NCBI GenBank assembly: GCA_947459215.1
Contig: CANHCQ010000008.1
Span: 62,001 to 126,000 of the forward strand
DNA length: 64,000 nucleotides
Source of the DNA: Phycisphaerales bacterium
Lineage (GTDB): Bacteria; Planctomycetota; Phycisphaerae; Phycisphaerales; UBA1924
Direction: 5' to 3'
This document shows, piece after piece, positions 1-64,000 of this stretch. The translations under genes were made by a program, and so were the position numbers. Each line of letters opens with the position of its first letter. Position 1 is the stretch's first letter. The notes beneath the pieces are model-generated. The model ran no database searches. It saw only the letters and a list, made by a program, of their open reading frames with translations, and had not been told where the DNA came from.

Positions 1-237
1 CCGCTCGATGAACTGGTGCAGCTCCTCCGGCGTCGGCCGATCATCACTCGCCAGCGCGTTGAGCCCGGCGTTGACGTCCCGAGGCCGATTCGCGGAGAGT
101 CCGCCGCTCCCGCCGCCGCCCGCACCACCACCCGCGCAACCGACCAGCCCGACCGCAGCCACCACCGCCAACCCCGCGGCCCGCGTCAAACCACCAGCAA
201 GAGGGCCAACACGGGGGCCAACACCGGGGCCAGCCAT
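1..237 (-). CDS. Putative lipoprotein, truncated at window edge
   Basis: The reverse strand has an open frame from an ATG at 237 that runs off the left edge (79 codons visible). It opens with a basic, then hydrophobic segment ending in the lipobox LVGC, followed by a glycine-rich linker, which is what an exported lipoprotein looks like. The visible part ends in TPEELHQFIER. The same frame stays open upstream to about 420, and a GTG near 356 preceded by GGAGG is a possible alternative start, but only the 237 start puts the signal peptide at the N-terminus. Function unknown; the rest of the gene lies outside the window. Confidence 0.55.
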   Translation of the reverse strand, partial: MAGPGVGPRVGPLAGGLTRAAGLAVVAAVGLVGCAGGGAGGGGSGGLSANRPRDVNAGLNALASDDRPTPEELHQFIER

Positions 238-437
238 CGCCTCGCCCGCGGCCTCGGTCAACCCATCCATCCGAGCATCCAACCACGCGAGCTGACACGC
301 GTTCGGAACGGCCTGGTGTCCAGCAATGTGATCCCAACTCTCGGCGCGCACGACAACCTCCGGGACAGAACCGACAGGAGGGAATATCGGCGAATTGTGC
401 GCGAAAGGATGAGCGTGCGCTCATCGCGGCGTCTCAT

Positions 438-2831
438 CTACTTCTTCGCGTCTCGATCGGCCTGCAACACCGCTTCAACCCGCGGGGCAGCATCCTCCGG
501 CGAGACTCGCCGCAGATGCTCCAGGTACTCCGCCGCACGCTGCGGCCGACCCGCATCGACCCACGCCCGCGCCAGTTCCATCCACAGTTCCGTGCTCAGC
601 AGTGGCCCGATCGGACGATCCACCCATGTCCGCCGATCCACCTCCTCTGCTTCGACCATCCGTCCCGTCCGCAGATACATGCGCAGCAGTGCTGCATCCA
701 CCCAATTCGCCCACCCGCTCACAGCGCCGTGCTTGCGGACCACCAGGCCATACACCTCGAGCAGAATTGGTTCCGCTTCGGCATAAGCCTTCTTGTCGAC
801 CAGCATGCTTCCCAAGTTGTAGCGGGCGACAAAGACCGGATGGGCCAGCGGGCCCAGTGTTTGGGTCGCATGTGGCAGACGATCGCGCAGGAGTGCGATC
901 GCCGCGTCCGTACCTTCGACCGACGCCAGCGCCCACGACTCAGTCGCCAGTCCGAGCTCGGTCTCCGGATCATCCGGGCCGTACGCCTCGATCGCCCGCC
1001 GCCGCGCTTCCCTAAGAGCGCTCAGAGCCCATGCTGCATTGTCGGTGCGCTGTCGGGCGGCGCGACGTAGCACCATAAGCGTCAGCCGATCGGCCTTTCC
1101 CAGCGACTGCTCCGCCTCAGCGATCAGTGCCTCGTACGCCGCGATGGTCCGTTCACGTGACGTCTCGCTGCCCATCAGCGCCACCGCCATCGCCCTGAGC
1201 CGAGCCCGCGAACCTTTCGGCAGCATCCGGGTCGCCCGGTCCTGCAACTCTCGCGTCATGGGAACCAGCCAGTCCATTGACACTGCATCGACATTCGCGT
1301 TCTTGGCCTCGATCAACATCCGCAGCGCGTCGATCGCGCGTGGATCATCCGGCCCATACAACTGTCGCGTCAGGTCGAACGAGCGCTGTGCAAATGGGTA
1401 CGCCTTGGTGAACTCCCCGACCACGAAGTACGAGCCCGCCAGCACGCCCACTAGTCGCGCCTCAACCTCCAACGCCATCGCGGTGTTCTTCAGGCTCGCA
1501 CTCGCCTGATCGATGGCCAACGTCAACAGCGTCCGATCACGCCCCTGCGCCACCACCGGATCCAGCCCGGCGAAGATTGAGTTCAGGAAGTCCACCACCT
1601 GCTCGGCGCTCTGACGCGCATCCCGCTCCCGAAACGCCATCACCGTCGACACCGAAGCACCGGCGATCAGCGTGAGCAGCACCGCCGCCGCACCGATCGC
1701 GAGCCCCCGATGATGCTTCAGCCACGACAGTGCGCGATAGACCCGGTCCGGTGGCCCTGCCTCCACCGCCCGCCCATCCAAGCACCGCTCCAGATCCGCC
1801 GCGAGCGCGTCGGCTGTCGGATAGCGCCGCTCCGGATCCTTCTCCAGACTCCGCATCACCACCCAGTCCAGTTCCCGCCGCACATCCCAATTGCCCGTCC
1901 GCGACGGCGGCGTCACCACGTGATCCGCCACCACCCCCGCGATCCCGCGCGATCCCGCCGCACGAAGCGCCTCGGTCGGCACCGGCGCCCGCCCGGTGAG
2001 CAACTCGTACAAGATCGCCCCCAGCGCGTACACATCGCTCCGCACATCCACCGGTCGCCCCGCCGCCTGTTCCGGGCTCATGTACTCCGGCGTGCCCAGC
2101 GGCTGACCCGCCAGCGTCAGCGTCTGATGCTCCGTCAGCGATGTCGTGAGCGATCGCGCCAAACCAAAATCAATGATCCGCGGCCGCGCCGCTCCACCTT
2201 CCGACGCCACCAGCACGTTCCCGGGTTTCAGATCCCGATGCAGCACGCCACGCCCGTGCGCGTGCTGCACGCCGCGGCACACCTCGATCACCAGCCGCAC
2301 CCGCTCCGCGATCGTCGCTTTGCTCTCCGCGCAGTACGCGGTGATCGCCAGGCCGGGCACCAGCGGCATCACAAAGTACGGCCAACCCTCGGCGCTCGTC
2401 CCCGCGTCCAAGGCCTGCACGATCGTCGGATGATCCAAGAGCGCCAGCGCCTGCCGCTCGTCGTTGAAGCGGGCCAAGGCCGCCTTGCTGTCCATACCCG
2501 GCTTGAGCAGCTTCACTGCCACCAGCCGCCGGATCGGCGCCGGCTGCTCGGCGAGGTACACCACCCCGAAACCGCCCTCGCCCAGTTCGCCCAGCACGCG
2601 GTACGGCCCGATGAGCCGATCCCCCGATCGTCTCTGCTCGGCTTCCGCCAGCATGTCCCGCACCGATGCATCCACACGCTGGGTGTCGGCCTCCAGCATC
2701 GCCGCCAATCGGGACGCGATCTCACCCGACCGCGACCGCAGGTTCTCGACGTACGCAACCCGCGACGCCGGATCGAGCCCGACCGCCTCGTCGTACGCAC
2801 GCTCGAGTTCTTCAAAGGCGGTCGTCGCCAT
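438..2831 (-). CDS. Membrane Ser/Thr protein kinase with TPR-like C-terminus
   Basis: 797-residue Hanks-type kinase. Residues about 77-345 carry the glycine loop GEGGFG, the VAVKLL lysine, the catalytic loop HRDLKPGN, the DFG metal site and the activation-segment end GTPEYMSPEQ, so it should be active. One membrane helix follows near residues 370-392. The remainder is helical and resembles tetratricopeptide repeats, beginning with a VVDFLNSIFAGLDP stretch common in planctomycete kinases. The ATG at 2831 is chosen because the sequence upstream belongs to the sigma gene, which ends 31 bp before it on the same strand. The pair is a standard planctomycete arrangement in which kinase and ECF sigma factor probably act in one signalling pathway; the signal is unknown. 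Confidence 0.93.
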   Translation of the reverse strand: MATTAFEELERAYDEAVGLDPASRVAYVENLRSRSGEIASRLAAMLEADTQRVDASVRDMLAEAEQRRSGDRLIGPYRVLGELGEGGFGVVYLAEQPAPIRRLVAVKLLKPGMDSKAALARFNDERQALALLDHPTIVQALDAGTSAEGWPYFVMPLVPGLAITAYCAESKATIAERVRLVIEVCRGVQHAHGRGVLHRDLKPGNVLVASEGGAARPRIIDFGLARSLTTSLTEHQTLTLAGQPLGTPEYMSPEQAAGRPVDVRSDVYALGAILYELLTGRAPVPTEALRAAGSRGIAGVVADHVVTPPSRTGNWDVRRELDWVVMRSLEKDPERRYPTADALAADLERCLDGRAVEAGPPDRVYRALSWLKHHRGLAIGAAAVLLTLIAGASVSTVMAFRERDARQSAEQVVDFLNSIFAGLDPVVAQGRDRTLLTLAIDQASASLKNTAMALEVEARLVGVLAGSYFVVGEFTKAYPFAQRSFDLTRQLYGPDDPRAIDALRMLIEAKNANVDAVSMDWLVPMTRELQDRATRMLPKGSRARLRAMAVALMGSETSRERTIAAYEALIAEAEQSLGKADRLTLMVLRRAARQRTDNAAWALSALREARRRAIEAYGPDDPETELGLATESWALASVEGTDAAIALLRDRLPHATQTLGPLAHPVFVARYNLGSMLVDKKAYAEAEPILLEVYGLVVRKHGAVSGWANWVDAALLRMYLRTGRMVEAEEVDRRTWVDRPIGPLLSTELWMELARAWVDAGRPQRAAEYLEHLRRVSPEDAAPRVEAVLQADRDAKK

Positions 2832-2862
2832 GGCCTTCCCGTTGTTGCTCAGCAGGGAATCG

Positions 2863-3369
2863 TCACGCGGGCTTGTGCGATGCCAACCAGGCGCGGGCGA
2901 ACTCCAGATCACGCTGCACCGTCTTCTCGCTCACATCGAGCAATGCGGCGATCTGGACATTGGTCAGCCCACAGACCGCCGAGAGCGTCATCACCTCGGC
3001 CTTGCGCGGATTGGCCTCGGCCAGTTCGGCCAACGCCGCCGTCATCGACTCCAGCCGCGCATCCTCGCGGAGCGTCGGCCGCGTTTCGCCGTCCGCCGTC
3101 GCGAGCTCCCGCGCCGAGCGGGCCTTCTCCGACCGCAGCCGGTCGATCAGCACCCACTTCATCATCGTGAACGCCACCGCCTGAACGTCCTCTTCGGACC
3201 GCGGCGGCTCGGGCAAACGCAACATGCGGCACAGCGTGTCCTGCACCAGCGAACTGGGCGCAATACCCGTCCCCACCGCGCGTGCCGCCGCCAGACGCCG
3301 CAGCGCGGGGTACGCCCGCGCGACCACATCGCCAAACGATCCAGGAGGAGGAGATTCGAGTCTGTCCAT
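2863..3369 (-). CDS. ECF-family RNA polymerase sigma factor
   Basis: 168-residue sigma factor of the planctomycete-rich ECF type (the Sigma70_ECF family). Region 2 is seen around APSSLVQDTLCRMLRL and VAFTMMKWVLIDRLRSE; region 4 has a helix-turn-helix near NVQIAALLDVSEKTVQRDL. The ATG at 3369 follows a GGGGGTG ribosome site; an in-frame upstream start exists but would add an unlike sequence. It precedes the kinase gene on the same strand by 31 bp and was probably transcribed with it. It is divergent from the LamG-dockerin gene at 3725, which could be a target; that is inference only. Confidence 0.88.
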   Translation of the reverse strand: MDRLESPPPGSFGDVVARAYPALRRLAAARAVGTGIAPSSLVQDTLCRMLRLPEPPRSEEDVQAVAFTMMKWVLIDRLRSEKARSARELATADGETRPTLREDARLESMTAALAELAEANPRKAEVMTLSAVCGLTNVQIAALLDVSEKTVQRDLEFARAWLASHKPA

Positions 3370-3724
3370 CACCCCCCGGCAGCACCCGATCACCCACCCA
3401 CCAAGGCAGAAGACCGGCCCGCCGGGCATCGAGCAGTGTAGCGAACAAAGGCGTGTCGTGCGTCATCCCGTGCTCCATCCCGCACTCTCTCCCGTATGCC
3501 ACCCCGCTCCCTCTGTCGCGCCTCATGCTGTCCTTCGCGCCGACGCGCTCGCGTCCGACATAAACCAGAACGGAGCAGACACGGCAATCGCGACATCAGC
3601 ACGCCGCAGATGTCCGTTGTCGGTTCTCAGGTCCGTTCTTAGCGGGGTGGACTTCGCGGGTCCGTGCACGGGTGAAACCGGCGGACCCCGTTCACTGTTC
3701 ATTCAGACCTCTCGGGAGCAACAC
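3370..3724. promoter_or_regulatory. Divergent intergenic region, sigma factor versus LamG gene
   Basis: 355 bp without a gene, holding the promoters of two divergent genes. GGGTCCG at 3658-3664 pairs with CGGACCC at 3682-3688, giving a hairpin about 36 nt before the ATG at 3725 that could sit in the 5' leader. A GGGAG ribosome site lies just before that ATG. No convincing -35/-10 pair was recognised. Confidence 0.4.
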
Positions 3725-5266
3725 ATGGTGACCTATTTCTCAACACTCGTCGCTTCACTCGTAGGGGTTGCATCCCCCACGAACAACACGATCCACCTAC
3801 CCACCCAAACGTCGCAACCAACGACGGCGGTCGTTCCGTTCTCCGCCGCGCCCGCACAGGGTCCGGCAACATACGCCGAGTTCACGCGCACGACGGACAC
3901 CATTCGCATCCTCGGCGACACCTTGCTCGCCGGAGGTCCATTCACGTATGAGTTCCGAATTTGGCTTACCGCGCCTGCCATTGGTTACGTGATCGGGGAG
4001 CAGCAGATCTCCGTCGAGGACAAGTGTCTTGAGCTCGGCGAGAATCAGTACCGCTTCTCTGTCGCTTACGACAACCCTCTTGGATACAACGCGGGCTCAT
4101 CACCGGAGATCGTCCTCGGCCGCTGGATGCACATTGCCTACGTGGCAGATACAACAAGCCGGATCATCTATGTTGATGGCCAGCCGGCAGCCGTACTGTC
4201 TCGCGGGCAGAGCTACGCGGACGGCACCGACTCGAACATGGCGATTGGCATGTTCCAAAAGGGCAAGGGATACCTCGTCTCCCCACAACTGCCGAGCTTT
4301 ATTGGGAAGCTCGATTGGGTTCGGATCAGCAAGACACCTCGATACTCAGGAGCGTTCACACCTCCAGTGGAGTCCAGCCTGATCGCTGACCCGCAAACGG
4401 TGCTTCTCCTGAAGTTCAACGAACCAACTGGCACAACCACGCTGATTGACGAATCTCCGAACCAGTTCGTCTGCGAGGTCGGTGTGCCGGTCAACCCCGG
4501 CCTCACCGCGACGTCGCCGATGATGGGGCGTGTCGAGTGCACGGGGTCATTTGTCTCCGTGTCGCCTGAGGCCGTCGCGTTGTTGCCGGGTTCCTCTGTC
4601 GCGTTTCAGGCAACCGCCGCAACAGGTGTAACTGCATACCAGTGGCTCAAGGATGGCGTTCCACTCTCCGATGACGATCGCATCAGCGGCAGCGCGACTG
4701 CGACGCTGACGATCACCGGGATCACGAACGCCGATCAGGGCCTGTATGCCTGCCGCATCGAGAATGCCTGCGGCATCGCGACGAGTTCACCCACACCCCT
4801 CTCCTGCAAACCCATCATCCTCCAGTCCGCCCCCGCCGCCACGCCGCAGAAGCGCACCCTCGCCCTCACCCTCGGCGTGCCCGCCAACGCACCCTACACC
4901 TACGCCTGGCGGCGCAACGGCGTCCCCATCGCCAACCTCGCCGGCGTCTACTCCGGCGCGTTCACCAACACTCTCCGCATCCTCTCCCCCGACTTCATCC
5001 GCGGCGGAACCTTCGACTGCGTCCTCACCGACGTCTGCGGCCAGACGATCTCCGCCTCCACCCGCGTCTGCCTCGCCGACTTCAACCTCGACACAAACGT
5101 CGATGACGCGGACTTCGTCTCGTTCGTGCGCGATTACGACACTCTGCTCTGCGCCGACCCCACCATGTCCCCAGGCTGCTTCGCCGACTTCAACAACGAC
5201 ACCGTCGTCGATGACGCCGACTTCCTTTTCTTCACAGCGGCGTACGACGAGCTGCTCTGTCCGTGA
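3725..5266 (+). CDS. Secreted LamG/Ig-like protein with GC-type dockerin
   Basis: 513 residues. A weak N-terminal signal segment (VTYFSTLVASLVGVASPT) is followed by a concanavalin A/LamG-like beta domain (about 45-230; note WMHIAYVADTTSRIIYVDG), then two Ig-like repeats of the kind with YQWLKDGVPL and YAWRRNGVPI, and a C-terminal pair of calcium-loop repeats (FNLDTNVDDADF and FNNDTVVDDADF) flanked by cysteines, the GC-type dockerin module of Phycisphaerae. The start at 3725 is set by GGGAG upstream and by the divergent sigma gene. LamG folds commonly bind glycans; the ligand here is unknown. A terminator follows at 5323. Confidence 0.85.
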   Translation: MVTYFSTLVASLVGVASPTNNTIHLPTQTSQPTTAVVPFSAAPAQGPATYAEFTRTTDTIRILGDTLLAGGPFTYEFRIWLTAPAIGYVIGEQQISVEDKCLELGENQYRFSVAYDNPLGYNAGSSPEIVLGRWMHIAYVADTTSRIIYVDGQPAAVLSRGQSYADGTDSNMAIGMFQKGKGYLVSPQLPSFIGKLDWVRISKTPRYSGAFTPPVESSLIADPQTVLLLKFNEPTGTTTLIDESPNQFVCEVGVPVNPGLTATSPMMGRVECTGSFVSVSPEAVALLPGSSVAFQATAATGVTAYQWLKDGVPLSDDDRISGSATATLTITGITNADQGLYACRIENACGIATSSPTPLSCKPIILQSAPAATPQKRTLALTLGVPANAPYTYAWRRNGVPIANLAGVYSGAFTNTLRILSPDFIRGGTFDCVLTDVCGQTISASTRVCLADFNLDTNVDDADFVSFVRDYDTLLCADPTMSPGCFADFNNDTVVDDADFLFFTAAYDELLCP

Positions 5267-5322
5267 CTCCACTTCTCCTTGCGGCCCGACCTGACTTGTC
5301 CGATCCCGGGCCGCGCGAGCAG

Positions 5323-5361
5323 GCCGCCGATGCCCCCGAGGGGAGCCATCGGCGGCTTGTT
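5323..5361 (+). terminator. Rho-independent terminator of the LamG-dockerin gene
   Basis: A perfect 10-bp stem GCCGCCGATG/CATCGGCGGC with a 14-nt loop is followed by TTGTTTCATTTC. It lies 56 bp after the stop of the plus-strand gene and directly against the stop of the converging epimerase gene. Confidence 0.65.
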
Positions 5362-6387
5362 TCATTTCACCCCACGCGCCCAATCCAGCGTCCTTCGAAT
5401 CCCCTCCCCAAAATCCACCACCGGCTCATACCCCAGGAGCGAACGTGCGGCAGAGATATCCGCTGACGAGTGCCGCACATCCCCCGCTCGCGGCGGGCCA
5501 AACGTCGGCGTCGAATCCACCTTGAGCGCCTCGCCCATGTGCTTCAGCACATCCAGCAGCCGGATCCGCGAGCCCGTGCCGATGTTCACCACCTCGCCCG
5601 CCAGCGGCTTCTCGCTCGTCGCGGCCAGCATGTTCGCCAGCACCACGTTGTCGATGTACGTGAAATCCCGCGTCTGTTCGCCATCGCCCAGCACGCGCGG
5701 CTGCTTGCCGGCGCTCAGCGTGTCGGCGAACGCGCTGATCACCGCGGCGTACGGGCTCTTGGGGTCCTGCCTGGGCCCGAAGATGTTGAAGTAGCGCAGG
5801 CTGATGCACGAGAGACCGAAACACCGCGCGAAGGTGCGGAGCAGGAGCTCGCCGCTGACCTTGCTCATCGCGTAGGGCGACCAGACATCCGGGTTGTCGG
5901 TCTCCTTGCTGGGCAGGCTGGGCGTGTTGCCGTACGCCGCCGCACTGGCGGCGAACATCACCCGCTTCTCCTTCTTCTCCTGCGCCTTCAAGTCCTTGGC
6001 CGCCAGCAGCACCCGCTGCGTGCCTTCGACGTTCACACCCAGGCACTTCTCCGGCTTCTCGACGGATTCCGGCACACTCACCAGCGCGGCCTGATGGAAG
6101 ATGAAGTCGCTCCCCGCGATCGCCTTCCGCAGCGCGGCGTCGTCGAGGATCGAAGCCTTGATGAACTCCACGCTTCCGCCGCTGGCCTTCGCCGCATCCC
6201 GCGCCGGCGCGAGGTTCGACTCAAACCCGCCGGAGAGATCGTCCAGCACCCGCACCGTCGCGCCGCTGGCCGCCAGGGCGTGGGCCAAGTGCGAGCCGAT
6301 GAAGCCGCAGCCGCCGGTAATGACCGCAACGCGGCCCTTGAGCTTCGAGGCGACCTGTGGGAACTGTGTGGGGATGAAGTGGGGCAT
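5362..6387 (-). CDS. NAD-dependent sugar-nucleotide epimerase/dehydratase
   Basis: 341-residue extended short-chain dehydrogenase. The NAD-binding Rossmann motif TGGCGFIGSHL lies near the N-terminus, the catalytic YxxxK in SPYAMSKVSGE around residue 160, and the family hallmark LRYFNIFGPRQDP follows. It is closest in feel to UDP-glucose or UDP-GlcNAc 4-epimerases, but substrate cannot be read from sequence. The ATG at 6387 places the Rossmann fold correctly; a GTG at 6432 would overlap the end of the upstream glycosyltransferase gene by 11 bp, hinting at translational coupling. The two genes form a sugar-modification pair. Confidence 0.9.
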   Translation of the reverse strand: MPHFIPTQFPQVASKLKGRVAVITGGCGFIGSHLAHALAASGATVRVLDDLSGGFESNLAPARDAAKASGGSVEFIKASILDDAALRKAIAGSDFIFHQAALVSVPESVEKPEKCLGVNVEGTQRVLLAAKDLKAQEKKEKRVMFAASAAAYGNTPSLPSKETDNPDVWSPYAMSKVSGELLLRTFARCFGLSCISLRYFNIFGPRQDPKSPYAAVISAFADTLSAGKQPRVLGDGEQTRDFTYIDNVVLANMLAATSEKPLAGEVVNIGTGSRIRLLDVLKHMGEALKVDSTPTFGPPRAGDVRHSSADISAARSLLGYEPVVDFGEGIRRTLDWARGVK

Positions 6388-6421
6388 AGGTGTTGTGGGT
6401 GTGATGCGGGAGGGAACAGAA

Positions 6422-7612
6422 TTATCGACCACGCGAAACCATCTCTTCCAGACTCGTCACCATCTTCGCACACGTCTCGCCCCACCGGAACCGCAGACAC
6501 CGCTCAAACCCGCGGCGGCGCAGCTCCTCCGCATACGCCGCGTCCGTCAATACCCGCCGCAGCGCTGCGATCAGCCCCGCCTCATCGTCCGGCTCGACGA
6601 ACGCCGCCGCCTCGCCCAGCACCTCCGGCATCGCGCAGCAGCGGCTCGACACCACCGGCGCACCAAAGCTCAGCGCCTCCAAGGGCGGAATCCCGAAGCT
6701 CTCGCACACGCTCATGAACGCGAAGCAGCGGGCATTCTTGAACGCCGCCTCGACGGCCTCGCCCGACAGTCGTCCTTCCACCTTCACCGCGTCAGGCGCA
6801 CCAGCGTCCCGCGCGATCTGCCGCAGCGATTCCGCGTACGACTCATCGAACACGCGCCCGACGATGCGATACGTCAGCGACTCCAGCCCCTTCTCACGCC
6901 GCAGCGCACAGACCGCCCGCGCCACCAGGTGCTGCCGCTTATGCGGCGTGACATCGCTCACCGTCAACACTTCCAGCGGCCGGGCCGTCAGCGCGGGCAT
7001 CGCCGCCGCGTCGCGCGTCGCCCACTCATCCGGCACCGCGTTGTAGAAGACCTCGGCGCGTTGAGGCGTCACCTTCTCCCAGCCCAAGATCAGATCGCGC
7101 AGATAGCCACTGGTGAAGCCGACGCATGTGGCGTGCTTCAGCGAATGCCGAATAGCGCGGCGGCGCATCGCGGCGCCGAGCCGTGCTCGCAGAGGCGCGG
7201 GCCCTGGAAGGCCCCGCCCCCACACTTCCGGCAAGTACGGCACCGGGTCCTGACAATGCGCGATCATCGGCACCTTGAGCCGCGGCGGCTTCTGGCCGTT
7301 GAGCTGCACCACCGCGCTCACGCGCTGCTCGCGGCACCAGTCCACCAGCGTGAAGTTCTCGAAGACGAGCCGCGAGCGCAACTGACCGGTGCCTTCCGGC
7401 GCCCAAAGGAACCTCACGTTGGCCGGGAATGTCTCCCGCAGCATCGGCTCGTGAAACGCGCTGCCCCCGGTCATCACCAGCGTGAACGTCCACGACGGCC
7501 GCAGCATCGCCAGCCCACGCAGCACCTCCCGCGCGACCGTGAACCCGCCGCCGCTGCTCACCGACAGCGCGTTGACCAGAATGTGCGGCGGATGATCGGG
7601 TCCCATCGTCAT
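6422..7612 (-). CDS. GT4-family glycosyltransferase
   Basis: 396-residue GT-B glycosyltransferase. The C-terminal half shows the family-4 signature: LTVSDVTPHKRQHLVARA at the start of the donor domain and CESFGIPPLEALSFGAPVVSS, in which the EX7E motif contacts the nucleotide sugar. The N-terminus begins ILVNALSVSSGGGF, a glycine-rich acceptor-domain loop. Start ATG at 7612 (a second ATG at 7606 is also possible); the long open frame upstream is only read-through of a repeat at 7636. It precedes an epimerase by 34 bp on the same strand, so both probably serve surface polysaccharide synthesis. Donor and acceptor unknown. Confidence 0.88.
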   Translation of the reverse strand: MTMGPDHPPHILVNALSVSSGGGFTVAREVLRGLAMLRPSWTFTLVMTGGSAFHEPMLRETFPANVRFLWAPEGTGQLRSRLVFENFTLVDWCREQRVSAVVQLNGQKPPRLKVPMIAHCQDPVPYLPEVWGRGLPGPAPLRARLGAAMRRRAIRHSLKHATCVGFTSGYLRDLILGWEKVTPQRAEVFYNAVPDEWATRDAAAMPALTARPLEVLTVSDVTPHKRQHLVARAVCALRREKGLESLTYRIVGRVFDESYAESLRQIARDAGAPDAVKVEGRLSGEAVEAAFKNARCFAFMSVCESFGIPPLEALSFGAPVVSSRCCAMPEVLGEAAAFVEPDDEAGLIAALRRVLTDAAYAEELRRRGFERCLRFRWGETCAKMVTSLEEMVSRGR

Positions 7613-7635
7613 GCGTTCGACACTTGATCGGCATT

Positions 7636-7676
7636 TCGTTGCTCCCCCTCCCAGAGGGAGGGGGTTGGGGGGTGGG
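7636..7676. repeat. Palindromic CCCTCC repeat
   Basis: CTCCCCCTCCCAGAGGGAGGGGG forms a near-perfect hairpin, continued by TTGGGGGGTGGG. Elements of this look are dispersed in many GC-rich genomes. Only one copy was seen here, in the gap before the glycosyltransferase start. The rest of the 7613-7893 gap shows nothing else recognisable. Confidence 0.55.
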
Positions 7677-7893
7677 TTTGGCCTTTGTCGTACCGATCGC
7701 GCGGGCCAAAGCTCGCGACTTTGTTTACGCCGTCCCGACCGCCCGGTGCGTTCAACGGACCCAAATCGCGTGTTTTCACGCGGGGAATCTTGCGATTCCG
7801 ACTCAAATTCTGCTCGGTCCACCCGCCCAATGACGCTTCAGTTTCCGGGCCTTGTCGTGTACCCTCCCGTCGGGAATAGAGAGGATCGTGGAC

Positions 7894-9000
7894 ATGTCGA
7901 TTGCACGCAGTTCGATGAGTCTGCTCGCGCTGGCCGCGGCGTCGCACCTCGCCCTCGCCGGCCCCGGCGCGTCTTACGACGTCCGCCTCGCCATCCAGAG
8001 CCGCAACGCGGACCAGATCCAGTACCGCGGCGTGCCGCTCGTCAACGACATCTCCGGTGGCACCATCGGTCTGCATCCGCACGACGGGCCGCACCTGATC
8101 GCCGGGGATCCAACTTTCTACAGCCGCCACCAGGCCGAGCTGATCAAGGACATCAACGACACCATCGCCGACGTCAACTTCAGCGGCGTCATCTGCATCG
8201 ACCACGAGTCGTGGTGGCCGAGCTGGGAGTGGAGCAGCCACGTCCAGCCCGCCTGGACGAACTACATCAAGACCAAGCGCCCCGAACTCCTCGCCGGCAA
8301 GCCCGACACCGAGTGGGACGCCATCATCCAGGCCGAGTACAAGAAGACTGTCCGCCAGTACTACGAGTTCACCGCCAACATCGTCCGCCAGCAACGCCCC
8401 AAGGCCAAGCTCAGTTGGTACGGCATCCCCCTCCGCTCGTACTGGATCTTCAACGGCGTGCCGCAGTATGGCGTCGATCTCGCCCGCTACCGCGAGATCC
8501 ACGAGCAGGAGATGAAGTGGTACTTCGATCTCGTGGATGTGCTCTGCCCCTCCATCTATCCCGTCTACTCCGTCGCCTCACCCGCGGGACCCAGTCAGGT
8601 CGAACCCGCCGGCAACGAGGCGTACATCCTCGGCATGGTCGGCGAGTCCGTCCGCGTCAGCCGCGGCAAGCCCGTCTACCCGTTCTTCATGCTCAAGTAC
8701 CACCCATCCTCGGGCGCGTACGCGAACCAGTTCATCAACCCGATCAACCTGCGCCAGGCTCTTGAGATCCCGCGCCAGGTCGGTGCCGCCGGCCTCGCCA
8801 TCTGGGACTTCTTCTACGACGAGCAGGAACTCGCCGCCTGGCAGAACTACTACGACACCACCGCCCGCGACGTGATCTACGGCGTCATCTACCCAGGAAC
8901 CGGCTCGGCGCCCACCGCCCTCAGCGGCGCGCCCACCGAGCCCGAGCCCGGCGAAGACCAGTCCATCTCTCCCGACGGCCGCGTCGAGAAGAAGCCCTAA
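7894..9000 (+). CDS. Secreted GH56 (hyaluronidase)-like glycosidase
   Basis: 368 residues with a clear signal peptide (SLLALAAASHLALAGPG). The body reads like a TIM-barrel glycosidase of the GH56 hyaluronidase type: GVICIDHESWWPSW corresponds to the family's G-x-x-x-IDWExWRPxW block, whose D-x-E pair is catalytic and is kept here as D-H-E; LSWYGIPLRSYW matches the strand after it, VLCPSIYPVYS resembles the ALYPSIYL segment, and AGLAIWDFFYDEQE the final strand. The C-terminus is a low-complexity EPEPGEDQS tail. The ATG at 7894 is chosen for the signal peptide. Family placement is from motif memory and distant; the natural substrate is unknown. Confidence 0.55.
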   Translation: MSIARSSMSLLALAAASHLALAGPGASYDVRLAIQSRNADQIQYRGVPLVNDISGGTIGLHPHDGPHLIAGDPTFYSRHQAELIKDINDTIADVNFSGVICIDHESWWPSWEWSSHVQPAWTNYIKTKRPELLAGKPDTEWDAIIQAEYKKTVRQYYEFTANIVRQQRPKAKLSWYGIPLRSYWIFNGVPQYGVDLARYREIHEQEMKWYFDLVDVLCPSIYPVYSVASPAGPSQVEPAGNEAYILGMVGESVRVSRGKPVYPFFMLKYHPSSGAYANQFINPINLRQALEIPRQVGAAGLAIWDFFYDEQELAAWQNYYDTTARDVIYGVIYPGTGSAPTALSGAPTEPEPGEDQSISPDGRVEKKP

Positions 9001-9074
9001 TCAAGAAGCCCTTATCAGGAAGCCCTTATCAGGAAGCCCTGATCAGGAAGCCCCGATCAGGAAGCCCCGATCGC
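8985..9074 (+). repeat. 14-bp tandem repeat over the 3' end of the GH56-like gene
   Basis: Successive copies of TATCAGGAAGCCCT or GATCAGGAAGCCCC run from the last codons of the gene (AAGAAGCCCTAA) through about 75 bp of downstream sequence, with 1-2 changes per copy. About five to six units are visible. The first unit includes the stop codon. Confidence 0.8.
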
Positions 9075-9113
9075 TTCCTCCGCTCATTGAAGCCTGGCGG
9101 AACCACGCATCGC

Positions 9114-10445
9114 CTACGGACAGACCACGGTGTTGTACGCGCTGACGAAGAAGCCAAAGTCCGCGTCGTCCACGAAGCCGTCTTTGGTCACATCCGCCGG
9201 GCAACCCGCCGGCATTGTCGGATCGCTGCACGTCACCAGGTTGTACGCCGCGGCGAAGAGCGTGAAGTCGGTATCGTTCACGATCGAGTCGCCGGTGAAG
9301 TCCAGTGGCTTGCACGAGGATGTCACCGTGAGCACGTACGGCCCGCCGAAGGGCTGCGAACGCGTCACCTCGATGTAGTACGTCCCCGCCGCGAGAGCCC
9401 GGCTCGGGTTGGCGGAGATCGTCGTGCCAACCTTGGTGAACGACGCGCTCGCGAGCGTGGAGTTGCCCGCGTTCTTGATCCGCACGTTGGCGTTGCTGGG
9501 CGCCCACACATCACCGATCGCCGACACGCTCAGAACCTGTGCCGACGGAACCGTGATCTTGTACCAATCACTGGTGGTGTTCAGCCGCCCGATGATCGAC
9601 TGCGTGCTGACCAACTGCCGGGCCGTGGCGAGCGAGAAGTTCGGCGCGAAGGCGTCCTCCGGCGACGCGCCATACCGACTCACCAATCCGTCCTTGTCCC
9701 CCTGGCTCATGTAGCTGCGATTGCCCATCAGGTTCTGAAACGCCGCGTACGCCGGCTGGGCCGAGATGCTCCGGCAGTTCGAAGGACACGCGCACGACGA
9801 CGCCACCGGACAGCACGTCGAGAACGTGCACGCGTCGTAGTGCATGATGCTCTCGAAGTCGTACGCCCCCACAGGCGTCGCGCCGTTCTTGGGGAAGTTC
9901 GCGTTGAAGTACGCGGACTGAATGTTCGACTGGTTGATCACCACGAACGGATCGCGATCCGATCGCTGCTGCTCGTGGTGCACGCCCAGCGCGTGCATCA
10001 GCTCGTGGATCACGATGTAACGGAACGACCAGTTGAACAGGTTGACGTTCTGCGCGCCGCCGATCTGCCCGACGAACGAACTGTTGCCGCTGCTTTCGGT
10101 CAGCTTGATGTAGTTCGCCTGGTTCGTCCGTGGGTTGAAGCGCACGCCACAGACGGTCTCGATCTCGTACATCGCGATCCGGGCCCGGTCCGCGTTCGTG
10201 CTCGAAACGTTGGGATCAAAGGTGTACCACACCACCCCGCCCGGCCACAGGTTCGCGTTCCACAGGCTCCGATCATCAAACTCCTGCGGCGGCAGCACGC
10301 AGGCTCGCTCGCTGTCGTCGGAATCCTGAAACAGCGGATGCTCGGGGTACGGGCTGGGAATCCGCACACGCTCGGCGCGGGCGACCCCCGCGGCGCACAC
10401 CAGTGCCGCGGCAATACCCACTGCCAACGTCGTGAAACGCTCCAT
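9114..10445 (-). CDS. Secreted astacin-like metalloprotease with dockerin
   Basis: 443 residues. After a signal peptide ending ARA, the catalytic domain carries the extended zinc motif HELMHALGVHHEQQRSDRD (about residues 146-164), the astacin-type HExxHxxGxxHE, and the Met-turn SIMHYD near residue 198. Several cysteines (CTFSTCCPVASSCACPSNC) follow, an unusual insertion. A pre-peptidase C-terminal-like beta domain (about 260-375) precedes the GC-type dockerin with two calcium loops. Start ATG 10445 with GGGAG upstream. It converges on the GH56-like gene. Likely a surface or secreted endopeptidase; its substrate is not evident. Confidence 0.88.
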   Translation of the reverse strand: MERFTTLAVGIAAALVCAAGVARAERVRIPSPYPEHPLFQDSDDSERACVLPPQEFDDRSLWNANLWPGGVVWYTFDPNVSSTNADRARIAMYEIETVCGVRFNPRTNQANYIKLTESSGNSSFVGQIGGAQNVNLFNWSFRYIVIHELMHALGVHHEQQRSDRDPFVVINQSNIQSAYFNANFPKNGATPVGAYDFESIMHYDACTFSTCCPVASSCACPSNCRSISAQPAYAAFQNLMGNRSYMSQGDKDGLVSRYGASPEDAFAPNFSLATARQLVSTQSIIGRLNTTSDWYKITVPSAQVLSVSAIGDVWAPSNANVRIKNAGNSTLASASFTKVGTTISANPSRALAAGTYYIEVTRSQPFGGPYVLTVTSSCKPLDFTGDSIVNDTDFTLFAAAYNLVTCSDPTMPAGCPADVTKDGFVDDADFGFFVSAYNTVVCP

Positions 10446-10568
10446 CACAGCACTCCCGCGCCCACGAATCCCCCCGGGCCCGACCTCCGATTCTTCCACA
10501 CGCATGTCCCCCCCGCAAGGTCCGCCCGCCGGTTTCCCCCAAAATCACCCATCATTCACAGGCCGCAC

Positions 10569-11909
10569 TCAGCTCGGGTGCCCCGCCTCGCCCGTGGGTT
10601 GCTCTGGCAGCTCCCGCACCGCCGAGATCAAAACCTTGTCGATCCGCTGTCGATCCATGTCCACCACCTCGAATCGCAGCCCAAGCCCCTCCGCGATCTC
10701 ACCCGTCTGCGGCACGTGCCCAAGGATCGCCAGCACCAGCCCCGCCACTGTCTGAATATCCGTGTCCGAGAACCCCAGCGCCTCGGTGTCAAACGACTCC
10801 CGCTCCAGCGCCTGCGCCAGTTCCTCCAGCGGCATCCGCGCGTCCACGAGGTACGACCCGTCGGCTCGCTTGGTGATCTCCGACGACGACTCGCCCCGCA
10901 CCACGTCCCCCACGATCGCCTCCACCAGGTCGTTCAGCGTCACCAACCCCTCCGTCCCGCCGAACTCGTCGACCACCAGCGCGATGTGCTGCCGTGTTTC
11001 CTTGAACCGATCGAGCAGCTTCAGTGCCAGCGTGTTCTCCGGAACAAACAGCGGCTGCTGGGCGAGCTGCTCCAGCGACAGCTCCCCGCCGGTCACCAGG
11101 CCGTACTTCACAAGGTCCTTCACGTGCACGATGCCGACAATCTCGTCCATACCCCCGCGGCACACCGGAAAGTGCGAGTGCGGGCTGGTTGCGACGATCA
11201 GCCGCACGCGATCCGCACTCTCCTTGGCGTCGATCCACGAGATCTCCGACCGCGGCACCATCAGCCCCTTCACCTTGCGATCCGCCAAGCGGAACACCCG
11301 ATCAACGATCTCAGCTTCCTTCTCCTCGAAGATCCCCGACTCGCCGCCCTTTTGGATCAGCCCGCGGATCTCGTCCTCGTTGATGTCGTCGTCCCCGCCC
11401 GCCTTCAAACCGATCGACTTGGCAAAGAGGTCTGTGCACACCGTCAGCAACCACACCGCCGGCGTTGCCGCCAGAGCGAGGAAGTAGATCGATCCCGCAA
11501 AGAGCTTGGCAAAGAACTCCGGATTCGCCAAAGCCAACCGCTTGGGGATGATCTCGCCGAACAGCAGCATGAGCGCCGTCAAGCCGACGACGATCACCGC
11601 CGTCGAGATCAGCCACGCCCAGGTCTTGAGCACGGGGTAGTTGTCGACAAGCCATGTGTGGAACTGATCCTCGAACGAATCACTGCCCAGCTTGCCCATC
11701 AGAATCCCGATCACGGTGATTCCGATCTGGATCGTCGAGATGTAGCGGGTCCGGTGCCCGATCAGGTGCAGCGCTGTCGCCGCCCCGCGCTCGCCCCGCT
11801 CCGCGGCCTGCTCCAGTCGCACCCGCCTCGACGCCACCACCGCAATCTCGCTCATGACGAGCATGGCGCTGATCAACAGCAGTACCGCAATAAGAGCCAG
11901 GGAGATCAT
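10569..11909 (-). CDS. CNNM/CorC-family membrane protein with CBS pair
   Basis: 446 residues in the HlyC/CorC (TlyC) family. Three or four membrane segments lie in the first 150 residues (including ISLALIAVLLLISAMLVMSEIAVVA and VVGLTALMLLFGEIIPKRLA, the DUF21/CNNM core), then a CBS pair (around FPVCRGGMDEIVGIVHVKDL and VVDEFGGTEGLVTLNDLVEAIVG) and a C-terminal CorC_HlyC domain. Such proteins are linked to magnesium or cobalt transport rather than true haemolysis. The ATG at 11909 starts the first membrane helix; open sequence upstream has no matching content. Confidence 0.9.
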   Translation of the reverse strand: MISLALIAVLLLISAMLVMSEIAVVASRRVRLEQAAERGERGAATALHLIGHRTRYISTIQIGITVIGILMGKLGSDSFEDQFHTWLVDNYPVLKTWAWLISTAVIVVGLTALMLLFGEIIPKRLALANPEFFAKLFAGSIYFLALAATPAVWLLTVCTDLFAKSIGLKAGGDDDINEDEIRGLIQKGGESGIFEEKEAEIVDRVFRLADRKVKGLMVPRSEISWIDAKESADRVRLIVATSPHSHFPVCRGGMDEIVGIVHVKDLVKYGLVTGGELSLEQLAQQPLFVPENTLALKLLDRFKETRQHIALVVDEFGGTEGLVTLNDLVEAIVGDVVRGESSSEITKRADGSYLVDARMPLEELAQALERESFDTEALGFSDTDIQTVAGLVLAILGHVPQTGEIAEGLGLRFEVVDMDRQRIDKVLISAVRELPEQPTGEAGHPS

Positions 11910-12126
11910 GCTTTCACACCAGTCACAAACCCGGGGAACTCCCCGACCACGCCCGTGCCATACACAGACGCGGTAGCAGAATAGCGTCGTGGCTACCGGA
12001 CGATCCGAATCGATCCCAACCATCGCCGCCGACACCCGCGGCTTCACACCACTTTCCTGCTTCTCGGCCCTTTTCTCTTGCTCACTGCAAGCTCCTGGGT
12101 TAGCTTGAACATGCAAAGGCGAGGGC

Positions 12127-12160
12127 CCGCCGCGCCGGAGGAGGCGCGGCGGCCTTCCTT
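12127..12160 (+). promoter_or_regulatory. GC-rich hairpin in the leader of the M10-like gene
   Basis: CCGCCGCGCC (12127-12136) pairs perfectly with GGCGCGGCGG (12143-12152) over a 6-nt loop, followed by CCTTCCTTT. It sits 39 nt before the start codon at 12199, so it is either an upstream terminator or a structured 5' leader. The rest of 11910-12198 shows no gene. Confidence 0.45.
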
Positions 12161-12198
12161 TGCCGATGGTCTTCCCATCGCTCGCAGAAGGGACACGC

Positions 12199-14835
12199 AT
12201 GCAGACTCGTCGTGGCTGGGCTTCGGTCGTCACTCTCACCACACTCGCCGGCGCCGCCGTTGCGCTCTCCCAGTTCCAGTACCAGTGGGACCGGCCTCCG
12301 GCCGGTCTTGCTGCCGTGATGGGTGTCGCTGCCGACCGGCCAGAGGCCCTTCCCGCTGGCGCGAACCTCGCGAAACACAGCGCCCCGCTGCTTTCCTCCA
12401 CGCTGAAGGACAAGCTCGCCACGCTCGATGCCAACATTCGGCAGATGGTCGAACGCCGCCTCGCCCGCGAGTTCGCCAGCCCCAACACCGCCAAGCTCGC
12501 CGCCTGCTTCGGGCCCGGCACTCCCAACGAGGTGATGGAGTCCTTCCGCCTCGCCGAATCGATCGACAACCCCTTCAACGACCGCTTCAACGTCGGCCCC
12601 CGCTGGACCTCCACCGCCCTCTCGCCCGCCGGCTCGCCCCTCGGCAAGCCCATCACCATCACCTGGTCCATCGTCCCCGATGGCACCGACGTCGAGGGCT
12701 TCAATGGCGAGGCCGACTCCAACTCCAACCTCCGCGCCTACCTCGACGGCATCTACGGCAACCAAGCCACTTGGCTCCCCATCCTCCAGTCCGTCTTTGA
12801 TCGCTGGGAGCAGGTCAGTGGCATCGATTTCGTTTACGAACCCAACGACGACGGCGCCGCCCTCCGAAACCCCGAAGACCCGCTCAACCCCGGAACCTTC
12901 CTCCCCAGCACCGCCTTCGGCGTTGCCGGCGTCCGCGGCGACGTCCGCATCTCCGGTCACTTCATCGACGGCAACAGCGGCGTCCTCGCGTACAACTTTT
13001 ACCCCGACACCGACGACGCCCTCGGCGGCGACATGGTCATCGACACCGGCGACAACTTCTACACCAACACCGCCAACAACTCCCTCCGCCTCCGCAACGT
13101 CGTCTCCCACGAGCACGGCCACGGCATGGGCCAGCCTCACGTCTGCCCCATCGAAACCTCCAAACTCATGGAGCCCTTCGTCTCCACCGCCTACGACGGC
13201 CCGCGCCACGACGACATCCGCCACGCCCAGTTCTCCTACGGCGACATCTTCGAGCCCAACGATGACGAGTTCACCGCCACCCCGCTCGCCATCGGCGACT
13301 GCGGCACACTGATCGTCGGCACACTCCCGACGCCCGCCGGCCCGGTCGCCAGCGGTCTCGCACAACTCAACCTCAGCTCCACCGTCTCGCTCTCCGACGA
13401 GAACGACAACGACTACTACGCCATCACCGTTTCGCAGGCGACGCAGCTCACCGTCGTGATGCGCCCGCTCGGCCTCGAGTACGACGACTCCGATCAGGCC
13501 TGCTCCGGCAACTCCGGCTCGTGCTGCTCGGGCAACCCGCTCGACTCCCGCGCCGCCGTCGACGCCGTCATCCAGCTCTTTGACACCAACGGCTCGACCT
13601 CCCTCGCCCTCGCCGCCGCAGCCCCCGCCGGCGCGATCGAGACCCTCAACTTCACTCTCCCCGCCGCCGGCACCTACTACATCCAGATCAAGGACAACAG
13701 CGCCGCCGCCACCGCCCAGTTCTATGACCTGACCGTCACCACCGCGCCCGCCACGATTAATGTCGCCATTCTCGACGGCGCCGAACGCGACGTCCCCGCC
13801 GGCACCCTCGTCCCGCTGCGCTTCAACATCACCGGTGGCAGCGAGAGCTTTGATCTCGCCAACAGCCGCGTCTTCTACCGCGTCAACGCCGGCGCGACCC
13901 TCGAAGCACCGATCTACGACCACGGCGGCAACATCTACGCCTCCGCCCTCGCCGACATCCCCTGCAACGCCGTCGTCGAGTGGTACGCCGACCTCGCCAC
14001 CAGCGGCGCCAGCGTCCGCATCCCGTGCTCGGGCTTCACACAAACCCGCAGCGGCGTGACCACCGACATCTACTCCACCGATTTCACCACCAACGCCGCC
14101 GGATGGACCGTCGGCCCCAACACCGCCACCGCCGGCATCTGGGAACGCGTCTCGCCCATCGGCTCGGTCGCCCAGCCCGGCCGCGACCGCTCCGACACCG
14201 ACGACCAGTGCTTCATCACTGGCCAGGGCTTCTTCGGCAACAGCGGCGGCTCCACCGACGTGGACAACGGCTCGACCATCCTGGTCAGCCCCACCTTCAG
14301 CCTCGCCGGCCAGTCCGATGCGGAGATCTCCTACTGGCGCTGGTACTCGATCGGCACCGGCGCCTCGCCCTACGCCGACACCTTCGTCGTCCAGGTCTCC
14401 AACAACAACGGCTCCACCTGGACCACCGCCGAAACCGTCGGCCCCGGCAACATCAACACCCCCGAAGTCAACGGCCTGTGGTTCTTCAAGTCCTTCCGGC
14501 TCTCCTCCATCGGCGTCGCCCCCACCGCCAGCATGCGCGTCCGCTTCAACGCCCAGGACACCGGCAACGGCTCGGTCGTCGAGGCCGCTCTCGATGATGT
14601 CGCCGTCCAGGGCTTCTCGTGCGCCGTCACCGCCTGGTGCGCCGGCGACATGAACCTCGACGGGCAGGTCGACGACTCCGACTTCGTCCTCTTCGCCACC
14701 GCCTACAACGAACTCGACTGCGCCAGCCCCGCCATGCCCGCCGGCTGCCCCAGCGATCTCAACAACGACGGCTTCGTCGACGACAGCGACTTCGTGCTGT
14801 TCGCCGACGCGTACAACAACCTGCTCTGCCCATAA
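12199..14835 (+). CDS. Secreted matrixin-like (M10) metalloprotease with dockerin
   Basis: 878 residues; AGAAGGGA ribosome site before the ATG at 12199. Signal peptide (VVTLTTLAGAAVALS), then residues 29-54 that are encoded by a dispersed palindromic repeat, then a catalytic domain with HEHGHGMGQPH (about 304-314), the HExxHxxGxxH zinc motif of matrixin-like peptidases, and a possible Met-turn KLMEPFV. A pre-peptidase C-terminal-like domain, further beta domains and a GC-type dockerin (last 65 residues) follow. The 3' 103 bp are almost identical to those of the gene ending at 17191. Probably a large surface-attached protease; substrate unknown. Confidence 0.85.
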   Translation: MQTRRGWASVVTLTTLAGAAVALSQFQYQWDRPPAGLAAVMGVAADRPEALPAGANLAKHSAPLLSSTLKDKLATLDANIRQMVERRLAREFASPNTAKLAACFGPGTPNEVMESFRLAESIDNPFNDRFNVGPRWTSTALSPAGSPLGKPITITWSIVPDGTDVEGFNGEADSNSNLRAYLDGIYGNQATWLPILQSVFDRWEQVSGIDFVYEPNDDGAALRNPEDPLNPGTFLPSTAFGVAGVRGDVRISGHFIDGNSGVLAYNFYPDTDDALGGDMVIDTGDNFYTNTANNSLRLRNVVSHEHGHGMGQPHVCPIETSKLMEPFVSTAYDGPRHDDIRHAQFSYGDIFEPNDDEFTATPLAIGDCGTLIVGTLPTPAGPVASGLAQLNLSSTVSLSDENDNDYYAITVSQATQLTVVMRPLGLEYDDSDQACSGNSGSCCSGNPLDSRAAVDAVIQLFDTNGSTSLALAAAAPAGAIETLNFTLPAAGTYYIQIKDNSAAATAQFYDLTVTTAPATINVAILDGAERDVPAGTLVPLRFNITGGSESFDLANSRVFYRVNAGATLEAPIYDHGGNIYASALADIPCNAVVEWYADLATSGASVRIPCSGFTQTRSGVTTDIYSTDFTTNAAGWTVGPNTATAGIWERVSPIGSVAQPGRDRSDTDDQCFITGQGFFGNSGGSTDVDNGSTILVSPTFSLAGQSDAEISYWRWYSIGTGASPYADTFVVQVSNNNGSTWTTAETVGPGNINTPEVNGLWFFKSFRLSSIGVAPTASMRVRFNAQDTGNGSVVEAALDDVAVQGFSCAVTAWCAGDMNLDGQVDDSDFVLFATAYNELDCASPAMPAGCPSDLNNDGFVDDSDFVLFADAYNNLLCP
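12283..12360. repeat. GACCGGC-family inverted repeat pair inside a coding region
   Basis: CAGTGGGACCGGCCTCCGG with its completion CCGGTC (12283-12307) is followed, after a 26-bp spacer, by a degenerate inverted copy GACCGGCCAGAGGCCC (12334 onward). The same sequence recurs between genes at 27075, 27733, 35446, 61062 and 61138. Here it is translated as QWDRPPAGL and ADRPEALPAGA just after the signal peptide. Confidence 0.85.
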
Positions 14836-14863
14836 CCGCAGCAGCCAAACTTCCTGACCTCGA

Positions 14864-14890
14864 CGCCCGCCCATCGGCGGGCGTTTTCTT
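14864..14890 (+). terminator. Rho-independent terminator of the M10-like gene
   Basis: Perfect 8-bp stem CGCCCGCC/GGCGGGCG with a CATC loop followed by TTTTCTTTG, 29 bp after the stop codon. Confidence 0.85.
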
Positions 14891-15021
14891 TGCGCTCCAC
14901 CACAGACAGCAACCCCGCACAACCCCCAGCGTTGCCGGCGCCGCTAAGACGCCTACACCGCGACAAACACAATTCTCCGCTTTTTTCGGACACATCCCCT
15001 CGACGAAGCGCGGTTCATGAT

Positions 15022-15052
15022 TATACTGATAATGATAATTCATTATCATTAT
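15022..15052 (+). promoter_or_regulatory. Zur/Fur-type operator and putative promoter
   Basis: A perfect inverted repeat with 11-bp arms, ATAATGATAAT-TC-ATTATCATTAT (15029-15052), abuts and enters the start codon at 15051. It contains TGATAAT and ATTATCA, the half-sites of Fur-superfamily boxes, spaced by two bases. A -10-like TATACT at 15022-15027 would start transcription within the palindrome, so a bound repressor would block it. There is no room for a normal ribosome site between palindrome and ATG. Zur is favoured over Fur because of the gene it controls. Confidence 0.75.
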
Positions 15053-15842
15053 GAAAACACTCCCCTTTATCACACTGGCCACCATCGCCCCTGCTCTGCT
15101 CGTTGTGGCCCCCGCGCCCTTCGCGTCCGCAGCGCACATCGACATGCTTCTGTTCCGACAGGGCAACAGCTTGCGGCTCGCTGGGTATGACTTCGGCGGC
15201 AATCCGCCCGTCCTCACCGACTACCGCGTGTTCGCGGGATCCCTCGAACGCATCGAGGCCGCACCGGGCTTGGTCTTCGGCGACACGCCCGGCTGGAACG
15301 CGCTCAGCCTCGCCAACCAACTACCCAGCGGCGCCTCCACCCTGCCCGGCCGGGGCGTCGTCTCGGTGCGAGGCCGCGTGCTGCCCAGCGCATTCGGAGG
15401 AGTGAATCTGGCTCACTGGTCCGGAGTCGGCCCGATCCGCTTCACCGCTCCCGCTGGTGGCGAAGTCATGGAACACGCCTACGGCCCCGGTGTCGTTGTG
15501 CACGACGCCAGCACCTCCTCAACCGGCTGGCTCAGCCTCGGCAGCACCAGCAGCGCGGGGGGCATGCACCGCCACCCCTCGTTCGAGATCTACGGGAACG
15601 CCGCCCGCGACCCGCTCGGCGCCGACCGCCCCGCCGACGGCGTCTACCTCTTCGCACTGTCGGCGTCCATGGCCAGCCTTGAGGAATCGAACGTCGCCTT
15701 CGTGGTGCTGGGAGTCGGCGTGGACGCCACGACCCTCGAACAAGCCCGACGTCATGTGGAGTTGATTGTGCCGGGAGCCCCGTCGCTCTCGTTGTTGTTT
15801 GCCATCACCGCGTTGTCCGCTCCGCGTCGCCGGCGGGCCTGA
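15051..15842 (+). CDS. PEP-CTERM protein of the Zur-repressed all3515 type
   Basis: 263 residues. Signal peptide to about residue 28, mature start HIDMLLF. The body matches, from memory, the pattern of the family first noted as cyanobacterial all3515: a metal-ligand-like N-terminus, a DYRVFAGSLE segment, a histidine-rich strand (GGMHRHPSFEIYG, with further histidines before it) and GVYLFALSAS...SNVAFVVLGVGV. The C-terminus VPGAPSLSLLFAITALSAPRRRRA is a PEP-CTERM-like sorting tail: proline-glycine, one hydrophobic helix, arginine cluster. The palindrome at its start fits zinc-responsive repression. Role probably zinc binding or scavenging at the surface; this is inference. Confidence 0.68.
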   Translation: MKTLPFITLATIAPALLVVAPAPFASAAHIDMLLFRQGNSLRLAGYDFGGNPPVLTDYRVFAGSLERIEAAPGLVFGDTPGWNALSLANQLPSGASTLPGRGVVSVRGRVLPSAFGGVNLAHWSGVGPIRFTAPAGGEVMEHAYGPGVVVHDASTSSTGWLSLGSTSSAGGMHRHPSFEIYGNAARDPLGADRPADGVYLFALSASMASLEESNVAFVVLGVGVDATTLEQARRHVELIVPGAPSLSLLFAITALSAPRRRRA

Positions 15843-15853
15843 AGGAGTTCTCG

Positions 15854-17191
15854 ATGCGATCTGTTGCGCTCTATATGTCTCTGTGTTCCCTCGTCGCCGT
15901 GAGCCAAGCCGCCACCCGACCCGTGGGCTTCTACCCCATCGGGAACGTCGCCCCCTCACACACCTACTCCTACGGCACCGCGGTCTCGTCCGACGGCAAT
16001 GTCATCGCCGGTGAGAGCGGCCTCAGCCCTTTCGGCCCCGCCGACACCGCTGCGGGATTGTGGTTCGGACCCGCGTGGTCACTCACCTCGTCCGTCCCCT
16101 CGACCAATACCATCGAGCCTTACGCACTGATCTGGGATCTCAACCAGGGCGGCACGGTCGGCGTCGGCCTGACCGCGATCGCAACCGGTGACCCGCTCGA
16201 TCCCACCGTCTCCGTTCCGGGCCGCTGGACCAGCGCCTCGGGCTTCGTTCCCCTCAGCACTCTCAGCGGACAGGCCCACGCTCTCAACGCCACCGGCGAT
16301 GTCGTGGTCGGCCACCTCACCGGCTCCACCACCGCTCTCGCTGCCTTCCGCTGGACCGCCGCCACCGGCATCGTCGAACTCCCCACCGCCGGCGGATCCG
16401 CCAGCAACACGCTCCATATCGCCTACGGCGTCAGCGCCGACGGCGACATCGTCGTCGGCCGCAGCCGCAACGCCTCGGGCCAGAACGTCGCCTTCGTCTG
16501 GACCGCCGCGCTTGGCACCCGGGAACTCCCCCAACTCCCGTCCGCAGCCGGAGCCTCGCGCGGTCAGGCTCGCGGCATCAACGCCGCCGGCAACGTCATC
16601 GTCGGCTGGGCACGCGACAGCGGCGGAGCACCCAACGCCGCACGATGGATCTTCGACCGCTCCACAGGCACCGCAACTGTTGAGTCACTCGGTGATATCC
16701 CCGGCGGCACCGGCGCCGCACTCCCCGACGGCATCTCCTTCGGCGTCTCCGACGACGGCAACGTCATCGTCGGTCAGAGCGACGGCCCCAACGGTGACGA
16801 AGCCTTCGTCTGGATCAAGGGCCGCGGCATGTTCTCGCTGCGTCAGCTCCTCATCGACGAGTATGGCGAGTCCGAACTCGTCGACTGGTCGCTCGATTCC
16901 GCGGAAGATGTCAGCGCCGACGGCTCCGTCATCACCGGTTATGGCACACTCGACGGCGAGACCCAGGCCTTCGTCGCTGTGATCCGAGTCCCGTGCAAGG
17001 GCGACCTGAACGCCGACACCTTCGTCGACGACTCCGACTTCGTCATCTTCGCCAACGCCTATAACATCCTCGACTGCAACGACCCCGTCATGCCCGCCGG
17101 CTGCCCCAGCGATCTCAACAACGACGGCTTCGTCGACGACAGCGACTTCGTGCTGTTCGCCGAGGCGTACAACAACCTGCTCTGCCCATAA
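15854..17191 (+). CDS. Secreted HAF-repeat protein with GC-type dockerin
   Basis: 445 residues; AAGGAG just before the ATG, 11 bp after the preceding stop, so it is likely cotranscribed with the Zur-family gene. Signal peptide to about residue 19. The body has repeated GxVVVGxS/AFxW units (GNVIAGESG, GDVVVGHLTG, GDIVVGRSRN, GNVIVGWARD, GNVIVGQSDG) typical of extracellular HAF-repeat beta-propeller-like proteins. The GC-type dockerin occupies the last 60 residues, with loops LNADTFVDDSDF and LNNDGFVDDSDF. Function unknown; if truly in the zinc regulon it would be a new member. A terminator follows at 17269. Confidence 0.83.
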   Translation: MRSVALYMSLCSLVAVSQAATRPVGFYPIGNVAPSHTYSYGTAVSSDGNVIAGESGLSPFGPADTAAGLWFGPAWSLTSSVPSTNTIEPYALIWDLNQGGTVGVGLTAIATGDPLDPTVSVPGRWTSASGFVPLSTLSGQAHALNATGDVVVGHLTGSTTALAAFRWTAATGIVELPTAGGSASNTLHIAYGVSADGDIVVGRSRNASGQNVAFVWTAALGTRELPQLPSAAGASRGQARGINAAGNVIVGWARDSGGAPNAARWIFDRSTGTATVESLGDIPGGTGAALPDGISFGVSDDGNVIVGQSDGPNGDEAFVWIKGRGMFSLRQLLIDEYGESELVDWSLDSAEDVSADGSVITGYGTLDGETQAFVAVIRVPCKGDLNADTFVDDSDFVIFANAYNILDCNDPVMPAGCPSDLNNDGFVDDSDFVLFAEAYNNLLCP

Positions 17192-17268
17192 CAACGCGAT
17201 CAGGCTTCGCGGATCAGCCCGCTCGCTTGAGTCCAAACTCGCTTGTCTTCGAAACGACGCGAACGAAA

Positions 17269-17307
17269 CAGCCACCCGACCAACCGGTCGGGTGGCTGCT
17301 TTTCTCT
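17269..17307 (+). terminator. Strong Rho-independent terminator
   Basis: 13-bp perfect stem CAGCCACCCGACC/GGTCGGGTGGCTG with loop AACC, followed by CTTTTCTCTT. Ends the transcript carrying the Zur-family gene and the HAF-dockerin gene. Confidence 0.9.
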
Positions 17308-17372
17308 TGGCGCAAGCCGCCCCTTCGGATAGCCTGAGGTCGTCCCGCTTCCGCCCTCAGAAAGGCATTCCG

Positions 17373-18470
17373 ATGTTCACGTTCTGTCTTGGCCGTCGCG
17401 CCGCCGTCCGTTGCGGCGTGGCCTGTACCACCGCGCTGCTCACCCCCGTCCTCGCCCAGCCCACCGTCTTCGACACCTTCGACACCGGCCTCAACGGTTG
17501 GGCCCTTTACTCCGACGGCGAGAACCTCGCCTGGTCCCCCTTCGCCGGCAACCCCGGCGGCGGCATTCGCGGCAACGACCAAGGTATGGGTGGCTACTGG
17601 GGCTTCAGCGCTCCCGCCGCGTACCTCGGCGATCGATCCTGCGACTACGGCGGGCTGCTCCGCTGGCAGTTCAACACCACCAACTCAGGCTCCGCCGTGA
17701 ACAGCCAACCCGACGCCACACTCGAAGGCGCCGGCCTCGTGCTCGTCATCAATCTCGCCAATCCCGTCATCGACACCTGGGAAACCCGCTCCGTGCCACT
17801 GCTCGAGACCGCAGGTTGGCGCGTCGCCACGCTGAGCGGCGCGATTCCCACCGAGTCCCAGTTCAAGAGCGTGCTCGCCGACCTCACGGCCATCAAGCTC
17901 CGCGGCGAGTTCTCCGTCGCCGCCAACGACTCCTGCACGCTCGACAACGTCGCCTTCGGCTCGTTCATCATCCCCGCCCAGCCCGAGAGCACCTCCGCCT
18001 GCCCCGCCGCCATCGTCTCGCTTTCCTCCACCGCTCAAGGCGTCGGCCCCATCTCGTACCAATGGGAGTACGAGACCACCACCAACACCTGGGTCAACGT
18101 CCCCGTCGGCCCGATCCCCTAGGCCTTCGGCACCATCTCCGCCGCCAACCCCGGCACCGCCACGCTGACGCTCACGCTCAACACCACCGGCGGCGCCACG
18201 CCGCTCCGCTTCCGCTGCGTCGTCACCAACCCCTGCGGCAGCGCGTCGAGCAACGCCATCGATGTCGTCCCCTGCTCCGCCGATCTCAACTGCGACGGCC
18301 TCGTCGACGACACCGACTTCACCTTGTTCGTCCCCGCGTACGACATCCTTGACTGCGCGGACCCCGCGATGCCCGCTGGATGTCCCAGCGACTTCAACAA
18401 CGATGGCGTTGTCGACGACGCCGATTTCGGCATCTTTGTCGCCGCATACAACGCCCTCGGCTGCCTGTAG
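17373..18470 (+). pseudogene. Laminin-B/Ig/dockerin protein split by an in-frame amber codon
   Basis: From the ATG at 17373 the frame encodes a signal peptide (to about LAQP), a laminin-B-like domain (FDTGLNGWALYSDGENLAW, GIRGNDQGMGG, CTLDNVAFGS) and the start of an Ig-like domain (YQWEYETTTNTWVNV), then meets TAG at 18120-18122. The same frame continues without a break for 116 codons: rest of the Ig-like domain and a complete GC-type dockerin ending at a second TAG (18468-18470). One base change restores a 365-residue protein. Codon use downstream is unchanged, so the event is recent, an assembly error, or read-through. Confidence 0.8.
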
Positions 18471-18498
18471 CGCCGATCGCCTTGAACTCAACCATCCC

Positions 18499-18845
18499 GA
18501 AAGGCGCCGTGCACACGCGCCGCCCTCGCGCTCGTCCTGCTCGTCAACACCAACGCCCTCGCCGCCAGCCTCACAAAGTGGACCAGTTGGAACACCAGGA
18601 CATTCAACACCGCCATCGGCTCCATCACCGTTGAGTACACCAGCGAGATCTTCTTCGCCGAACTCAACAACACCGGCGGCCGCCGCCTCACCGGTGTCGA
18701 AGACCACGGCACCATCCGCTGCCTCGGACTCGTCAGCGAGATCAACTGGACCATCCCCAACCACAAGATCCGGCACGGCTTCACCATCGGCATCCCCGGC
18801 ACCGCCGCCTGCCCCGGCGGGAGCGTGATCAACGACTGCTCGCTC
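18499..18845 (+). pseudogene. Remnant of a secreted-protein gene
   Basis: The frame through 18510 reads like coding sequence: a signal-peptide-like TRAALALVLLVNTNALAAS, then SITVEYTSEIFFAELNNTGG and GVEDHGTIRCLGLVSEINW. It has no start codon in frame: the only candidate, a GTG at 18509 after GAAAGG, is in the next frame, which suggests a one-base indel at the very start. Coding character ends about 18845, where the converging phosphatase gene ends; no stop or dockerin is present. It looks like a 5' fragment of a secreted protein cut off by rearrangement. The family was not recognised. Confidence 0.5.
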
Positions 18846-20169
18846 ATGGCGACAGCAGCACCTCGCGCATCACGCGGTGCACGCCGACATTGTCCAGCGT
18901 TCCCTTCACCAGATCGCTCGCGCGATACCCGGTGGCTCGCACCAGCACCGCGTTCCCGCTCACGTCGCCGCCCCGTGCCCACGCAATCGCAAACGGCAGA
19001 CTCCGCCCCCGCGCGTCGGGCTTGGCCATGAACGGCAGCGTGCCGGTGCCATCGCGGCCGTCGAGCGGTGCGCCGTTCTCGCTGTCTCGCGCCGGTACCG
19101 GGCTGTCCGCATCGAGGCCGTCGTCACTGACCACCTGCATCCCGCCGCAGTCGCTATCGGCGCAGGTGATCAGCAGCGTCCTCGGGTTCTTCTGTGTGAA
19201 CGCACGTCCGACGCCCAGCGCCTCGTCGGCGCGCTGGAGCGCCATCAGTGCGCCTTTGGTGTTGTTCTTGCCCGCGTAGTTGTCGCTGCCTTCCTCCTCG
19301 GCCACCAGAAGGAACCCCGAAGGATTGCGCGACAGAACCTTCAGCGATGCCTCCACCATCTCGCCGATGGTCGGCGCGGTTTCCACGTAATACGGCGTCT
19401 TGTCGGCCGCCTTCTTTTCCTCGCTGTCGTCCAGGAACGTGCTGCCCGCCGCGAAAAGCCCCAGCAGCTTCGTCGTGCCCGACTCCACCCGCATCAACTC
19501 CTCACGTGTGTACACCACCACGTAGCCCGCTCGCCGCGCCTCCTCGACGAGATTGCGCCCGTCCTTGCGGACACCCGCACCGAAACGCCCCTGCACGCCC
19601 TCGGGCAGAAAGTGCTCCTCCCCGCCGCCCAGCAGCACCTCGGGACCGAAGGCCAGCATCTGGCTGGCGATCTCGTCGTAGTTCTTTCGTTCGGTGACGC
19701 GTGCGAGAAAGACACCCGTTCCCGCGTCGTACACGACCGCGCTCGAAACGATGCCCACACTCTTGCCGACGCCGCGAGCCAGCGTCGCGAGGCTCTCGCC
19801 CGGTGCGCCGTCGCGCTTGATCGGTACGTCGCCGTCCAGCCCGAAGGACTTGGCCTTGACGCGTGCGCCGTACGCATGCGTCGTCGCCCCGCCGTTGCTG
19901 GTCGCCGTCAGGGCGTCGGACATGTGACCCCGGTACAGCGCGATGTTCTCCAACCGGTCCCAGTTCAGGTCCGAGTCGGGGCCCACATACAACGCCCGTG
20001 CCGCACCCCACGCGTTCGCGCCCGCTCCGTCGGGATGAATGAAGATCACGCTGGTTCCGCCGGCCATTTCCCCGTCACCGGCGGCCGCCGCGCTCCGGGC
20101 CGACGACGACACGAGCATCGCGAGTCCCGCGCCGATCGCCGCCACCACTACGATCTTGAAGTGCTTCAT
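18844..20169 (-). CDS. Divergent alkaline phosphatase-family protein
   Basis: 441 residues with signal peptide (IVVVAAIGAGLAMLVSSSARSA). Overall architecture follows PhoA-type alkaline phosphatases: FIHPDGAGANAW replaces the usual IGDGMG metal site; ATSNGGATTHAYG (about 88-100) stands where the nucleophile motif TDSAAxxTA normally is; LLVAEEEGSDNYAGKNN replaces the VEGGRIDHAAHxN block, losing the histidine; and LITCADSDCGGM replaces TADHxHG. The key serine and two histidine ligands are therefore altered, so classical phosphomonoesterase activity is uncertain. The ATG at 20169 gives the signal peptide. It converges on the remnant gene at 18499. Confidence 0.78.
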   Translation of the reverse strand: MKHFKIVVVAAIGAGLAMLVSSSARSAAAAGDGEMAGGTSVIFIHPDGAGANAWGAARALYVGPDSDLNWDRLENIALYRGHMSDALTATSNGGATTHAYGARVKAKSFGLDGDVPIKRDGAPGESLATLARGVGKSVGIVSSAVVYDAGTGVFLARVTERKNYDEIASQMLAFGPEVLLGGGEEHFLPEGVQGRFGAGVRKDGRNLVEEARRAGYVVVYTREELMRVESGTTKLLGLFAAGSTFLDDSEEKKAADKTPYYVETAPTIGEMVEASLKVLSRNPSGFLLVAEEEGSDNYAGKNNTKGALMALQRADEALGVGRAFTQKNPRTLLITCADSDCGGMQVVSDDGLDADSPVPARDSENGAPLDGRDGTGTLPFMAKPDARGRSLPFAIAWARGGDVSGNAVLVRATGYRASDLVKGTLDNVGVHRVMREVLLSP

Positions 20170-20345
20170 CGTCGCACACTCCCGACACGATCACACCGCA
20201 ACCTTTCGCGGCAGCCCGCAACAACCGGCCTCCGTCACGATAGCGTCCGAGGCTACCCCTGCCACCGCTCAGCCAGGCCACACCAGAGCATTGACACAAT
20301 CTGAACGCACATCACGATGGGGCTTGAGGCGAGCGCTGCCGCCCA

Positions 20346-21479
20346 CTACCCGCCGCCGACCTTCCACGTCCCCCGCTCCCACCCCATCACCACCCGCTCC
20401 GCGTTCTTGTAGTACACCTTCTCCAGAATCTCCCGCGGCAAGGCAAACCCCCGCAACATCGGACTCGACCACTCGTCGTACTTCGACGGCTCGCACATCT
20501 TGAGGTCCGGGTCTGCGATCGGGCTGGGCCGATCCTCGCGCCGGCCATCGCTCCCCCAGCCCTCGAACATCGTCCGCAGCGCAAAGTAGCGGCTGCAGTA
20601 CAGGTCGAACGCGCTCTCCGGCGAATCCGCCAGATCGCTCATCACGCTCATGCGCTGCTGCTCCGGCGTCTTCTTCACCAATTGATCGTCCATCGTCACA
20701 ATGTCCGACCCGAAGATGATCCGGTCCTGCCACTTCTCAAAGAAAGCCAGCACCGCGTCGTGCGGGTGCTTGCTCAGCTCGCGCACGATCCACTTCGTCG
20801 CGCTCGTGTCCAGGTGCAGATTCGCGTGCCGCTCGAGCAGTTGATCAAGAAAAACCAAGTCCTCCGGCGACCCGCCCATGTGGGCCGCGATCCACGGCAC
20901 ATTGGAATACCTCTTGAGCATCACCTCCAGCCCGCGGTAATGCTCACGCTTGAGGCCGTACTTCGCGCGATCGGTGTACCGCGCGCTGAACCACGTGTCC
21001 GGATCACCCGTGTGGGTCTTGATCATCATGCCAAGACCCACCGCCAGATCCGCCGCGGCGACTCTCCACTTGCCGTCGAGCTGGATGTAGTCATCGCGAT
21101 CCGGCCCCGTGAACCAATCCCGCGTCCGCGGCGCGTTCCACAGCTTCATCATCTTCGAGCCGTGCTCGCTCGCGAGCTGCTTGATGAGATCCAGATACCC
21201 CGACCCGAACGCGACGGCCTTGTCCGCGATCGTGAAGTTCGGAATCGCCACAAACCGCACCCGCTCGCCCAACACGCCCTTCACATGCTCGATGTCGTCC
21301 GGCCGCGTCTGCGTGTACGTGAGCCGCACGTTGTACGCCCGCGCCGCCGCGGCGTACACCTTTGTCGCCTCCGCGCCGTGGATGTGCGTGTGAATATCAA
21401 TGACGGGTTCGCGAAACGCCAACGCCGCACCCGCGGCCTTGTAGTCCATCCCCACCAGATTCTGCGGCGTGCGCGTCAT
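20346..21479 (-). CDS. TIM-barrel amidohydrolase-family metal hydrolase
   Basis: 377 residues of the amidohydrolase-2 type. Metal-binding motif DIHTHIHG near residue 28, KTHTGD around 153, a histidine in AAHMGG around 203 and a catalytic aspartate in IIFGSDIV around 256 give a complete set of ligands. Relatives decarboxylate aromatic acids or hydrolyse C-N or C-C bonds; no specific substrate can be assigned. The 176 bp before the phosphatase gene and the repeat-filled gap to the next gene suggest a single-gene unit. Confidence 0.82.
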   Translation of the reverse strand: MTRTPQNLVGMDYKAAGAALAFREPVIDIHTHIHGAEATKVYAAAARAYNVRLTYTQTRPDDIEHVKGVLGERVRFVAIPNFTIADKAVAFGSGYLDLIKQLASEHGSKMMKLWNAPRTRDWFTGPDRDDYIQLDGKWRVAAADLAVGLGMMIKTHTGDPDTWFSARYTDRAKYGLKREHYRGLEVMLKRYSNVPWIAAHMGGSPEDLVFLDQLLERHANLHLDTSATKWIVRELSKHPHDAVLAFFEKWQDRIIFGSDIVTMDDQLVKKTPEQQRMSVMSDLADSPESAFDLYCSRYFALRTMFEGWGSDGRREDRPSPIADPDLKMCEPSKYDEWSSPMLRGFALPREILEKVYYKNAERVVMGWERGTWKVGGG

Positions 21480-21526
21480 AGAAGATTGTTAGATGCTGGG
21501 AATCGCCAGCGGTTGCGCATCCCCGC

Positions 21527-21693
21527 GCGCCTCCCCGCCCCGCAAAGCGGGGAGGGGTGGTCGAGCGAAGCAAGACCGGGGAGGGGCCTTGTGCGCCCGA
21601 GCATCGCCGTGTCGACGTACCCGCAAATCCCCTCACCTGACTCGAGGCTTCGCCTCAAGTCGTCCTCTCCCCGCTCGCGGGGAGAGGAGGCGC
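21527..21693. repeat. ~165-bp element, copy 1 (GCGCCTCC/GGAGGCGC ends)
   Basis: 167 bp bounded by the inverted ends GCGCCTCC and GGAGGCGC, with hairpins near both ends (CCCCGCAAAGCGGGG and CCCCGCTCGCGGGG) and the conserved interior GGGGTGGTCGAGC and ACCGGGGAGGGG. Copies 2 and 3 are at 31095 (opposite orientation) and 61564. All lie between genes. Confidence 0.88.
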
Positions 21694-21713
21694 GTCCGCT
21701 CCGCCGTCAACCC

Positions 21714-22283
21714 TCACTTCGTCACCACATACTCATCCACCAGCATCGCCTGGCTCCCATCCGCCCGCGGCGACTTCATCTCCGCTCGCACCGTCACCTT
21801 CACGTTCGCCATCGCGTCCTTCCCCGGCTGGCTCGACAACTCGCTCAGCCACTCGGGCAACCCCGCCAGCGGCACACGATAAGTCCGCGTCGCGGGATCG
21901 AACAACTCCGCGTTCCGCCGCAGATCGGAAAGATCGATGTCGTACCGACACTGCTGCACACTCGCCGCACCCGGCTTGCCTCCGTCCGGCCCATACACAA
22001 ACAACGTCAGCGGACCAACCGCCTTCGACCCGTCGCCCCACGCATCCCTGAACTCCAGGTGCACGACAATCCGAGCCTCGCGCTTGGTCTCCTTGGCGCC
22101 GACGGTCTCGGTGGTGGCGGGCTCCAGGTGCGTGAGCGGATACACCCGCATCGCGGTGGGCACAAAGGGCCAGCCGCCGACGTTGACGTTGTGGGCGCGA
22201 AGGCCTTCGGGCGAACCAGGGGCGCGGCAGCCCGAAAGCGTCGCGATCGCAACAAGGGTGAGTGCGGTGACCTTCATTCTCAT
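21714..22283 (-). CDS. Lipoprotein of unknown function
   Basis: 189 residues with a signal ending in the lipobox LSGC at about residue 19. The mature part is a single domain with NVNVGGWPFVPTAMRVYPLTHL and a beta-rich body (IVVHLEFRDAWGDGSKAVGP, TLFVYGPDG) that looks like a soluble immunoglobulin-like fold. I do not recognise a named family. The start is the ATG at 22283, although an alternative ATG lies two codons in. It sits 33 bp downstream of the zinc-ribbon membrane gene on the same strand. Confidence 0.75.
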   Translation of the reverse strand: MRMKVTALTLVAIATLSGCRAPGSPEGLRAHNVNVGGWPFVPTAMRVYPLTHLEPATTETVGAKETKREARIVVHLEFRDAWGDGSKAVGPLTLFVYGPDGGKPGAASVQQCRYDIDLSDLRRNAELFDPATRTYRVPLAGLPEWLSELSSQPGKDAMANVKVTVRAEMKSPRADGSQAMLVDEYVVTK

Positions 22284-22316
22284 GGTTCAACTCTAGCGAC
22301 GACGCTCCGCGCGGCA

Positions 22317-23105
22317 TCAGCGCGTTGCAATAGACTCGCCGCGAGCAGCGCGTGCCGCGGGGTGCATCCGCAATAACTCCTTGGCGGCGGAGAACAGCCC
22401 CATGCCGACGATTCCGGACGATACGACCAATCCAATGAGTCCGTAGATCAGGATCACCGGGCCCGCCCAACCGAGCAACGCGCCGAGGCACGACAACGGG
22501 AGACCGACAATCGCGGCGACCGACCCGACCACCACCGACGCGTTGATGTGCCCCGCCCACTTCTCGTCGAGCACGCGACCGATCGACGACAGCATGAAGA
22601 TCTGCCGGACAACGTCCTGCCATTGGAGCGCGACGAACAGAAGCACGGCCATCTGCGGCGGCATCGCGGGCCACGTCCTGGCGAGCAGCAGCGCGATCAC
22701 ACCAATGCGCAGTCCAGTACAGATGGCGGCGATCACGCACGCTCCGCGACGACCGGCACTCCAGCCGTCACGGATCAGCATCGACACCGCGATCAGGCGG
22801 CACAGCAGTACCGCGATCACCGCGATCGACAGTGCGACTGGTGCGCCGACGCCACGTGACTTCCAGTGGTACACCAGCGCCGCCGCCGCGAGTATCGGCT
22901 CGAGCAGGTTCGAAAGTCCCAAGCCCCACCAAGCCGTCGCGACGACCCGGTACGACGAAGCCAAGCCGAGCACGGCGCGATCCGCGTCGCGACTTGCGGC
23001 CAATGGCGTCGCACACTCCGGGCACCGCGCGGAATCCGCAAGGCCGGCGAGCAGATAGCCGCAGCGGACGCAGTTCGGATCGGAGTTTCCCCGCGTGTGG
23101 TTCAT
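22317..23105 (-). CDS. Membrane protein with N-terminal zinc ribbon
   Basis: 262 residues. The N-terminus has CVRCGYLL and CPECATPL, two CxxC pairs 16 residues apart forming a small zinc ribbon of a kind common on planctomycete membrane proteins. About six hydrophobic helices follow (for example VALSIAVIAVLLCRLIAVSML and GPVILIYGLIGLVVSSGIVGM). Function unknown. Probably cotranscribed with the lipoprotein gene downstream. Confidence 0.75.
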   Translation of the reverse strand: MNHTRGNSDPNCVRCGYLLAGLADSARCPECATPLAASRDADRAVLGLASSYRVVATAWWGLGLSNLLEPILAAAALVYHWKSRGVGAPVALSIAVIAVLLCRLIAVSMLIRDGWSAGRRGACVIAAICTGLRIGVIALLLARTWPAMPPQMAVLLFVALQWQDVVRQIFMLSSIGRVLDEKWAGHINASVVVGSVAAIVGLPLSCLGALLGWAGPVILIYGLIGLVVSSGIVGMGLFSAAKELLRMHPAARAARGESIATR

Positions 23106-23127
23106 GTACGCACCACAGTCTACCCCC

Positions 23128-23149
23128 GCGCGGGCTGAAGCCCGCGGCT
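23128..23149. repeat. GCGGGCT-AGCCCGC palindrome
   Basis: GCGCGGGCTGAAGCCCGCGG hairpin in the 63-bp gap between two minus-strand genes. An inverted copy (CCGCGGGCTTCAGCCCGC) lies at 35513. Confidence 0.7.
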
Positions 23150-23168
23150 CGGAAGCAGCCGCGATTCT

Positions 23169-23465
23169 CTACGCGGCATCCCGCTTGGTGGATCGACGCG
23201 ATGCCCGCTCGTCCTTCGCCGCCAGCCGCTCGATAGCCGCGGCGAGGTTCTTCTGCCCTTCCTGCAGCGCCGTCATCGCCGCGGTGCTGCGTTCAAGCGC
23301 CCCCAGCAGCGCATCGGTACCGCGGCGTTCCTGCATCAGCCGATCGTGCAGATCACCGATCTGCTTCTCCCGCGTCTGCGTGGCGCGGCGTTCGGTCAGC
23401 CACATCCAGGCGACAAACCCGGCGAGGCCGAACTGGGCGAGAGCTGTGGCAAGGGCGTCGGGCAT
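23169..23465 (-). CDS. Small membrane/coiled-coil protein of the phage cassette
   Basis: 98 residues: one N-terminal membrane helix (ATALAQFGLAGFVAWMWLT) followed by a charged helix predicted to be coiled coil (RRATQTREKQIGDLHDRLMQ, then ERLAAKDERAS). Small phage proteins at the end of head or tail modules, including some lysis accessory proteins, look like this, but no family was recognised. It is the last gene of the minus-strand capsid cassette, separated from its neighbour by an octanucleotide repeat block. Confidence 0.6.
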   Translation of the reverse strand: MPDALATALAQFGLAGFVAWMWLTERRATQTREKQIGDLHDRLMQERRGTDALLGALERSTAAMTALQEGQKNLAAAIERLAAKDERASRRSTKRDAA

Positions 23466-23488
23466 GGGAGAAGTGTCCGGGAAGGAAG

Positions 23489-23608
23489 GTGTCAAGGTGC
23501 CGAGGTGCCGAGGTGCCGAGGTGTCAAGTGGGAGGCTGGACGACCGTTGCTTGGTGTCTTTCCACTCGACACCTTGGCACCTCGGCACCTCCACACCTCG
23601 ACACCTGT
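23489..23608. repeat. GTGCCGAG/GTGTCGAG array, copy 1
   Basis: Runs of AGGTGCCG and AGGTGTCA on one side and the inverted CTCGGCACC, CTCGACACC on the other, with about 40 bp between. Similar blocks are at 24011 and 25732, all between capsid-cassette genes. Confidence 0.8.
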
Positions 23609-23611
23609 CCC

Positions 23612-23992
23612 TCACGGCAGCACCTTAAACCTCCGGAACCGCGCCGTGTAGGCGAGGCTCCAGACGCGGCCGCGGTCCACGCGGTCGGCTTCTTCAAAGC
23701 CGATGAAGCTCATATTCGCGTGCGCGCGGCCGGTGGAATCGACCAGCATGCCCGCCGTGGGCGGATCAATCAGTTGCGCCACGATCGCGTCGCGGAGCGC
23801 CCACAGCGCGCTCTGGCTGCTGGCAACGAGTCGGCCCGTCACGACCAGCGTGAACTCTTCGAGACCTAGCCAGCCTGAACCAGAATCCTGAAACCCCAGC
23901 CGCAGCTTGGGCACGACGAGCGAGCCTTGAAACTCCGCCGCGAAACGGTGCGGGCCGGAACCGAAGAGATCGAGGGATTTGAAGGAGGACAT
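23612..23992 (-). CDS. Putative phage tail/virion protein
   Basis: 126 residues, ATG at 23992 after AGCACCC. The sequence is beta-rich (GPHRFAAEFQGSLVVPKLRL, LEEFTLVVTGRLVAS, WSLAYTARFRRFKVLP), consistent with a small phage virion or tail protein, and its place downstream of portal and capsid genes supports that. No family was recognised and the assignment is contextual. Confidence 0.5.
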   Translation of the reverse strand: MSSFKSLDLFGSGPHRFAAEFQGSLVVPKLRLGFQDSGSGWLGLEEFTLVVTGRLVASSQSALWALRDAIVAQLIDPPTAGMLVDSTGRAHANMSFIGFEEADRVDRGRVWSLAYTARFRRFKVLP

Positions 23993-24010
23993 GGGTGCTC
24001 CGAAGAAGAG

Positions 24011-24116
24011 AGGTGCCAAGGTGTCGAGGTGTCTAGGTGGCGAGGGGAAGAGGACGGGCGTCGTTCGTGCGGTCTTGGCACTTGACACCTCGACACCTCG
24101 ACACCTTGACACCTCT
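24011..24116. repeat. GTGCCGAG/GTGTCGAG array, copy 2
   Basis: AGGTGCCAAGGTGTCGAGGT and following units on the left; CTTGACACC, TCGACACC units on the right, in inverted orientation. It touches the 3' end of the gene at 24115. Confidence 0.78.
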
Positions 24117-24534
24117 AAACATCACCCTGCCCCACCGGGTCCGAAGAGCCATCGCTGATGGCGATCAGCTCGATCACGCGGCGGGCCTGCGGGTCTTTTC
24201 CGACGCTGACGAGGTTTCGCACCGCCCGCACCACGCACGTCGCTGTGATGCGGCGGCGCCTCGCGTGGGAAGAGTTCAAGCTGGTCACCACCTCCACGCT
24301 CACGCTCTGCCCGGGGCGCAGCCGGTCGAGCTGCTGATCGGCCGCGTTGCTCGCGAGCCGCTGCGTGAGCATGATCTCCACCTTCTGCTCCGGGACGTCG
24401 GCGAAGACCGCGTACGGGCCGTTGTCGTTCCATTCCACCACCTCCTTGTGTGCCGCGCGATCGATCGCGCACGATTCCACGTTTGAGTACTCGACGCCGG
24501 CGAGGACCACCGACGCGGGGTTGAGAATCAGCAT
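24115..24534 (-). CDS. Putative phage tail-tube or virion protein
   Basis: 139 residues, ATG at 24534. Beta-rich with VVLAGVEYSNVESCAID and VEIMLTQRLASN; size and position fit a minor virion protein such as a tail-tube or stopper component, but no family motif was recognised. The 3' end lies against a GTGTCGAG repeat block, and the 375 bp upstream is entirely repeat. Confidence 0.5.
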   Translation of the reverse strand: MLILNPASVVLAGVEYSNVESCAIDRAAHKEVVEWNDNGPYAVFADVPEQKVEIMLTQRLASNAADQQLDRLRPGQSVSVEVVTSLNSSHARRRRITATCVVRAVRNLVSVGKDPQARRVIELIAISDGSSDPVGQGDV

Positions 24535-24553
24535 CGCTGTGCTCCTGATCGAA

Positions 24554-24979
24554 GGACCAAGGCATTTCACCGCGGAGGACGCAGAGGACGCGGAGAGAGG
24601 CATTGGGTTTGAGACAAGAACAGGATGCGGAGTCGCATCACCCAGTTCTTCCTGACTTCCTCCGCGCGCTCTGCGTCCTCCGCGGTGAGTGTCTTCTCAC
24701 AGACGCTCCAAGGCCACAACCGACGGACGGTGTACCGCGTCGGCAAGGCCGTCGCGATCGATCTTCGGACCAAGGCATTTCACCGCGGAGGACGCAGAGG
24801 ACGCGGAGAGAGGCATTGGGTTTGAGACAAGAACAGGATGCGTAGTCGCATCACCCAGTTCTTCCTGTCTTCCTCCGCGCTCTCTGCGTCCTCCGCGGTG
24901 AATGTCTTTTCAGACGCGCTCCAACACCACCACCGACGGCCTTCGCACTGCATCCGCCAGCCCATCACCGTCGAGATCG
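24554..24979. repeat. 213-bp tandem duplication: palindrome plus gene 3' end
   Basis: Two nearly identical units with a period of 213 bp (24554-24766 and 24767-24979). Each holds a long palindrome of the GGAGGACGCAGAGGACGC family and, on the minus strand, the last 22-23 codons of the connector-like gene: the functional end reads DGLADAVRRPSVVVLERV-stop and the duplicate reads DGLADAVHRPSVVALERL-stop. Confidence 0.85.
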
Positions 24980-25542
24980 ATCTGGGCCGTCAGCACGCGG
25001 CGTTCTTCTCGCGCCAGTTCGCGGTACTTCGCCGCCCGCTTGCCGATCGGTGAGTCGTCGCCGCTGATGCTCGCCGCCGCGCTGTACGCCGCGGCGAGCG
25101 TGAGCAGTGCGGCGAACCGCGTCAGCTCGCCGGGATCGGAGAAGGTCGGGTCCCCCGCAGCCGGCTCGGGCTTCACGCCGAACATGCGGCAGACGCGATC
25201 GCTCACCCCCGCCGCCTGGGGCATCATGGTCGCGACGATCACTTCAACCCCCGACACCGGTGCCGGCGTCAGCGCCGCGTCGGCGCTGCTGGGCCGTACG
25301 CGCGAGATCGTCGCGGTCGTCGCCGAGAGCTTGGCGATGACTTCATGGGCCACGCCGCCGACGAGCACGACCATCCCCGACGCGAGCTGCGCGCCGTCGA
25401 AGTTGACATCCGGCGACGAGATCGTCAGCGTCGTGCCGCTGACGCTGCCGGTGGCCTTGACGAGCCGCTGGCTGAGCCACTGGATCTCGGAGAAGACGTT
25501 CGGTTCCACCCGGACGAGATCGGTGTCGGTGCACAAGAGCAT
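24910..25542 (-). CDS. Putative head-tail connector protein
   Basis: 210 residues, ATG at 25542 with GGGGG upstream. N-terminal beta-rich part (GSVSGTTLTISSPDV, GMVVLVGGVAHEVIAKLSA) and a helical C-terminal part (LTRFAALLTLAAAYSAAASI) resemble small connector/adaptor proteins encoded just after major capsid genes. The assignment is from position and fold impression only. The last 23 codons are duplicated downstream, and the stop codon lies at the edge of a palindromic repeat. Confidence 0.55.
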   Translation of the reverse strand: MLLCTDTDLVRVEPNVFSEIQWLSQRLVKATGSVSGTTLTISSPDVNFDGAQLASGMVVLVGGVAHEVIAKLSATTATISRVRPSSADAALTPAPVSGVEVIVATMMPQAAGVSDRVCRMFGVKPEPAAGDPTFSDPGELTRFAALLTLAAAYSAAASISGDDSPIGKRAAKYRELAREERRVLTAQIDLDGDGLADAVRRPSVVVLERV

Positions 25543-25731
25543 GTGGATCCCCCAAAGGCAGTTGGAAGGGGCGAGGCGTGAGGGGCGAGAGGTGAACGGC
25601 TCACCCCTCATCCCACACCCCTTCCCGCTTCCTCCCCAATTCCGCGCCGGTCGTTTCCGAACCGGCGCGGACCCCGCCGCCCACCCTTACCTTCGCGCTC
25701 CGACCAGCGGCCGCGCGAGGAAGATTGGGAA

Positions 25732-25836
25732 AGGTGCCGAGGTGCCGAGGTGTCGAGGTGTCGAGTGGTGAGGTGTCGAGTGGTGAACGGGGCCGCGTGT
25801 GATTGGCACTCGACACCTCGGCACCTCGACACCTCC
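25732..25836. repeat. GTGCCGAG/GTGTCGAG array, copy 3
   Basis: About six units of AGGTGCCG or AGGTGTCG, then a short spacer and four inverted units. It fills much of the 305-bp gap between connector-like and capsid genes; the remainder (25543-25731) has one perfect hairpin, CCGCGCCGGT/ACCGGCGCGG, and no gene. Confidence 0.8.
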
Positions 25837-25847
25837 CCCCTTCCTCA

Positions 25848-27017
25848 TCACACCGCCAAGCCGCGCAGGACGCCGTGGGCGTTTTCGTTCTTGAACTCGA
25901 GCGTGTACTCGCCCAGCATCTGGCCCGCGGTCGCGTCGCCGGTGGCGGCCAGCGGCTTGAACGCGAAGCTGCGCCCCGCCAGCGGCATGACGCTGATGCG
26001 GGAGGAATCGAGCAGCAGCATCGAATCCGTGGGCACGGCGCGGCTGAGGATGACGCGGCAGACGCCGAAGTCGCTCTCATACACGCTCACCAGGTCGCGG
26101 TACTTGCTGTCCTCGGGCGTGTAGGCCCGCGACCCGGTGGCGAAGCCGTTGATGCGGCGCTTCTGCGCTCCGTTCACGACGATGGTGTCGATCTTGCCCT
26201 GGCTCTGCTCCCAGATGAGGCGCAGGGCGGCGTTGAGCACCGGCTCGCTCAGTTCGTTGTTGCCCGCGCCGCCGCCGGTGGGGATGCCGCCGGTGTTGGG
26301 CTGAAACTGGTTGGTGGCAATCTGCCGGATGATGCCGTTCATCGTGCGGCGGACGCCGGTCGCTCCTTGGGGCGACGCCGCAGCGGCGGTGCCGGCGATC
26401 ACGCAGCTCTCCAGGTCGCGGAGTAGTTCGCGCAGCCGCTCCTGCTTCTGGTACTCCACTTCATCACTCACCGCGTGCTGCCGCGCGGCCCGCATCGAGC
26501 CCGACACTTCCACCGTCGCCGAGAAGATCTGGGTGTAGTTCGCCTTGCGGACGCGGTTGGTGAACCGGGCGTTGACGGCATCCGCCCCTTCGAGCGCCGC
26601 GTTGCCGAGGATGAAAAGTCGGCGGCCGTTGGTGAGTGCGACTCTGGTCGTGCCGCCGTAGCCGCGGACGACGGTGAGCGTGTTGCCGCTGATGGCGGTG
26701 ATGAGCATCACCTCCGTGCTCGCGTCGGGGCGGACCTGATCGCCGATCTGGAAGCGTGTGCCGTTGGCGACCGTCAGACTCGTCGCGTTGGTCGCGTCGG
26801 GCGTGAACGTGGTCTGGTTCAGCGTGTCGGTGTTGGGCAGCAGTGTGTCCTCGATCCACTCGTGCACCGTGCTCATCGCCGGGCGCTTGGGATCGCCCAA
26901 GTAGTCCAAGAGCGGCGTCTCGAAGGGGCTCACGATGCCCACCAGGTCCGACACGTCTTCCATCAACTCCGGCAGATCCGCGCCCGCCGCGAACGTTGCT
27001 TTCCCCGAATACCCCAT
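25848..27017 (-). CDS. Phage major capsid protein (SU10 type)
   Basis: 389 residues; AAGGAG before the ATG at 27017. Features match the SU10 major-capsid/DUF5309 group of HK97-fold proteins: an N-terminal DVSDLVGIVSPFETPLLDYLG stretch in abbreviated form (DVSDLVGIVSPFETPLL), a beta insert with SLTVANGTRFQIGDQVRP, the long helix VEYQKQERLRELLRDLE, and a C-terminal AGQMLGEYTLEFKNENAHG. Length is normal for the family and there is no frameshift, so it could still form capsids. It follows the scaffold-like gene and precedes the connector-like gene, as in tailed-phage head modules. Confidence 0.85.
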   Translation of the reverse strand: MGYSGKATFAAGADLPELMEDVSDLVGIVSPFETPLLDYLGDPKRPAMSTVHEWIEDTLLPNTDTLNQTTFTPDATNATSLTVANGTRFQIGDQVRPDASTEVMLITAISGNTLTVVRGYGGTTRVALTNGRRLFILGNAALEGADAVNARFTNRVRKANYTQIFSATVEVSGSMRAARQHAVSDEVEYQKQERLRELLRDLESCVIAGTAAAASPQGATGVRRTMNGIIRQIATNQFQPNTGGIPTGGGAGNNELSEPVLNAALRLIWEQSQGKIDTIVVNGAQKRRINGFATGSRAYTPEDSKYRDLVSVYESDFGVCRVILSRAVPTDSMLLLDSSRISVMPLAGRSFAFKPLAATGDATAGQMLGEYTLEFKNENAHGVLRGLAV

Positions 27018-27074
27018 GTGCAACTCCTTCTGTTGAAACTCGAATCGAAACCTGAATCACTTTCCACACATCAC

Positions 27075-27177
27075 CAGTGGGACCGGCCTCCGGCCGGTCT
27101 TCACGCGTCCGACTCGTGGACCGGCTAGAAGCCGGTCCTACTGGGTCTTTTGGACCGGCTGGAAGCCGGTCCTACTG
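27075..27177. repeat. GACCGGC-family repeat cluster
   Basis: Three hairpins: CAGTGGGACCGGCCTCCGG... (27075-27099), GGACCGGCTAGAAGCCGGTCC (27117-27144) and GGACCGGCTGGAAGCCGGTCC (27151-27177), the outer pair oriented as inverted repeats. The last CAGTAG overlaps the end of the scaffold-like gene and supplies its final codon and stop. Confidence 0.88.
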
Positions 27178-27681
27178 ATTGCCGCGCCGGGCTTGCAGGT
27201 AGCGCAGGAGCGCCCGTCGATCGCCCGAGGCCCGCGCTTCGTCCGCGAGCGCGGAAAGTGCTTCTCCCCCGCGGCTCGTTTCGGGGCTCATGACCCCGGC
27301 ACCACCCGTTGCGCTTCGGCGCTGCTCGAACAGGAACGGCTTGCTGCGCTGCATCTCGTCGATGACGGCGTCCAGCTCCTCGGGCCCACGGTCCTTCATC
27401 GCCGCCTCGACCATCATCACCGCGATCTCGACGTCGATCGCGCCCGCCGCACTCACCGCCAACTCGACGCCGCGGCGTCGCTCGTTTGCGGCCAGTGCCT
27501 CGCGGGTCTGCTCCAGCGTGGCTCGCACGTCGGTGAGAGAGCGCTCGAGTTCCGCCAACTTGCCCTCGGCTTCGAGGGCGCGAGCCCGCCAGTTGATCTC
27601 GTCGGTCACGATCTGCTTCTCGGCGGCGGTTGCTCCACCTTCACCCGGCTCGCCGCCGGTTCCGCCCATCTCGTCCGCCAT
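27172..27681 (-). CDS. Phage scaffold-like coiled-coil protein
   Basis: 169 residues starting MADEMGGTGGEPGEGG. A central heptad-rich helix (ARALEAEGKLAELERSLTDV then ATLEQTREALAANERRR) and an acidic, disordered N-terminus are typical of phage scaffolding proteins, and it sits between portal and major capsid genes where scaffolds usually are. The last glutamine codon and the TAG stop (27172-27174) are inside a palindromic repeat, so the original C-terminus may have been longer. Confidence 0.65.
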   Translation of the reverse strand: MADEMGGTGGEPGEGGATAAEKQIVTDEINWRARALEAEGKLAELERSLTDVRATLEQTREALAANERRRGVELAVSAAGAIDVEIAVMMVEAAMKDRGPEELDAVIDEMQRSKPFLFEQRRSATGGAGVMSPETSRGGEALSALADEARASGDRRALLRYLQARRGNQ

Positions 27682-27732
27682 CACATCCCCCTTTCCGCGG
27701 CATCGCCGCTGTCCTTTGTGTTTCCGGTGCTC

Positions 27733-27757
27733 CAGTGGGACCGGCCTCCGGCCGGTC
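27733..27757. repeat. GACCGGC-family repeat
   Basis: CAGTGGGACCGGCCTCCGG followed by CCGGTC, identical to 12283-12307 and 27075-27099, in the 85-bp gap between portal and scaffold-like genes. Confidence 0.88.
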
Positions 27758-27766
27758 ATCCCGCGC

Positions 27767-29323
27767 TCACACCGCCCCGTTGTCCCGCGGCGTGTACCCG
27801 AGCTCTTCCAGCACCCGCCCCGGCGCGACACCGAGGCGCACCTTCCCCTCTGCCGCCTGGATCTCATCTCGCGCGTCCTGCGGCAAGGGATCCGGCCAGT
27901 CGATCTTCACGCCGCGGTCTTCCTCGCGGGTTTTCAGGATGCCCAGCCAATCCAGTGCGGCGAGCATCAGCCGCGACGCCTCCGCGAGCCCGCGGCCGTA
28001 GGTCACTTGCTTCCTCGCCGTGCGCGCGAGCAACCCCATCAGTGTCACCCGCAGCGCCGTCGCGCTCGACAGGTTGCCGACCTTGCCCTGCACCACACCG
28101 GTGGCTAGTGGGGGCACGCCGCTGATCTTGTCCATCGCGTTGCGGATCGCCTCGAAGTGCGCATCCTCGCTGGGGCTGGCGCTGTCGCCGCCGAACTCCT
28201 GCACGCTCGCGCCAGGCTCGTCGGTGGTGATCATCACGCCCGGACCGATCGCGAGCGCCTCGCAGGTGTCGAAGCCCCGCATGACATACATCTTGAAGCT
28301 CTGCATCGCCAGCCGGTACGCGCGATCGCTCATCCGCGTGTTCAACTCGTCCTGCAGCGGGATCAACGGCTCGACCTCGCTGAGCCCCTCGAAGCGGAAG
28401 GGCTGGCTCACGTTCTGGATGTGCACCACCGGCACGCGCCCCGCGCTCCAGACGATGGGCTCGTCGGCGACGAGCGTGTCGCCCTCGTAGCGCTGGCGGT
28501 GCGTGGCGGAAAGGATCTCGGTGACGGCGGTGCGGGCCCGGCGCGGCGTGGCCTCGCGCAGCACGAGTTGGCGCAGGAACCCGATCGGGCCCGAATGGCC
28601 GGCGCGATCCGGTTCGTTTTCCTCGCGGTCGAAGCGGACGATGTACGCCAGCAGCCTGCGATAGTCCGCGCCATCGGCGATCGAGGTGCCCCGACGCGGC
28701 TCGATGATCTCGATCCGCAGCGGCGGAGCGTTGCGCAGCCGTTCGTCGAGTTGCTCGAGCGACAGCGGCTCGCGCACCCGCCGCGGCCGCGGCTCATCGA
28801 CGCGGACGAGCAGATCCACGTGCCCGAAGACATGCCCGAGCAGGGCCATATCGGTGAGGAGGCCAATCCCGCCGTTGGTCTCCCACAAGGCGTCGAGCGC
28901 TCGCTCGACCGCGGCGCGGGTCTCTTCATCCCGCGCGGTGCTGACAAAGCGGATGGGGCGGGCGAAGAGGAAGTCGATCATCGAGTGGACACGCCAGGCG
29001 ATGTCGTTCTCGATGACCACTTCCTTCTCGCCGCGGAGACGATCGTCCACAAGCCCCCCACCCCCACTCCCACCACCCAACCCGCTCGTGGACCCCGCCA
29101 TCCCGCGGAGGCGCGCCGGCAGGCCGATCTCCTGGCCCTGGCCGTACCACGCGCGCCGCGCCCGCCCCATGCCGATGCCACCCGAAGTTCCTGAGGACAA
29201 CTCGTTGCGGTAGTACTGCCACAGCTTGTCGAAGCGCGGCACGCGCCGGGTTGCATGCTCGCGCCACGCCAGCTCCACCGCCGCGTCGTTCAGTCCCGCA
29301 TCTCGAAACGGTTGCAGTCGCAT
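27767..29323 (-). CDS. Phage portal protein (SPP1 gp6 type)
   Basis: 518 residues; GGGGGTG precedes the ATG at 29323. Features of SPP1-type portals: VENDIAWRVHSMIDFLF-like segment near residue 110 (VIENDIAWRVHSMIDFLFA), FGHVDLLVRVDE in the stem region, VPVVHIQNVSQPFRFEGLSE and an SDRAYRLAMQSFKMYVMRG helix, then DKISGVPPLATGVVQGKVGN before the crown. A glycine-rich insertion (GSTSGLGGGSGGGG) near residue 80 is unusual. It is the first gene of the cassette; no terminase or protease gene precedes it in this window. Confidence 0.85.
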   Translation of the reverse strand: MRLQPFRDAGLNDAAVELAWREHATRRVPRFDKLWQYYRNELSSGTSGGIGMGRARRAWYGQGQEIGLPARLRGMAGSTSGLGGGSGGGGLVDDRLRGEKEVVIENDIAWRVHSMIDFLFARPIRFVSTARDEETRAAVERALDALWETNGGIGLLTDMALLGHVFGHVDLLVRVDEPRPRRVREPLSLEQLDERLRNAPPLRIEIIEPRRGTSIADGADYRRLLAYIVRFDREENEPDRAGHSGPIGFLRQLVLREATPRRARTAVTEILSATHRQRYEGDTLVADEPIVWSAGRVPVVHIQNVSQPFRFEGLSEVEPLIPLQDELNTRMSDRAYRLAMQSFKMYVMRGFDTCEALAIGPGVMITTDEPGASVQEFGGDSASPSEDAHFEAIRNAMDKISGVPPLATGVVQGKVGNLSSATALRVTLMGLLARTARKQVTYGRGLAEASRLMLAALDWLGILKTREEDRGVKIDWPDPLPQDARDEIQAAEGKVRLGVAPGRVLEELGYTPRDNGAV

Positions 29324-29393
29324 CGGTCACCCCCATCAACCGGTCGGGGTGTGCCTTTCACACGCCCGCCATAGAGGAACCGAGGACCACGCT

Positions 29394-29535
29394 TGTGCGC
29401 ACAACGGCGCCGTTGTGCGCGCGACTTTTCCCGCGCAACCCAAGCGGACGCACGCCACTACGAAAATCTCACAATCCGCCAAGGTGGCCCACAAACTGTC
29501 GCTCGCCTGTGCGCACAACGACGTCGTTTGCAAGC
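29394..29535. promoter_or_regulatory. Two composite palindromes, possible operators
   Basis: Copy 1 (29394-29420) holds the perfect 24-bp palindrome GCGCACAACGGC/GCCGTTGTGCGC. Copy 2 (29509-29535) repeats TGTGCGCACAACG and has AACGAC/GTCGTT at its centre. The central bases changed in both arms, keeping each centre palindromic. They lie 115 bp apart in the gap between the portal gene and a plus-strand lipoprotein gene. The rest of 29324-29741 holds no gene I can support. Confidence 0.55.
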
Positions 29536-29741
29536 CTTCATTTGGCCCGCTGGTTCTTTGGCCCTTTGGCCCTTTGTTCGTTGGCCATTTCTTCGTGTCG
29601 AATCGCGCGAACCGTGCCCAAGGCACACTCGTATCGGAACTTAGAGCAAGCAGCGGCCCCTCAGCAAGGCCGCGGAATGATCCATCTCCTCTCTCTTTGG
29701 TGTGCCGCCTGCCTCAACGGGCGGTACACTTGTTTTTGACC

Positions 29742-29999
29742 ATGCACCAGCCGCCTCCATTCCGCTCTCCGAAACACCCTCGCTCCGGCCGCTTCTTTTT
29801 GGTCGGTGTTTGGGTGTGCCTTGGCGGGTCGCTTCTGGCCATCGGTGGTTGTGCGGATCCATTGCTCGCACCCGACGAGCCTCGAAGCCAATACGACCGC
29901 TACGACGCTGCCCGGGACCAGCGAGCGGCGTCGACGTACTTCGATGAGTTCGGGTACTCGCGGCCGAACCTCCGCGGGCGGCTGTTGCCGCGGGAATGA
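29742..29999 (+). CDS. Small lipoprotein
   Basis: 85 residues. A basic N-terminus, hydrophobic segment (FFLVGVWVCLGGSLLAIGGC) ending in a lipobox IGGC, then a polar tail PLLAPDEPRSQYDRYDAARD and YFDEFGYSRPNLRGRLLPRE. The tyrosine- and arginine-rich tail is short and probably extended. Family not recognised. The ATG at 29742 is the only start that puts the signal at the front. Confidence 0.65.
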   Translation: MHQPPPFRSPKHPRSGRFFLVGVWVCLGGSLLAIGGCADPLLAPDEPRSQYDRYDAARDQRAASTYFDEFGYSRPNLRGRLLPRE

Positions 30000-30379
30000 G
30001 TGTTCTCGGTCGCGACTTGCGCTCTCGCGCCGGTCCGAATCACCGGAAACTCTGGAAATCTTTACCGCCTGTGCGGCGTTGTGTCGCTCAGAGAGTTGGT
30101 GGTGTTTGTGTGTGTAGCACTGTCTCTTGTGGTGGTGCGTCGCGCGGATACGACCTGTTGGAGAAGCACTTCGTGCGCTCGTCGCGCACTTCACTCGGGC
30201 TCGCCAAAAAGCCTAAAGTTCTGGTGAAGAAAGCGCACAAAACCATGCATGTCGTCGCGCATGGAAGTCGATGAAAGTGCGTGTAACTCAAACGTGCCGC
30301 TTGCCCGAACGGACTCGCGCGGCGACACTGGAGAGATCGCGAGCTGGTTTCTCGAAACCACTCGCCTGAAGGAACGCGG
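30000..30379. other. 380-bp region without a supported gene
   Basis: Less GC-rich than its surroundings. It includes GCGCACAAAACCATGC at 30234-30249, whose GCGCACAA echoes the palindromes at 29394 and 29509, and a run of tg/gtg-rich sequence near 30100. Short open frames exist but show no coding pattern. It presumably carries the promoter of the amidase gene. Confidence 0.3.
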
Positions 30380-31039
30380 ATGGCTCGTCGAACCTCATCC
30401 CGCCGCGACATGATCTCACCCCGGACCCGCAATGTCTGGGGCGCGTTGCTCGCCACCCTGACGGTGCTCGGCGGCACGCTCTACGCCCTTGATTCCAAGG
30501 CCGCGCCCCGCGCCGATGGCGTCTCGCTCCCGGCCCTGCTCGCCCCGACTTCCACCGCTGGCGTCGAGGTCGTCTTCAACACCAAGACGCCCGTCCAGAA
30601 GAACCGCTGGCAGTCGATCATCATCCACCACTCCGCCTCCCCCTACGCCACCCCCGAATCCCTCGACCAGGACGCCCGCTCGTCCGGCCTCGTCGGCCTC
30701 GGCGATCACTTCGTGATCGGCAACGGCAACGGCATGGCCGACGGCGAACTCCACGTCGGCGCCCGCTGGCTCAAGCAGCAGCCCGGTGCCCACACCGGCG
30801 GCAAGCAGGGTGACTGGTACAACAAGAACGCCATCGGGATCCGTCTCGTCGGCAACGGCGAGCGCGGCCGCTTCAGCGACGCCCAGATGCGCCGCCTGCT
30901 CCAGCTCGTCGACGCCCTCGCCAAGGAACTCGACGTCGCCAAGGACCGCATCGTCCTCGCCGACGATGTCGCCAAGGGTTCTGGCCCGGGCCGCTTCTTC
31001 CCCGCGGCGTCGTTCCGCGAACAGCTCGCGGCCCGCTGA
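30380..31039 (+). CDS. Secreted N-acetylmuramoyl-L-alanine amidase
   Basis: 219 residues; GAAGGAA ribosome site. One N-terminal membrane/signal helix (VWGALLATLTVLGGTLYAL), then an amidase-2/PGRP fold: zinc histidine in SIIIHHSASPYATPE, DHFVIGNGNGMADGELHVG, GAHTGG with the second histidine, and NAIGIRLVGNGERGRFSDAQ. It should cleave the bond between MurNAc and L-Ala in peptidoglycan. The usual third ligand and catalytic lysine region (DDVAKGSGPGRFFP) is short. A terminator follows closely. Confidence 0.85.
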   Translation: MARRTSSRRDMISPRTRNVWGALLATLTVLGGTLYALDSKAAPRADGVSLPALLAPTSTAGVEVVFNTKTPVQKNRWQSIIIHHSASPYATPESLDQDARSSGLVGLGDHFVIGNGNGMADGELHVGARWLKQQPGAHTGGKQGDWYNKNAIGIRLVGNGERGRFSDAQMRRLLQLVDALAKELDVAKDRIVLADDVAKGSGPGRFFPAASFREQLAAR

Positions 31040-31063
31040 GCACACAACAACTCCGATCACACC

Positions 31064-31090
31064 AACCGCCCGGCAACGGGCGGTTTTCGT
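31064..31090 (+). terminator. Terminator of the amidase gene
   Basis: 9-bp perfect stem AACCGCCCG/CGGGCGGTT with loop GCAA, followed by TTCGTTTCG. It lies 25 bp after the stop. Confidence 0.8.
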
Positions 31091-31094
31091 TTCG

Positions 31095-31257
31095 GCGCCT
31101 CCTCTCCCCGCGTGCGGGGAGAGGACCGCTTCGCCGCAGACGAAGCAGGTGAGGGGATCGCGCACACCTCGTCGCACCGACGTCCGAGCGCCCAACACCC
31201 CTCCCCGGTCTCGCTGCGCTCGACCACCCCTCCCCGCTTCGCGGGGCGGGGAGGCGC
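31095..31257. repeat. ~165-bp element, copy 2
   Basis: 163 bp from GCGCCTCC to GGAGGCGC, opposite in orientation to copies 1 and 3. End hairpins CCCCGCGTGCGGGG and CCCCGCTTCGCGGGG and interior CCCCTCCCCGGTCTCGCTGC are conserved. Confidence 0.88.
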
Positions 31258-31282
31258 GGGAGCACTGTTCTCTAGGGGTCCT

Positions 31283-31915
31283 TCAGACCTTCGTCGCCTG
31301 CTCCACATGCTCGCACCGACGCTTGGCTTCCTGCACGAGGGCGTCGCACTTGGCGAGCACATCGCTCTTCCGCGTCGGGGGCAGGTCGCCGACATTGATG
31401 CGCACGTTCCACGCGGCACTGCGGGCCGTCGCTTCGGCCAGCACCGCCGCGATCCCAAGGTCGCTCCGCAGGTACTTGTTGGTGATCGGAGCCAGCCGCT
31501 CAAAGTCCTTCAGCAGTTCGATCGACTGCAGCAGCACCGTCCACGGCACCTCGACCGCGCGCTCCACCGCCGGCCCCATCTCGCGCACGCGGCGTACATC
31601 CTCCGGCGGCAACTTCTGCAGCTCGTTCAACACCGCATACGCCGCCGCGTCTTCCTGAGCCAGATCGAGCAGGTGTGCCCGCGATTTCTCCAGCGTCTCG
31701 ATCGCCGCCTGCAGCTCGCCCTGCTGCTCGAGCAGGTTCTTCTTCCCGATCGAGTAGTTCACGACCATCTGGGCCAACGCCGCCGACAACGCCCCGACCG
31801 CCGACGCGACCGCCCCGCCGCCGGGTGCGGGCGTCTTGGCGCCGACCGCGGCGAGAAACTCTGAGAGCCGCATGTCACTGAACGCTGGAGATGGCTGCGG
31901 TGCTTGAGACGCCAT
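31283..31915 (-). CDS. Cyclodeaminase/cyclohydrolase-family protein
   Basis: 210 residues. The segment MRLSEFLAAVGAKTPAPGGG is the hallmark start of the formiminotransferase-cyclodeaminase C-terminal family, followed by an all-helical body (SAVGALSAALAQMVVNYSIG, VRRVREMGPAVERAVEVPW). Relatives act on formimino- or methenyl-tetrahydrofolate in histidine or one-carbon metabolism; without a transferase domain or hut genes nearby the exact reaction is uncertain. Start placed at the ATG at 31915 (MASQAP); an alternative at 31873 begins at the conserved MRLSEF. Confidence 0.83.
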   Translation of the reverse strand: MASQAPQPSPAFSDMRLSEFLAAVGAKTPAPGGGAVASAVGALSAALAQMVVNYSIGKKNLLEQQGELQAAIETLEKSRAHLLDLAQEDAAAYAVLNELQKLPPEDVRRVREMGPAVERAVEVPWTVLLQSIELLKDFERLAPITNKYLRSDLGIAAVLAEATARSAAWNVRINVGDLPPTRKSDVLAKCDALVQEAKRRCEHVEQATKV

Positions 31916-31977
31916 GCACGGAGCGTAGACAAATCCCTGCCCCACTGCTCCACTCCCGGACTGCTCCACTTCCGCCC

Positions 31978-33639
31978 TCAATGCCTCCGCACGGTCACGT
32001 ACATCCAGAACGTGTACCCCGCCAGCAGCAGCACACCACCCCAGAGGAGCCCCAGCCCCGGCCAGCCATGCGCGTGGGTGAGTTGCTGCCCGCCCGCGAT
32101 CGTGATGACACAGAGCAGCGCGGGGAAGAACGACCAGAGGTACACCGTCAGCGGCAGGCTCTTGCTGAACCGAAGCGCCGTCACCGCACCCGTGAGCAGC
32201 ATGACAAGGCAGCTCACCGAGAGCGCGACGCGATCGTTCTGCTTGCCCAGGATCTCGCGATCGAGGTCGGCGAGCTCACGCCGCAGCTCGCTGGTGATGA
32301 CCCTGATCGTGCTCGAGTCCTTCGTGGCGTCGCCTTCTCCCAGAAGCTCGATCGAGGTCATCTTGAGCAATCGCTCCGCCTGCGACTGCGGCGCTCGCAG
32401 CGAGCCAATGGTGAGGCGCTCACGCTTGGTGGTCTCGCCGCGGTCCGAACCCAGGGCGGCGCTGCCGGCCTCGCGGAGTTCCAACCGCAGCAGCATCCCG
32501 CCGCCGATTGTCGGGTCCTCGGAGAAATCCGGCGCCAGGATGACACTGCGTCCGGAATGCCGCACGCCTGCACCGGCATCGCTGCCGCGGAGCACGTCAA
32601 CGGTTGCGACTTCTCCCCGCGGCACAACCGTCCACGCCCGGCCGGGGCCGTTCTGCAGCGAGCGGCCACTGACCACCACCTGCCGCCCCGCGCTGTCGAG
32701 CAGCGTGAAGGATCCCGCCACCGACAACGCCCGCTGGAACTCCTCGACCGCTCGCTCGCGAGCAACTTCGGTGGCGAGCTGGCGACGACGCTGATCGATC
32801 CAGTTCATGCGCTCGGGCCGCTTGTGCAGCGCGCGCAGCTCGTCGGACCGCAGGAACTTCGGGTCGTCCGCCAGTGTTGCGGGGACAGTGAGCGACACCG
32901 GCAATGTCCGCCCGGTGACAAGTCCGGTCTTCGCGTCCTTGCTGACAAAGTCCTCGAAACGCATCGCCAGACGCGTCGTTGGTCCGCTGTCGCCCTGGCT
33001 TGGCTGCGGGAACAACCAGATCGTGGCGCGGCTTGCCGTGCCCTCGCTCACGACGTTTCCGCTCGGATCACGCTCCAACACCGCCGGCCGCGCCAGCACC
33101 ACCGCCGAGCTCGCACCACTGGCCGGATCAACCTCGATCCGCTGGGCTCGATCGGCAAAGACCAGGAACTTCTTCAGATCCACGCTCTGCCCGCGATTGA
33201 TGTTGGTCGCGAGGAGCTTGGCGATGTCCTCGGTGATCATCTGCCGCATCGTCTGCAGGAAGCGGGGAATGACCTGATCCGACAGCGCCGTCATGCCGAC
33301 GAACAGCACCAACCCGAGCGCCGCCGCGGGCAGAAGGAGCGACCGGTGCGACACACCGCCCGATGCCGCGGCCACGAACTCGTTGTCCGTGCTCAGCCGG
33401 TAATACACCAGCGAACTCGCAAAGCACCCCGCGAACGGCAGTGCATACGCCAACATCGGTGGAATCGACAGCAGTGTGTACTTGATCGCGTCCAGCGGCC
33501 CGAGCCTGCCGTCGGCCAACGGCTTGATGGTCGCCGCGAACGCGATGACGCTGACCAATACCGCCGCCGTGATCACCACCGTCCGGGTGAGCTCCCAGAA
33601 GATTGAGGTCCAGAGGGTGATGGGTTGGGGGCGGGCCAT
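31978..33639 (-). CDS. LptF/LptG-family lipopolysaccharide export permease
   Basis: 553 residues, well above the usual 350-400. N-terminal helices (WELTRTVVITAAVLVSVIAF, AIKYTLLSIPPMLAYALPFAG) include the LptFG signature region, and C-terminal helices (VALSVSCLVMLLTGAVTALRF onward) complete the six expected. The large middle part is periplasmic and beta-rich, longer than normal. LptF/G form the membrane channel of the LPS-extracting ABC transporter. The ATG at 33639 is chosen because upstream sequence is not membrane-like. gatB ends 38 bp upstream. Confidence 0.8.
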   Translation of the reverse strand: MARPQPITLWTSIFWELTRTVVITAAVLVSVIAFAATIKPLADGRLGPLDAIKYTLLSIPPMLAYALPFAGCFASSLVYYRLSTDNEFVAAASGGVSHRSLLLPAAALGLVLFVGMTALSDQVIPRFLQTMRQMITEDIAKLLATNINRGQSVDLKKFLVFADRAQRIEVDPASGASSAVVLARPAVLERDPSGNVVSEGTASRATIWLFPQPSQGDSGPTTRLAMRFEDFVSKDAKTGLVTGRTLPVSLTVPATLADDPKFLRSDELRALHKRPERMNWIDQRRRQLATEVARERAVEEFQRALSVAGSFTLLDSAGRQVVVSGRSLQNGPGRAWTVVPRGEVATVDVLRGSDAGAGVRHSGRSVILAPDFSEDPTIGGGMLLRLELREAGSAALGSDRGETTKRERLTIGSLRAPQSQAERLLKMTSIELLGEGDATKDSSTIRVITSELRRELADLDREILGKQNDRVALSVSCLVMLLTGAVTALRFSKSLPLTVYLWSFFPALLCVITIAGGQQLTHAHGWPGLGLLWGGVLLLAGYTFWMYVTVRRH

Positions 33640-33677
33640 GGGGAAGGGGTGAGGTGTGAGGTGTGAGGGGAGGGCAA

Positions 33678-35417
33678 TCAGCCGTTTGAGAGTTTGGCGA
33701 GCAAAGCGTCGCGGACGTTCTTCGCGTCGAGCGTGCCGCCGCTGAGTTTGACGACGGCGCCGACAAGGCGACCAACAGCCTGTACCTTCCCGGCCTTCAC
33801 GTCCGCCGCGGCTTGTGCGTTCTCGGCGATGGCCTGATCGACCCACTTCGCGAGAGCCGCGTCGTCACGGACAAGGAGTAGGCCGCGGGCCTTGGCGGTG
33901 GCCTCGGCGTGGGCGAGGGAAGAATTTACCACAGAGATCACAGAGGACACGGAGGAAGGCACTTGGGCTGCGTCGCCTCGACCATGCTTCTGCATCTCTT
34001 CTCTGTGGTCTCTGTGTTCTCCGTGGTGAATGCCTTCCTTCTTCTCTTCACACAGAGCCCCGAACAACTCATCCACCCCCTGGTTGCTCAGCTTGCCATC
34101 CTCGCGGAGCTTGCCGATCGCCGCCACCGACGCCGGCGTGATGCCCAGTTCGCTGATCAGCCGCTGCTGCTCGTTGGCACGCTTCGCACCCGATTGCAAG
34201 AGGATGTTCGCCGCGAGTTTGCCGGCCCGCGCGTTGCTCAGGCCCATCGCCTCCATCGCGGCGATCACGCCCTCGTAGAAGAAGCACACGTCGCGCTCCT
34301 CGACCAACGCCGCGGCTTCCTTCTTGCCCAGGCCGAACTCGTCCATGTAGCGCCGATACCGAGGCAGCGGCAGTTCCGGAATCGTCGCCGCGATCTGTGA
34401 CTTCCACGCTTCGTCCACCACGACCGGCACAAGATCCGGATCGGGGAAGTAGCGGTAATCGTGCGCGTCTTCCTTCTCGCGCTGCAGGAACGTTTCGCCC
34501 TTGCCGCCGCGCGCGTGGTCGTTCCAGCCCCGCGTCTGCTTCATGCCGCGGCCCATCTCGCGCTTGTCCGCCAACCACCGCAGCGGCTGCTGCTCCAGTT
34601 CAAACTCGATCGCCCCCTTCACCGCTTTGAAGCTGTTGAGGTTCTTCACCTCGACGATCGGTGTCTTGATCAGGTGGCCGTCTTTCAGCGTGATGTGGGT
34701 GTTGATGTTGGGCTCAAAGCGCATGTGCCCCTTCTGCATCACGCCCTCGGACACACCCAGGAATCGGCACACATTCCGCAGCACGCGGCAGAAGGCCACA
34801 CACTGGTCCGCGCTCGTGAAGTCCGGCTGGGTCACGATCTCCAGTAGCGGTGCGCCCGCACGGTTGTAGTCCGCGATCGAGAAATCGATCGCGCCACCAC
34901 CGGGGGCCTCGTGCAGCAGCTTGCCCGCGTCCTCTTCCAGGTGCGCCCGGATAATCCCGATCCGCGTCGGCTCGGCGTCGAGATCGAGCTGGCCCTGGAC
35001 ATCGAGCCCCGGCACATCGATGCTGCCGTCAAAGCACAGCGGCAGGTCGTACTGGCTGATCTGATACGCCTTGGGCAAGTCGGGATAGAAGTAGCTCTTG
35101 CGGTCCCACTTGGTGAGCGGCGCGATCTGGCACTGCAGCGCGAGCCCGACCTTGATCGCCATCTCGACCGCCGCCTTGTTCATGACGGGCAACGCCCCCG
35201 GCAGCGCGAGCACGGTGGGATCGATGAGCGTGTTGGGAAGCACGGCGGCACGGTGCGCCGCGTGCGAGCCGTGATCGGCCTCCGCATGCGGATCAAAGTC
35301 CGGATGTGCCGGATTCGGCGCCCGCGTGAACATCTTGGTCCGCGTCGCCAGTTCGACGTGCACCTCCATGCCGACGATGAGCTTCACCGATGCGATGTCC
35401 GACGCCGAGAGCGACAT
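33678..35417 (-). CDS. gatB: Asp/Glu-tRNA amidotransferase subunit B, with repeat insert
   Basis: 579 residues, about 90 longer than typical GatB. Recognised by VGMEVHVELATRTKMFT, PNTLIDPTVLALPGALPVMN, SYFYPDLPKAYQISQYD, RAHLEEDAGKLLHE, YNRAGAPLLEIVT and DAHDYRYFPDPDL. With GatA and GatC it amidates Glu-tRNA(Gln) or Asp-tRNA(Asn). A REP-like palindrome is read through at residues about 462-497, giving GIHHGEHRDHREEMQKH and VPSSVSSVISVVNSSLAHAE in the helical YqeY-like tail that contacts tRNA; both flanks are normal and the frame is intact. Another extra stretch (PHAEADHGSHAAHRA) is near residue 45. The partners gatC and gatA are at 61192 and 61798. Confidence 0.94.
   Translation of the reverse strand: MSLSASDIASVKLIVGMEVHVELATRTKMFTRAPNPAHPDFDPHAEADHGSHAAHRAAVLPNTLIDPTVLALPGALPVMNKAAVEMAIKVGLALQCQIAPLTKWDRKSYFYPDLPKAYQISQYDLPLCFDGSIDVPGLDVQGQLDLDAEPTRIGIIRAHLEEDAGKLLHEAPGGGAIDFSIADYNRAGAPLLEIVTQPDFTSADQCVAFCRVLRNVCRFLGVSEGVMQKGHMRFEPNINTHITLKDGHLIKTPIVEVKNLNSFKAVKGAIEFELEQQPLRWLADKREMGRGMKQTRGWNDHARGGKGETFLQREKEDAHDYRYFPDPDLVPVVVDEAWKSQIAATIPELPLPRYRRYMDEFGLGKKEAAALVEERDVCFFYEGVIAAMEAMGLSNARAGKLAANILLQSGAKRANEQQRLISELGITPASVAAIGKLREDGKLSNQGVDELFGALCEEKKEGIHHGEHRDHREEMQKHGRGDAAQVPSSVSSVISVVNSSLAHAEATAKARGLLLVRDDAALAKWVDQAIAENAQAAADVKAGKVQAVGRLVGAVVKLSGGTLDAKNVRDALLAKLSNG
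33926..34032. repeat. GAGGACACGGAGG-family palindrome inside gatB
   Basis: Arms TTACCACAGAGATCACAGAG and TCTCTGTGTTCTCCGTGGTG, about 30 bp each with a 45-bp spacer, are inverted copies of each other. They belong to the same family as 24554, 38621, 41817 and 63394. The length keeps the gatB frame open. Confidence 0.9.
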
Positions 35418-35445
35418 GCCGCATCGTAGTTCTGAGTGGGGGTCT

Positions 35446-35537
35446 CAGTAGGACCGGCCTCCGCCCGGTCATCACCAGTAGGACCGGCTTCCAGCCGGTC
35501 CACCCTTCCGAGCCGCGGGCTTCAGCCCGCAGCTCAG
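35446..35537. repeat. Repeat cluster upstream of gatB
   Basis: CAGTAGGACCGGCCTCCGCC... (35446-35470), CAGTAGGACCGGCTTCCAGC... (35475-35501) in direct orientation, and CCGCGGGCTTCAGCCCGC (35513-35530), the inverse of 23128-23149. It fills the gap between gatB and the gene at 35534, whose stop lies at its edge. Confidence 0.85.
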
Positions 35538-36286
35538 GAGTGCTCCGGCCGACCGCTCCGTCGTTCGTGCGCGATCGCCACGCCCCTTCCCCGTCCTTCG
35601 CGATCGATGTATCGAATCTCCCCTTCGAGCACCAACGCCCGCAGCGACTTGCGGATCGCAACCCGGGTTGCCGCGTTCAGCCTCGCCAGCGCCGACTCTG
35701 ATTCAACCTCGCCCTGTGTGTCGTGACGAAGCGTCTCGAGAATGCTGCACCGCAGGTCGCCGCGGCGGATGATCCGCCCACGCAGCGACGGATTCTGCTC
35801 CAGCAGCCACGACGCGGGTCGGATCGCATCCTTCTTGAGATCCGCCGCGGGAGCCCACACGCCCCATCGCTTCGACGCTACCGACGCGGCCTGCTCCGCC
35901 AGCGTCCGAAGTGCTGGATGATCCTGCGAGGTCACGAACAAGGGCCGGGGCGGCTGCGCCGGGCGACAGACATCGATGGCCAGCCGCAAGTCGGGCTGTG
36001 CTCCACGCTCGATCGCCTCCTCCAGGATCAGCCCAAGCGCCGGCTGGAATGCGGGTTCCAACTCGTCGATCACGAGCCGTCGGAGCCGGTGTTTCGCGAC
36101 AAAGCCGCTGTACTCAACGAGCCACGTGATCGCCAGCCCAAAGAGCCGCGCATGCGTCGACACCGCCCGAGCAGTGTGCAGCAGCACGCGCTCAATATCA
36201 ACCTCGCGATGCGCGGGTGCAACCGCCAGCAGCACACCGAGCTGCGCCCACTGGGCTTCGAGCGTTGGCCGCTTTGCACTCACCAC
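35534..36286 (-). CDS. Winged-helix partner of the nucleotidyltransferase gene
   Basis: 250 residues, start GTG at 36286 overlapping the upstream gene by 7 bp (stop TGA within GTGGTGAGTG), a translationally coupled arrangement. Mostly helical; the C-terminal third (RCSILETLRHDTQGEVESES, then AIRKSLRALVLEGEIRYIDR) looks like a winged helix. No named family was recognised. Its tight coupling to a nucleotidyltransferase-fold gene suggests the two act together, perhaps as toxin-antitoxin or another two-part regulatory system; that is inference. Confidence 0.6.
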   Translation of the reverse strand: MVSAKRPTLEAQWAQLGVLLAVAPAHREVDIERVLLHTARAVSTHARLFGLAITWLVEYSGFVAKHRLRRLVIDELEPAFQPALGLILEEAIERGAQPDLRLAIDVCRPAQPPRPLFVTSQDHPALRTLAEQAASVASKRWGVWAPAADLKKDAIRPASWLLEQNPSLRGRIIRRGDLRCSILETLRHDTQGEVESESALARLNAATRVAIRKSLRALVLEGEIRYIDREGRGRGVAIAHERRSGRPEHS

Positions 36287-36849
36287 TTGGCATCCTCCAA
36301 CACACCAACCACCACCCGCTCCGGATCGAACGAACGACCATCCAGATGTTCACTCTCCAGCCGATCCAGATGCTCCCGCACCCAGGACAGTTCTTCCCGC
36401 GTCGGCCCGATGTGCCGCAGATCTTCCAGGTCCTGAGGACGGCTCTTCGCTCCCTGCACCTTGGTCGCAATGAGGTCCCGCCTCGACACCCTCCACACCG
36501 CCAGCGGGCCAAACTCGCCGACACGTTCCATGCGCGAGCGCCAACCCAGTGGCAGAGTCCACGAGAACGCCTCACAGTCACGATTCAGCCACGTCGCAGG
36601 CAGGCCAAGCTGATCCGCGACGACCTCTGCCGCCCGCGCCAACGTGCCCCACTCCGCGGCGTCACTCAGCAGCAGCACATCGCAGTCCGCCGTCGTCCGC
36701 TGCGGACTGAGCAACCGAGCCAACAGCCCCGCCGTCCCACCAAGCAACACAACCTCCCACTGATGGCCCAAGGCGGACGGGGACGCCGCCAAAACCTCCC
36801 CAGTGCGCTGCAATGCACGGATCGCCACAGTGGTATCGATCTCAGACAT
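36280..36849 (-). CDS. AbiEii/DUF6036-like nucleotidyltransferase
   Basis: 189 residues. The nucleotidyltransferase signature is present: LLGGTAGLLARLLSPQRTTA followed by DCDVLLL gives GG...D-x-D around residues 36-58, and KSRPQDLEDLRHI near residue 140 matches the K..R.QDLEDL element of DUF6036/AbiEii-like proteins. Such proteins include type IV toxin relatives and tRNA-modifying toxins. A -10-like TATACT (36865-36860) lies only 11 nt before the ATG in an AT-rich stretch (36850-36890) that stands out from the GC-rich surroundings, implying a very short or absent leader. Confidence 0.72.
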   Translation of the reverse strand: MSEIDTTVAIRALQRTGEVLAASPSALGHQWEVVLLGGTAGLLARLLSPQRTTADCDVLLLSDAAEWGTLARAAEVVADQLGLPATWLNRDCEAFSWTLPLGWRSRMERVGEFGPLAVWRVSRRDLIATKVQGAKSRPQDLEDLRHIGPTREELSWVREHLDRLESEHLDGRSFDPERVVVGVLEDAKW

Positions 36850-36914
36850 GTATTGTTTTAGTATACGTACAAAAATAGATCAAAAGAGCCAAAACCCTTG
36901 ATTTTCCTTGTGTT

Positions 36915-38576
36915 TCACTTGGGCGATACCAGAATCGCCGCCCGCACCACCCGCTGCACCGACTCACCCGCCCGCGGACGCGACAGGCCCAACGTCGCCG
37001 CCACTTCCCGCACCGTCCGCGGCCTCACCCCGAAGCGCAACTCCCACACCCGCCGGTCGGCCTCACGCAGTCCCGCACCGATCGCCGAGGCCGCGGCCGG
37101 ATCGAGCCACATCGCGTTCGCCACCACCGCCGCCCGCCACGGGCACGCGGCGTCCACCCAATCCGGCACCGGCACCGCCAAACTCCGCGCCGCCCGCCGC
37201 GACACGGCGACCTTCTCGCGCCCCGAATACCAGTCCGCCAACGCCTTGCCCACCGCCAGCGACACCGGGGCCGCGAGCCGCCCGCCGATCTCCCGCCGCA
37301 CCGCCTCCGGCGGCACAAACCCCTCGATAGCGCTACCCGCCGCCGCCACGCCGCGGACGATCGCCGCGCTCAGGTCCAAAGGCTCCAGCCGCTCCGGTTC
37401 GCCCGCGACCGCCACGATCGACTCCACCACGAGCACGGCCTGCGCCGCGATCAGTTCCAGCCGGGCCCGCAAGGCCCAGCGCAGCGCACACTCGGCCTCG
37501 TCAATCGCATCCGCCGAGGGCAGCTCCGCGTCTTGACCCATCAGCCGTGCGGCCAGCGCCACCCCGGCGTGATGCGTTCGCACCCACGCCGCCTCGGTCG
37601 CCCGCTCCATCGCGTTGCGTGCCTTCATGGCCTCCAGCAACTGCTCGAGGGTCGACGCCCGCAGCAGCCGCAGCGCGTGCTCTGAAAACGCACCAACCGT
37701 CGCAACCCGATCCATCTCAACAAGCGATCGCGGCGGCGGACCCTGCGACGGCACACGCTCCGACAACTCCAACGCCCGCAGCCGCTGGGCCCGAGCCGCC
37801 AACAGCGCATGGATCACCGCTCCGCGCGTGCGTCCGGCGGCCTTTGCGATCGCGCCGACACCCTCGCCCGAGTCCCAACGCGTCAGCACATCAACGACGC
37901 CGCGGCGAGTGGACGCCCTGGATGTCGTTCGCTGCACCGCCCGGCGCACCGTACTGCTCGAGCGTCCCACTTTCTTCGCCAAGTGTGCCGCAACCTTCGC
38001 GGTGCTGGCGCCCGTCCGTGCCCGCAGCTTCGCCGCACGCTCGGTCAGCGTGCTCCGGGTCTCGCCATCGGTCCGCGAGAACGCCGCGGCTTTCTTCAGC
38101 CGCTCCGTGTTCCGACGCTCGAACGCCAGCACCGACGCTTCGGGAAACACCAGCGTGCTCCGCCCACGCTCGTCACGCACCCGCAGCGCGACCAACCCCA
38201 CCTTGCGGTAACGCTCCACAGACTTTCGATCAACATTCCAGCGACGGCACACCTCGGCCTGCGAGAGCAGCGTTCCAAACGCCTTGATGTCATCCTTCTC
38301 CACCGCTGACTGCGCACTCAATCGCTCAATCAGCCGTGGCAACTCCGTTCGCAACGCCATGCCCGGCGTCGGTTCCAGCTCGGCGTCCACCTCACCGCGG
38401 TAGCCGGTCAGGCGAAAGACGATCCAACTCCGCGGGTACGCCGCGTCGTCGTCAATGACGTCGACAGTCTCCGCCGCCCGCTGGATATCACGCAGCACCG
38501 CCGACTTGGGCGCAAACCGCAGCTCATCGGCGAGCGAGGCGAGCACCGGGAGTTTCAGCTTCGGCCACGCGGGCAT
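36915..38576 (-). CDS. Sigma-70-like protein with extra HTH domains
   Basis: 553 residues with several DNA-binding segments: a MerR-like helix-turn-helix about 105-160 (LLSQAEVCRRWNVDRKSVER followed by YRKVGLVALR), basic repeats (TAKVAAHLAKKVGRSSSTVR; GVGAIAKAAGRTRGAVIHAL), then a C-terminal portion that reads as a degenerate sigma factor: a region-2-like DLSAAIVRGVAAAGSAIEGF and a region-4-like RRVWELRFGVRPRTVREVAA plus TLGLSRPRAGESVQRVVRA. It could be an alternative sigma factor or a sigma-derived regulator; the combination is unusual. It begins 39 bp downstream of repeat-filled sequence and ends 65 bp before the nucleotidyltransferase gene's promoter region. Confidence 0.65.
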   Translation of the reverse strand: MPAWPKLKLPVLASLADELRFAPKSAVLRDIQRAAETVDVIDDDAAYPRSWIVFRLTGYRGEVDAELEPTPGMALRTELPRLIERLSAQSAVEKDDIKAFGTLLSQAEVCRRWNVDRKSVERYRKVGLVALRVRDERGRSTLVFPEASVLAFERRNTERLKKAAAFSRTDGETRSTLTERAAKLRARTGASTAKVAAHLAKKVGRSSSTVRRAVQRTTSRASTRRGVVDVLTRWDSGEGVGAIAKAAGRTRGAVIHALLAARAQRLRALELSERVPSQGPPPRSLVEMDRVATVGAFSEHALRLLRASTLEQLLEAMKARNAMERATEAAWVRTHHAGVALAARLMGQDAELPSADAIDEAECALRWALRARLELIAAQAVLVVESIVAVAGEPERLEPLDLSAAIVRGVAAAGSAIEGFVPPEAVRREIGGRLAAPVSLAVGKALADWYSGREKVAVSRRAARSLAVPVPDWVDAACPWRAAVVANAMWLDPAAASAIGAGLREADRRVWELRFGVRPRTVREVAATLGLSRPRAGESVQRVVRAAILVSPK

Positions 38577-38620
38577 GAGAGTGCTTTTCCAGAGGATTCA
38601 ACACGCGATCCGGGCTGGTG

Positions 38621-38777
38621 AAGGCATTTCACCGCGGAGCACGCGGAGAACGCGGAGAGGGGAAAATGGTTCAACACAAAGAGTCCGCCGTCGTGTGCTC
38701 TCTCTCCTTGCATCTGCCTTCATTCTCGATCTCTTGTCTTCCTCCGCGTCCTCGGCGTCCTCCGCGGTGAAACGCCT
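38621..38777. repeat. GGAGGACGC-family palindrome
   Basis: AAGGCATTTCACCGCGGAGC at the left and GTCCTCCGCGGTGAAACGCC at the right are long inverted arms, with about 85 bp between. It fills the gap between the sigma-like gene and mqnA; the remainder of 38577-38800 shows nothing else. Confidence 0.88.
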
Positions 38778-38800
38778 TTCCCTTCTGGGAACACGTCGAC

Positions 38801-39658
38801 CTACACATCCACAAACCGCGCCTCCGCCGACGTGATCAGATCCGCGCTCACGCACTCCGCGAAGAACCGCCGCACCGCCTCGCGCTCCCGCTCGCCCACG
38901 CGGTAGCGCAGCAACTCGCCCAGGTACTTCCGTGCCAAATCCGGCGGCCAACGGAACTCGCTCGCTTTCTCCAGGATGATCCGGTCCATTCGCGTCAGGT
39001 TGTGCCGAAGCTGCCGATCCAGGAGCGCCGTGGCGACGCCCAGCCGCTCGCGCTGCGCCGTGTTCTCCACATCCCCGCTGCGGCACATCCAGATCGCGTA
39101 CACGAACGGCAGGCCCGTCAGCTTCTTCCACTCCTCGCCCAAGTCCAACTGATACGGATATCGCACCGCCGGGGGTGAGTCGGTCACCACCTTGTCGCCG
39201 ATCATCAGAAGCGTCTCGGGCCATTCGCGTTGTTCGGGTGAATCGCCGCCGCGGGACACGCGTTCCCGCGCGTCGAACGGCACGACCTTCACGCTCCGCC
39301 CGTACGCCCGCTTCAGAATGACCTGCGCCAGCGCGATCGACGTATGGCTGTCCGTATCCGCCGCCAGCGTCGTCGCCTGATCCAGCGGCACCGCCGAGAA
39401 GACCCGCACCGTCAGCGTCGGCCCGTCGCAGCCGATCATGCCGCAGGAGAGCATCGAGAGCCTGCCCGTTCCGTCCGTCGTGCTCCGCGCCGCGTCGATG
39501 ACGCTCACAAGCGCGAGGTCCACCTCACCCCCATGCAGCATCCCCGCCAGCCGCGACGGCACCACCGGCGTCAACGCCAGCTGCGGCAGCTTCTCCAGCC
39601 CGTCCACCAAGGGCGTGGTGTTCAGGAACCGCACAATGCCCACGCGAATCGGGTCCAT
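38801..39658 (-). CDS. mqnA: Chorismate dehydratase (futalosine menaquinone pathway)
   Basis: 285 residues of the MqnA/MqnD periplasmic-binding-like fold: start MDPIRVGIVRFLNTTPLVDG, VPSRLAGMLHGGEVDLALVS, the conserved TLTVRVFS and SVKVVPFDARER, GDKVV and LPFVYAIW. MqnA converts chorismate to 3-enolpyruvylbenzoate, the first step of menaquinone synthesis by the futalosine route. ATG at 39658. No other mqn gene is in the window. The divergent NeuD-like gene starts 137 bp away. Confidence 0.88.
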   Translation of the reverse strand: MDPIRVGIVRFLNTTPLVDGLEKLPQLALTPVVPSRLAGMLHGGEVDLALVSVIDAARSTTDGTGRLSMLSCGMIGCDGPTLTVRVFSAVPLDQATTLAADTDSHTSIALAQVILKRAYGRSVKVVPFDARERVSRGGDSPEQREWPETLLMIGDKVVTDSPPAVRYPYQLDLGEEWKKLTGLPFVYAIWMCRSGDVENTAQRERLGVATALLDRQLRHNLTRMDRIILEKASEFRWPPDLARKYLGELLRYRVGEREREAVRRFFAECVSADLITSAEARFVDV

Positions 39659-39795
39659 GAGGTCGTATCTCCCGCGGGAGTATTCGCTCGCTTCGTGGAA
39701 CGCGTTTCGCCTGCGCACCGCGATCCACCGTGTTTTCCCAAACCAAAACCAATCACGACCAAAGCGTTCCCGCGTGTTCAGCCGATCATCTCCCC

Positions 39796-40416
39796 ATGGC
39801 CGCGGCCCCACTCATCCTCATCGGCGCCGGCGGGCACGCCCTCGTCGTCGCCGAGGCCTGCCGCGCCCTCGACCGCCCCATCCTCGGCGTGCTCGACGAT
39901 CGCGCCGACTCGCCGGCGATCACACGCCTGGGCCTTGCCCGTCTCGGCGGACTCCGCGACGTGCCGCCCTCAAGCACGTGGATCCTCTGCGTCGGCAACG
40001 TCCACACCCGCGCCGAGTTGATCGCGGCCCTCAAGGCTCCTTCAACCGCTGAACCCGTCGTACATCCCAGCGCCGTCATTGCCCCAAGCGCCACGCTCGG
40101 CGTGGGCGTCTTCGTCGGCCCGCGCGCCGTCGTGCACAGCTTCGCCAATGTCGACGCTCACGCGATCATCAACACCGGCGCGATCATCGAGCACGACTGC
40201 GTCGTCGGCCGCAACACGCATGTGGCTCCGGGCTCGGTCGTTGCGGGATCCACGTCGATCGGCACCGACTGTCTCCTCGGCGTCGGCTGCCGCGTCCTGC
40301 CTCGCTTGCACGTCGGCGACGGCTGCACCATCGGCGCCGGATCGGTCGTGCTCCGCGATGTGCCGAGCAACTCCCGCGTCGTCGGCGTCCCCGCGCGAAG
40401 CATGAACGCTCGCTGA
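39796..40416 (+). CDS. NeuD/PglD-like sugar O- or N-acyltransferase
   Basis: 206 residues. N-terminal PglD-type Rossmann half (LILIGAGGHALVVAEACRAL) and a C-terminal left-handed beta helix of hexapeptide repeats (HPSAVIAPSATLGVGVFVG, IINTGAIIEHDCVVGRNTHV, GCRVLPRLHVGDGCTIGAGS) with the catalytic histidine in IEHDCVV. Relatives acetylate sugar nucleotides or sialic acid for surface glycans. ATG at 39796 is set by the fold; sequence before it is unrelated. Confidence 0.85.
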   Translation: MAAAPLILIGAGGHALVVAEACRALDRPILGVLDDRADSPAITRLGLARLGGLRDVPPSSTWILCVGNVHTRAELIAALKAPSTAEPVVHPSAVIAPSATLGVGVFVGPRAVVHSFANVDAHAIINTGAIIEHDCVVGRNTHVAPGSVVAGSTSIGTDCLLGVGCRVLPRLHVGDGCTIGAGSVVLRDVPSNSRVVGVPARSMNAR

Positions 40417-40547
40417 CGCGAGCGCCAACCCGATCTCTCAGTAAGTCGGTCCGTCCTCGCCCCGTGCGGCAACGCTTCATCGACGGCTGCCGCTCCCGAG
40501 CGCATCCGTCTCGCTTTGCCTTCCCTTATTGCAGAGTCGCCGCTCGC

Positions 40548-41558
40548 TCAGCACGCCGCGGGCTGTGCCGCGACAGGGGCCGGAGCGGGCGCCGCCGCCC
40601 GGATCTTCCGAGGCCGCTGCGTCACAACACTCAGCACCGCGAGCACACCCCAGGCGATCGCCAGGTCCGACGGGTTCGACGCAAGCCGGTCGAGGCCGTT
40701 CCAGTGCAGCATGTGCCCGGCTGAGAGGCCGAATACGAGCAGTCCGGTGGTGCCGATCGCAGCAGTTGCAAGCGAGGTGATGAATCGCGGCGCGATCAGA
40801 CCAAAGAGCGTTGCCACCGCGGCCGCGATCGCCGCGGCGGCTGAAACAAAGAGCTTCTGGCTGTCGTTCAGCGCCTCGAACCGAGCGACGATTGCTGTCC
40901 GCACAACAGCGAGCGGGTCGATCTGGGTCGAGCCCGCGGTCGGCGTGGCCTCATCCTGATCCGACGTCCCGGCCGCCGAGGACGCGACGATCTCGCCTCG
41001 AAGCGTGCGATGCCAGAGCTCCTCGGCGTCCTGCGCGATCGCGGCTTCATCGTTCGACAGTGCGTAGCGGGTCTCCACCGGCGCGTTGCGCTTGGTGTCG
41101 GCGGCGATGGAGGATTGAGCGAGTGTGATGGTGAACGCGAGGGCGCCCGCCGCAAGACCGGCGATCCCACCCACGACGATGCGGAACGACGCCCAGCCGA
41201 TGAACCCGCCGATGACGCTGCCGAGCGTGGCTCCGACAAGCGGCGCGGGAAGGCCCACCACCGTGGTCGCAATCGGCAGCGCGATCGCGGCCCCGAGCAA
41301 CCCGCCGATGCAGATGCCCAGGAACGTCAGCGATGGCCGCGCCAGCGCCGCACCGCGGAACCACAGCAGCAGGCTGAGGAACAATCCCGCACCAACCAGC
41401 GTCGGCGCCACGACATGCGGCGGGATCGCGCTGTGCAGCGACTGCGCGAACTGGTCCGCCGCCGCCTGCGTCCAACCAGACACATGCCCGATCGCCTCAC
41501 CACCGACGCGGAGCGCATCGGGCGATTCGGCGGCGAGGATGGGGCTGAAGAAGGACAT
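40548..41558 (-). CDS. Multi-pass membrane protein of unknown function
   Basis: 336 residues; ATG at 41558. About seven hydrophobic helices, the N-terminal group glycine-rich (TFLGICIGGLLGAAIALPIA; LGSVIGGFIGWASFRIVVGG), a hydrophilic central stretch (about 155-215), and a C-terminal set ending in an alanine/proline-rich tail (RAAAPAPAPVAAQPAAC). The glycine-zipper helices are suggestive of an oligomeric membrane assembly. No family was recognised. Confidence 0.72.
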   Translation of the reverse strand: MSFFSPILAAESPDALRVGGEAIGHVSGWTQAAADQFAQSLHSAIPPHVVAPTLVGAGLFLSLLLWFRGAALARPSLTFLGICIGGLLGAAIALPIATTVVGLPAPLVGATLGSVIGGFIGWASFRIVVGGIAGLAAGALAFTITLAQSSIAADTKRNAPVETRYALSNDEAAIAQDAEELWHRTLRGEIVASSAAGTSDQDEATPTAGSTQIDPLAVVRTAIVARFEALNDSQKLFVSAAAAIAAAVATLFGLIAPRFITSLATAAIGTTGLLVFGLSAGHMLHWNGLDRLASNPSDLAIAWGVLAVLSVVTQRPRKIRAAAPAPAPVAAQPAAC

Positions 41559-41959
41559 GACTGGTTGAAGGGGTAGCAACGTGGCGGGACAGGTACGAAA
41601 GAAGCGTTCGCGTCGAGTTCTTTCTGGGAACGCCCGCCGCGTGGTTTCGCGGCGTGATTCTCGGCTTGGGGGACAAGAACCCGTCGACACTTGCGCCATC
41701 GGCCGATGTGGACGCGGCCTTCAGCCGATAATTGCCGGTTCGGGCGGTTGTTGCAGGCGTTGGTTCTAGGACGTTTGCGGCATCCCGCGGTGCAAACCGA
41801 ACCCCAACAGAAAAGTCAGTTCACCACGGAGATCACCGAGAACACAGAGAGAGACACGAGTGCCGAGCGTTGCGGATTGCTTGATTGTTCTTGTCGCCTC
41901 CGTGTTCTCCGTGATCTCTGTGGTGAACTGCCTTTCGGATCGAAAGGGCGACCGTTCCC
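41559..41959. repeat. Gap with GAGAACACAGAG-family palindrome (41817-41937)
   Basis: Arms TTCACCACGGAGATCACCGA and TCCGTGATCTCTGTGGTGAA close a palindrome of about 120 bp just upstream of pheA, within 23 bp of its start. The left part (41559-41816) shows small hairpins (CGCCGCG/CGCGGCG near 41637) and no gene. Confidence 0.82.
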
Positions 41960-43168
41960 ATGGCCAAGCGCAGCAAGCCAACCAAGAAGAAGTCCAAGGC
42001 CCCCGCCAACGGGGCCCCCACCAACGAAACCAAGGCGAAGAAGCTCAGCCCCGCCGCGGTCAAAGCGCTCTCCAAGGTGCGCGTGAAGATCGACGCGATC
42101 GACAAGAAGCTGGTCAGCCTCCTCAACGAGCGCGCCGCCCTGGTTGTCAACGTCGGCAAGTTCAAGCGTTCCGCCGGACTGCCGATCTACGCCCCCCACC
42201 GCGAGGCCGAAGTCCTCGACAAGGTCATCCACGCCAACACCGGTCCGCTGCAGGATCGCACGCTCGAGGGTGTGTACCGCGAATTGATGTCGGGCAGCTT
42301 CCAGTTGCAGCAGCCGCTGCGGATCGGGTTCCTCGGCCCGCTGGGCTCACACTCGCATGTCGCCGCAGTGCGCCACTTCGGCTCCTCCGTCGCCTTTGAA
42401 GATCTGCACGAGATCGCCGGCGTCCTCACCGAAGTCGCCCGCGGGCACGTGAACTACGGCCTTGTTCCCATCGAGAACTCCACCGGCGGCGGCATCGTCG
42501 AGACCCTCGATGCGCTCAAGAAATACCACACCGCCACGCACATCTATGCGGAAGTGCAGCTCGAGGTGCACCATGCGCTGCTGGCCAACTGCGAGCCCAA
42601 GGACGTGCGCCGGATCCACAGCAAGCCCGAGGTCTTCAGCCAGTGCCGCCACTGGCTGGCGACGCAGTATCCCAAGGCCGAGTTGATCCCCGCCGCGAGC
42701 TCGTCCCGCGCGGCGCAGATCGCCGCCGAGGAATGCCGCAAGGCCCTCGAGATCGGCGCCGTCCCCGGCACCGCCGCCATCGGCAGCGAGCTGGCAGGAC
42801 AGATCTACGGCCTCAAGTCGCTGTTCAGCAAGATCGAGGACAACGTCAGCAACATCACCCGGTTCTTCGTGATCGCCCGCAACACCGCCGTCCGCAGCGG
42901 CGACGACAAGACCAGCATCATGTTCACCACCGAGGACAAGCCCGGTGCTCTCGTCGACGTCCTGGCCGTCTTCCGCGATCGGGGCGTCAACCTCTCACAC
43001 ATCGACAAGCGCCCCAGCGGACGCACCAACTGGAGCTACTCGTTCTTCATCGACGCCAAGGGCCACCGCGACGACCCCGCGGTCGCCACCGCCATCCGCG
43101 AAGCCAGCGAGCATTGCCAGGAACTGATCGTCCTTGGCAGCTACCCCCGGGCACGGCGAATCCTGTAG
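41960..43168 (+). CDS. pheA: Chorismate mutase / prephenate dehydratase
   Basis: 402 residues. After a lysine-rich N-terminal tail, an AroQ chorismate mutase domain (about 38-115; VRVKIDAIDKKLVSLLNERA), then prephenate dehydratase (about 118-300; GFLGPLGSHSHVAAVRHFG, the GIVETLDAL and IPIENS-like VPIENSTGG) and an ACT regulatory domain (FTTEDKPGALVDVLAVFRDR). Bifunctional enzyme making phenylpyruvate for phenylalanine, typically inhibited by phenylalanine through the ACT domain. The basic tail of 35 residues is longer than usual. The stop is at 43168. Confidence 0.94.
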   Translation: MAKRSKPTKKKSKAPANGAPTNETKAKKLSPAAVKALSKVRVKIDAIDKKLVSLLNERAALVVNVGKFKRSAGLPIYAPHREAEVLDKVIHANTGPLQDRTLEGVYRELMSGSFQLQQPLRIGFLGPLGSHSHVAAVRHFGSSVAFEDLHEIAGVLTEVARGHVNYGLVPIENSTGGGIVETLDALKKYHTATHIYAEVQLEVHHALLANCEPKDVRRIHSKPEVFSQCRHWLATQYPKAELIPAASSSRAAQIAAEECRKALEIGAVPGTAAIGSELAGQIYGLKSLFSKIEDNVSNITRFFVIARNTAVRSGDDKTSIMFTTEDKPGALVDVLAVFRDRGVNLSHIDKRPSGRTNWSYSFFIDAKGHRDDPAVATAIREASEHCQELIVLGSYPRARRIL

Positions 43169-43465
43169 GGAGCCGGAACGGGTGAGCCAGAATCCCGTCC
43201 CCCGGATGCCAAACGCCGCACGCCCAACGCCGCACGCCCGACGCCTTTTCCTCGAGCCCGCTGCCTCGTACCGAGTGCCTTCTCCCATGGAACCCCCAAG
43301 CCCGCGGCTCGAATAGAGTTCCGTGAGGCGGCTTGGTGCCCTCGTGGGCGGCTGGTTTGGCCTCGGCGTCCCCCAACCCAACCCTGCCCGGCGGTCCTAC
43401 GCCGCGGGGTCGGTGTCGGATGCACTGGTTTGCGGGCGGCCTCTCGGCCAACGGAAGGAACGGTT
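43169..43465. other. 297-bp intergenic region
   Basis: Two tandem copies of AACGCCGCACGCCC (43212-43239) and GC-rich hairpins; no gene. It presumably carries the promoter of the pseudopilin gene, whose AAGGAA ribosome site ends it. Confidence 0.4.
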
Positions 43466-44623
43466 ATGGATCAGTCGTCGCGTCGCGGCTTCACGTTGAT
43501 CGAGCTGCTGGTTGTCGTCGCGATCATCGCGCTCTTGGTGGGGCTGCTGCTGCCAGCGCTCCGCGGCGCCCGCCAGGCCGCCAACACCGCCGCGACCAAG
43601 AACCTCCTCAGCCAGCTCGCCGCCTCCTGTGCCGCCTTTGAGACCGACAAGCGCCGCGCACCGGGCTACTACTCCGTCCGCGAGCTTGCCAGCGATGACA
43701 ACGTCGGCGCCAAAGGGTCGCCCGGTCGTGGCATGACCGCCATGGAGAACATCCTGCTCGACCTTTCCGGCAAGGACGCCATCAGCATCGGTGGCCGCCC
43801 GAACAACAACGTCGGCGCCGACACCGACTGGGTGAAGGACGTTTCCCCGCTCAAGAACACGCCCGCGGCCTCGCAGGTCTGGGTCAACCCCGACCTCATC
43901 GGCTCCGGCACCGGCAACTACTTCGCCCCGCCCAAGAAGAACGTCACCGACTTCACCCTCAACACCATTGCCGGTGTCTCCCAGGTCGGCTCCGGCTACG
44001 GCACCGCCGGCCGTTCCGACGGCAAGACTCTGCCCGACCTCGTCGACAACAACGGCCAACCGATCCTCGCCTGGCAACTCGACGAGGCCTCCCGCGTGCC
44101 CGTTTCCAAGCGCGCCGACTTTGCTTCTGCCAAGGCAACGTCCAACCCCGGTGGCTCCCGCTTCTACTGGGGCACCAACGCCGCCACCCTCCGCAGCTCC
44201 GGCTGCGGCCCCGCTCTGACCAACAACACCGCCTACTCCACCTCCGCCGCCGAACTGAGCCTGCTCGCCGAAGACGTCGGCTCCGCCAACGGCGCCGAAC
44301 TCGAAACCCTCGCCGCCATCCTCGGAAACCCCGGCAACCCCGTGCTCGCCAGCGGCACCGATCTTGCCAGCGCAACCGCGCAGCAGATCGTCCCCGGCTC
44401 CGCCCGCGGCAAGCTCGTCTTCCACGCTCCCGGCGCCGACTACGTCTACCTCGCCCGACGCCAGGGCGCCAAGCTCTTTGATAACCAAGGCGCCGGCGAC
44501 AACACCGTCTACTTCGGCTCCGCCTTCAAGAACCCCGGCGGCGGCAACTTCATCGGCAGCGACGGCAAGCCCTCGTCCCGCAACATCCTCGAAGCCTTCG
44601 ACGACGTCATCGTCGCGAACTGA
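43466..44623 (+). CDS. Type II/IV pilin-like pseudopilin
   Basis: 385 residues beginning [20 protein letters not shown], a textbook prepilin N-terminus: a short basic leader, G before the cleavage site, F1 and E5, then the hydrophobic helix. The large C-terminal domain is soluble. Planctomycetes carry many such long pseudopilins of the DUF1559-like or general-secretion type; I cannot place the C-terminal domain. A terminator follows directly. Confidence 0.88.
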
Positions 44624-44653
44624 CCGCCAACACCCGACAACGCACGCCCCACC

Positions 44654-44682
44654 AACACCGCGGCCCCGCCGCGGTGTTTTCG
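44654..44682 (+). terminator. Terminator of the pseudopilin gene
   Basis: 10-bp perfect stem AACACCGCGG/CCGCGGTGTT with loop CCCCG, then TTCG. It is only 14 bp before the GTG start of the next gene, so the comEC promoter must lie at or beyond it. Confidence 0.82.
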
Positions 44683-44695
44683 TTAGGCTCTGGCG

Positions 44696-46810
44696 GTGCA
44701 CCCGGAGGTGGTTGGAACATCGTCCAGACTCCGCCGAGCCCGCCGCCGCGCCGGAGCCGCCCTCGCGGCGTGGTGCCTTGGACTTTGGCTCGGATGGACC
44801 TTCAGCGACGCGCTGGCTCCCGCGCCGCTGTTCGCTCTCGCCGCCCCGCTCGCCGCCCTCGCACTGCTCGCGCTGCTGCCGCTCCCCCGATCGCGCCCGC
44901 TCGCCGCTGCCTGCATCCTCGTTGCCATCACGCTCGCCGGCATGGGTTGGTCCGTGCTCCGCCTCGCCAACACACGCGACGACGCGCTGTCGCGCGTGCT
45001 TCATCGCGCCGACAACGCCACGCAATCCCAGCCCGTGCTGCTCCGCCTCACCCTTCTGGAAGAGCCTCGCCTCAGCCCCCGCGACGATGGTTCGCCCGCA
45101 TGGGTCGTCCGCGCCCGCGTCCGGGGCATCGTCGACGCCGACGCCACCACCCACCACGCCGTCGGCATCGTCTGGCTCCGCGCGCCCGGCGAATCCACGC
45201 CGCCCTGGTCCGCCGGCGCTCGAGTCGTCGCCCGAGGCACCTTCCGTCCCATCTCCCCACCACGCAACCCCGGCGAGTTCGACCTGCGACGCTGGGCCAT
45301 GGACCGCGGCCTCGAGGGCGGTTTCTTCCCCGCGTCCCCGCTCGCCGTGCGCCCGGATGAATCTCCAACAACGGTCGTCGAGCGGACCGAACGCCGCGTG
45401 CGCGCCGCCCTCGGCGCAATCCGCGCCCGCGCGCAGCACGTCATCGCGTCTTCTTTGTCCGACGCCGACCAGGGCACCGGTCAACTCGTCCGCGGCCTGC
45501 TCCTCGGCGAAGATCCACAAGCCCCGCTCGACGAAGTCCGTGCGTTCTACCGCGTCGGCCTCGCCCACATCCTCACCATCAGCGGCTTCCACCTCGCCGT
45601 CTTCGCCGGTGCCGTGCTCTTTGTCGTCCGACTCTTCGGCGACTTTGGCCGCATGGAGCCCCTCCTTGTCGCGGCGTGCCTCGGGCTTTTTCTCGTCATC
45701 GTGCCGCCAAGCTCGCCAACCTTGCGGGCCGCGATCATCGTGCTCGTGCTCCTCGCCGGCAACCTCGTCGGCCGACGCTACGACCGGCTCACGCTCCTGC
45801 TCTGGACCGCTGTGCTCATGCTCATCTGGCGCCCCAGCGAACTCTGGTCGCTCGGCTTTCAGCTCAGCTTCGGTCTCACCGCGGCGTTGCTCGCGCTCAC
45901 CGGGCAGCTCGAATCCCGCCTTTTTCCGCCGCGCCTCGGACACGCCGCGATGGCTCGCTCACCGGCACGCTCGGCCACTCGGTGGTGGCGCTCCACCCTG
46001 GCCGCTTCCCTGGTCTGCTGGCTCGTGTCCGCGCCGTGGCTCATCGTTCAGATGGGCGTCGTCAACCCGCTCGCATTGATCACCGGCATCCTCGTCACGC
46101 CGCTGGTCTCGATGTTGCTCTGGCTCGGCTACGGCGCGGTACTCCTGGGCATGCTCCTTCCAGATCTCGCGTCGTATGTTGGTTCCGCCGCGGCCACGCT
46201 CGCGCGTGCCGCCGGCTGGCTCGTCGTCGGCGCCGACGCGATGCCCGGCGCCAGTATTCGCTTGCCGTGGGTTTCGCCGCTCTGGGGTCTGGCCGCAACA
46301 TGCTGGCTCGTGATCTGGCTGCTCAAGCCCCGCCTGCGTCGCGGCACAATGCTGGTGCTTGGTCTTGGCGTCGTTGTCTGGCTCGGTGTGGAACTCGCCT
46401 TCTCCGAAAGCCTGCCGCCACAGACCGCCATCAAGGTCTCACGCCTCGACGTCGGCTCCGCGCCCGACCGCTGCGTGCTCATCCGCAGCCAGACCACCAA
46501 CGTCCTCATCGGCACCGGCGGCCTCAGCCCCCGCTCCCTGTCCGCCATCACCCGCGAACTCGGCGCCACTCGCCTCGACGCCATCGTCTTGGAAACCGCC
46601 CCGCAAGCCGACATGACCGCATGGCTGCGACCCGGGCGGACGATCGTGCTCAAGCCCAACTCCGAGTTCGAAACCGCCGCCGCCGCACTCCAGGCCCTGG
46701 GCCTCGAGCCCGCCGCGACACACCTGCAACGCACCCCAGGCTCCGGCCTGCAGGTTGTGTTGCTGCCGACAGGTCCCACATCCCAGCCCGCACCCACGCC
46801 CACGCCCTGA
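44696..46810 (+). CDS. comEC: ComEC/Rec2-family DNA uptake channel
   Basis: 704 residues with many membrane helices, the DUF4131-like N-terminal domain and the competence core: GLLLGEDPQAPLDEVRAFYR followed by VGLAHILTISGFHLAVFAG (about 265-310), then PPSSPTLRAAIIVLVLLAG and FQLSFGLTAALLAL. It forms the inner-membrane pore for single-stranded DNA in transformation. The C-terminal metallo-beta-lactamase-like domain is degenerate: at the position of the HxHxDH motif the sequence reads LDAIVLETAPQADMTAWL without the histidines, so its nuclease activity is probably lost. Start GTG at 44696. Confidence 0.85.
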   Translation: MHPEVVGTSSRLRRARRRAGAALAAWCLGLWLGWTFSDALAPAPLFALAAPLAALALLALLPLPRSRPLAAACILVAITLAGMGWSVLRLANTRDDALSRVLHRADNATQSQPVLLRLTLLEEPRLSPRDDGSPAWVVRARVRGIVDADATTHHAVGIVWLRAPGESTPPWSAGARVVARGTFRPISPPRNPGEFDLRRWAMDRGLEGGFFPASPLAVRPDESPTTVVERTERRVRAALGAIRARAQHVIASSLSDADQGTGQLVRGLLLGEDPQAPLDEVRAFYRVGLAHILTISGFHLAVFAGAVLFVVRLFGDFGRMEPLLVAACLGLFLVIVPPSSPTLRAAIIVLVLLAGNLVGRRYDRLTLLLWTAVLMLIWRPSELWSLGFQLSFGLTAALLALTGQLESRLFPPRLGHAAMARSPARSATRWWRSTLAASLVCWLVSAPWLIVQMGVVNPLALITGILVTPLVSMLLWLGYGAVLLGMLLPDLASYVGSAAATLARAAGWLVVGADAMPGASIRLPWVSPLWGLAATCWLVIWLLKPRLRRGTMLVLGLGVVVWLGVELAFSESLPPQTAIKVSRLDVGSAPDRCVLIRSQTTNVLIGTGGLSPRSLSAITRELGATRLDAIVLETAPQADMTAWLRPGRTIVLKPNSEFETAAAALQALGLEPAATHLQRTPGSGLQVVLLPTGPTSQPAPTPTP

Positions 46811-47008
46811 TGCCCCGCAAGACCCGATTTCTCGGCTCTCAAACCCGTGAAAGTCGCCGGAATGCCGCAACACAGGTGGCGGCACCGACCGTCTGGATGC
46901 ATCTTCGTAGCATCAGTACGCTGCTGTGCCGCGAACAGGGTGTTGGCGGCATACCAAGGTTCTCGGGCCTGCCCAGCAGGCCCCAAAGCCGATTCGTGAG
47001 AGGCCCGA

Positions 47009-48649
47009 GTGCGAGGACGTCGGGAGACAGTTTCGTGGTGTGTGCGCGCCGCTGTCGCGGCGGTTGTGACATTGTCTGGCACATCCGCCTCCGCCCAGAT
47101 CCCCGGCTTCAAGATCGTTGAAATCCCGCTGCTGCCCGCCGGCATCTACGCCGAAGCGCTCGGCGTCAACGCCCGCGGCCAGATCGTCGGCCGCTGCTTC
47201 ATCGAGGACGCACAGGCCTACTCCGGCTTCATCTACGACCTCCCCACCAACACACTCACCGATCTCGGCACGCTCGGCCCCAGCGACGCCCACGGCGCCT
47301 GGGCCATCAACAACGACCGCTTCGTCGCCGCCACCGCCGACGCCGGCGGCGGACAGAGCGCCGCACTGCTCATCAACCCCAATCAGGCCCGCACCCCCAT
47401 CGCCGGACGCGTCCGCTTCGGACCCGCCGGCGGCGCCGAGGCCCGCTCCATCAACAACGCCGGCACCATCGTCGGCAGCGCGACCTTCGACTGCTCGTTC
47501 TCACAGTCCGCCCTCTTCGGCTGCGGCTGGGGCGCCGGCGGCGCACTCGCCACGCCCTATGTCAGCTCCGCCGCCTTCTGCGCCGACACCCGCGCCCTCT
47601 CCATCAACGACGCCGCCTTCCTCGTCGGCTGGACCAACGTCAACACCGGCACCACCGAAGCGCCCGTGCTCCTCAAGCGCCCTGTGCTCGTCGACACCGT
47701 CCTCCGCAGCCAGACCGCTCTGCCCACCTTCTCCTCCACGCTCGAGATGGGCATCGCCAACGCCATCGGCAACACCGGCGTCATCTGCGGCATCGCCCAG
47801 GACGCCAGCGACTCGAACCGCGTCCACCCCATCGCCTGGGTCGGTGGCACGCCCGTCAAGCTCCAATCCCTCGGCGGCGGCTACACCGAAGGCTCCGAAG
47901 CACTCTCCGTGAACGCCGCTGGCACCGTGGTCGGCCGCAACGGTCAGGGCGCGTCGAGCGAAGCCGTCGTGTGGGTGAACGCGCAGCCCACCACATACGC
48001 GCTCGCCACGCTCACCAGCCCGCCGCAAGACCCACACCCCGTCGGCTGGCGCTTGCTTTCCGCCAACGCCGTCAGCGACATCGGGCTCATCGTCGGCAAG
48101 GGCCTCGCCCCGGGCGACACCAGCGGCAACAGCAAGGGCTACGTCGCCGTGCCCTGCGAGCCCGTCCCGATCCAAGTGCCCGAGACCCGCACCACCTGCC
48201 TGCAGGGCACCGTGCCGCTCCGCGTCACCGCCATCGGCGCCGGCACTCTGACGTATCAGTGGCGCCGCAACGGCGCGCCGCTCACCGACGGCACCACCGC
48301 CACCGGATCGCTCATCGCCGGCAGCACCACCGCCAGCATGGACGTCTCCGGCTTCGGCTACGCCGACGAAGGCGACTACGACGTCATCGTCACCGGCGAC
48401 TGCGGCGTCACCACCACCGCGAAAGCCACAGTCACCATCTGCCCCGCCGACCTCAACTGCGACAACGTCATCAACGACGGCGACTTCTCCGTCTTCGCCC
48501 CCGCCTACGACCTGCTCGACTGCCTCGACCCCGCCATGCCCGTCGGTTGCCCCTCCGACATCAACCGCGACGGCATCGTCGACGACCTCGACTTCACCGT
48601 CTTCGTTCAGGCGTACGAGATCCTGCTCTGCAGCGGCGCGGTGCAATAG
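47009..48649 (+). CDS. Secreted HAF-repeat/Ig-like protein with GC-type dockerin
   Basis: 546 residues, GTG start at 47009. Signal peptide (AAVAAVVTLSGTSASA), repeated GxIVG units (ARGQIVGRCF, AGTIVGSATF, TGVICGIAQD, AGTVVGRNGQ, IGLIVGKGLA) in a propeller-like domain, one Ig-like domain (LTYQWRRNGAPLTDG) and the C-terminal GC-type dockerin (loops LNCDNVINDGDF and INRDGIVDDLDF). Architecture parallels the gene at 15854. The 198 bp before it holds no gene. Function unknown; probably surface-exposed. Confidence 0.83.
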   Translation: MRGRRETVSWCVRAAVAAVVTLSGTSASAQIPGFKIVEIPLLPAGIYAEALGVNARGQIVGRCFIEDAQAYSGFIYDLPTNTLTDLGTLGPSDAHGAWAINNDRFVAATADAGGGQSAALLINPNQARTPIAGRVRFGPAGGAEARSINNAGTIVGSATFDCSFSQSALFGCGWGAGGALATPYVSSAAFCADTRALSINDAAFLVGWTNVNTGTTEAPVLLKRPVLVDTVLRSQTALPTFSSTLEMGIANAIGNTGVICGIAQDASDSNRVHPIAWVGGTPVKLQSLGGGYTEGSEALSVNAAGTVVGRNGQGASSEAVVWVNAQPTTYALATLTSPPQDPHPVGWRLLSANAVSDIGLIVGKGLAPGDTSGNSKGYVAVPCEPVPIQVPETRTTCLQGTVPLRVTAIGAGTLTYQWRRNGAPLTDGTTATGSLIAGSTTASMDVSGFGYADEGDYDVIVTGDCGVTTTAKATVTICPADLNCDNVINDGDFSVFAPAYDLLDCLDPAMPVGCPSDINRDGIVDDLDFTVFVQAYEILLCSGAVQ

Positions 48650-48698
48650 CGAATGTGGGCATTCCGCCGCTCGACCCGTCTTCGCTCTAGCATCCTCC

Positions 48699-49979
48699 AT
48701 GTCCCTGAGCAAAGACTTCGTTTCCAGCTGCCTCACCAGCGTCGCCGATCCCGTCCGCGGGAAGGACCTCGTCTCTTCCGGCGCGCTCCAATGGGTCAGC
48801 GCCTGCGATACCTACGCCTCCATCCGGCTGCACATGCCCGCGAGCGCCGGCCGCGCTGTCTTTGACCAGGTCGCCCAGCTCTCCCACGCCAAGCTCTCGC
48901 AGGTCGCCCAGCGCAACGGCAGCAAGGTCGATTCCTTCATCGTCGAGTTTGTCGACGACGCCGGCGCCGTGCTCCACACCGCCCGCTTTGGTGGGATGGT
49001 GGCGGCGGGCTCAAGCGGCACGGCGACTCCGACATCACAGTCCGACCGGCCGGAGGCCGGTCCCTCTGGTGCTATGGGGTCCGCTGGTGCTGCGGGTTCC
49101 CCTGCCGCTTCGGGGCACACACCGATACCGGGCTTACAGCCCACCAACCGTCCCGCCGGCGCAGGTCTGCCGGGCGTGAAGCACATCATCGCCGTCGGTG
49201 CCGGCAAAGGCGGCGTCGGCAAATCCTCCATCTCGCTGAACCTCGCCGTTGGCCTCGCCCGCAAGGGACACGCCGTCGGCCTGCTCGACGGCGACATCTA
49301 CGGCCCGTCGATGCCCACCATGCTCGGCCTCGCCCCGCTCGAGCAGGCCGTGCTCAACGGCAAGCTCCAGCCCTTCTACATCCACGGCATCAAGGCCATC
49401 ACCATCGGCAAGCTCGTCGACGCCGATCGCCCGCTCATCTGGCGCGGCCCGATGGCCCACGGCGCGTTCAAGCAACTCACCGAGCAGACCCAGTGGGGCG
49501 AGCTCGACTATCTCATCATCGACCTGCCTCCCGGCACCGGCGACATCGCGCTCACAATGGCCCAGTCGCTCGCGCTCACCGGCGCAGTGGTCGTCTGCAC
49601 GCCGCAGAAAGTCGCGCTCGACGACGCCATCCGCGCCGCCCGCATGTTCCAGCAGCTCAACATCGAGGTGCTGGGCGTTGTTGAGAACATGAGCTCCTTC
49701 GTCGGCGACGACGGCAAGGTCTACGACATCTTCGGCAAGGGCGGCGCCGAGGTCATGGCCCAGCGCCTGGGCGTGCCCTTCATCGGCAGCGTGCCCATCA
49801 CCATGAGCCTCCGCGCCAACAGCGACAACGGCGATCCGACGGCGAACTTCACCGGCACCGACCCTGCGGGCATGCGTCTGAAGGCCTCGCTCGAGTCGCT
49901 GGTGCAGAACCTCGAATCCCAGATCGCGCTCGGCGCCATGCGGTCCGGCCGCGAGAAGCCGGTGCTGACGATCTCGTAA
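48699..49979 (+). CDS. Mrp/NBP35-family ATPase lacking Fe-S cysteines
   Basis: 426 residues: MIP18/DUF59 domain (about 5-75), a linker (98-155) that includes a translated palindromic repeat, and a P-loop ATPase with GAGKGGVGKSS (about 166-176), DGDIYGPSMP, IIDLPPGTGD and VENMS. Mrp proteins carry Fe-S clusters to apoproteins through a CPxC-type motif after VENMS; here that stretch reads SFVGDDGKVYDIFGKGGAEV with no cysteine. It may therefore not carry clusters or may use another site. Start ATG 48699. It is followed by trpE after 53 bp. Confidence 0.88.
   Translation: MSLSKDFVSSCLTSVADPVRGKDLVSSGALQWVSACDTYASIRLHMPASAGRAVFDQVAQLSHAKLSQVAQRNGSKVDSFIVEFVDDAGAVLHTARFGGMVAAGSSGTATPTSQSDRPEAGPSGAMGSAGAAGSPAASGHTPIPGLQPTNRPAGAGLPGVKHIIAVGAGKGGVGKSSISLNLAVGLARKGHAVGLLDGDIYGPSMPTMLGLAPLEQAVLNGKLQPFYIHGIKAITIGKLVDADRPLIWRGPMAHGAFKQLTEQTQWGELDYLIIDLPPGTGDIALTMAQSLALTGAVVVCTPQKVALDDAIRAARMFQQLNIEVLGVVENMSSFVGDDGKVYDIFGKGGAEVMAQRLGVPFIGSVPITMSLRANSDNGDPTANFTGTDPAGMRLKASLESLVQNLESQIALGAMRSGREKPVLTIS
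49044..49071. repeat. GACCGGC-family repeat inside the mrp-like gene
   Basis: GACCGGCCGGAGGCCGGTCC followed by CTCTGGTG, the inverse orientation of the 12283 sequence, is translated as SDRPEAGPSGA in the linker between the DUF59 and ATPase domains. Confidence 0.85.
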
Positions 49980-50032
49980 ACCCCCGTGCGACGACGCTCC
50001 CGGCTGCATCCTTCTTCCGTACCATCTCTCCC

Positions 50033-51589
50033 ATGTCCGGCGAGCACCTGAATCTGTCCCGGGACGCCTTTGTGTCCCATGTCACGCAAGCGCGCTCGGC
50101 CAGCCCGGGCAAGACGCTCGCGGTGCCGCTCCGCATCCGCCTGCTCGCCGACCAATTGACGCCGGTGCTCGCCTACCGCCGCCTTGTCGCGCCCGACGAA
50201 CGCACCGCGCCGTCGTTCCTCCTCGAGTCCGTCGAAGGTGGCGAACGCCAGGGCCGCTACTCCATCCTCTCCGCCCGCCCGATCAAGGAAATCGTCGCCA
50301 CCGGCAACTTCGGCTCCGACGACCCCCTCGCCCGCATGCGCCGCGAGACCGCCGACGTCCAGCTCTCGCTGCCCACAACGACCGCTCGCGATGCGCTGCC
50401 CGCGTGCTTCCTCGGCGGCTGGGTCGGCTACGCCGCGTACGACGCGGTGCGTTACGCCGAGCCCGAGAAGCTCAACCACCCGCCCCGCGACGATCGCCAC
50501 CTGCCCGATGTCGCCTTCGCCCTCTACGACGGCGTGGTCGTGTTCGATCACGTGGACAAGATGGTGCACGTGGTGCAGCTCGCGCTTGTCGCGCCCGATG
50601 CCGACATCGTCGGTGTCTACAACCAGGCCGTCAGCAAGCTCGAGCGCCGCGTCGTTGAAATTCAGACCCACAGCAAGCCGCTGCCCGCTGGACGCGTCCC
50701 CTCCGATGCGCCGCCCGCCGCCCTCGCCAGCAACATGACCCGCGAAGAGCACGCGGCGATGCTCGACAAAGCACTCGAATACATCCGCGCCGGCGACATC
50801 TTCCAGGTCGTCCTCGGCCAGCGCTTCGAACGCATCAGCAAGGCCGACCCGTTCGACGTCTACCGCGCTCTGCGGGCCGTGAACCCCAGCCCCTACATGG
50901 TCTACATGCAGACGGGTGGGTGCATCCTCGTCGCCAGCAGCCCCGAGATTCTCTGTCGCGTGCGCCGGAAGGACGCGGGCTTCATCGTCACCAACCGTCC
51001 GCTCGCCGGCACCCGCAAACGCGGCAGCACACCCGAGGAAGACCGAGCGCTCGAGCAGGATCTGCTCGCCGATCAGAAAGAACGCGCCGAGCACATCATG
51101 CTCGTCGATCTCGGCCGCAACGACGTCGGCCAGGTCGCCAAGCCCGGCACCGTGCAATTGCCCGCGGTCATGGAAGTCGAGCGCTACAGCCACGTCATGC
51201 ACATCAGCAGCACCGTCACCGGCGAACTGCGCGACGGCCTCGACTGCTGGGATGCACTGCGTGCCGCTCTTCCCGTTGGCACCATCTCCGGCGCACCCAA
51301 GATCCGCGCCATGCAGATCATCGACGAGCTCGAACCCCTCCGCCGCGGCCCCTACGGCGGCGGCATGGGCTACGTCGGCCTCGACGGCCAGATGGACATC
51401 GCGCTGGCGCTCCGCACCATCGTCGTGCCCTGCGACACCCACAGTGCTGATGGCTGGACCTACCACCTCCAAGCCAGCGGCGGCATCGTCGCCGACTCCC
51501 AGCACGAAGCCGAGTATCAGGAAACCGTCAACAAGGCCGCCGCCCTCGCCCGCGCGCTGGCCCTCGCCGAGGCCGCGTTCTCCGCGTAA
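50033..51589 (+). CDS. trpE: Anthranilate synthase component I
   Basis: 518 residues. N-terminal domain (about 35-175; TPVLAYRRLVAPDERTAPSF, LLESVEGGERQGRYSIL), then the chorismate-binding domain with IRAGDIFQVVLGQRFER, NPSPYMVYMQTGG, ASSPEIL, RPLAGTRKRG, ALPVGTISGAPK and YGGGMGYVGLDG. It converts chorismate and ammonia/glutamine to anthranilate, the first step of tryptophan synthesis. The partner glutamine amidotransferase trpG is not in the window. It is followed by mutM after 51 bp. Confidence 0.95.
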   Translation: MSGEHLNLSRDAFVSHVTQARSASPGKTLAVPLRIRLLADQLTPVLAYRRLVAPDERTAPSFLLESVEGGERQGRYSILSARPIKEIVATGNFGSDDPLARMRRETADVQLSLPTTTARDALPACFLGGWVGYAAYDAVRYAEPEKLNHPPRDDRHLPDVAFALYDGVVVFDHVDKMVHVVQLALVAPDADIVGVYNQAVSKLERRVVEIQTHSKPLPAGRVPSDAPPAALASNMTREEHAAMLDKALEYIRAGDIFQVVLGQRFERISKADPFDVYRALRAVNPSPYMVYMQTGGCILVASSPEILCRVRRKDAGFIVTNRPLAGTRKRGSTPEEDRALEQDLLADQKERAEHIMLVDLGRNDVGQVAKPGTVQLPAVMEVERYSHVMHISSTVTGELRDGLDCWDALRAALPVGTISGAPKIRAMQIIDELEPLRRGPYGGGMGYVGLDGQMDIALALRTIVVPCDTHSADGWTYHLQASGGIVADSQHEAEYQETVNKAAALARALALAEAAFSA

Positions 51590-51640
51590 GACCAAGAAAA
51601 CGCGGAGAGGCGGAGCGTTCTCCCCCTCCGACCACCCCCG

Positions 51641-52477
51641 ATGCCCGAACTGCCCGAAGTCGAGAGTGTCCGCCGCAGCTTGGAGCCGCATGTGCTCGGG
51701 CGCGTGATCGCTCGCGCCGAGGTACGCCGCGGCGACTTCTGCGTCGTCGGCCCCAAACCCCGGGCCGCCTCCTCACGCGAGTTTCTCGAATCGGCCCGCA
51801 TCGTCCGCCTTGAACGCGTCGGCAAGCAGCTCGCCTTCATCGCCGATGATCAGCGCGCCTGCGTGCTGCAACTCGGCATGTCCGGCACGGTCTCCATCAA
51901 CCCCGCCGACACCGCCAAGCACACCCACGCCGCGTGGACGCTCGACGACGCTACCCGCATCGATTTCGTCGACCCGCGCCGCTTCGGCGGCATCACCTGC
52001 TACCCCACGTTCGATGCCCTCCGCGCTCACCACTGGCGCGACCTCGGCCCCGATGCCCTCGTCGCCGAGCCAAAGCATCTCATCGACGCCTGCCGCGACG
52101 CCAAGCGCGCCATCAAGGCGGTGCTCCTCGACCAGAGCGTGCTCGCCGGTGTCGGCAACATCTACGCCGACGAATCGCTCTTCCGCTCCGGCATCGACCC
52201 GCGCACGATCGCCCGGCGGCTCACACCCGACCGTCTCGCTGCCCTGGCCGAGGCGGTCCGCACCGTCCTCGCCCAAGCCGTGGAGCTCCGCGGCAGCACG
52301 CTTCGCGATTACCGGGACCCTAGCGGCCAACCAGGGTCCGCGCAGCTCACCCACGCCGTCTACGGGCGTGCAGGGCAATCCTGCCTCCGCTGCTCAACGA
52401 TACTGAAGTCCTGCCGCCTTGCTCAGCGTGCCACCGTCTGGTGCCCCGCGTGTCAGCGTCGCTCTTCTTCTTATTAG
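51641..52477 (+). CDS. mutM: Formamidopyrimidine-DNA glycosylase
   Basis: 278 residues starting MPELPEVES, with the catalytic proline and glutamate P2-E3 intact. QLGMSGTVSI, DPRRFGGI, the helix-two-turn-helix LDQSVLAGVGNIYADESLFR, and the C-terminal zinc finger with CLRC and CPAC complete the family. It removes 8-oxoguanine and other oxidised purines. An insertion of the usual length is absent; size is normal. Confidence 0.94.
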   Translation: MPELPEVESVRRSLEPHVLGRVIARAEVRRGDFCVVGPKPRAASSREFLESARIVRLERVGKQLAFIADDQRACVLQLGMSGTVSINPADTAKHTHAAWTLDDATRIDFVDPRRFGGITCYPTFDALRAHHWRDLGPDALVAEPKHLIDACRDAKRAIKAVLLDQSVLAGVGNIYADESLFRSGIDPRTIARRLTPDRLAALAEAVRTVLAQAVELRGSTLRDYRDPSGQPGSAQLTHAVYGRAGQSCLRCSTILKSCRLAQRATVWCPACQRRSSSY

Positions 52478-52978
52478 TAGAAGATATCTTCAGTAGTACT
52501 CGTACAGAGCAGCTGTCGGTTGTGAGCAACCCCGAAACCACGCCGCGGCGCTGCGTCCAACACACGGTTGCAACAGACAATGCGCCGCGAAGACGCGTTC
52601 GGGAGCATCTGTCGGTTGTCTGTCGCCGGCGCGCCGCGGCGGCGCGATGACCCGAGCACCGACACCAACCGACAGGGGGCGCACCCCAAGGTTTCGCTGG
52701 CGCGATCCCCTCGCCGCCGCCCTCCGCAACCGGCGCATGCCGCGTTTTCCACCGGTTGTCCACAGCCTCTGTCGCTTGCGCAGGCAACGTCAAGGCCGCA
52801 ACGCCCGATGCCACTCGCGCCGTTTTCGCCGATGCACCCCCGCGCCACGCTCCCTGGTCGCCTTTCCGATCGGTTCTCGGCACCACCCCCAAGCCGGGCC
52901 CCTTGCCCGCGCCGATACAGTCCGCGGCGGGTGTCCCCGCCTTCGTCTCATTGGCTTTTCACCCGCAGAAGGTCCAGC
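52478..52978. other. 501-bp gap with repeated CTGTCGGTTG motifs
   Basis: Starts with the palindrome GAAGATATCTTC (52480-52491). GAGCAGCTGTCGGTTGT (52507) recurs as GAGCATCTGTCGGTTGT (52603), and its core recurs inverted as CAACCGACAG (52665). Two sequences 11 bp apart, TTTTCCACC (52744) and TTGTCCACA (52755), resemble DnaA boxes. No coding signal and no recognised RNA gene; the FkbM-type gene begins at its end with AGAAGG. Confidence 0.35.
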
Positions 52979-53734
52979 ATGTCCAGCCCCACCTCCCAGC
53001 GTGCGACCCATGGTCTGCTCAACAAGATGATCCCCCAGGGCGGCAAGCAACTGCTTCGCGACGCCGCCCTGCAGTTCATCCCCACCATGCGCCACCTCGA
53101 TATGCCCACCCGCCTGGCCCACCTGGCCACGCAGGGTTTCGCACCCGAGGTCATCTTCGACATCGGCGGCGCCCGCGGCGAATGGGCCCGCATGGCCCGC
53201 CACATCTTCACCAAGAGCCGCATCGTCTCCTTCGAGCCCAATGCCCGCGAGAAGTCCGCGCTCGAACAGACCAAGACCGACATCGGGAACTACGACTACA
53301 AGATCTGCTTCCTCGGCCCCAAGCGCGACACCATCCGCTACGCCGACGAGAACACCCAGACCTCGCTGCTCTCTGAGAAGAAGGGCGAAGGGAACGCCAC
53401 CGCCGAGATGTACGTGCTCGACGAGCTGGTCGCGTCGGGCGAGCTGCCCCAGCCCGGCTTCATGAAGCTCGACGTGCAGGGCTTTGAACTGGAAGTCCTG
53501 TCCGGCGCCAAGAAGGTGCTGGAAAAGGGCCCGGCGCTGCTTCTGGAAGTGAGCTTTATCGATTTCCTGTCGAACATGCCGCTGGTCGAGGACGTCATGA
53601 AGTTCATGAGTGCCCACGACTACGTGTGGCACGATGTCATGGGCATCGCGCGTCGTCCCGAGGACGACACGCTCTGGCAGATGGACATCTTCTTCGTGAA
53701 GCGCAACGACCCGCTGCGCAAGCCTCGGGTCTGA
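52979..53734 (+). CDS. FkbM-family methyltransferase
   Basis: 251 residues. The SAM-binding motif VIFDIGGARGEWARM lies about residue 56, SFEPNAREKSALEQ is the ribose-binding acidic loop, and LPQPGFMKLDVQGFELEVL with ELLLEVS-like ALLLEVSF completes the FkbM pattern. Such enzymes O-methylate sugars or other surface molecules. Its start at 52979 follows AGAAGG. The following flippase gene on the same strand suggests a polysaccharide role. Confidence 0.85.
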   Translation: MSSPTSQRATHGLLNKMIPQGGKQLLRDAALQFIPTMRHLDMPTRLAHLATQGFAPEVIFDIGGARGEWARMARHIFTKSRIVSFEPNAREKSALEQTKTDIGNYDYKICFLGPKRDTIRYADENTQTSLLSEKKGEGNATAEMYVLDELVASGELPQPGFMKLDVQGFELEVLSGAKKVLEKGPALLLEVSFIDFLSNMPLVEDVMKFMSAHDYVWHDVMGIARRPEDDTLWQMDIFFVKRNDPLRKPRV

Positions 53735-53777
53735 CGCGTCCCCACCCCGCCGCGCGGGGAGGGGAGAACGACAACGC

Positions 53778-55451
53778 GTGAGCGATTCCGAACCACAACC
53801 CTCGCGATCCTCCGCCGATCCCAGCAAGGGCGGCTACGCCTCCGCCGCGCTCAAGGGTTCGTTCTGGATGATCGTGAACACGATCCTCACCCGGATCGGT
53901 TCCTTCATAGCCCAGATCTTCCTTGCCTGGTGGCTGACGAAGTACGACTTCGGTCTCTCCGGCGTCGCCATCGCGCTCAGCGGCATCGCCTCCGTTCTCC
54001 GCGACGGCGGCGTCCGTCAGATCCTGCTCAAGGACCATCACGACCACGACCGCCTCCTCGGCCCGTGCTTCTGGATGGCCATGGCCTTCAACATCACGCT
54101 CGCTGTGCTGCTCACCCTCATCGCCTGGCCCGCGGCCGATCTCTACAACGACAAGCTGCTCATCCCGATGATGCTCGTCATCGCCTGGGCCATCCCGCTC
54201 GGCACACCCGGCGGCATCCTGCTCACCAAGCTCCTCGCCGACATGCGCTACCGCGAGAACGCCTCGGTGATGACCGCCAGCGCGATGACGCGGTACGTCT
54301 CGTCGATCGCCTTCGCGTACATGGGCTTCGGACCGCTCTCGTTCGCGTTGCCCAACATCCTTTGCTCGCTGGTCGAAAACGCCATGGCGTGGCACTACTG
54401 CCGCCAGCGCCCGTGGGTGCAAGCGCCGCACCCGGGGATGTGGTGGTCGCTGTTCCTGCGCTCGCGCTGGGCGCTGGTCGCGATCCTCGGCATCTCGGGC
54501 ATGAATCAGGGCCCGGGCGCCGCGATCGGCTTGGCCGCCCCGCTCGAGGTCGTCGGCGTCTACACCTTCACGTTCCTGATCGTGGTGCAGGTGGGCAGTC
54601 TGCTCTCGACCAACATCAATCAGGTGCTCGTTCCCGTCTTTACCCGATTGGCGGACGACGAGGAGCGTAAACGAGCCGCGGTGCTGCGCACGCTGCGCCA
54701 GATCATGGTCCTTGCGACGATCATGTCGCTCGGCCTCGCGGTCACCTTCCGCCCGTTCGAGGCCATGGTCTGGAAGGAAAAGTGGGCCGTCAGCGTCCTG
54801 CCCGTGCAGATCGTCGGCATGGGGTACGCCGTCAACGTGCTCATCGCGATCAGCCTTGCGGTGCAGCAGGCCCGCGGTCAGTTCCGCGCCTGGGGCTTGG
54901 GGCTCATCTCACTCGCGATCGGCACGATGGGCTCGGCGTATCTCGGCGCGTGGTACGCCCAGCCGCAACTCACCAAGGCGATCACCGCGGCGATGATCTC
55001 GCCCTCGTGCCGGCAATTTGTGGACGACGCGGTGCTGTATTCAAGCGTCTGCATCGCCGTTGCCACCGCCGGCTTCGGCGTGCTCTCGAGCCTGCTGCAC
55101 GTCTCGATCGCGCTCAAGCCCCTCGGTGTCAGCCGCCGCTCGGTGCTCACCAACGCCGTCAAGGTCTGGATCCTCGGCCTCATCGCCGGGGCGGCCGCCA
55201 TCGCCCTCGATCTGCGGCTGCTGCAGCCGGTCCACGCGATTGTCGCGTCGCTGCTGCCCAGTTCCAGCCTCGCCAGCTTCGTCGCCGACTCAATCCTCTT
55301 CACCCTTTCCGGTTCCTTCTTCCTGGCGATCGATGTCGGTCTGATCCGGTTGCTCACGCCCGACACCCTCCGCGAGTCCATCCAGATCATCCCGGCCCGC
55401 TTCCGCGCTCCCGCGGCACGGTTCCTCGCGCTCAAGTCTGAATCCCCCTGA
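53778..55451 (+). CDS. Wzx/MOP-family oligosaccharide flippase
   Basis: 557 residues with about 12-14 membrane helices; GTG start at 53778 after GGGGAG. N-terminal helices (MIVNTILTRIGSFIAQIFLA, ISGMNQGPGAAIGLAAPLEV then VGVYTFTFLIVVQVG) and the LSTNINQVLVPVFTRLADDE segment are typical of the polysaccharide-transporter family, which flips lipid-linked repeat units across the membrane. The C-terminus is basic (PARFRAPAARFLAL). It lies 43 bp after the FkbM gene and 7 bp before an EEP-family gene, probably one operon. Confidence 0.85.
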   Translation: MSDSEPQPSRSSADPSKGGYASAALKGSFWMIVNTILTRIGSFIAQIFLAWWLTKYDFGLSGVAIALSGIASVLRDGGVRQILLKDHHDHDRLLGPCFWMAMAFNITLAVLLTLIAWPAADLYNDKLLIPMMLVIAWAIPLGTPGGILLTKLLADMRYRENASVMTASAMTRYVSSIAFAYMGFGPLSFALPNILCSLVENAMAWHYCRQRPWVQAPHPGMWWSLFLRSRWALVAILGISGMNQGPGAAIGLAAPLEVVGVYTFTFLIVVQVGSLLSTNINQVLVPVFTRLADDEERKRAAVLRTLRQIMVLATIMSLGLAVTFRPFEAMVWKEKWAVSVLPVQIVGMGYAVNVLIAISLAVQQARGQFRAWGLGLISLAIGTMGSAYLGAWYAQPQLTKAITAAMISPSCRQFVDDAVLYSSVCIAVATAGFGVLSSLLHVSIALKPLGVSRRSVLTNAVKVWILGLIAGAAAIALDLRLLQPVHAIVASLLPSSSLASFVADSILFTLSGSFFLAIDVGLIRLLTPDTLRESIQIIPARFRAPAARFLALKSESP

Positions 55452-55458
55452 ATCGGAT

Positions 55459-56739
55459 ATGCTCTCCCCGCGGATGCCTCGTGCGGCGATCCTCATCTTC
55501 CGAGTCGTTTCCGCGGCGCTGCTCGCGCTCGCGGGTATCGCACTGGCCGTCTGGCTCGTCGGCCGCATCTTCAACGACTCCTTCCGCTGGTCCCAGTTCA
55601 TCTTCTGGATCCCCAGCATTCTCACCATCGTCTTCAGCGGCATCGCCGCCGTCCTCGCGCTCTCGATCCAGCTCTTCATGAAGGGCTTCGAGCAGATCAA
55701 GACCGGTGGCCCGCGCGAGATCCGTCCACCCTTCTACAAACGCTACATCCGCAACCCCTACGTCCTGTTCTGTCTCGTCTGGGTCTTCTGCGGCGTGTTC
55801 TCTGCCATCACCGAACACCGCGTGCACGCCGCCTGGGGTCTGGTCGACTCCAGCCGCCAACGCAACGCCAAGTCCACCACGGTGACCTTCTGGAACATCG
55901 GAGGCCGCGTCCGCGAGGGTTGGGTCGACGCCCTGCGCCCGCTCGACAACGACCTCATCGTCGTCTCCAACCAGCCCAACTGGGACGTCGTCAACGAATT
56001 CAAGACCCTCGGCAAGCCCGACTCCAACACCTTCCTCGCCGGCATCTTCCTCATCCACACCCGCCTCAACGTCCGCGAGTGGGGTTTTACGACGCTCGGT
56101 ATCCAGCCCGGCGCTGGCTTTGATCCCCGTCGCACCGACGGCAAATACACCTCCGACGATCCCGGCTACGCCATGTACCTCGTCTGCGACGCCGCGGGCA
56201 CCGCGAAGGAAGGCCTCGGCACCGAGTTCGTCGTCTGGCTGATGGATCTCCCCAGCGACCCGACGCTCTCGCGCCAGAACGTGACCACACAGGCCCTCGC
56301 CGCGATGGACGCGTGGAAGGGTGTCGCCACCGTCCGCGTCCCGCCCGATCCGAACAAGCCCGACGCGCCCGCCGAATGGTCCAACATCCCCGCCGAGCAA
56401 CTCGGCCGCAAGGGCTTTCCGACGCCCGACCTCGTGATCGGCGACTTCAACATTCCCCGCGGCAGCCGCAGCCTGAAGAACCTCGTGGGCGACATGGCCA
56501 ACGCCTACGACCAGGCCGGCGCCGGCTACACCGCGACCTATCCGCGCAAGGTTCCATTCGCCCAGCTCGACGGCCCGGGCCTCATCAGCTTCGTCCGCTG
56601 GCTCGTGCCCAGCGATGTCCCGGTCTTCCACATCGACCAGGCCTTCGTCGCCCCCGGCCTGCACGCGACGCGGTACCGCACCATGAACCTCGGCTTCGGC
56701 ACGCACTGGGCCCAGTTGGTGGAAGTCCAGCCGCGGTGA
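55459..56739 (+). CDS. Membrane-anchored endonuclease/exonuclease/phosphatase-fold protein
   Basis: 426 residues, ATG at 55459 (55474 is an alternative). Three N-terminal membrane helices (ILIFRVVSAALLALAGIALA; IFWIPSILTIVFSGIAAVLA; YVLFCLVWVFCGVFSAITEH) precede an EEP-like domain (about 140-420) with TFWNIGG, PDLVIGDFNIPRGS (the DxN metal/catalytic pair) and a final GTHWAQLVEV in place of SDHxPV. Substrates of this superfamily range from nucleic acid to phospholipids. Its position 7 bp after the flippase gene ties it to surface-polymer genes. Confidence 0.8.
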   Translation: MLSPRMPRAAILIFRVVSAALLALAGIALAVWLVGRIFNDSFRWSQFIFWIPSILTIVFSGIAAVLALSIQLFMKGFEQIKTGGPREIRPPFYKRYIRNPYVLFCLVWVFCGVFSAITEHRVHAAWGLVDSSRQRNAKSTTVTFWNIGGRVREGWVDALRPLDNDLIVVSNQPNWDVVNEFKTLGKPDSNTFLAGIFLIHTRLNVREWGFTTLGIQPGAGFDPRRTDGKYTSDDPGYAMYLVCDAAGTAKEGLGTEFVVWLMDLPSDPTLSRQNVTTQALAAMDAWKGVATVRVPPDPNKPDAPAEWSNIPAEQLGRKGFPTPDLVIGDFNIPRGSRSLKNLVGDMANAYDQAGAGYTATYPRKVPFAQLDGPGLISFVRWLVPSDVPVFHIDQAFVAPGLHATRYRTMNLGFGTHWAQLVEVQPR

Positions 56740-56743
56740 TGGA

Positions 56744-56953
56744 TCACACGTCGTAGATGAAGATCAGCGTGAACTCGCCGTCGGGTTCGGGGAGGATGTT
56801 GTACGTGCGGTAACCGCGGCGCTTCCCCACCTCGCGCTCCACGTCCGCCCCTTTGACATTGTGAACGAACTCGGCGCGGTAGTTGTTCACGGCTGCCGCG
56901 GTCTCTGCGGTTGTGACCTTGGTGACGACGGGTTTCGATCGTTTCTTGCCCAT
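56744..56953 (-). CDS. Small basic protein, unknown function
   Basis: 69 residues: a lysine-rich start (MGKKRSKPVVTKVTTAETAA) and a compact beta-type end (REVGKRRGYRTYNILPEPDG, EFTLIFIYDV). The stop of the upstream lipoprotein gene is 3 bp before its ATG, so the two are probably translated from one transcript. It converges with the EEP-fold gene, with 4 bp between stops. Confidence 0.65.
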   Translation of the reverse strand: MGKKRSKPVVTKVTTAETAAAVNNYRAEFVHNVKGADVEREVGKRRGYRTYNILPEPDGEFTLIFIYDV

Positions 56954-56956
56954 GGA

Positions 56957-58033
56957 TCAGTCCTTCTTTCTGATGGCGAGGATGTCGTGGGTGGAGAGTG
57001 CGGCAAACACGCGAGCGAGCGAATCGGCATCGAGCCCATCGATGATCTTGTTCACATCGAGCTTGGAGATGTACCGCGAAGAGAACGTATTGCTCCGGTC
57101 GTCCTCTTTGGACGTCAAGAGAGCCGCGGCATCGGTGCGATCAGCTTCAGGAAGTGAGGCGAGAATCGCTTTCGTTGAATCGGTGCTCACAAGCTCTCCG
57201 AGCAATGCGGAGCGGAGCTCAAACATCGTGAGAGTCTCTTTGGCCGGATCACCCTCCGGCCGCTGTTGAGCCGCCCAAGCCTTGAGCTTTGCGCGGGCGT
57301 CGTTCGCAGAGTTGATCGCGATCCAGGCTCTGGCGAGTTGCTGGTAGTCCACGGTGAGCGCCAGGCGCTCGCGAACATTCTTGATCTCTTTGCCCGACTC
57401 ATTGTCCTTCCGCGCCGCATCGCGCTGAATGCCCGCGAGGGCGCCATCCACCGTGCCCGCGAAGTAGTACCGCTCCAGATCCGCGAGTGCCGCGGCGAGC
57501 GGGTACTGAGCCACCGGAAGGCCCGTGCCGCGGATGATGTCCACCGACACCGCACGCCGCTCCGCCTCCATCTGTTTGACGAGTGCGGCGATGGTCTGTT
57601 CGTAGAAATAGTTCTTGCTGATTGATGTCTGCGACGCGATGAGCCCGCCCGACACAATGTGCAGCACACTCTTCGTCGTCGCCGAACCAAGCGCCGCGCC
57701 CGCGGCGTTCGTCGCCATGGCCCCGATCTCGCTGAACGTGTCGATCGATTTCTTACCCGCGCTGAAGCCGTCGATGAACAGCGAGTAGTACTGATCCATC
57801 GTCAAGAGCCCGACGTCGATGATCTTGTTGCGGATCTCAAGCTTCTCTGTGTCCGAGGTCCGGGCTTCGTGATACTTCGACACCATCTCCTCGATGTGAA
57901 GATCCTTTTGGGCCTCGATGCGTTTCACGATCGCCTTGCGGTGATCGCTCCGCTCCGGTCTGCCCGCGATGTTCTCCACGCCGCAGCCGCCAAGGAACAA
58001 CAACGCCACCAGTCCAACCCACACCGTTTTCAT
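56957..58033 (-). CDS. Lipoprotein of unknown function
   Basis: 358 residues; AGGAGG ribosome site, signal with lipobox LGGC at about residue 16. The mature part is mainly helical (RKAIVKRIEAQKDLHIEEMV; TKSVLHIVSGGLIASQTSIS; AALADLERYYFAGTVDGALA), with no recognised domain. The glycine/alanine-rich middle (EIGAMATNAAGAALGSATTK) might be membrane-associated. It is followed by a 69-residue protein gene 3 bp later. Confidence 0.72.
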   Translation of the reverse strand: MKTVWVGLVALLFLGGCGVENIAGRPERSDHRKAIVKRIEAQKDLHIEEMVSKYHEARTSDTEKLEIRNKIIDVGLLTMDQYYSLFIDGFSAGKKSIDTFSEIGAMATNAAGAALGSATTKSVLHIVSGGLIASQTSISKNYFYEQTIAALVKQMEAERRAVSVDIIRGTGLPVAQYPLAAALADLERYYFAGTVDGALAGIQRDAARKDNESGKEIKNVRERLALTVDYQQLARAWIAINSANDARAKLKAWAAQQRPEGDPAKETLTMFELRSALLGELVSTDSTKAILASLPEADRTDAAALLTSKEDDRSNTFSSRYISKLDVNKIIDGLDADSLARVFAALSTHDILAIRKKD

Positions 58034-58173
58034 GTGCAGCCTCCTGTGCGCGCGGGAGACTACCAGTGAGCGAAACCATGACGCAACGCCAATCTCGAAA
58101 TCTCGCAGAACAGATTCCGCGGCCTGCACTTAGAAGCGTTGTGGACAGAAAACACACATCTGTGCAAACACAA

Positions 58174-58198
58174 ACGCGGAACCGTTCCGGTTCCGCGT
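58174..58198 (-). terminator. Terminator of the UDP-sugar dehydrogenase gene
   Basis: On the minus strand, 10-bp perfect stem ACGCGGAACC/GGTTCCGCGT with a 5-nt loop, followed by TTGTGTTTG. It lies 28 bp after the stop of the dehydrogenase gene. Confidence 0.7.
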
Positions 58199-58225
58199 CG
58201 TGCGTTCGTGATTAGCGTTCTGAAA

Positions 58226-59572
58226 TCAGGCCCGGACCAGACGCTCGCCCATCTCGCCCGCGTGCTTCTTCATCGCGTTGCGGGTGTCGACCACCAGCTT
58301 GCTGTGTTTGGCGACAGCGCCGTAGTCAAACGCGCTGTGGTTGGTCGAGATCAGCACGCAGTCGTACTTTGCCAGGTTCTCCGGCGTGAGGTCGACCGAG
58401 TGCATGTCGAGGTTGTACTTGCGGACGGGCTTGGTGTACTTGACGAAGGGGTCGCTGTAATCGACCTTGGCGCCCATGTCGAGCAGGAGCTCGATGAGCT
58501 CGTACGTCGGGCTCTCGCGGGTGTCGGCGATGTCGGGCTTGTACGCCAGACCCAGCACCAGCACCTTCGCGCCCTTGGTGGCCTTGCTGTGGTTGTTGAG
58601 AGCCGCGGCGACCTTGTGCACCACATAGTGGGGCATCGAGTTGTTCACTTCGCCGGCGATCTCGATGAACCGCGCCGGGACCTTGAACTCCTTGGCCTTC
58701 CACGTCAGATAGAACGGATCGATCGGGATGCAGTGCCCGCCCAGGCCGGGGCCGGGGTAGAAGGGCATGAAGCCGAAGGGCTTGGTGCTGGCGGCCTCGA
58801 TGACCTCCCAGACGTTGATGCCCATGGCGTCCATGATGGTCTTGAGCTCGTTCACCAGCGCGATGTTCACGCAGCGGAAGACGTTCTCAAACACCTTGCT
58901 CGCCTCGGCGACCTCGGCGGTGGTCACCGGCACTACCGTCTTGATCGGGCCGGTGTACAGCTTCGTGGCCAGTTCGCCGGAGACCTTGTCCAGGCCGCCG
59001 ACGAGCTTGGGGATGGTGGTCGTGTTGTGGCTCTTGCGGCCCGGGTCCTCGCGCTCGGGGCTGAAGGCGACGAAGACGTTGTCGCCCAGCTTGAGGTTCA
59101 CGCCCTTCTTGGCCGCGGCCTTGATCATCGCGGGGAACATGTCCTCGCGGGTCGTGCCCGGGTACGACGTCGACTCAAGGACCACAAGCTGGCCCTCGCG
59201 GCTGTTCTCGCCGATCATCACGCCGGTGTTGACGACGTACGACAGATCGGGCTCGCCGTGCTGACCCAGCGGCGTCGGGACGCAGACGATGATCGCGTCG
59301 GCCTTCTGCAGCGCCTTGGGGTCGGTGGTGGCGTCGAAACGCTTGCTGCCCACGAACGGCTTGCACATGTCGCTGCCCAGGTGGGGCAGGTAGTTCTCGC
59401 CCTTCTTCAGGAGCACCGGCTTCTCGGGGTCGATGTCGAACCCCAGAACCGGATAGCCGGCCTCGTGGAACGCGGCGAGAAGCGGAAGTCCGACATAGCC
59501 GAGGCCGATGATGGCGACGACGGCCTGCTTGGACTCGATCTTGTTGCGAAGCTGCTCGGCGTGCGTACCCAT
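58226..59572 (-). CDS. UDP-N-acetylhexosamine/UDP-sugar 6-dehydrogenase
   Basis: 448 residues, ATG at 59572. N-terminal NAD-binding AIIGLGYVGLPLLAAFHEAG, VPTPLG, and the central helical EVAEASKVFENVFRCVNIAL; the catalytic cysteine is in GPGLGGHCIPIDPFYL and the C-terminal domain has YKPDIADTRESP. Closest in look to WbpA/TviB-type UDP-GlcNAc(A) dehydrogenases. Two four-electron oxidations make the uronic acid for capsule or O-antigen. Divergent from the glycosyltransferase gene at 59777; the 204-bp gap has a CCCCTTCCA/TGGAAGGGG hairpin (59681-59702). Confidence 0.9.
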   Translation of the reverse strand: MGTHAEQLRNKIESKQAVVAIIGLGYVGLPLLAAFHEAGYPVLGFDIDPEKPVLLKKGENYLPHLGSDMCKPFVGSKRFDATTDPKALQKADAIIVCVPTPLGQHGEPDLSYVVNTGVMIGENSREGQLVVLESTSYPGTTREDMFPAMIKAAAKKGVNLKLGDNVFVAFSPEREDPGRKSHNTTTIPKLVGGLDKVSGELATKLYTGPIKTVVPVTTAEVAEASKVFENVFRCVNIALVNELKTIMDAMGINVWEVIEAASTKPFGFMPFYPGPGLGGHCIPIDPFYLTWKAKEFKVPARFIEIAGEVNNSMPHYVVHKVAAALNNHSKATKGAKVLVLGLAYKPDIADTRESPTYELIELLLDMGAKVDYSDPFVKYTKPVRKYNLDMHSVDLTPENLAKYDCVLISTNHSAFDYGAVAKHSKLVVDTRNAMKKHAGEMGERLVRA

Positions 59573-59776
59573 GCCTGTTGATCTCCGGAAAACTGCTACG
59601 CCGCGGGTGCTCAAGGAGTGCGGCGAAAGGATGCGACGGTCCGAAAAAACGGGCCGGACTATAGCGAAGCGTGCCCCTTCCACGGATGGAAGGGGCGGTT
59701 CCCGACTCGGTCTTCATCGGCTCTTTGCGGGTGCCTGTTCGGCGTGAATCACCCTGTTCCACTATCCTCTCCGCCC

Positions 59777-61021
59777 GTGAAACCTGAACCGGCCGTGCCG
59801 GACGCGCAACTTCGGATCACTGTCTGCGAGCCCGCACTCGCCCGGTATCGCTTGCCGACGTGGCAGGAGTTATCGCGCAGGCCCGGTCTCAAGTTTCACC
59901 TCGAGTACGCCTCCGACGGCCATGTGCCAAACGTCGAGCCGGTGGGGATCGATGCCCACTTCACCGCGGCCAAGACCCTGCTCAAGCGCCCGCCGCTGTT
60001 CTGGAGCCCCGGGTCGCTTCAGACTCTCGACCGCGTGCCGGCCGACGCGATCGTCTTCAACTGGAACGCCCGGGTGCTCAGCCTGCCCCTGGCGATCCGC
60101 AAGGCCCACAGAAAGAACTGCGGCGTCGTGCTCTTCGGGCATGGCTTCTCCAAGAACGAAACCGCCTTCCGCCGCGGCCTGCGCAATTGGATCGGCCACA
60201 AGGCGGATTGCGTGCTGGTGTATTCCGAGTCGGCGAGGCAGGACCTGATCAAGGACGGCTTTGAGCCGCAGCGGGTGTTTGTCGCGCCCAACAGCGTGGA
60301 TCAGACCGAGATCCAGGCCGCTCGACAGGACTGGCTGTCGCGCCCGGCCGACCTCGCCGCGTTCAAGCGCGACAACAAACTTGAGCAAGGTCCGGTCCTG
60401 ATCTTCGTCGCCCGCCTCGACCCGCTGCGCCGGCTCGACATGCTGCTCGACGCCCTGCCGACGATCGCCACGGCGCACCCGGGTGTGCAGCTCGTCGTCA
60501 TCGGTGCCGGCAGCGAGCTTGAGCCGCTGAAGCAACAGGCGACGCGGCTGGGGCTGAACAGCGAGCACGCCGCCCGCGTCCGCTTTCTCGGCGCCGTCTA
60601 CGGCGAACCCAACATCGCGCCGTGGTTCCTCTGCAGCGATTTCATGGTCTTCCCTAGCCACATGGGCCTGAGTGTGCTCCACGCCATGGGCTACGGCGTG
60701 CCGGTCATCACCTGCAACAACGCCAGCAAGCACGGGCCGGAGTTTGACGTGATCCGCGACGTTTTTGCGGCTGAATCAACGAAGCCGACGGGCGAGCGTG
60801 GGGACGCGGACGCTTCCAAAGCCCCGAACGGCGCCACGTTTCGCGACGAAGACACGCAGGATCTCGCTGCCAAGGTCATCGACCTGCTGAACGACCGCCC
60901 GCGCTTGCAGCAACTCGCTGCCAGCGCCCACCACACCGCCGCGGTGGAGTACAGCATCCCGAAGATGGTGGACGGGTTTGAGGCGGCACTACGTTTCGCG
61001 GCGGCGCGGCGGGGGCGCTAG
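59777..61021 (+). CDS. GT4-family glycosyltransferase
   Basis: 414 residues, GTG at 59777; sequence upstream is not coding-like. GT-B fold with the donor-domain opening VLIFVARLDPLRRLDMLLDA and the nucleotide-binding GLSVLHAMGYGVPVITCNN in place of the usual EX7E. A 20-residue insertion (ESTKPTGERGDADASKAPNG) interrupts the C-terminal domain. It probably adds a sugar, perhaps the uronic acid made by the neighbouring dehydrogenase. Confidence 0.86.
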   Translation: MKPEPAVPDAQLRITVCEPALARYRLPTWQELSRRPGLKFHLEYASDGHVPNVEPVGIDAHFTAAKTLLKRPPLFWSPGSLQTLDRVPADAIVFNWNARVLSLPLAIRKAHRKNCGVVLFGHGFSKNETAFRRGLRNWIGHKADCVLVYSESARQDLIKDGFEPQRVFVAPNSVDQTEIQAARQDWLSRPADLAAFKRDNKLEQGPVLIFVARLDPLRRLDMLLDALPTIATAHPGVQLVVIGAGSELEPLKQQATRLGLNSEHAARVRFLGAVYGEPNIAPWFLCSDFMVFPSHMGLSVLHAMGYGVPVITCNNASKHGPEFDVIRDVFAAESTKPTGERGDADASKAPNGATFRDEDTQDLAAKVIDLLNDRPRLQQLAASAHHTAAVEYSIPKMVDGFEAALRFAAARRGR

Positions 61022-61032
61022 CGATCAGTGGC

Positions 61033-61165
61033 GGGGCCTTCTAGGCCCCGGCGCCACCACCCAGTAGGACCGGCTTCCAGCCGGTCCAGCATCTGACCCC
61101 GGAGAAAGCAAGCGGCACAGAAGTCCACGCCTCCGTCGACCGGCCGGAGGCCGGTCCCACTGGTG
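61033..61165. repeat. Hairpin and inverted GACCGGC pair
   Basis: GGGGCCTTCTAGGCCCC (61034-61050) hairpin, then CAGTAGGACCGGCTTCCAGC... (61062-61087) and, after about 50 bp, the inverted GACCGGCCGGAGGCCGG... CCCACTGG (61138-61163). It resembles the pairs at 12283 and 27075. Confidence 0.85.
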
Positions 61166-61191
61166 CTTGGGGTGTCGCTTACAGTCCCACA

Positions 61192-61512
61192 ATGTCCGCC
61201 GACGCCGAGAAAACACTGTCCGCCGAGTACGTCCGCAAGATCGCCGCGTTGTCGCGGCTCGCGTTGACCGACGCCCAGGTCGAGCAGTACCGCGGGCAGT
61301 TGTCGGGTGTGCTTGGGTACGTGCAACGCCTCCGCGAGCTGAATCTCGAAGGCGTCGAGCCGCTGGCAAACGTCGGCGGCGAGACCAACCGGATGGACGA
61401 CGATGTGCCGGGGCCGACGCTGAGCAACGAAGCGCTGATGAAGATCTCGCCCGAGAGCATGCCGCCGTTTGTCAAGGTGCCGAAGGTGTTCGGGGATGGA
61501 GGTGGGGCGTGA
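61192..61512 (+). CDS. gatC: Asp/Glu-tRNA amidotransferase subunit C
   Basis: 106 residues: SAEYVRKIAALSRLALTDAQ, EQYRGQLSGVLGYVQRLREL and NRMDDDVPGPTLSNEALM match GatC, which stabilises GatA and wraps around GatB. It is separated from gatA by a 163-bp element plus flanks, where most bacteria have the genes adjacent. Confidence 0.9.
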   Translation: MSADAEKTLSAEYVRKIAALSRLALTDAQVEQYRGQLSGVLGYVQRLRELNLEGVEPLANVGGETNRMDDDVPGPTLSNEALMKISPESMPPFVKVPKVFGDGGGA

Positions 61513-61563
61513 GGCTTGACCCCGTCGTCATCGCCAAGCGACTGCATGAGCACCGAACCAGCA

Positions 61564-61726
61564 GCGCCTCCCCGCCCCGCGAAGCGGGGAGGGGTGGTCG
61601 AACGCAGCGAGACCGGGGAGGGGTCTTGGGCGAACGGATATCGAAGCGTTCAGGTACCCGCAATCCCCTCACCTGCTTCGCCTTTGGCGAAGCGGTCCTC
61701 TCCCCGCGAGCGGGGAGAGGAGGCGC
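61564..61726. repeat. ~165-bp element, copy 3, between gatC and gatA
   Basis: 163 bp, GCGCCTCC to GGAGGCGC, with end hairpins CCCCGCGAAGCGGGG and CCCCGCGAGCGGGG, same orientation as copy 1. It occupies most of the 285-bp gap between gatC and gatA. Confidence 0.9.
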
Positions 61727-61797
61727 TCGAGCGCCGTTCTGAAGTAGATTTCTGGACCCGGGTTCCCTCTCCGCGTTCTCTCTGATCTGACCAACCA

Positions 61798-63276
61798 ATG
61801 ACCACCGCCGCTTCCATTGCCGCCGACATTCGCACGAAGCGCACCAGCGCCGAAGCGGTCGCTCGCCGCACGCTCGACACCCTCGCCGCGGTCGAGCCCA
61901 AGCTCAAGTCCTACATCTCCGTCTTCACCAATGGCCCGCGCTCCGCGATCGAGCAGGCCATGGCCATCGACGCTCGCATCGCCAAGGGCGAGGACGTCGG
62001 CCCGCTCGCCGGTGTGCCGATCGCGCTCAAGGACAACCTCTGCCTCGACTGGGGCACGACAACCTGCGGCAGCAACATGCTCCGCTCGTATGAATCGCCG
62101 TACACCGCCACCGCGGTCCAACGCCTCGTCGATGCCGGTGCCGTCATCGTCGGCAAGACCAACCTCGACGAGTACGCGATGGGTTCGAGCACCGAACACT
62201 CGTGCTTCGGGCCATCGTTCAATCCGTGGGATGTCGCCCGCGTGCCCGGCGGCAGCAGCGGCGGCAGCGCGGCAACCGTCGCCGCTCGCGTCGTGCCCAT
62301 CGCGCTCGGCAGCGATACCGGCGGCTCGATCCGCCAGCCCGCGTCGTTCTGCGGCATTGTCGGCGTCAAGCCAACCTACGGCCGCGTCAGCCGCTACGGC
62401 CTCGTCGCCTACGCCAGCAGCCTCGATCAGATCGGTCCGCTGACCACCACGGTGGAAGACGCGGCACTCACACTGCAAACGCTGTGCGGACACGATCCGC
62501 GCGACTCAACCTCCACAAAGCGCGTCACCCCAGAATTCCTCGCCGAACTCGAGCGCCCCATCGAGAACCTGCGGCTCGCGGTGCCCAAGCAGGCCAAGAG
62601 CAGCGCGAATCACCCCGATGTCGCTCGCGTGCTCGACGAAACCATCGCCGCGTACCGCGCGATGGGCGCGGAAGTGGTCGAGTGCGACCTCCCACTGATC
62701 GACCACGGCATCGCGGCTTACTACATCGTCGCGCCGGCCGAGGCCAGCAGCAACCTCGCACGTCTCGACGGCATCCGCTACGGCCATCGCGCAGCACTCG
62801 CGAAGGGCGAAGACCTCTTCGATCTCTATTGCAAGTCCCGCGCCCAGGGCTTCGGCCCCGAGGTGCAGCGCCGCATCATGCTCGGCACGCACGTCCTGAG
62901 CAGCGGCTACTACGACGCGTACTACAACACCGCGCTCAAGGTCCGGCGCAAGATCAAGGACGACTTTGATCGCGTCTTCGCGACCTGCCACGCCGTGCTG
63001 ATGCCCGCAGCACCCTCGCCCGCGTTCAAGGTCGGCGAGAAGACCGGCGACCCGCTCGCGATGTACCTCGAAGACGTGTACACCGTGACAATCAACCTCG
63101 CGGGCCTGCCGGCGATGTCCGTTCCTGCGGGCTTCAGCACCGCACACGCCGGCGCAGCGGCCCTGCCGATCGGTATGCAGCTCGTTTCCGCAGCGTTCGA
63201 CGAAGCCCGCATGCTGCGCATCGCACGGATGCTCGAGAAGGCGACCAAGGCGGGCGAGCGAGCCCCGAGCTGGTAG
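61798..63276 (+). CDS. gatA: Asp/Glu-tRNA amidotransferase subunit A
   Basis: 492 residues of the amidase-signature family: the catalytic lysine in GVPIALKDNLCL, the Ser-cisSer-Lys triad in VPGGSSGGSAATVAARVVPI and ALGSDTGGSIRQPA, and the C-terminal LAGLPAMSVPAGFS. GatA releases ammonia from glutamine for GatB. It is intact. Confidence 0.95.
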   Translation: MTTAASIAADIRTKRTSAEAVARRTLDTLAAVEPKLKSYISVFTNGPRSAIEQAMAIDARIAKGEDVGPLAGVPIALKDNLCLDWGTTTCGSNMLRSYESPYTATAVQRLVDAGAVIVGKTNLDEYAMGSSTEHSCFGPSFNPWDVARVPGGSSGGSAATVAARVVPIALGSDTGGSIRQPASFCGIVGVKPTYGRVSRYGLVAYASSLDQIGPLTTTVEDAALTLQTLCGHDPRDSTSTKRVTPEFLAELERPIENLRLAVPKQAKSSANHPDVARVLDETIAAYRAMGAEVVECDLPLIDHGIAAYYIVAPAEASSNLARLDGIRYGHRAALAKGEDLFDLYCKSRAQGFGPEVQRRIMLGTHVLSSGYYDAYYNTALKVRRKIKDDFDRVFATCHAVLMPAAPSPAFKVGEKTGDPLAMYLEDVYTVTINLAGLPAMSVPAGFSTAHAGAAALPIGMQLVSAAFDEARMLRIARMLEKATKAGERAPSW

Positions 63277-63393
63277 TTCAAGCAAAGGGTCGCGCGAGCA
63301 CTTTGCTCGGCCGATGACGATCAATCAGCGAGCCGGAGCGTCCTCGCCCCGGCGCTGTCGCTGTCGATCGGGCGCGATGCTCCGAGAAGCGGC

Positions 63394-63607
63394 AAGGCAT
63401 TTCACCGCGGAGGACGCAGAGAACGCAGAGGAAGGCGATCTACCACCAAGAGCACAGAGAAATGGCGCTTCGAAGCAGCATCGCCTTCACCCAGCATTTC
63501 GTCGGGCGTCTTCACTCCGTGTTCTCCGTGTTCTCCGTGATCTCCGTGGTAAATCTCTTCAGGATTCGCTCCGCGTTCTCCGCGTCCTCCGCGGTGAAAT
63601 GCCTTTC
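63394..63607. repeat. Nested GGAGGACGC-family palindrome
   Basis: An outer pair (TTCACCGCGGAGGACGCAGA and GCGTCCTCCGCGGTGAAATG) encloses an inner, diverged pair (AAGAGCACAGAG and CTCCGTGATCTCCGTGGTAA), so one copy seems inserted in another. The remainder of 63277-63710 holds no gene. Confidence 0.88.
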
Positions 63608-63710
63608 CAACGAGACCGTCGAAATGGATGCGCTCGCAACCGCACCAGGGCGAGGACACCCCGGCTCGCTGATGCAGCGGTGGTGTGAGGGGTTCGAGTG
63701 CCACCAAAAA

Positions 63711-63740
63711 CCAACCGCCGGTCTTTCGACCGGCGGTTGG
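63711..63740 (-). terminator. Terminator of the edge-truncated minus-strand gene
   Basis: 13-bp perfect stem CCAACCGCCGGTC/GACCGGCGGTTGG with loop TTTC; on the minus strand it is followed by TTTTTGGTGGC. It lies 59 bp after the stop of the last gene. Confidence 0.85.
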
Positions 63741-63798
63741 GTGAGGAGGTGTTCGTCCGAGTGTGCGCTGGGGGTGCACCCCGGACGGACTCGGGATG

Positions 63799-64000
63799 TC
63801 ACTGCTTGTCGATCTTCTTTTCCATCTCATCGAGGCGGCTGTTCAGCTTCTCGAGCTGCTCGGCGAGCTTGTCGAGCTTCTTGTCGGTGTCGCCCTGCTC
63901 GATCGTCGGGGCCTGACCGGGACGGATGCGGAACACATTGGGTGAGGGCTGATTCCACTGGCCCTGGTTGAAGTTGTGCATCCACATCTGTCCGGCGTTC
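63799..64000 (-). CDS. C-terminal part of a coiled-coil protein, truncated at edge
   Basis: The minus-strand frame is open to the right edge and ends at 63799. The visible part reads NAGQMWMHNFNQGQWNQPSP, then GQAPTIEQGDTDKKLDKLAE and ends in a heptad helix LNSRLDEMEKKIDKQ. A proline/asparagine-rich linker before a short coiled coil is common at the end of secreted or scaffold proteins. The N-terminal part lies outside the window, so function cannot be given. Confidence 0.6.
   Translation of the reverse strand, partial: NAGQMWMHNFNQGQWNQPSPNVFRIRPGQAPTIEQGDTDKKLDKLAEQLEKLNSRLDEMEKKIDKQ

Follow-up and report, generated by a model that had tools for sequence, protein, structure and literature searches.

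Translated palindromic repeats are so far known mainly from Rickettsia and from the REPs of the GTAG/CGTC class. The Rickettsia palindromic elements (RPEs) are described, in excerpts of two reports, as dispersed stem-loops of ~105-150 bp which are found between genes and also in frame within conserved genes, and the one protein tested tolerated its element (PMC2229807, PMC10969869). The same excerpts count RPEs in 19 reading frames (PMC2229807), while an extract of a third paper says that RPE arms lose identity over time (PMC6649704). Intragenic GTAG/CGTC REPs belong to multi-copy repeats that, in an extract of their description, are mostly intergenic with some copies in ORFs (PMC3733652). Coding inverted repeats are also present in nematomorph mitochondrial genes, where they have been gained or lost between species and where, in the extract concerned, arm conversion is proposed (PMC6649704).

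The palindrome in the gatB gene of a Phycisphaerales genome, which is the subject of this analysis, resembles the RPEs in that it lies in frame within a conserved gene, where the fold can accommodate extra residues. It differs from them in that it belongs to another phylum, and RPEs occupy many genes whereas here a single such gene turned up among the 41 paired copies tested. Unlike RPE arms, which according to that extract lose their identity, the gatB linker also appears to have been overwritten by new palindromes. The likeness is one of description, and no RPE membership is claimed. GTAG/CGTC REPs have a GTAG or CGTC end and a length of 20-40 bp, and the gatB family has neither feature. The nematomorph palindromes, as far as the extract describes them, have perfect arms that code for conserved residues, in contrast to the imperfect arms, added linker and dispersed family seen here. 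RPEs and intragenic GTAG/CGTC REPs are the same kind of event as the gatB palindrome; what is new is this repeat family, together with a coding site that successive palindromes have apparently rewritten. A single site in a translation gene offers, across eight species, an insert that is kept, decayed, halved, absent or apparently overwritten. The linker allows testing whether repeat copies overwrite each other, and how a protein bears a changing foreign sequence.

The window is the whole stretch of DNA analysed, 64,000 nucleotides long, and the genome it comes from (3.66 Mb, 47 contigs) is referred to as G000; its seven congeners are G001 to G007, which gives eight species of one genus, G001 being the closest species to G000. 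The gene, its palindrome and the parts of the palindrome are located in the window as follows:

33678-35417, minus strand: gatB, Asp-tRNA(Asn)/Glu-tRNA(Gln) amidotransferase subunit B, 579 aa (ORF, Pfam, NCBIfam)
33690-33917, minus strand: YqeY-type tail, residues about 501-576, intact and downstream of the insert (Pfam PF02637 positions 73-148; 2df4_B resumes at 401)
33916-34039, no strand: palindromic element in gatB (inverted-repeat arms, and family copies in the window and genome)
33916-33954, plus strand: 3' arm in coding orientation, read as ...SSVSSVISVVNSS
33955-34000, no strand: loop between the arms (by eye, no confident alignment to the G001 loop)
34001-34039, minus strand: 5' arm in coding orientation, read as IHHGEHRDHRE

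The product of the ORF matches Pfam GatB_N and GatB_Yqey as well as NCBIfam TIGR00133 and PRK05477; the catalytic domain and the YqeY-type tail that define a GatB protein are therefore both present. The initial annotation of this DNA had reported an inverted repeat inside gatB that keeps the frame and adds about 36 residues, and this description holds: the arms are 77% complementary over 39 nt (94% in a 16-nt core), the 579 codons run across the palindrome with no interruption, and the core at 33925-34032 corresponds, in frame, to GatB residues about 462-498 (~37 residues). An Rfam scan of 33500-35600 returned three matches, all far under their gathering scores.

The GatB tail domain contacts tRNA. 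The insert had been placed within this helical tail, in a loop that tolerates it; the loop agrees with the predictions, and the position is moved to the linker between the domains, away from the tail helices. The alignment to Staphylococcus aureus GatB (2df4_B) stops at query residue 456 (=394) and resumes at query residue 505 (=401), and where the palindrome sits here the Staphylococcus protein joins its helical domain to the YqeY tail by six residues. Among 98 distinct GatB sequences the linker, as delimited for the survey of these proteins, most frequently has a length of 17 residues; that of G000 has 59. The AlphaFold model of the G000 protein has a mean pLDDT of 84.1, falling below 50 at residues 466-485, between helices 445-460 and 490-510, with values of 90 and 91 in the ten-residue blocks on either side; pLDDT is below 50 also at 47-57, 169-178 and 317-325, some of which are conserved, so a low score is not special to the insert. 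A short helix (469-477) is drawn inside the insert at low confidence. Based on the jump in the alignment and on the model, the insert is assigned to the hinge that precedes the tail domain, where it is predicted to form a disordered linker outside the tail helices.

The palindrome belongs to a dispersed family. In the window, the arm pattern (at most 2 mismatches) has 9 matches, 4 of them in gatB, against 0.03 expected. In the whole G000 genome there are 53+60 = 113 arm matches (at most 1 mismatch; reversed pattern 0+0), 13 of which fall outside the stretches examined, and G001 contains 71 exact arm matches (reversed-pattern control 0). Family members begin with inverted ends near AAGGCATTTCACC, followed by 9-nt units of the form CRCGGAGNN, a loop, and the same inverted. 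There are two arm types, CGC and CAC, and a simple copy mostly has a single type throughout its units and in both of its arms. Composite copies also exist; the complete ones among those listed have CGC arms outside and CAC arms inside. The following copies of the window belong to the same family as the gatB palindrome, in agreement with the initial annotation, which had linked it to repeats lying between genes:

24567-24902, no strand: two adjacent family copies, CGC-type arms
38603-38796, no strand: family copy outside genes, CGC-type arms, with an orthologous copy in G001
41812-41935, no strand: family copy, CAC-type arms, no frame with coding signal on its two flanks, with an orthologous copy in G001
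63391-63608, no strand: composite copy, CGC-type outer and CAC-type inner arms

Composite elements with CGC arms outside and CAC arms inside were noted at 63403-63596 of the window and at C2:10593-10838 and C9:120796-121024 of G000. A related type with 8-nt units is present in all eight genomes of the genus (at most 1 mismatch) and outnumbers the exact 9-nt type in G004 to G007, which holds also for exact matches only, among the matches listed. Within the window, a second palindrome family with 8-nt units (AGGTGTCG/AGGTGCCG) forms clusters at 23487-23606, 24009-24116 and 25709-25857.

Concerning the class of the family, the label REP that it had been given does not apply in the strict sense: the ends lie near AAGGCATTTCACC / GGTGAAATGCCTT, with neither GTAG nor CGTC, and the elements measure 83-333 nt arm to arm, not 20-40 nt. 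A MITE-like description fits better, as the 41 paired copies in the G000 stretches share their inverted ends and are short, multi-copy, bounded by terminal inverted repeats and transposase-less. A search of G000 for Y1 transposases, the REP-associated type, gave three matches, with no family arms within the ~1.5 kb scanned on each side of each:

C1:259819-260163: Y1 transposase match (locus L174)
C1:65497-65832: Y1 transposase match (locus L175)
C6:160978-161154: Y1 transposase match (locus L176)

GTAG-like matches occur in loci L175 and L176. A pair of GTAG-type REP-like repeats, of a family separate from that of the gatB palindrome, is also found at 35448-35491, just upstream of gatB; the GTAG-type repeats (GTAGGACCGGCTTC, at most 2 mismatches) have 11 matches in the window, the others being at 12285, 27077-27175, 27735, 49053, 59410 and 61064-61160.

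Across 28 orthologous G000/G001 sites one has no element in G001 (L042:3410), with 1133 other bases there instead; the G001 stretches were taken around that genome's own arm matches, so empty sites are mostly out of view. For the same reason these stretches could hardly show an empty/filled pair within a species, and none was found; the gatB of G004 has no element, but its sequence has diverged. No target-site duplication was established for the family elements. Family arms match in 95 of 294 sampled Planctomycetota genomes, many of them with one or two matches only, compared with 10 of 294 for the reversed-pattern control (row count). Searches of the open-access literature with DNA words of the family returned unrelated matches only, and GatB was absent from the ten best of 99 matches of a search on GatB and REP.

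We also asked how many copies lie in coding sequence. Codon usage was tested in the 150 or 201 nt flanking the paired copies (lone-arm clusters, 10 in G000 and 7 in G001, lie outside the totals), which gave an in-frame coding signal on both flanks in 1/41 copies of G000 and 1/34 of G001, and in both genomes this copy is the one in gatB. By comparison, an open frame of any kind crosses the element at 150-nt flanks in 9/41 and 9/34. The test flags 0.63 or 0.58 of random in-gene positions; therefore some coding copies could have been missed, and the case for gatB standing out as the coding copy is strong but not absolute. With 240-nt flanks gatB itself was missed in both genomes, because the flank runs beyond its stop. 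Two other positions flagged at that flank length were set aside: at 58904 of the window a lone arm-like match with no partner arm lies inside a gene and was taken as chance, and at L157:4176 of G001 the opposite strand has the stronger coding signal. Long ORFs spanning other elements were likewise rejected: in those with a Pfam domain (G6PD, Exo_endo_phos, Amidohydro_1 and Aminotran_1_2), the element precedes the domain. Of 20 element-spanning ORFs searched against Pfam, 16 had no match at all.

The state of the linker was then compared among relatives. A GatB match is present in 49 of 61 genomes, and loci were taken from 30; the nearest named relatives (80 of 443 related loci were taken in) are MAGs labelled Phycisphaerales, Phycisphaeraceae or Planctomycetota. 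Alignment A1 contains 40 of the 44 sequences first listed (left out: L096, with a stop codon, L100, L101 and L121), and the GatB tree was built without the linker from 23 of the 98 GatB rows. The tree pairs G000 with G001 and G006 with G007, and, within their half of the genus, separates G003 and G004 from the clade formed by the remaining four. The initial annotation treats the repeat as an insert of this gene, which is not supported in that form: most of the genus carries it, and it has apparently been replaced at least twice. The linkers of G000, G002 and G006 contain a CAC-type palindrome. That of G001 is a CGC-type palindrome (CGC in 6/6 units, vs CAC in 6/6 in G000), and that of G007 is an 8-nt-period palindrome (63 such matches in its genome), its sister G006 having 9-nt-period arms; given the pairs in the tree, sister species therefore carry differing palindromes. 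In G005 the left arm is followed by a decayed right arm with which pairing is lost, and this gatB arm is the sole exact 9-nt-period match in its genome. Only a right-arm remnant is found in G003, and no palindrome in G004. We also looked for relatives carrying the same residues without a palindrome; G002 and G006 share both the residues and the palindrome.

Multi-copy repeats are easily misassembled and the relatives named above are MAGs, which could suggest an assembly or binning artefact. Complete palindromes are found at the same linker in the separate assemblies of G001, G002, G006 and G007, that of G002 inside a contig of 3,786,672 bases, so an assembly accident is unlikely; we put the chance of an artefact of either kind at practically nil.

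The reading we prefer, with a probability of roughly 0.7, is a single old, inherited insertion in the gatB linker, which was later kept, decayed, halved, removed or overwritten. A non-autonomous dispersed palindrome would have inserted into the short linker that connects the helical domain to the YqeY tail, in the ancestor of this Phycisphaerales genus. It would be read as a disordered linker and tolerated because the arms are poor in stop codons (on average 2.2 of 6 frames are stop-free in G000 elements, vs 0.76 in shuffles) and the length preserves the frame; GatB presumably still works with the insert, which is probably translated. The palindrome would then have been kept in G000, G002 and G006, decayed in G005, halved in G003 and removed in G004, and overwritten by a different palindrome in G001 (CGC-type arms) and G007 (8-nt-period arms), possibly via ectopic conversion or re-insertion by other copies.

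A common ancestral insertion is not needed if the linker is a hot spot at which each lineage received its own palindrome, an explanation that we consider unlikely. It would account for the different palindromes of sister species, and fresh insertions would also be expected to have near-consensus arms. In G016, of another genus, the same linker holds an unrelated dispersed palindrome (45 matches with at most 3 mismatches; control 5), and G019 has there a further palindrome, of weak family status (26 vs 12 in the control); a precedent is given by the different REPs described, in an extract of PMC3733652, near one recB site in two Xanthomonas species. Against it, G000, G006 and G002 have an identical distance of 75 nt between arm starts and an identical frame, and 32/41 loop bases agree between G006 and G002, with a partial match in G005; together this points to a single insertion for these species. 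Since G003 and G004 do not group with the other four species of their half of the genus, independent insertions may have occurred. Of the 98 GatB sequences, 7 have a linker palindrome that passes the threshold (stem score 10, at most 1/100 codon shuffles), and L122 is just under it (score 9, 0/100). By eye, the Ser/Pro-rich gatB linker of a more distant relative (L086) resembles a lone right arm of the family.

Returning to the single old insertion, its replacement by other palindromes appears to have occurred in at least two species. The search for a near-identical donor of the G007 insert gave none among the 40 of 75 candidates scored (best long match 77%), and that for the G001 insert none among the 40 of 104 scored (best long match 74%). 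The peptide changes along with the DNA. The first arm encodes IHHGEHRDHRE in G000, MHHGEHREHGE in G002 and IHHGEHREHGE in G006; in G001 it reads VHRGERGERGER, with a single histidine left, and in G007 HHRDTETQR. The similar His-rich first arms of G000, G002 and G006 could suggest that the peptide (His/Glu-rich, then Ser/Val-rich) was recruited for a function, e.g. metal or RNA binding. This is extremely unlikely in view of the lone histidine of G001, the other pattern of G007 and codon positions that show no amino-acid constraint. In the G000/G006 comparison, 3, 3 and 3 of the 22 arm codons differ at positions 1, 2 and 3; the values are 3, 2 and 3 of 22 for G000/G002, and 0, 1 and 2 of 22 for G006/G002. 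Between G000 and G006, arm positions 1 and 2 differ as often as position 3: it is the DNA that is conserved, not the peptide. Third positions in the rest of gatB differ at 250/510 (against 3/22 in the arms, p 0.0009), 242/510 (p 0.0017) and 192/510 (p 0.006), respectively, in three comparisons that share sequences, and so are dependent, with arms picked after inspection.

The same tendency is seen across the family: in 23 of 24 orthologous G000/G001 pairs, gatB among them, the arms show greater likeness than the remainder of the element, although the arms were defined from the G000 fold and also anchor the alignment, so that their identity may be overstated. These 24 pairs come from the 28 orthologous sites and have paired arms in both genomes; L039, L041 and L051, where at least one genome has an arm on one side only, were left out together with L042:3410, and 23 of the 51 G000 clusters have no orthologous stretch in the sample. 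Arm conservation therefore seems to be a property of the family. It could come from copy renewal, from fresh insertion or from a constraint on the DNA, whereas peptide selection would not explain it. Tentatively, the linker may stay palindromic while its sequence and peptide change because dispersed copies renew or replace the palindrome through ectopic conversion, the arm DNA being conserved at all codon positions without protein selection.

The reduced third-position differences in the arms, and the fact that differing sequences at the linker still pair, would also be expected if a hairpin in the gatB mRNA or DNA were selected, for instance to pace translation ahead of the tail, and this kept the arms alike. 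We give this a slim chance, as G004 has no palindrome, G003 one arm and G005 arms that no longer pair, and the family-wide likeness of arms is not particular to gatB. In addition, over the 24 pairs, 124 single changes leave a base unpaired, compared with 36 base pairs in which both partners have changed and pairing persists; compensatory evolution as a rule was rejected on these counts, and 24 of the 36 compensated base pairs sit in four switched sites.

Besides gatB, both arms switch type at three others of the 24 pairs: L031 (which keeps one odd unit), L058:8202 and L060:11966. Such a switch could also arise if a composite copy lost one of its layers. At L058 two neighbouring elements differ in this respect between G000 and G001: the one at 6610-6728 (C25:44609-44727) is nearly unchanged, and the one at 8202-8330 (C25:46201-46329) has switched type.
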